Below, piece by piece: positions 1 to 19,074 of a DNA stretch of 19,074 bases (its first letter is position 1; every line of letters starts with the position of its first letter). The DNA comes from Candidatus Schekmanbacteria bacterium (lineage in GTDB: Bacteria > CSSED10-310 > JACPHN01). The notes under the pieces are model-generated. The model ran no database searches and was not told the DNA's origin. It saw only the letters and a list, made by a program, of their open reading frames with translations. A program made the translations under genes and the position numbers. The DNA lies in NCBI GenBank assembly GCA_016188575.1, contig JACPHN010000071.1, positions 1 through 19,074 on the forward strand, in the 5' to 3' direction.

Positions 1-14
1 GAGACAAGTCCTCG

Positions 15-68
15 GATAACGACATGGCTGGGGGTCCGCACCCGCCGAAGTTCCCCGCGTCCTGTCAG
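15..68 (-). repeat. Left arm of a diverged 54-bp inverted repeat pair
   Basis: The reverse complement of this block matches 621-674 at 49 of 54 positions by direct comparison. The match begins sharply at CTGACAG (inner side, position 68) and decays past position 15. Three of the five mismatches are third-position synonymous changes if both copies are read as LT-x-RGELRRVRTP-x-HVVI, so the block may derive from coding sequence. I do not recognise it as a known insertion-sequence end. Confidence 0.6.
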
Positions 69-181
69 TTGCCGATGCCGGAGTGATGCATCGTCAACCC
101 GAGCTCCTGAACCAGATCGACCGCTCCGGCAACCGTCGATGGCGGCGCTGCTCGGAGCTTTTGGACATACCGATCGACTCG

Positions 182-569
182 TTATCCGCATGGCTGCGCC
201 GTCCCCTCGGCGCCACGAGGTGCGAAAGTGGAGGTGGCATCGAGCGTTTCGTGCTCCGACCTCAAGGCATCGGCACACGCGCCCAACCCCCGCCTGCGAG
301 CAGGCGCCCGCCGCGTCCGCCGCGCTCTCCACCACCTCGGCCGGCGGCAGGTGAGCAAGCGCCGCGACGCACGCTCGCACCCGTTGCTCCGATTTTATGC
401 CGCACAGCGCCGTCGACACCGCGGGCGAAGACGGCGCGGACGCCAGCGCGAGCTCGAGCCCCGTGTGCCCGGCGGCGGTCAGCAGGCCGGTAATCTCGCG
501 CACCGCCGCGTATTTGGCAGTCGGCGGCTTCAGTGGCGTGCCGCCCAAGCTGAAACGCCTCATCAGCAT
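182..569 (-). pseudogene. Possible frameshifted hypothetical gene
   Basis: From ATG at 569 the minus strand reads an alanine- and leucine-rich, helix-like protein with GC-ending codons (for example AAVREITGLLTAAG, then VRACVAALAHLPPAEVVE). Codon bias decays near 290. Skipping one base in the run of five Gs (plus-strand C at 287-291) moves into a frame that again has coding-like codons (ADALRSEHETLDAT) and stops at 182. This would be a decayed gene or a homopolymer error. There is no good ribosome site before 569, where an in-frame TAG sits directly upstream. The plus strand 397-582 also gives a GC3-rich frame sharing the same third positions, so strand assignment is uncertain. I recognise no family. 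Confidence 0.3.
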
Positions 570-620
570 CTATCGCAAGTAGCGACGACACGAGCGCGGC
601 TAACAGCGGTGGGGAGATGG

Positions 621-674
621 CTGACAGTACGCGGGGAGCTCCGGCGGGTGCGGACCCCCAACCATGTCGTCATC
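621..674 (+). repeat. Right arm of the 54-bp inverted repeat pair
   Basis: This is the partner of 15-68 in opposite orientation. It lies in an open plus-strand frame that reads through the repeat but looks unnatural on either side. The pentamer GTCCT occurs just outside each arm (8-12 and 679-683), as a target duplication would, but five bases can match by chance. Between the arms are 552 bp without a transposase, so a MITE-like or degraded element is possible and unproven. Confidence 0.6.
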
Positions 675-784
675 TATGGTCCTGGCGCGCCGGCTTCAGC
701 AAGCCGACAACGCACGATGTGCGGCAAGCGGTCAACTCGCCTCAGGTGCCGCGGGAGGGCGGCTTCCGGTGGGGTAATGCCCAC

Positions 785-1045
785 CTACCACACGGCGGGC
801 TCGGGCTGCGCAGGGAGCCCAGCGATCCACGCGAGCTCCGGCACGCGCGCGATTGCCGGGTCGAACGATGCCACCACCTCGTAGGTGCAAAGCCGCAACG
901 TGCAGCGGTCTCGCAGGCGCACCTCGAAGGGGATCGAGACCGAGCTGGCCGGGCGCAGCTCGGTAGGCGCGTGCAGATATGCGGTCTTCTCCCAACGGCG
1001 GATGTCATAGGGGAGGGCATGCAAGTCCAGGCCGACTTCGGCCAC
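785..1045 (-). CDS. Hypothetical protein, possibly the 3' remnant of a larger gene
   Basis: The frame ending at 785 has strongly GC-biased third positions over about 85 codons and a natural amino-acid mix: segments VGLDLHALPYDIRRWEKTAYL and FEVRLRDRCTLRLCTYEVV, ending in Ala-Val-Trp. That is unlike the shadow frames around it. The only usable start I see is GTG at 1045, with a weak AGGA about 10 nt upstream, giving 86 aa. The frame stays open further upstream with less convincing codons, so the N-terminus could be truncated. The PYDIRR segment faintly recalls the end of TIR-like nucleotide-binding domains, but that is too weak to name. It is transcribed away from the histidine kinase at 1221. 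Confidence 0.4.
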   Translation of the reverse strand: MAEVGLDLHALPYDIRRWEKTAYLHAPTELRPASSVSIPFEVRLRDRCTLRLCTYEVVASFDPAIARVPELAWIAGLPAQPEPAVW

Positions 1046-1112
1046 GAGCGCGTGTTCCTGAGTCCACCGCCGGTTCGCCGCGCAGGCGGTGGATGCGGGC
1101 CAGCGGAGCCGA

Positions 1113-1141
1113 TTGACAGCCTGCCGATGCGGCGATAAGAA
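1113..1141 (+). promoter_or_regulatory. Sigma-70-type promoter for the GAF histidine kinase
   Basis: A perfect TTGACA (1113-1118) is followed after 17 bases by TAAGAA (1136-1141), which is a weak -10; the overlapping GATAAG could serve with a shorter spacer. Transcription would begin near 1148, about 70 bp before the ATG at 1221. This supports 1221 over the upstream in-frame start at 1089. Confidence 0.45.
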
Positions 1142-1220
1142 ACGTGAGGCGAATGAGTCTGGACAATGGGGCGTGGCGAAGGACGGCTTTTCCAACGTGG
1201 CGAGCGAGGCACGAGGGCCA

Positions 1221-2624
1221 ATGACGACGGAAGTGAACAGCGGGTCGGAATACCCCAACCAGCATGATCTCGTGGGCGATAACCAGCGGCTTCGCGAGCG
1301 CCTTCGACAGCTCGAAGAGGAGCGCTGGAGCCTCGACAAGCAACTGTTCGAGCTCCATATTCTCTACGAAATCGCGCGTGAGATCTTTCCGAGCCAGAGC
1401 GTTCCGGACGTGCTCCGATCCGTGCTCGCGATGATCATGGGTACCTTTGGCATTGCGGGCGGGATCGTCGTTTTCCGCGATGCCGAGACGCAGGATTGGG
1501 AAATCGCCTCGGCCCGCGGCTTCGCGGACCGAGCTCTCGAGGCGCCGCGGACCGACGACAGCCTGACGGCGCTGGACGCGGCGCGCCACCCATTCGTGTT
1601 CGACAAGGCGCCCGCCGAGCTCCTCGCCAGCAGCCCGGTGCTCACCTTCCTCGCTTCCGTGGCGTCCAAGGTCTGGGTGCCACTTGATGTGGACAACGAG
1701 CTGATTGGCGGGATCGCTCTCGGCGAAAAGCTGTCCGGCGACTCCTTCGACGCGGATAACCTGTCCCTGTTCCATACGATTGCAAGCAATTCGGCACTCA
1801 TCGTCAAGAAGATCCTGCTATTTCAGGAAACGCTGGAGAAGCAGCGAGTCGAAGCCGAGAATCGCGAGCTCCGCGTGCTTGACAAGAAAAAATCCGACTT
1901 TGTCAATATCGTCGCCCATGAGTTGAGGACACCGCTGACGTCGATTACGGGTTTCAGCGAGCTCATGCTCAAGAAAGGCCATCTGAAAAGTCAGGAAACG
2001 CTCCAGCGATACTACGGGATCATCCATAGCGAGAGCGATCGGTTGAGCCGCATCATCAACAACCTTCTCGACCTGTCCCGCATTCGCAGCGGCAAGACGG
2101 AGATGGAGTTCGTGCCGACGCGGTTCGTGGAGCTGATCGAGACGGCCACGACGAACTTGCGCATCCAGGCCGAAGAGCGCCGCATAACGTTGCAGGTGGA
2201 CAGCGCCGGGGCCGATGCGACGCTGGTGCTGGACCGCGACAAGATTACCCAGGTGCTTATAAACCTGCTCAGCAACGCCATCAAATACACGCCTGAGGGC
2301 GGCGAGGTCAACGTGACGGGGCAGCCGTCCAACGGCGGGTATATGCTCTCCGTGGTGGACAATGGTGTCGGCATTCCGCCCAAGGACCTTCCCCTGATCT
2401 TTGACGAGTTTCACCGTGTCAACAATGATGCGTCCCGGCAAGTCCGGGGCACCGGGCTGGGGCTCGCGATCACCAAGTCGATCATCGAGGCGCACGGCGG
2501 GAGAATCTGGGTCAAGAGCGAGGTGGGGAAAGGCTCCGAATTCTCATTTGTCCTGCCAGCGGATCCAGCTCGCCCGCTGCGCCCGTTGCCCGAGCATGCG
2601 GAGCCCGCCCTCCCAGACGCGTGA
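1221..2624 (+). CDS. GAF-domain sensor histidine kinase (soluble, orphan)
   Basis: The product is 467 aa. A short coiled segment (about residues 24-50) leads into a GAF-type sensory domain (about 50-205). The kinase core follows: the HisKA H-box VAHELRTPLTSI with phospho-acceptor His233, and the HATPase_c domain with N-box NLLSNAIKY (about 348-356), G1 DNGVGIP (Asp380), F-box FDEFHRV and G2 GTGLGLAI. No transmembrane helix or signal peptide is visible, so it should sense an intracellular ligand or partner. ATG 1221 is preferred because a promoter lies at 1113-1141; an in-frame start at 1089 would precede that promoter. No response regulator gene is adjacent, so its target is unknown. Family identity is very secure; the signal is not. 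Confidence 0.95.
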   Translation: MTTEVNSGSEYPNQHDLVGDNQRLRERLRQLEEERWSLDKQLFELHILYEIAREIFPSQSVPDVLRSVLAMIMGTFGIAGGIVVFRDAETQDWEIASARGFADRALEAPRTDDSLTALDAARHPFVFDKAPAELLASSPVLTFLASVASKVWVPLDVDNELIGGIALGEKLSGDSFDADNLSLFHTIASNSALIVKKILLFQETLEKQRVEAENRELRVLDKKKSDFVNIVAHELRTPLTSITGFSELMLKKGHLKSQETLQRYYGIIHSESDRLSRIINNLLDLSRIRSGKTEMEFVPTRFVELIETATTNLRIQAEERRITLQVDSAGADATLVLDRDKITQVLINLLSNAIKYTPEGGEVNVTGQPSNGGYMLSVVDNGVGIPPKDLPLIFDEFHRVNNDASRQVRGTGLGLAITKSIIEAHGGRIWVKSEVGKGSEFSFVLPADPARPLRPLPEHAEPALPDA

Positions 2625-2765
2625 TGCACACCGGCGCAGACGCTGGAGTGGTGCAGCGCGATGGCGTCATCATGGTCATGCAGATCTGAGCGTCGATCCC
2701 AAGCACGTGCTAGCCGGCCGATCTTCCCGGTTCACGGGCAGCGCCCCTGGTCCGAACGCCCGGAG

Positions 2766-2794
2766 TTGCGGCCCCGCCCTGCCAGTTGTATGCT
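2766..2794 (+). promoter_or_regulatory. Possible sigma-70-type promoter for the glmS operon
   Basis: TTGCGG (2766-2771), a 17-bp spacer and TATGCT (2789-2794) lie in the 246-bp gap between the histidine kinase and glmS. A start near 2801 would leave about 70 bp of leader before ATG 2871, which has AGGGGA immediately upstream. I see no glmS-type ribozyme or terminator in the gap, though a ribozyme core is hard to exclude by eye. Confidence 0.35.
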
Positions 2795-2870
2795 GCGACC
2801 CCGACGGCCGTAGCGCTTATCCGGGCAGCTCGACCGCCCACCGCCGCGGCCAGCCTCTGAACAGGGGACC

Positions 2871-4706
2871 ATGTGTGGCATCGTAGCATACTCGGGTAAG
2901 CGGCCGGCAAAGCCGATCCTGCTGGCGTGCATGCGTCGGCTCGAGTATCGCGGCTATGACTCCGCCGGCATGGCCCTGATTCCGCGCAAGGGAACGCTAT
3001 GGGTGCGCCGGACGGTCGGCAAGGTCGCGGATCTGGAGGCCACGATCGCCGGCGAGGATGTTGCCGGGACGGCGGGAATAGGCCATACGCGCTGGGCGAC
3101 GCACGGCGCACCGCTGCCGGAAAACGCCCACCCACTGACCAGTTGCGGCGGCTCCGCGGCGATCGTCCATAACGGCGTCCTCGAGAACCACTTCGTCCTA
3201 CGCGAGCGGCTGGAATCGCGCGGCCACCGCTTTACCTCGGATACGGACAGCGAGGTCCTGATTCACATCATCGAAGAGCACTATTCCGGAGACTTGTTCG
3301 CGGCGACCGCGGCCGCCCTGGAGGAGGTGCGCGGAGTCTATGCCCTCGTGGTGATGTCCTGTCGCGAGCCCGGAGTGCTCGTCGGCGCCAAAAAGGGACC
3401 GCCGCTCGTGGTCGGGTTCGGCGACGACGAGACCTTCCTGGCTTCGGATCCGTCCGCGATTCTCGAGCAGACGAGACGGATCGCCTGGCTCGACGACGGC
3501 GAGGTGGTGCGCGCCGATGCGTCGGGAGCCGAGGTCCGGCAGTTGCGCTCGGGCGGGCGCGTGGTCAAGGAGCTCCACCGGGTGAGCTGGGATCCCGTGC
3601 AGGCGGAGCGGGGCGGCTTTTCTCACTTCATGCTCAAGGAAATCCACGAGCAGCCTGCGGCGCTGCGCGAGGCGTTGGACGGCCGCTTGTCTCTGGATCG
3701 CTGCGCGGTGCTTCTGCACGAGCTCGGGATGACCCCTGAAGATCCACGTGAGGTCGAGCGTATCCACATCATTGGTTGCGGAACCTCCTGGCATGCGGCG
3801 CTTGTCGGTCGCTTCCTCATCGAGGGACTGGCGCGGATTCCGGTCGTCGTGGATTACGGCAGCGAGTTTCGCTACCGCAACCCGCTGGTCTCCAGCCGCG
3901 ACTGGACTATCCTGATCTCCCAGAGCGGCGAGACCGCCGACACGCTTGCGGCTCTGCGCGAGGCCCGCCGCTGCGGCGCGCGCACCATCGGCATCTGCAA
4001 CGTCGAGGGCAGCATGCTCTCGCGCGAGGCCGATGCCGTCCTTTACACGCGCGCCGGACCAGAGATCGGCGTCGCGTCGACCAAGGCATTTTCCACGCAG
4101 CTCGCCATCCTCGTCCTGCTCGCGCTATTTCTCGCTCGTTACAAGAACGTCATTACGCTCGAGCAACTGCGCCGCTGGGAACAGGACCTGAGAATCTTAC
4201 CTTCCTTGCTGGACGATGTGCTCGGACGCTCCGCCGAGCTTGACTCTCTGCTTGCCGCGCATCGAGGTTCGGAAGGTTTCCTGTTTATGGGCCGCGGAAT
4301 CAACTATCCCGTTGCCCTGGAAGGAGCGCTCAAGCTCAAGGAGATCTCATACTTGCCGGCCGAGGGGTTTCCCGCCGGCGAGCTGAAACATGGTCCGATC
4401 GCGCTGATCGACGAGAAGAAAACCGTAGTTGCCATTGCCCCGAAGGATGAGCTCTTTCAGCGCATGGTGGCCAACATCGAGGAAGTCGCGGTGCGCGGCG
4501 CCCGGGTTCTGGCCGTTTCCAACAGCGGGAACGATGAGCTGGGACGCCTGGCCACGACGGTTTTCTCGATTCCACTCACCCGGCCCGAGCTCACTCCGCT
4601 CCTGGCCATGGTTCCCCTACAGCTCATCGCCTATCACATCGCCGCCAGGCTCGGTTGCGACATCGACCAACCGCGTAACCTCGCGAAAAGCGTCACCGTG
4701 GAGTAG
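2871..4706 (+). CDS. glmS: Glutamine--fructose-6-phosphate aminotransferase (isomerizing)
   Basis: The 611-aa product matches the usual GlmS length (about 610). It makes glucosamine-6-phosphate from fructose-6-phosphate and glutamine, the entry to UDP-GlcNAc, peptidoglycan and LPS synthesis, in the cytoplasm. The N-terminus MCGIVAYSG supplies the catalytic Cys2 (exposed after Met removal), followed by the class II glutaminase domain (about 2-220) with RYRGYDSAG-like and GHTRWATHG motifs. Two SIS sugar-isomerase domains follow (about 287-425 and 460-600), with GCGTSWHA, SQSGETADT and the terminal PRNLAKSVTVE characteristic of the family. It is first in a tight operon with an acyltransferase 5 bp downstream and then glgA. 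Nothing is missing or odd in the sequence. Confidence 0.98.
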   Translation: MCGIVAYSGKRPAKPILLACMRRLEYRGYDSAGMALIPRKGTLWVRRTVGKVADLEATIAGEDVAGTAGIGHTRWATHGAPLPENAHPLTSCGGSAAIVHNGVLENHFVLRERLESRGHRFTSDTDSEVLIHIIEEHYSGDLFAATAAALEEVRGVYALVVMSCREPGVLVGAKKGPPLVVGFGDDETFLASDPSAILEQTRRIAWLDDGEVVRADASGAEVRQLRSGGRVVKELHRVSWDPVQAERGGFSHFMLKEIHEQPAALREALDGRLSLDRCAVLLHELGMTPEDPREVERIHIIGCGTSWHAALVGRFLIEGLARIPVVVDYGSEFRYRNPLVSSRDWTILISQSGETADTLAALREARRCGARTIGICNVEGSMLSREADAVLYTRAGPEIGVASTKAFSTQLAILVLLALFLARYKNVITLEQLRRWEQDLRILPSLLDDVLGRSAELDSLLAAHRGSEGFLFMGRGINYPVALEGALKLKEISYLPAEGFPAGELKHGPIALIDEKKTVVAIAPKDELFQRMVANIEEVAVRGARVLAVSNSGNDELGRLATTVFSIPLTRPELTPLLAMVPLQLIAYHIAARLGCDIDQPRNLAKSVTVE

Positions 4707-4711
4707 CTTTC

Positions 4712-5434
4712 GTGCTGTCACCGGCTTCCTTTTTCAAGAATCCATCGCCCTTCGAGGACTTGTTCGAAGGTGTCGATCAAGTTTGGCAGATCATCTCGCG
4801 AATCGCCTCCGCCGCCTCCCGCCGCATCGCTGCGCACCGGCAGTCCAACCTGCCGATGGTCTCGGGTACGATCCAACCGGGAGCCTACGTGGAGGCCGGC
4901 GCCGTCATCGTCGCGGCCGACGCCGTCATTGAGACCGGTGCCTACGTGAAAGGCCCCACCATCATCGGCCCCGGAACAGTCGTCCGCCACGGTGCCTACG
5001 TCCGCGGCGACTGCCTCATCGGCGCGAGCTGCGTCGTGGGGCACGCGACCGAGCTCAAAAACGTGCTCATGTTCGACCACGCCAAGGCGCCGCACTTCAA
5101 CTACGTCGGCGATTCCGTTCTCGGCTGCCACGTGAACCTCGGGGCCGGCACCAAGGTCTCGAACATGCGCGTCATGGCCGGAAACGTCACGCTCACCGTG
5201 GACGGAACGACGTACGACTCCGGGTTGCGGAAGTTTGGCGCGATCGTCGGTGACGACACCGAGACCGGTTGCAACTCGGTGCTCAACCCCGGCACGCTTC
5301 TTGGTCCCGGCTCCATCGTTTACCCGTGCGCGCTCTGCTGGGGGTACTATGCGCCGGAATCATTGGTAAAGGTTCGCCGCACGGTTTTCGCGACGACGGA
5401 AATCCGCAGTAAGAAACGAGCACAAACGCCATGA
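4712..5434 (+). CDS. Left-handed beta-helix acyltransferase, GlmU C-terminal-like
   Basis: The product is 240 aa. After an N-terminal helical segment of about 50 residues it is a run of hexapeptide repeats (V-x-x-GAYV, IIGPGTVV, AYVRGDCLIG) forming a left-handed beta-helix. The motifs HFNYVGDSVLGCHVNLGAGT and FGAIVGDDTETGCNSVLNPG resemble the acetyltransferase half of GlmU. The uridylyltransferase half is absent. Such short proteins are often annotated as UDP-GlcNAc diphosphorylase-related. Placement 5 bp after glmS suggests acetylation of glucosamine-1-phosphate or a related sugar phosphate (inference). GTG 4712 is chosen because GGAG lies 8 nt upstream (4700-4703); ATG 4856 would remove the helical segment. 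Its end overlaps the glgA start (ATGA). Confidence 0.85.
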   Translation: MLSPASFFKNPSPFEDLFEGVDQVWQIISRIASAASRRIAAHRQSNLPMVSGTIQPGAYVEAGAVIVAADAVIETGAYVKGPTIIGPGTVVRHGAYVRGDCLIGASCVVGHATELKNVLMFDHAKAPHFNYVGDSVLGCHVNLGAGTKVSNMRVMAGNVTLTVDGTTYDSGLRKFGAIVGDDTETGCNSVLNPGTLLGPGSIVYPCALCWGYYAPESLVKVRRTVFATTEIRSKKRAQTP

Positions 5435-7068
5435 CACTTGATAACACAGCAGCGCACGGGTCGGGTAGCGCCATGGCCGATGACAACCGGTCCACACCGT
5501 CGACTCGCAGGTCACCTCGAGTTCTCTTCGTGTCTTCGGAGCTGTCGCCCTTCGCCAAGACGGGGGGCCTTGCGGACGTTGCGGCCGCGCTCCCGCACGC
5601 TCTCTTCAGAGAAGGCGCAGACGCCCGCATTATCGTCCCGTTCTATTCCATGGTTCGGCAGCAGCTCGCCGCCATGACCGGTCTGGACCCTGAAGAGGCC
5701 ACGGCGCGCTACTTGCGCCCCGTGGCGGGACTTGCGGTGCCGCTGCGCAATGGTAAGGTCCTGCGCAGCGGTAGACTCCTACAGCTTGTCGCATGGCCAA
5801 GCCGTACTCGCGCCGGGAGCTCCGGCCGCCTGATCGTGGGCACCCGCGAACCGGCTGTCCCCGTTTACTTCGTGGAGCAGGAGCACTTCTTCAATCGGCC
5901 GTACTTGTACGGTGACCACGAGCAGGATTATCGCGATAACCTCAAGCGCTTCGCGTTTTTCTCGCTCGCGACGCTGGCGTCGCTGCGCGCGCTGGCCTGG
6001 GTGCCGGATGTGCTCCACCTCAACGATTGGCAATCCGCGCTGGTGGCGTTTTACCTGCGCGAGCATTTTCAGGCGGAGGAGGACTGGCAGTGGATGAGCG
6101 TGCTGCTGACCGTGCACAATCTTTCCTACCAGGGGATTTTCCCCAAGTCGGAAATGGCCGTCGCCAACCTCCCCGATGAGCTCTTTCATCCCAAGGCGCT
6201 GGAGTACTATGGGCAGGTCAATCTCCTCAAGTTGGGCTTGCTCTACGCGGACGTCATCAGCACGGTAAGCGATCGCTACGCCAAGGAGATTCAGACCAAG
6301 GAATACGGCGCCGGGCTGGACGGCGTCTTGTGCGAGCGGTCGGACCGCCTCTATGGCGTGCCCATCGGGGCCGACTACGACGAGTGGAATCCGGCGACTG
6401 ACCCGAATATCCTGGCCAACTATTCCGCGGATGATCTATCCGGCAAGGAGACGTGCAAGCAGGATTTGTTGGCGAGCGTGGGTTTGCCCTACGATCCCGA
6501 AGTCCCCGTGCTTGGAATGGTATCCAGGCTCGTCGACCAAAAAGGCGTCGATCTGTTGCTCGGCGCGCTCGACGGCGTATTGTCGCAGGACGTCGTTATG
6601 GTAATCCTGGGCGCGGGGGCGAATCGATATGAGCGCTCGCTGCTCGAGGCCGCCCGCCGGTTTCCTGACAAGTTTGTCGTCCGCACGGGCTTCGACGACG
6701 TGCTGGCCAGAAAGATCGAGGCCGGCGCCGATTTCTTTGTCATGCCTTCGCTGTACGAACCTTCGGGACTGAACCAGATCTATAGCCTGCGCTACGGCAC
6801 GGTTCCGATCGTGCATGGCACCGGTGGTCTCGACGACACGATCCAGCAGTTCGATGCGGCGACCGGTCGCGGCAACGGCCTGAAGTTCCGGGAGGCTACG
6901 CCGACTGCGCTGGCTCACAAAGTTCGGGAAGCCGTGGCGCTCTTCCGCGAAAAACCGAGATATACCGCGCTTCAGCGCCAAATCATGCGTGAGGATCACT
7001 CCTGGACGAAATCGGCGCGCCGCTACCTGTGGCTGTATCAAAAAGCCATAGAAGCTGCCCGGGATTGA
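5431..7068 (+). CDS. glgA: Glycogen synthase, ADP-glucose type (GT5)
   Basis: The 545-aa product elongates alpha-1,4-glucan from a nucleotide-sugar donor, normally ADP-glucose. The N-terminal Rossmann domain carries the substrate loop PFAKTGGLADVAAALP (Lys43). The C-terminal domain has PSLYEPSGLNQIYSLRYGT with the catalytic Glu443, followed by GTGGLDDTI. These are GlgA hallmarks. It is longer than E. coli GlgA (477 aa), partly because of a polar N-terminal extension of about 30 residues; ATG 5473 is an alternative start that removes 14 of them. The start at 5431 overlaps the stop of the upstream acyltransferase by four bases, implying translational coupling and one operon with glmS. Other glycogen genes (glgB, glgC) are not in the window. 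Confidence 0.96.
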   Translation: MTLDNTAAHGSGSAMADDNRSTPSTRRSPRVLFVSSELSPFAKTGGLADVAAALPHALFREGADARIIVPFYSMVRQQLAAMTGLDPEEATARYLRPVAGLAVPLRNGKVLRSGRLLQLVAWPSRTRAGSSGRLIVGTREPAVPVYFVEQEHFFNRPYLYGDHEQDYRDNLKRFAFFSLATLASLRALAWVPDVLHLNDWQSALVAFYLREHFQAEEDWQWMSVLLTVHNLSYQGIFPKSEMAVANLPDELFHPKALEYYGQVNLLKLGLLYADVISTVSDRYAKEIQTKEYGAGLDGVLCERSDRLYGVPIGADYDEWNPATDPNILANYSADDLSGKETCKQDLLASVGLPYDPEVPVLGMVSRLVDQKGVDLLLGALDGVLSQDVVMVILGAGANRYERSLLEAARRFPDKFVVRTGFDDVLARKIEAGADFFVMPSLYEPSGLNQIYSLRYGTVPIVHGTGGLDDTIQQFDAATGRGNGLKFREATPTALAHKVREAVALFREKPRYTALQRQIMREDHSWTKSARRYLWLYQKAIEAARD

Positions 7069-7101
7069 CGCCCAGGGTAGCGGCGCAGCTCGACCGCTCG
7101 A

Positions 7102-9375
7102 TCAGGACGTCGCGCGGGCGCCCAGAAAACTTCGCACCGTGGCCATGAGCTCGCGAATCTTGAAGGGCTTGAGGACGAAGGGACGGCCAAGTGCGCGGAG
7201 CGTTTCCTGGTTGCGGCTGGCGACCACATCCCCAGTCATGAACAAGAAGCGGCTACCGACCTGGGGGCGCAGGCGCATGACTTCGTCGTAGAGATCTTTT
7301 CCGCTCAGGCCGGGCATCATCAGATCGCATATTATGAGCTCAAAGGCTCCTTCCAGTGCCCGGCGGAGGCCGTCGTGGGGCGTCTCGGCGATCTCGACAT
7401 CGTACCCGTAGAGCGTCAGCATGTCGCGCAGCACGACTCCGATCGCGTCCTCGTCGTCAATGACCAGGATGCGCTGGTGCCCGCCACTCGCCTGGGGTTG
7501 GCCCTCGTTGTCTTCGGAAAGCGCGGGTGCGGCGGGTCGCTGCGCCACCGGAACGCGCACGGCGAACCTCGCGCCCCCACCCGGCACGTTGCTTGCCACG
7601 ATCGTCCCGAGGTGTTCGCGGACGATGCCGTAGCTCACCGATAACCCGAGCCCGGTTCCTTCCCCCACCGGCTTGGTGGTGAAAAACGGTTCAAAGACAT
7701 GGGGAAGTGCCGTCTCGTCAATGCCCTGGCCGTTGTCCTCGACTTCGACGACGACGACGGTCTTGCCCTCCTCCTCCTCGGATCGCGAGCGCAGCCACAG
7801 GTGGCCGGTGCCTGCCGCGGCCCGCATCGCGTGCTCGGCATTCACTAACAGATTGAACACGACCTGCTGGAGCTGGTGGAAGTCCCCGACCAGGGCAGGC
7901 AGCTCTCCGAGCTCCTGATGCAGCTCGATGCCACTCCTGCGCAGCTCGTATCGCCGCAGCTCCACCGCGCTGCGGATGACCTCGTTGAGGTCCAGGGAGA
8001 CGCGATCCGGGGGCCTTAGCCGTGCGAACGTCAGGAGGCTCTGCACGATTTTCTGGCAGCGCTCGGCCTCCTGCGCGATCCGCGTCACGCATTTTTCGGT
8101 GGTGTCGCGGCGGTCCTTCGATTCGCGCAGGAGGTGACTGAAACCCAAGATTGCGGTGAGCGGATTGTTGAGCTCATGAGCGATGCCGGCGATCATGCGG
8201 CCAATCGCCATCATTTTCTCCGAATGCATCAGGTGCTGCTGGGCGACCTCGAGCCGCGACACGAGTCCGGCGACGTGATCCGCCATTCTCCTGGCCCGGG
8301 TCATCGCGCTCATGTTGCTGATCGAGAGGCTCACTGCATTGGCAAACGCCTGAGCGACCTCAAGCTCTCGGCTGGTGACGGCAAGGTCTTGGCGAAAGAA
8401 GAACGCTACGGCCCCGAAAATTTCCTGGCCGTGACGGAGCGGCAGGATGACGATGGTGCGCAGCTCCGAGTCGCGGAGCACGTGCACGAGCCGGGCGTCT
8501 ACGCCCCCGTAAAGATCGGTCACCACGGTGGGAAGTCCCGCGGTGATGCGTGAGAAAACGGGCAGGTGGGGATATCCCTGCTCGAGCAGCTCGGCGAGCT
8601 CGACAGGGAGGTCGCGGTTCAGCAAGCACCGCAGGGAAAGGTCGCCTGCCGGCGGGGAGCCCACCGGCGTGCTCTGCAGATCGAACAGATCATCGGCGTT
8701 GGGGGAATCGGGTGCCTCCGGCGAAACCTTCGATCTGAGGAGGTAGATGCCGCACGCATCGGTGCGAAACAGGGAAGAAGCCGCTTCGATGACGCAGTCG
8801 AGGAGCTGCTCGATTGTCAGGGCGGACGCGGCCTGTTCCCCGATCAGCTTGATGGTCCGGGTGCATTGCAGCACGTGCGCCTGGTGGTGTGCCCGCAGCG
8901 CAAGGTCGAGTGCCGAGCCAAGAACCCCGGCGAGTCCCTTCGCGTGGGCAATGTCGACGTGCGCGAACGGCTCGCCGCAGCTCCGCATGATGAGCAGAAC
9001 CGCGGCGCCTCCCGCTTCCGCGAGGCGGACGGGCATGGCGAGCACCTCGTCATTGCAGTGTGATCCCGCTGACCACTCCCGGTTGCGGGCCACCGCCTCC
9101 GGAAACAGGACGGCAAGAGTCCCGACTTCAGCTCGTTGCGAACGGGCGATGCGGTGAAACACATCGTGCTCTTTTGCCGCGACGGGAGTCAGGTCGATGG
9201 TGGAGAGCAGGCCGGAGCTTTGCACGATCGGCGGTGGACCTGCCAATGCTGGCAAGCGCAGCAGCGCGGCCCCGTTGGCGCCAAACGAATCCGCCGCCGC
9301 ACGTATGGCGCGATCGATCACCTGCATCACATCGTCTTCGGCGTAGTCGGTAGAGGTCACGCCACCGCCAATCAC
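7102..9375 (-). CDS. Hybrid sensor histidine kinase, GAF-GAF-HisKA-HATPase-REC
   Basis: The 757-aa soluble sensor begins at GTG 9375, preceded five bases upstream by a strong GGAGGA (9381-9386). The frame is open to 9675, but those residues are arginine/glycine-rich and unlike protein. Two GAF-like domains (about 16-165 and 185-350) lead to HisKA with AHELNNPLTAILGF (His400), HATPase_c with NLLVNAEHAM, DNGQGID and GTGLGLSVSYGIV, and a C-terminal receiver (about 635-755) with DDED, phospho-acceptor Asp684 in CDLMMPG, then MTGD and the conserved Lys in VLKPF. The H-box type (HELNNPL) is that of NtrB-like or HWE-distant four-helix kinases. There is no Hpt or output domain, so phosphate must go to another protein. 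It converges with glgA, 33 bp apart, with no terminator seen between them. Confidence 0.95.
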   Translation of the reverse strand: MIGGGVTSTDYAEDDVMQVIDRAIRAAADSFGANGAALLRLPALAGPPPIVQSSGLLSTIDLTPVAAKEHDVFHRIARSQRAEVGTLAVLFPEAVARNREWSAGSHCNDEVLAMPVRLAEAGGAAVLLIMRSCGEPFAHVDIAHAKGLAGVLGSALDLALRAHHQAHVLQCTRTIKLIGEQAASALTIEQLLDCVIEAASSLFRTDACGIYLLRSKVSPEAPDSPNADDLFDLQSTPVGSPPAGDLSLRCLLNRDLPVELAELLEQGYPHLPVFSRITAGLPTVVTDLYGGVDARLVHVLRDSELRTIVILPLRHGQEIFGAVAFFFRQDLAVTSRELEVAQAFANAVSLSISNMSAMTRARRMADHVAGLVSRLEVAQQHLMHSEKMMAIGRMIAGIAHELNNPLTAILGFSHLLRESKDRRDTTEKCVTRIAQEAERCQKIVQSLLTFARLRPPDRVSLDLNEVIRSAVELRRYELRRSGIELHQELGELPALVGDFHQLQQVVFNLLVNAEHAMRAAAGTGHLWLRSRSEEEEGKTVVVVEVEDNGQGIDETALPHVFEPFFTTKPVGEGTGLGLSVSYGIVREHLGTIVASNVPGGGARFAVRVPVAQRPAAPALSEDNEGQPQASGGHQRILVIDDEDAIGVVLRDMLTLYGYDVEIAETPHDGLRRALEGAFELIICDLMMPGLSGKDLYDEVMRLRPQVGSRFLFMTGDVVASRNQETLRALGRPFVLKPFKIRELMATVRSFLGARATS

Positions 9376-9515
9376 GCTCTTCCTCCGGGATGGCACGAAT
9401 CGCTGGCTGATAGCACGAGGACCGACACCGCAGAAGTCGGTCGCGCGGAGTCTCCGCCGTGGCCCGTAGCTTCGGTGCGCGCGAGGTGGTTCCTCGCTGG
9501 CGATCCATGATTGCT

Positions 9516-9545
9516 TTACTACCCGATTGTGGCCCACGTTGTCAA
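9516..9545 (-). promoter_or_regulatory. Sigma-70-type promoter for the hybrid kinase
   Basis: On the minus strand a perfect TTGACA (9545-9540) is followed after 18 bases by TAGTAA (9521-9516). Transcription would start near 9509, giving a leader of about 135 nt before GTG 9375. It faces away from the promoter at 9727-9755. Confidence 0.45.
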
Positions 9546-9621
9546 CAGATCTGGCGCCATGTGTTGCGAATCCACCGCCTGTTCGTCGTCGGCGTGACAG
9601 CGCCCCCCCTCCGTCCCTACC

Positions 9622-9637
9622 CCCCGCGAGCGCGGGG
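9622..9637. repeat. GC-only hairpin between divergent promoters
   Basis: CCCCGCG and CGCGGGG form a perfect 7-bp palindrome around AG. Outer C-rich (9603-9609) and G-rich (9647-9652) runs could extend it imperfectly. It lies upstream of both flanking promoters, so it is not placed as a terminator. It could be a dispersed palindromic repeat or a protein-binding site. Confidence 0.4.
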
Positions 9638-9726
9638 AGGTGAGGTGGGGGGTCTTCGCGATGCGCTTTCGGCACAGCTCACATGCGGACAGGCGGTGGA
9701 TTCATGGCGAGCTACCGAGCTTGCGA

Positions 9727-9755
9727 TTGACACGGACACGGGACAGAGCTACCTT
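9727..9755 (+). promoter_or_regulatory. Sigma-70-type promoter for the phospholipase-like operon
   Basis: A perfect TTGACA (9727-9732), a 17-bp spacer and TACCTT (9750-9755), which keeps the three most conserved -10 bases. The start site would be near 9762, about 37 nt before GTG 9799. This rules out the upstream in-frame start at 9640. Confidence 0.5.
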
Positions 9756-9798
9756 GATGGTGCTGCGGTGCCCAACCACTCCCGGAATGGAGTCAAAA

Positions 9799-11073
9799 GT
9801 GCTCATGTGCAATCGACGCCAGACGGCGACGCCGGTACTACTTCTGCGCGGCGCGCTGTACCTCGCGATTCTCGGGGTGAGCGCTGCACTCTTGTCGAGT
9901 CCAGCCGCGGCCATGGGCGTCGCCACGCACCGGCAGATCGTGCGCGACGCCCAGAAACTGTGTCCGGAGGCGCTTCAGGCCTTTCTCCAGCGCAACCTTG
10001 ATGCGATCCTCGCAGGCTCGGACATGCCGGACACGTTCCTGAAGAACTGGTTCGAGCAACAGTACGTCCCCGCAGCAGGCGCCGGCGGCGCGCCGCAAAA
10101 GGCCCGAGAGGAGCTCGAGAAACTGGTGAAGCTGCTGTCCGACACGGCGGCACCGGAGAACAAGGCGGCCTCCAAGTTGGGATCCCTGGCGCACTACCTG
10201 GTCGATGTCTACTCCGCGGCCGGCGTCCTGCAGGGCGTCACCGACTTGCAGCGTGCCCACGATCAGGCTGACTGGGATGCGCTGGTCACCGCCGCTGTCT
10301 CCAGCGGTCGGGGATATCCTGTGCGGTACCGCGGCTTCCGCGAGCTTGCTGACGTCGAGGCCGAGGTACGCGCAGCGGCCGAATGGAGCGCGGCGCACCT
10401 CAACGATCCTGACTTTCGCAGCGAGGCGTACGACCGGGCCGTCAACGCTGTGGTCAACGCCTGGATCTCAGCATGGAAGCGAGCGGGGCGGACCCTGGCC
10501 GAGGCTGAGGTTGCCGCGCGCGTGCAGGTGACCATCCGGCAGGCGGCGCCCCCGAAGCCGACTCCAGCTCCGACCGCTCAGCCGAGTCTGGCCGAGCTCG
10601 CCGAGCAAGTTCGCAAGGAGCGACGCGAGCGGGGTGTGGAGGAGTACGGCACGTTCAGCGCTGACCCGGAAGGTGGGAGCAGCGGCGCGCCAAGCAGCGG
10701 CGCGACGTTTCCGCTCTACAGCACCGGAGACGAAAGCGTCGATGCGCGGCTCATCATGGAGTCGCAACTCGGCGACATATCCAAGACTCTGGTCGTGCTC
10801 GGGAAGTGGACCACGGAGCTCGACGAGTCGGGCACGCACATGCGTATCAGGGGGGAGGTCTCCAACATGGCGGCGGCGCCCGCTCGCAAGGTTCTGGTGC
10901 GGATCAGCGGGGTAGACAAGGACGGCAGTCTGGTCGTCCTCGAGAAGGCTCTGTGCGACCCGCCGGACATCCCGCATCGAGGCGTCGCGACCTTCGACGT
11001 GGTCATCGATGTCAATCCAGACATCACGGACATCAAGGCGGACAAGGTGTTACTGGAAAACGAGGAGAAGTAG
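9799..11073 (+). CDS. Secreted zinc-dependent phospholipase C-like protein with C-terminal FxLYD-like domain
   Basis: The product is 424 aa. GTG 9799 is chosen for GGAG six bases upstream (9789-9792) and the promoter at 9727-9755; ATG 9787 and 9805 are alternatives. A signal peptide (RR, then hydrophobic LYLAILGVSAALL, ending PAAA) precedes GVATHRQIV, GSDMPDTF and SLAHYLVDVYSAAG. These are spaced as in the Zn_dep_PLPC/S1-P1 nuclease fold, whose His and Asp residues bind zinc. The first mature residue is near Met-Gly rather than the usual Trp, so zinc binding may be altered. A Pro/Ala linker (about residues 250-270) leads to a beta-sandwich-like tail (HMRIRGEVSNMA, RKVLVRISGVDKDG) resembling FxLYD domains. 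The next gene starts 2 bp after its stop. Family assignment is moderately sure; enzyme activity is unproven. Confidence 0.72.
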   Translation: MLMCNRRQTATPVLLLRGALYLAILGVSAALLSSPAAAMGVATHRQIVRDAQKLCPEALQAFLQRNLDAILAGSDMPDTFLKNWFEQQYVPAAGAGGAPQKAREELEKLVKLLSDTAAPENKAASKLGSLAHYLVDVYSAAGVLQGVTDLQRAHDQADWDALVTAAVSSGRGYPVRYRGFRELADVEAEVRAAAEWSAAHLNDPDFRSEAYDRAVNAVVNAWISAWKRAGRTLAEAEVAARVQVTIRQAAPPKPTPAPTAQPSLAELAEQVRKERRERGVEEYGTFSADPEGGSSGAPSSGATFPLYSTGDESVDARLIMESQLGDISKTLVVLGKWTTELDESGTHMRIRGEVSNMAAAPARKVLVRISGVDKDGSLVVLEKALCDPPDIPHRGVATFDVVIDVNPDITDIKADKVLLENEEK

Positions 11074-11075
11074 CC

Positions 11076-11624
11076 GTGGAGCTGACGAAGCAGGAAAAAG
11101 ACTTTCAGAAACTGATGCAGATTTGGGCTATCCTGTTTCTGGTTTCAGGAATAGTCTTCTTTGGCCTACACAACGTTATTCTGGAGCTCCTCGATACCAT
11201 AGGCGGATGGTTCGGCATGCACCAGCACCTCGCTCCTTCAGTCAGCGAGGGCACTGCGACCGCCAAGGCCAGCCACTTCTGGATGGTCTTGGTGCTGTCG
11301 CTGATGGCGACGCTCTCCGTCCTGTGCTACTCGATCTACCGAAACCCGAAACGGAACCACGTTTTCATCGTTCCCGTTCTCATCTCCAAGGCACTCTCGA
11401 CGCTGGGGTTCCTGGCGGCATTGTTGATAGGCAGAATCGCGTTTGGGTATCTCCTGGGTTTTCTCGTAGACGGGACAATCTTGGTGTTGACGCTGGTATA
11501 TTATGGACGGACTGATCTTGACGAGGAGCTCCTCGCCATGGTGAAGCAGGAATTTCCGGAGCCGATAATCCCGTTGTGGGGAGACGAAGCAGCGGCCAAG
11601 CAGGACCCGGCGCCTCGTGTCTGA
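11076..11624 (+). CDS. Four-helix integral membrane protein, unknown function
   Basis: The product is 182 aa, starting at GTG 11076 with GAGGAG (11062-11067) eight bases upstream, inside the end of the preceding gene. The gap is only 2 bp, so translation is probably coupled. Four hydrophobic segments are visible: about 16-38 (IWAILFLVSGIVFFGL), 68-88 (MVLVLSLMATLSVLC), 97-118 (VFIVPVLISKALSTL) and 120-143 (FGYLLGFLVDGTILVLTLVYY), followed by an acidic cytoplasmic-type tail. I recognise no family or catalytic motif. Its pairing with the secreted phospholipase-like protein suggests a membrane partner, but that is only context. Confidence 0.85.
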   Translation: MELTKQEKDFQKLMQIWAILFLVSGIVFFGLHNVILELLDTIGGWFGMHQHLAPSVSEGTATAKASHFWMVLVLSLMATLSVLCYSIYRNPKRNHVFIVPVLISKALSTLGFLAALLIGRIAFGYLLGFLVDGTILVLTLVYYGRTDLDEELLAMVKQEFPEPIIPLWGDEAAAKQDPAPRV

Positions 11625-11715
11625 GGCAGCGCGGGTCCGGTGATGAGCGCGGGAATCGGGCGTCGACCGAATGTGCTTCACAGCATGGTGAGCGCAATGC
11701 GCGTGGACACTTGTA

Positions 11716-11721
11716 AAGGAG
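11716..11721 (+). promoter_or_regulatory. Strong ribosome-binding-like AAGGAG without a matching start codon
   Basis: AAGGAG sits directly after an in-frame TAA and 47 nt before the TTG proposed for bshC. No ATG, GTG or TTG falls at a normal distance in the bshC frame; the in-frame ATC at 11723 is too close. Either bshC uses an unusual start or this motif is chance. Confidence 0.3.
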
Positions 11722-11767
11722 CATCACGCGACATTCGGCCGACGCCGGGAATCGCCGCCGGGCCGGC

Positions 11768-13495
11768 TTGGAGAGCTCCCTGACCTTGCTGTCGTACTGC
11801 GGTTCCGTGCCGATGGCGGCGTTGCTGCCGGGGCGCCATGTTTACGGTGATTACTGTGCGCGCAAGCCGGAGCTGATTCCCTTCTTTGGCGCGCACTACG
11901 ATGACGTGCGCGCGCTGCTCGAGCGCGGCCTTCCCAACGCGCCGCTGACTCCCGACGCGAGCTTCTACACGGCATGGAGCAATCACGCCCGCGATCACGG
12001 GGCGCCTGACGAGGCGCTGCGCAACTTGCGCCTGCTCGCCGGGCCGGGCGCGGTGGCGTGCGTCACCGGGCAGCAACAGGTGCTGCTGACCGGACCGCTC
12101 TACACCACCTACAAGATCGTCTCGGTGATATCGTGGAGCCGCCGCCTCCGCGCCTGGGGGATTCCGGCAGTTCCCGTGTTTTGGAGCGTCAGCGAGGATT
12201 CCGACCTCGCGGAAATCGATCACGTCTTCGTACTCGACGGTGACGCGGGTTGCCGGAAAATTTCCGTGCCGATTTTCCCCGGCAAGAGCTCTGGCCGTAT
12301 GGCCGGCCCTCTGCAGGCGATGTCGGCGATTCCGGAGCTCGGCGCCGACCTCGCCATGGCGCTCCGCCCGACCGAGCGGACCGCAGCGCTGATCGGCGAG
12401 CTCGGGGCTGCGGCAGGCGCGGGACCATGGTCCGGCTGGCACACGCGACTTCTCTATCGGTGGTTTGGTGCGGACGGCCTGGTCGTCTTGGACGAATCCA
12501 TGCCGGCGCTGAAGGTGGCGAGCGCCGCCGTCTGGCGTCTGATCGTCGACCGCTGGCCCCGCCTGCACGCCGCAGTCGACGCCGATCGCGAGGCGTTGAC
12601 GCGCCTCGGTTACGCCACTCGCCTGCGCCGGCGGCGCGCTTCCGTTCCGCCCTTCTTTGTCCGCGATGAGTGCTGCAGGTACCCGGTGAGCTACCTTCCG
12701 AACGGCGCCTACTGCTGGGAAGATGGCCGCGCTACGCAGTCCGAGCTGCGCGTGCTGGCCGAGGGCGAGCCGTGGCGCCTCTCGGCCAGCGTCTTGACCC
12801 GCCCGCCGCTCATGTGCGCGCTGCTTCCCGCGGTGCTGTACTGCGGCGGCCCCGGCGAGCTCGCCTACCACGCTCAGCTCGGCGGCGCCTATGCCGCGCT
12901 CGAAATCCCCAGGCCCGTTTTCGTGCCTCGCGCCTCGATCACGCTTCTGAGTGACCAGGCGCGGACGCTCTGCGCCAAGCTCGATGTCGCTCCATGCGAC
13001 GCCCTGGGCGCGGCAGTGGATCCCCATCGCCTGTGCGCGCGGGCCCTGGCGGCGCGATGTCCGCTGGCCGCTCCGGAAACGTGGACGGCTACGCAGCATG
13101 CGGCGGTGGCACCCCTGGAGCGTCTCGCCGCGGCAGTGGAGAGGGAAGATGCCTCACTCGCCGCTCCACTCCGCGCTGTCATCGATCACGTGGCGTCCCG
13201 CCTGGATACCGTGAGACGGCGTCTGGAGCGTTCGCTGGCCACCCGCAGCGAGGCCACGACGCGCCAGGCGGGCAAGCTGTGCCGACTGCTTCGCCCGCAA
13301 GGTCGCCTCCAGGAACGGCTGCTTTCACCGCTTACCTACGTGAACGAGTATGGGTGGGAGTGGATCCATGAGCTGCTCGAGCTCCCCGAGATCGACACCG
13401 TCGAGCACAAGCTCGTCGCGTTGCATGCGCGACCGGCGGATCGGCGAGCGCCGCGAGCAGCGCGCGCCCTTGACTGCGGCGGTGGCCGTACTTGA
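11768..13495 (+). CDS. bshC: BshC-family putative cysteine-adding enzyme (bacillithiol synthesis)
   Basis: The 575-aa product matches the BshC family, which in Firmicutes is needed to join cysteine to GlcN-malate, making bacillithiol, the low-molecular-weight thiol. Motifs seen: VTGQQQVLLTGPLYTTYK (from residue 99), VPVFWSVSEDSDLAEIDHV, LSASVLTRPPLMCALLPAVLYCGGPGELAYHAQL, then a coiled-coil stretch and a C-terminus with QGRLQERLLSPLTYVNEYG. The length is slightly above the usual 530-545 aa. The start is uncertain: TTG 11768 is the first canonical codon after the in-frame TAA at 11714, while GTG 11807 and ATG 11813 are later options. bshA and bshB are not in the window; it stands alone between the membrane protein and the FHA operon. 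Confidence 0.88.
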   Translation: MESSLTLLSYCGSVPMAALLPGRHVYGDYCARKPELIPFFGAHYDDVRALLERGLPNAPLTPDASFYTAWSNHARDHGAPDEALRNLRLLAGPGAVACVTGQQQVLLTGPLYTTYKIVSVISWSRRLRAWGIPAVPVFWSVSEDSDLAEIDHVFVLDGDAGCRKISVPIFPGKSSGRMAGPLQAMSAIPELGADLAMALRPTERTAALIGELGAAAGAGPWSGWHTRLLYRWFGADGLVVLDESMPALKVASAAVWRLIVDRWPRLHAAVDADREALTRLGYATRLRRRRASVPPFFVRDECCRYPVSYLPNGAYCWEDGRATQSELRVLAEGEPWRLSASVLTRPPLMCALLPAVLYCGGPGELAYHAQLGGAYAALEIPRPVFVPRASITLLSDQARTLCAKLDVAPCDALGAAVDPHRLCARALAARCPLAAPETWTATQHAAVAPLERLAAAVEREDASLAAPLRAVIDHVASRLDTVRRRLERSLATRSEATTRQAGKLCRLLRPQGRLQERLLSPLTYVNEYGWEWIHELLELPEIDTVEHKLVALHARPADRRAPRAARALDCGGGRT

Positions 13496-13520
13496 ATTCA
13501 ATGGTCTTGCCAACTAGGAT
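13492..13520 (+). promoter_or_regulatory. Sigma-70-type promoter for the FHA/CpaF unit
   Basis: TTGAAT (13492-13497), a 17-bp spacer and TAGGAT (13515-13520) overlap the last codons of bshC. A start near 13527 gives a leader of about 70 nt to ATG 13599. Four of six bases match in each hexamer. Confidence 0.4.
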
Positions 13521-13598
13521 CTAGGCATCCGAGGCGTTCGCGCCGCCCGCTTGCGACGCTTGGCCCGCGCCCGTTCCCAGTCTGGCTCGCCTCCTACG

Positions 13599-16253
13599 AT
13601 GCCAAAGCTAACGATAGTAACCGGGACAGAATTCAGCACCAAGTTCGCGATTCAGCAGGCGGTAGTCCGCCTTGGTCGTGGTGACGATAACGAGATCGTG
13701 CTCGACGATGTGTCGGTCTCCAGGCGCCACGCCAGAATTGTGCGCCGGTCTGAGGCGTGCGTCGTGGAAGATCTGCACAGCAGCGGGGGCACCTTCTTGA
13801 ATGGCCGGCGCGTCCAGCGCGAGGTCCTGTCTGATGGCGATGAAATCGGGATTGGGCGCTTCTCCCTCATCTTTCAAGAGGACTATGAGGGCGCCGTTCC
13901 CCTCGGAAAGACCATAGTCGGCGATGAGGACCTCGAGACGGGAAGTGAAACGGCGGTCGTCACCAAGGGGGCACGCGAGCCGCAACCCGGCGCCGTGCCG
14001 CCGGTGCCGGTAGCGAGTAACGCAAGTAGCCACACGGTTCCCGATCTCGTGGACTTTCAGGCCATGGTGCTCGACGAAGAAGACCACGCCCGGGTGGCCT
14101 CGGCACGCCGTCAAAAGGACTCCGCTGCAATGCGCGACCGCCAGTCCCCCGAGCCTCTCTATCGCACCGACGAGATGAGAGCGCTTCAGGAAACCGATCC
14201 TCTCGGCAATCGCCTCCTGGAAAACCTGGCGCAGAGCAGTGAGCCGCCGGCGCAGGCTGCTGCCGGGGGTGGCGCGGCGCGTCTGGTCATTCTCCACAAG
14301 GGAAACGTCATCCGGGAGGAGAACCTGCAAGGATTCGACCTGTCCATCGGGCGCGACCAGAGCAACGATATTGTGCTCGAAAGCATCGAGGTCTCGCGAT
14401 TTCACGCCAAGATCGTTTGCTCCGGCGGTCACTATTCCATCGAGGACCTGGGCTCATCCAATGGCACCTATCTGGGCGAGGAACGCATCCGCGAGCATAC
14501 TCTCAAGCACGGCACAGAGGTCCGTATCGGGCCCTTTGCGCTGATGTTCCGGGCTCCGCTGGACTTCGCGTCGACGGATTCCGACCACTTCGGCCGCACG
14601 ATGATGATGGAGCGCGGGCTCGATTTTACAGATCCGCTGCGGGAAAGGTCCGAAACCCTGGAGCAGATCGAATTTTCCGTGCAGACGACCGATCCCCTGC
14701 GCGCCTGTGAGGAACCTGAGAATCCCGACCCGACGATTGTCGACGCGGCGCCGGAGACGGTGGGAATCGATCCCGCGGAGCTCGCTCGCCGTGCCGGCGC
14801 TGCCGACCGTCGCGACAGCCCTGCGGCTGCGCGACCGGGGGCGACGCAGGCCCCATCGGCGCCGGCGGCGAGGGCGGCTTCCGGCCCGCTCATGCTGCTC
14901 GTGCTGGACGGCGCCCACGAAGGAGATCTCTTTCCGCTGACCGGGGCGCGCACGACCGTTGGCCGCGACGATACCGCGGACATCACGATTCATGATGACT
15001 CGGTCTCTCGGACGCACGCCGTGATCACGCGCGGGCCGTTGCGCTTCGAGGTGCAGGACCTGGGCAGCACCAACGGCACATTCCTGAACGGCGGGGCCAT
15101 TGACCGGGCCCCAATCAACGCGGGCGACCGCCTGACCTTTGGTAACGTGTCTGTCCTCGTTTCGCCTTCTGATGACGCAGATCAGGCGAGCAGCGCGGAT
15201 ATCATCCCGCTGCGGCGCCGCAGGTTGCGAATCCCCATGTCCCTGGTCGGCATCGTCGCCGCGCTTCTGGCCGTTCTATCAATCGGGACCATTGCTTTCG
15301 TTGCCTACAGAGAAAAAGATCGTCACGAAGGGGCGGATCGCGGCACGCCGAGCGGTCGCGCGAGTGACGCGAGTAACGCGAGTGACGCGAGTGAGATGAG
15401 TGAGATGAACGAGGAAGCTGGGGCCCGAAAACCCACCGATCTCGATCCAGTGCTGGTTCCGGATGTGCCCACCCCGCACGCCAGCGCGGATGAGGACGCG
15501 GATCGAGAGCCGCCGCGATCGACCGGAGCTCGACCGGAGGCCCCTCGGACCCACCGCTCCTTGCCGCGAAAGCCGCCCAGCGCCCCACCCGAGCAGCGCG
15601 GCGAGCCTGATGCCGATCCGGTGCCGAGCGGCGACGGCGATGCTGACGGCGTGCAGCAGCGGGCCGCCGCGCTGATGGCGCAGGCGTTTCAGGCCTACGC
15701 GGAGTCGGGGCCCGAGCCCGCGCTACGCTTCGTCGATTCGGCGCTACGTCTACCTATCCCGCCGGGAAGTGCCGAGCGCACCCGGCTCGAAGAAATCGCG
15801 GGACGCCTACGGGAAATCAACAACCTCGTCGAGCGCGGCGAAAAGGCTTCGGCCAACGGAGATCTGGATGCAACCGCGGCGGCCTGGTATTCCGCCATGG
15901 ACCACGAGCTTCACGGGATTCCAGCGGGCCGGGAGTACTTGAGCAGGCGCATTGGCCCAAAGCTCGCCCAGGTTGAGTACCAGCGCGGTCTCCGCAGCGT
16001 TGAGGACGGCAAGCCCGCGCTCGGATATGACCGCTTCAAGGACGCGGTGCGGCTCGCCGGCCAGCACGCCGAGGCACAGCGGCAGATCAAGGAAATTGAT
16101 GCCAGGGCCAAAGAGCTTTTTCAGCAGGCGCTCATGCGCGCGGACACCGACCCGGATCAGGCCAAGGAGGTCTTCCAGGAGGTCATGAGACTCGTTCCGC
16201 CCGACCATGAGTACCACCGGAGATCACGCGAAAAACTGAGGAACCTGCAGTGA
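13599..16253 (+). CDS. Membrane-anchored triple-FHA protein with TPR-like C-terminus
   Basis: The product is 884 aa from ATG 13599; TTG 13551 only adds an arginine/serine-rich tail. Three FHA domains, which bind phosphothreonine peptides, are clear: residues 1-95 (LGRGDDNEIV, SVSRRHA), 228-320 (IGRDQSNDIV, EVSRFHA, SSNGTY) and 430-522 (VGRDDTADI, SVSRTHA, STNGTFLNG). In the first, the usual Asn-Gly turn is Gly-Gly (HSSGGTFLNG). A single transmembrane helix (545-570) follows, then an Asp/Ser/Glu-rich linker with six 9-nt tandem repeats and proline-rich sequence. An alpha-helical C-terminal region (about 686-884) has TPR-like helices such as AFQAYAESGPEPALRFVDSALRL. Probable topology is FHA domains inside and helical part outside. 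Its stop overlaps the start of cpaF, so the two proteins probably act together. Confidence 0.9.
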   Translation: MPKLTIVTGTEFSTKFAIQQAVVRLGRGDDNEIVLDDVSVSRRHARIVRRSEACVVEDLHSSGGTFLNGRRVQREVLSDGDEIGIGRFSLIFQEDYEGAVPLGKTIVGDEDLETGSETAVVTKGAREPQPGAVPPVPVASNASSHTVPDLVDFQAMVLDEEDHARVASARRQKDSAAMRDRQSPEPLYRTDEMRALQETDPLGNRLLENLAQSSEPPAQAAAGGGAARLVILHKGNVIREENLQGFDLSIGRDQSNDIVLESIEVSRFHAKIVCSGGHYSIEDLGSSNGTYLGEERIREHTLKHGTEVRIGPFALMFRAPLDFASTDSDHFGRTMMMERGLDFTDPLRERSETLEQIEFSVQTTDPLRACEEPENPDPTIVDAAPETVGIDPAELARRAGAADRRDSPAAARPGATQAPSAPAARAASGPLMLLVLDGAHEGDLFPLTGARTTVGRDDTADITIHDDSVSRTHAVITRGPLRFEVQDLGSTNGTFLNGGAIDRAPINAGDRLTFGNVSVLVSPSDDADQASSADIIPLRRRRLRIPMSLVGIVAALLAVLSIGTIAFVAYREKDRHEGADRGTPSGRASDASNASDASEMSEMNEEAGARKPTDLDPVLVPDVPTPHASADEDADREPPRSTGARPEAPRTHRSLPRKPPSAPPEQRGEPDADPVPSGDGDADGVQQRAAALMAQAFQAYAESGPEPALRFVDSALRLPIPPGSAERTRLEEIAGRLREINNLVERGEKASANGDLDATAAAWYSAMDHELHGIPAGREYLSRRIGPKLAQVEYQRGLRSVEDGKPALGYDRFKDAVRLAGQHAEAQRQIKEIDARAKELFQQALMRADTDPDQAKEVFQEVMRLVPPDHEYHRRSREKLRNLQ
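15360..15413 (+). repeat. Six tandem 9-bp units inside the FHA gene
   Basis: Units GCGAGTGAC, GCGAGTAAC, GCGAGTGAC, GCGAGTGAG, ATGAGTGAG and ATGAACGAG run in frame. They encode ASD-ASN-ASD-ASE-MSE-MNE in the linker just after the membrane helix. The period is a multiple of three, so copy-number slippage would keep the frame. Confidence 0.85.
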
Positions 16254-17374
16254 AGCCCGACAAGCTCCATATCACGCGCAAGATCGAGCGCGACGAAGAC
16301 GAACTGGATTACGGTCCGATCTCGCCCCTGCTCGCGGATCCCGCGGTTTCCGAAGTCATGGTCAATAGCTGGGATCGCGTTTTTGTTGAACGCTCGGGGA
16401 CTCTGGAGGAGGCGAGCGTCCAGTTCCACGACGAGGCCGCCGTAATGGACCTCGCCAACCGCATTGCGCGGGCCGCCCGCAGGCACATTGCGCCGGAGTG
16501 CCCGATGCTGGATGCCCGCCTCAGAGACGGCTCTCGCGTCAATATCATCCTGCCCCCGCTGGCCGTCAAGGGGGCAAGCATCACCATTCGCAGATTCGCG
16601 AACGTCCCGTTCACAATCAAGGACCTGATCGAGCATGGGGCACTGACGCCGGCGGCCGCGCAGTTTCTCGAGATCTGCGTGAAAAACCGCAAGAACATCG
16701 TAATTAGCGGCGGTGCCAGTACCGGTAAGACGACGCTTCTCAATGTCCTTTCGTCGCTGATTCCCCCCTCCAGCCGGATCATCACGGTCGAGGATGCCGC
16801 GGAGCTGCGTCTGTGGCAGAAGAATGTCGTTTACCTCGAGGCTCGACCCGGTGACCCCCAGCGAGGTGAGCACGAAGTGACGATCCGCCAGCTCGTAAAA
16901 AATGCTCTCCGCATGCGCCCGGATAGAATCGTGGTGGGCGAATGTCGAGGCGGCGAGGTCCTGGACATGCTCATCGCCATGAATACGGGGCTCGAAGGTT
17001 CGATGACTACCGCCCATGGCAACTCGCCACGAGACATCATGAACAAGCTGGAAACCATGGCGCTCATGAGCGGCATGGACATCCCGGAGCGCGCTCTGCG
17101 TGAACAGGTGGCGTCGGCGATCGACATCGTCGTGCACCTCCAGCGCTTTCCGGAGGGGCGACGTAAGGTTACCCACATCGTCGAGGTCACCGGGTGCGAG
17201 GGCAACCGCGTCCTGATGATGGATATCTTTCTCTATCGCAGCCGCGGACGCGATGCCAATGGCAAGATCGTCGGCGACCTGATGCCGACGGAAATGGTGC
17301 CGAGCTTTGTCGGCGAGCTCATCCGGGCCGGCCAGCAAGTTCCCGTGGAGATCTTTCACGGAGCGCGCGCCTGA
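16250..17374 (+). CDS. cpaF: CpaF/TadA-family secretion ATPase, short form
   Basis: The product is 374 aa. It belongs to the type II/IV secretion ATPase superfamily, hexameric motors for Tad/Flp pili and related systems. The N-terminal domain starts at DYGPISPLLADPAVSEVMVN and includes DARLRDGSRVNIILPPL. The motor has Walker A GGASTGKTT (154-162, Lys160), Walker B with RIVVGECRGGE (Glu231), and the His-box region MTTAHGNSP. Typical CpaF proteins exceed 430 aa; here the N-terminal helical extension is almost absent. Walker A reads A-S-T-G where T-G-S-G is common. GTG 16250 overlaps the preceding TGA, so it is translationally coupled to the FHA protein. No other Tad genes (tadB, tadC, flp, cpaE) are present in the window. 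Confidence 0.93.
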   Translation: MKPDKLHITRKIERDEDELDYGPISPLLADPAVSEVMVNSWDRVFVERSGTLEEASVQFHDEAAVMDLANRIARAARRHIAPECPMLDARLRDGSRVNIILPPLAVKGASITIRRFANVPFTIKDLIEHGALTPAAAQFLEICVKNRKNIVISGGASTGKTTLLNVLSSLIPPSSRIITVEDAAELRLWQKNVVYLEARPGDPQRGEHEVTIRQLVKNALRMRPDRIVVGECRGGEVLDMLIAMNTGLEGSMTTAHGNSPRDIMNKLETMALMSGMDIPERALREQVASAIDIVVHLQRFPEGRRKVTHIVEVTGCEGNRVLMMDIFLYRSRGRDANGKIVGDLMPTEMVPSFVGELIRAGQQVPVEIFHGARA

Positions 17375-17396
17375 CGCGCATCCGACTCGCGCCTGT

Positions 17397-18104
17397 CTAC
17401 CAATAAAAGCGGTCTTTGAGCATCTCTGCGGCTGCTATTGGGTAGGTGGTGAGATATCGACGGCGGATGTGCGGTTCGCAAACAAAGCGATACAGGAAAC
17501 GGAGTTGCAAGCGGTCGATCCACTTGGGGTAGTAGTAGAAACTGCCCTTGGCCATTTGACACAGGTAGCCGCCGCAAGAGAAGCCAAGGCCGCGCCACCC
17601 CAGATCGCGCACTTTCAACAGGAAGCGCTCTTGTAGTGGAGTCCCCATCCCGACGACCAGCACTTCCGGCTGCTTGCGCACGATCTCCTGCATTACGGTC
17701 AGCTCGTCCACAGGCGCACGAAAAAAGCCGTGCGATGCAAGTACGATCGCGAGCCTCGGAAACTGGTCCTGCAGGACGCGGAGTGCGGCTCGAAGCTCGC
17801 CATCGGTTCCGCCGACGAAGGCAATGCTGCGGCCCAGGTCCGCGCATTGGGTGAAAATGGCCGGGGCGAGCGAGGTCGAGTCGAAACTAACGCGGTGGAT
17901 TCGCCGCAAGCAGATCGCCGACAGGAGCAAGCTCGCCCCGAGCCCATCCACGAAAACGCCGTCCAGGGAGCGAATGATCTCGGGTTCGTTCCGCAAGACG
18001 CTGTACGAATGCGGGTTCAGAAAACTGTACAGCCCGGCGGTGGGAACGGGAACGGAAGACGCGACCAGGCGTCGGGCCAGCATCTGGAAAAACTCACTGC
18101 TCAC
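17397..18104 (-). CDS. WecG/TagA/CpsF family glycosyltransferase (GT26)
   Basis: The product is 235 aa, close to the usual 240-250. Family motifs: LNPHSYSVLRNEPE near the N-terminus, VFVDGLGASLL, the nucleotide-binding-like IAFVGGTDGEL, VLVVGMGTPLQERFL, and a C-terminal FSCGGYLCQMAKGSF with a basic, aromatic tail (RFLYRFVCEPHIRRRYL). The family transfers ManNAc-type or related sugars to lipid-linked acceptors for enterobacterial common antigen, teichoic acid linkers or capsules, at the inner face of the membrane. GTG 18104 is used, with GGAG about 11 nt upstream; ATG 18083 is an alternative. It follows a HAMP protein gene on the same strand, 83 bp away, and converges with cpaF. The glycan it serves cannot be told from the window. 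Confidence 0.92.
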   Translation of the reverse strand: MSSEFFQMLARRLVASSVPVPTAGLYSFLNPHSYSVLRNEPEIIRSLDGVFVDGLGASLLLSAICLRRIHRVSFDSTSLAPAIFTQCADLGRSIAFVGGTDGELRAALRVLQDQFPRLAIVLASHGFFRAPVDELTVMQEIVRKQPEVLVVGMGTPLQERFLLKVRDLGWRGLGFSCGGYLCQMAKGSFYYYPKWIDRLQLRFLYRFVCEPHIRRRYLTTYPIAAAEMLKDRFYW

Positions 18105-18150
18105 GCGGTGAGAGCTCCACGTTGTGCACTATTTGCGCCAGGCGCTGCAT
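18094..18150 (-). CDS. Possible 18-aa leader ORF before the glycosyltransferase
   Basis: ATG 18150 directly follows GGGGAGGAG and opens a short frame (MQRLAQIVHNVELSPREQ) whose stop overlaps the glycosyltransferase start by 11 bp. The Shine-Dalgarno-like run is the strongest in this gap, though only about two bases separate its core from the ATG. It may serve translational coupling. It could also be chance. Confidence 0.2.
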   Translation of the reverse strand: MQRLAQIVHNVELSPREQ

Positions 18151-18187
18151 CTCCTCCCCACCCAGGCGTGGACGTGAGGACGTGGCG

Positions 18188-18778
18188 CTAGGCTTCTAGC
18201 GGCAGCAGCGTCAGCTCGGATAGCACGTCCGCCTGCTTGGCGACTGCCTGCACGGCTCTTTCCAGCGCTTCGGCCGCCGCCGCAGGTTGCCCCTCCGATT
18301 GACTCTTGAGCTGCTCGAGCGCGCTCTGAAGCTCGGCCCGAGCGGCCTGCAGGTCGGACAAGCGACTGCGTTGTTGGGCGATGGCGATGTTCCATCGGTC
18401 CGCGATGTCGTGTAGAACGTCGTCTTCCCGCAAGATCAGGTCCCGGCTGAAATCGCCGGCTGCCAGGTTGTCGATGGCCCGGCCGAGTGCGAAAATCGGT
18501 CCTGAGATGGCACGTGCGCGCATGGCGCCGTGCAGGCCAATAAGGGAGATGGTAAGAGCCAGCAGGACCCACATCAGCGGATCCAGCAGAAAGGTCGATC
18601 CCGCCTCCTTCAGGCACGTGCTATACGGGTCTGAGCTCGCGAGCCCGCCCAGAACCGGGACGAAAAAGGAAAGGACCAATGCCCCGGTAAAGAGCGCGAG
18701 GTAGCCGGCGACCATACGGCCGATGAAGGACTGTGACTGGCGGTGGACAATACTCTTTTTTCGTCGATATGACTTCAT
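18188..18778 (-). CDS. HAMP-domain membrane protein without an output domain
   Basis: The product is 196 aa from ATG 18778, which has GGAGG seven bases upstream; the longer in-frame start at 18796 lacks this. After a basic N-terminus (KSYRRKKS) come TM1 (about 22-46) and a short external loop of about 20 residues. TM2 (about 68-86) and a HAMP linker (about 88-140; PIFALGRAIDNLAAGDFS, then DDVLHDIADRWN) follow, and then a coiled coil (about 140-190, LQAARAELQSALEQLKSQ). Chemoreceptors and sensor kinases have this front end, but here there is no methyl-accepting, kinase or cyclase domain. The protein ends naturally in LLPLEA rather than by a frameshift. It is probably co-transcribed with the glycosyltransferase. 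The function is unknown; signal relay to a partner is inference. Confidence 0.85.
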   Translation of the reverse strand: MKSYRRKKSIVHRQSQSFIGRMVAGYLALFTGALVLSFFVPVLGGLASSDPYSTCLKEAGSTFLLDPLMWVLLALTISLIGLHGAMRARAISGPIFALGRAIDNLAAGDFSRDLILREDDVLHDIADRWNIAIAQQRSRLSDLQAARAELQSALEQLKSQSEGQPAAAAEALERAVQAVAKQADVLSELTLLPLEA

Positions 18779-19074
18779 CGTGCGTCCTCCGAGCATCCCA
18801 ACGACGTGTGCCGCTCCAGCCCTGACTATAGACCAGCCGAGGAATTCTCAGGCACTATACCACTCTTGGTCGGTCCGCGCATGCCGGGGAGGAGACCTGA
18901 ATCCACCGGCCCAGGGGAGATTTCCTCTCGGTTGCGTCCAGTCGGTGCCAAACGCATTCCTGGGACACTCCTGTAAGGGGTCGCCAGACGTTATGGTGGA
19001 GGGTCTCTGCCGCTTTTCATGTCATTTTCGCATCTTTTTTGCGTCGCGGTGTGCCGGATGGGGCGCGCCGCGCA
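18779..19074. other. No gene seen
   Basis: The upstream region of the HAMP protein gene contains two TATAGT-like hexamers on the minus strand (near 18826 and 18854), but no convincing -35 accompanies either. The last 120 bases are T- and GC-patchy with no open frame that looks coded. No RNA gene is recognisable. Confidence 0.5.

Follow-up and report, generated by a model that had tools for sequence, protein, structure and literature searches.

Architecture and genomic setting of the gene pair

The window, by which we mean the whole stretch of DNA analysed, was the entire contig G000:C188 (19,074 bp) of a 9.2-Mb genome. Two genes on its forward strand formed the subject of this study. P0001 (13599-16253, ATG start) encoded an 884-aa protein composed of three FHA domains, a membrane helix and a helical repeat region. 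P0002 (16250-17374, GTG start) encoded a 374-aa ATPase of the CpaF/TadA family that lacked the three-helix bundle. As the first-pass annotation had reported, the stop of the first gene overlapped the start of the second; the overlap comprised the 4 nt GTGA (16250-16253). A Shine-Dalgarno-like GAGGA was located at 16238-16242 on the same strand, 8 nt upstream of the GTG, and this site together with the start/stop overlap implied co-translation of the two proteins. Both frames (884 and 374 codons) were open and showed a strong third-position GC bias.

The pair was preceded directly by bshC (11768-13495), whose product, a bacillithiol-forming enzyme, matched TIGR03998 over the cut-off. The spacing from bshC to the ATG of P0001 was 103 nt, and the start of 13492 given earlier for the unit fell inside the end of bshC. 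A gene for a WecG-type transferase, in the opposite orientation and 22 bp downstream of P0002, ended the unit. The promoter-like site previously ascribed to the pair was not recovered, as no sigma-70-like promoter was matched on the forward strand between 13300 and 17600. The identified genes in the rest of the window had metabolic, signalling or cell-envelope functions (for example histidine kinases, GlmS, an acyltransferase, glycogen synthase, BshC and the WecG-type transferase). The scan of the window proteins revealed no other pilus or secretion gene (tadB/tadC platform, secretin or pilin), which agreed with the earlier reading.

P0001 is a membrane protein with three FHA domains

The three FHA stretches of P0001 were recognised by Pfam PF00498 (E 4e-59), and the AlphaFold model had pLDDT values mostly above 90 across all three domains. 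Their folds matched solved FHA domains with Z scores of up to 19.0 (96 aligned residues, rmsd 1.3). The second domain (14343-14531, forward strand) carried the canonical GR, SRxH and SSNGT motifs, and the third (14952-15143, forward strand) likewise carried GR, SRxH and STNGT. In the first domain (13665-13856, forward strand), GR and SRxH were kept and the Asn of SxNGT was replaced by Gly (SSGGT). P0001 thus showed the FHA fold with the conserved GR, SxxH and NG residues expected of a phosphothreonine reader, with Gly for Asn in the first domain.

A membrane helix was predicted at residues 548-572 (15240-15314, forward strand) with the sequence RRRRLR just before it, and by the positive-inside rule the N-terminus was predicted to lie inside. 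The C-terminal domain (residues 682-884; 15642-16250, forward strand) would then probably be periplasmic. It was all-helical in the AlphaFold model, with pLDDT mostly above 90. The description of P0001 as FHA-FHA-FHA-TM-TPR-like was therefore correct for the FHA domains, the membrane helix and the helical C-terminus, but Pfam detected no TPR family there, and the label “TPR-like” comes from relatives and from the wholly helical model. In the fold search with P0001, the matches listed were all taken up by the FHA domains and none fell on the C-terminal domain. The C-terminus was homologous to the C-termini of paralogues and of a 962-aa protein encoded in a Tad locus of a second genome of the phylum, G002 (L066:8437-11325; E 9e-8). 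The idea that this region represents a displaced three-helix bundle of the ATPase was judged unlikely, since it lies beyond the membrane helix, on the predicted periplasmic side, and shares homology with the C-terminal part of that Tad-locus protein, which also has three FHA domains and a membrane helix.

At least seven paralogues of P0001 were found in the genome (on contigs C62, C54, C229, C131, C140, C30 and C43). None of them adjoined a CpaF gene, and for five a protein kinase gene lay no more than about 10 kb away.

P0002 is a CpaF-family ATPase without the three-helix bundle

P0002 matched the T2SSE family (E 1.4e-50) and scored 312 bits on NCBIfam TIGR03819, under the curated cut-off of 373 bits. 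Residues 16-347 aligned with the solved CpaF of Caulobacter crescentus (8rkd; E 1.2e-95) and covered the NTD and the ATPase domain. The model had a pLDDT of 92 and was disordered up to residue 15. The NTD was followed by a RecA-like ATPase domain with Walker A and B motifs, Asp box, His box and Arg fingers, as expected of the CpaF/TadA family. The Walker A motif GGASTGKT (16709-16732, forward strand) retained the catalytic Lys160. The catalytic residues named for CpaF are D215, R217, R223, K287, T288, E312, R347, E357, R359 and H382 (PMC12019362, PMC11300603), and all of those checked were kept in P0002 (D88, R90, R96, K160, T161, E185, R221, E231, R233 and H256).

The alignment with 8rkd started at CpaF residue 143, so the three-helix bundle that precedes the NTD was absent from P0002, as was any FHA domain fused to the N-terminus of the ATPase. 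A hidden or mis-called N-terminus was ruled out because only 13 in-frame codons were available ahead of the GTG. The earlier statement that the ATPase lacks most of the usual N-terminal extension was thus borne out. The minimum architecture of CpaF was described as 3HB-NTD-CAD, and deletion of the three-helix bundle (3HB) in Caulobacter gave no detectable protein (PMC12019362); deletion of residues 1-146 of Caulobacter CpaF abolished function, with the same caveat on expression (PMC11300603).

Two further elements were altered. Asp208 in Loop 8 and the EGSG of the central loop of CpaF are predicted platform contacts, and their mutation abolished Tad function in Caulobacter with the caveat of lowered expression (PMC11300603). 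In P0002, the position of Asp208 was occupied by Ala81 (16490-16492, forward strand), and GDPQRGEHEV (16850-16879, forward strand) replaced the NLEGSG-type loop. In addition, H374 of CpaF was changed to Leu. From its sequence, P0002 looks catalytically intact and stripped of the parts that hold the ATPase to the pilus base. The loss of both tested platform-contact elements argues against P0002 simply working on a platform encoded elsewhere.

Short CpaF proteins in other genomes

P0002 was searched against 386 diverse genomes, of which 86 yielded a CpaF at E <= 1e-75, and about 100 CpaF loci were read with home-built profiles. Most full-length CpaFs in these loci were within Tad loci with platform genes. 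N-terminally short forms were found at L155, L156, L157, L158, L159, L161, L123, L126 and L127 and as a second copy at L231; L123, L126 and L127 came from a pattern scan biased toward P0002-like sequence. Two further proteins (L154 and L160) were only apparently short, as they run off contig ends, and were excluded. The short copy at L231 sat after a complete FHA-CpaF Tad cluster. Around the other short forms, the stretch read extended 7-10 kb to either side in most cases, or less at contig ends, and contained no platform gene. A full-length CpaF was also present in all six surveyed genomes with short forms (L177, L174, L185, L217, L077 and L231). Among the short forms found, only that of the window had a recognised FHA gene directly beside it.

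Nearly all of the short paralogues kept the active site, and most were without D208 and the [ED]GxG of the central loop. Of 75 full-length CpaFs linked to Tad genes, 68 retained D208 and 61 retained [ED]GxG, whereas of 10 short CpaFs only 2 retained D208 (Fisher p 5e-6) and 1 retained [ED]GxG (p 2e-5); both tests ignore the kinship of the rows, and the ten short rows included three from the P0002-biased scan and P0002 itself. The trees showed at least two supported separate groups of short forms and no single clade of short CpaFs, which suggests that the three-helix bundle was probably lost more than once. In three trees, one of them with 61 rows, P0002 was on a long branch (1.1-1.9) with no supported neighbours; the tree with 61 rows put it close to other short forms, which may reflect long-branch attraction. 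A scan of public genome contigs with P0002, made to find an orthologous pair, gave nine loci, none of them close, and P0002 was a singleton in the data searched.

Tad genes, kinases and FHA proteins elsewhere in the genome

Contig C219 (L031, L071) carried a complete Tad locus that included a CpaF of its own, a kind of finding that the first-pass annotation had named as telling against its proposal. The locus encoded a TadZ-CpaF fusion, TadB, TadC, a secretin, CpaB, TadE/TadG-like proteins and an 84-aa Flp-like ORF, together with three FHA proteins (one FHA-TM-TPR) and a TPR lipoprotein. The fusion of TadZ (a CpaE-type ATPase) to CpaF was about 750 aa long (L031:13117-15390 and L067:9188-11431) and was common to many of the surveyed Tad loci. 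The unlinked tadB/tadC genes that had been anticipated were found as one pair, at C219, which was the only pair identified in the assembly; the CpaC-type secretin was likewise identified once, at C219. For an unlinked flp gene the outcome was mixed: the 84-aa ORF may be called Flp-like by its size, sequence and place, but the Flp pilin family search gave no match over the cut-off. As to Ser/Thr kinase genes, the other anticipated component, the 9.2 Mb contained about 188 protein-kinase matches, along with 55 FHA matches. Several of the kinases also bore AAA and TPR regions.

Comparison with Kil-type and class III systems

No orthologous P0001-P0002 pair was found in seven other genomes of the phylum, and this too was a kind of result that the first-pass annotation had named as telling against its proposal. 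One of these, G002, had the Tad locus L066 with an FHA-CpaF fusion, TadB, TadC and the 962-aa homologue of P0001 described above. FHA-CpaF fusions were also the closest proteins to P0002 by identity (53-55%). In the phylum of G035, which has large genomes and is probably Myxococcota, P0002 matched a CpaF at E <= 1e-75 in 149 of 195 genomes; most of the best 30 P0002 relatives there were FHA-CpaF fusions preceded by a secretin. A gene with two FHA domains was directly downstream of the motor in 26 of these 30 best KilF-type loci, and the gap between the two genes was 7-44 bp in seven of the eight full-length loci in which the motor gene was called. The full-length downstream neighbours, 562-740 aa long, had the architecture FHA-FHA-membrane helix, and several of them also gave TPR matches. 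The tabulation of neighbours thus placed multi-FHA genes beside CpaF, in this case beside FHA-fused CpaF, and the proposed association of FHA proteins with CpaF motors was also in line with published work on class III CpaF (PMC12019362) and on the Kil system (PMC8460266).

The Kil system, a Tad-like predation apparatus of Myxococcus xanthus, is rich in FHA proteins, and its gene order is the secretin KilC, the ATPase KilF with an N-terminal FHA domain, and KilD downstream (PMC8460266). By the published description, the window pair resembles KilF-KilD in that a CpaF-family gene adjoins a multi-domain partner with which it is likely co-transcribed, in an FHA-rich setting (PMC8460266, PMC12075869), and the CpaF gene of the window was adjacent to a multi-FHA gene on the same strand. 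Unlike KilF-KilD, the window pair had the reverse order, P0002 lacked the FHA domain, the three-helix bundle and the platform-contact residues, and no secretin, platform or pilin gene was nearby. KilD has been described as cytoplasmic (PMC8460266, PMC12075869), whereas the genes at the kilD position in the surveyed KilF-type loci had a predicted membrane helix. Class III CpaFs bear an N-terminal FHA domain in the layout FHA-IDR-3HB-NTD-CAD (PMC12019362). The best relatives of P0002 were of this type, and FHA is coupled to a CpaF motor in both cases; in the window, however, FHA was on a separate membrane protein and the three-helix bundle was absent. Compared with Caulobacter CpaF (8rkd, 9e24), the NTD and ATPase domain aligned and the catalytic residues were kept, but P0002 had no counterpart of residues 1-142 (the disordered region and the three-helix bundle), and D208, the EGSG loop and H374 were changed.

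The pairing of a multi-FHA membrane gene with a CpaF gene is therefore already known, and the window pair is a rearranged variant of the Kil-type pairing. It is plausible from the sequences that the pair descended from genes at the KilF and kilD positions, with the FHA domain moved off the motor, the placement of P0002 being without tree support.

Possible function of the pair

We tentatively favor the explanation that P0001 and P0002 form a translationally coupled, FHA-rich pair of Tad/Kil type, in which P0002 has an FHA scaffold of its own and is an accessory or regulatory ATPase, not a primary pilus motor; we hold this with somewhat less than even confidence. P0001 would be anchored in the inner membrane, and its FHA domains, on the cytoplasmic side, may bind phosphothreonine on a partner. 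It could then recruit or position P0002 at the membrane through a purely conjectural contact, standing in for the lost three-helix bundle and the lost fused FHA domain. P0002 would hydrolyse ATP, yet would not drive pilin through a TadB/TadC platform in the manner usual for CpaF; its most likely role would be accessory or regulatory, perhaps on the Tad machine of C219. Counting against this explanation are the lack of an orthologous pair among the genomes searched, the paralogues of P0001 (at least seven) without an adjoining CpaF, the long branch of P0002, the neglect of kinship in the loop-residue counts, and the contrast between KilD, described as cytoplasmic, and the predicted membrane helix of its positional counterparts.

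An alternative is that the two genes are chance neighbours, P0001 belonging to a lineage-specific FHA-membrane-helical family that works with kinases and P0002 being an orphan cpaF paralogue that landed behind it. The proximity of five P0001 paralogues to kinase genes, the absence of a conserved pair in the seven other genomes of the phylum and the singleton status of P0002 fit this account, but the 4-nt overlap with its Shine-Dalgarno-like site implies co-translation, and the same two gene types adjoin in KilF-type loci of another phylum. We consider chance neighbourhood rather unlikely.

It is also unlikely, and slightly more so, that P0002 is a phospho-gated primary motor, switched by Ser/Thr kinases via the FHA domains of P0001 and acting on a platform elsewhere, either TadB/TadC of C219 or one missing from the assembly. 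The intact catalytic residues, the many kinases and FHA proteins, the single TadB/TadC pair and the known coupling of FHA to CpaF (PMC12019362, PMC8460266) would suit such a motor. However, C219 carries its own TadZ-CpaF motor; P0002 lacks the three-helix bundle, the removal of which left no detectable protein in Caulobacter (PMC12019362, PMC11300603); and it has lost D208 and the EGSG loop, the mutation of which abolished Tad function with lowered expression as a caveat (PMC11300603). Of the stand-alone, phospho-gated secretion motor originally proposed, the association of FHA with CpaF stood, but the motor role was weakened by the complete Tad locus with its own CpaF, by the lack of an orthologous pair in the seven other genomes of the phylum and by the lost platform contacts. 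It is very unlikely that the pair is what remains of a second, Kil-like Tad locus in decay: both gene types occur in L066 of the related G002, and P0002 is long-branched and has lost its N-terminus, but the frames of 884 and 374 codons are open with strong third-position GC bias, the active-site residues are all kept and the fold of P0002 is confident (pLDDT 92).

The unusual part of the locus, and the one worth following, is the CpaF class without the three-helix bundle. A wider proposal, to which we give low though not negligible probability, is that CpaF-derived ATPases without the three-helix bundle and the platform contacts form a recurrent class, which keeps catalysis and acts outside pilus assembly. 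The window member, the only one found with its own FHA membrane scaffold, would on this proposal have evolved from a pilus motor into a phospho-responsive regulatory ATPase. Natural CpaF paralogues that are catalytically intact without the bundle and the tested platform contacts would demonstrate that a pilus motor is separable from pilus assembly. As a naturally split FHA-CpaF fusion, the pair would allow phosphothreonine sensing to be examined apart from the motor.

Other unlinked secretion genes were also seen in the genome. At L032:6087-10119, on contig C257, a second orphan CpaF (440 aa) overlapped a TPR-rich gene of 915 aa, and a related orphan CpaF occurred in G002 (L068). On contig C175, a lone platform-type T2SSF protein (L117:6361-7419) was encoded with no secretion ATPase seen nearby, and a kinase-like gene and an FHA gene were located 4-7 kb from it.
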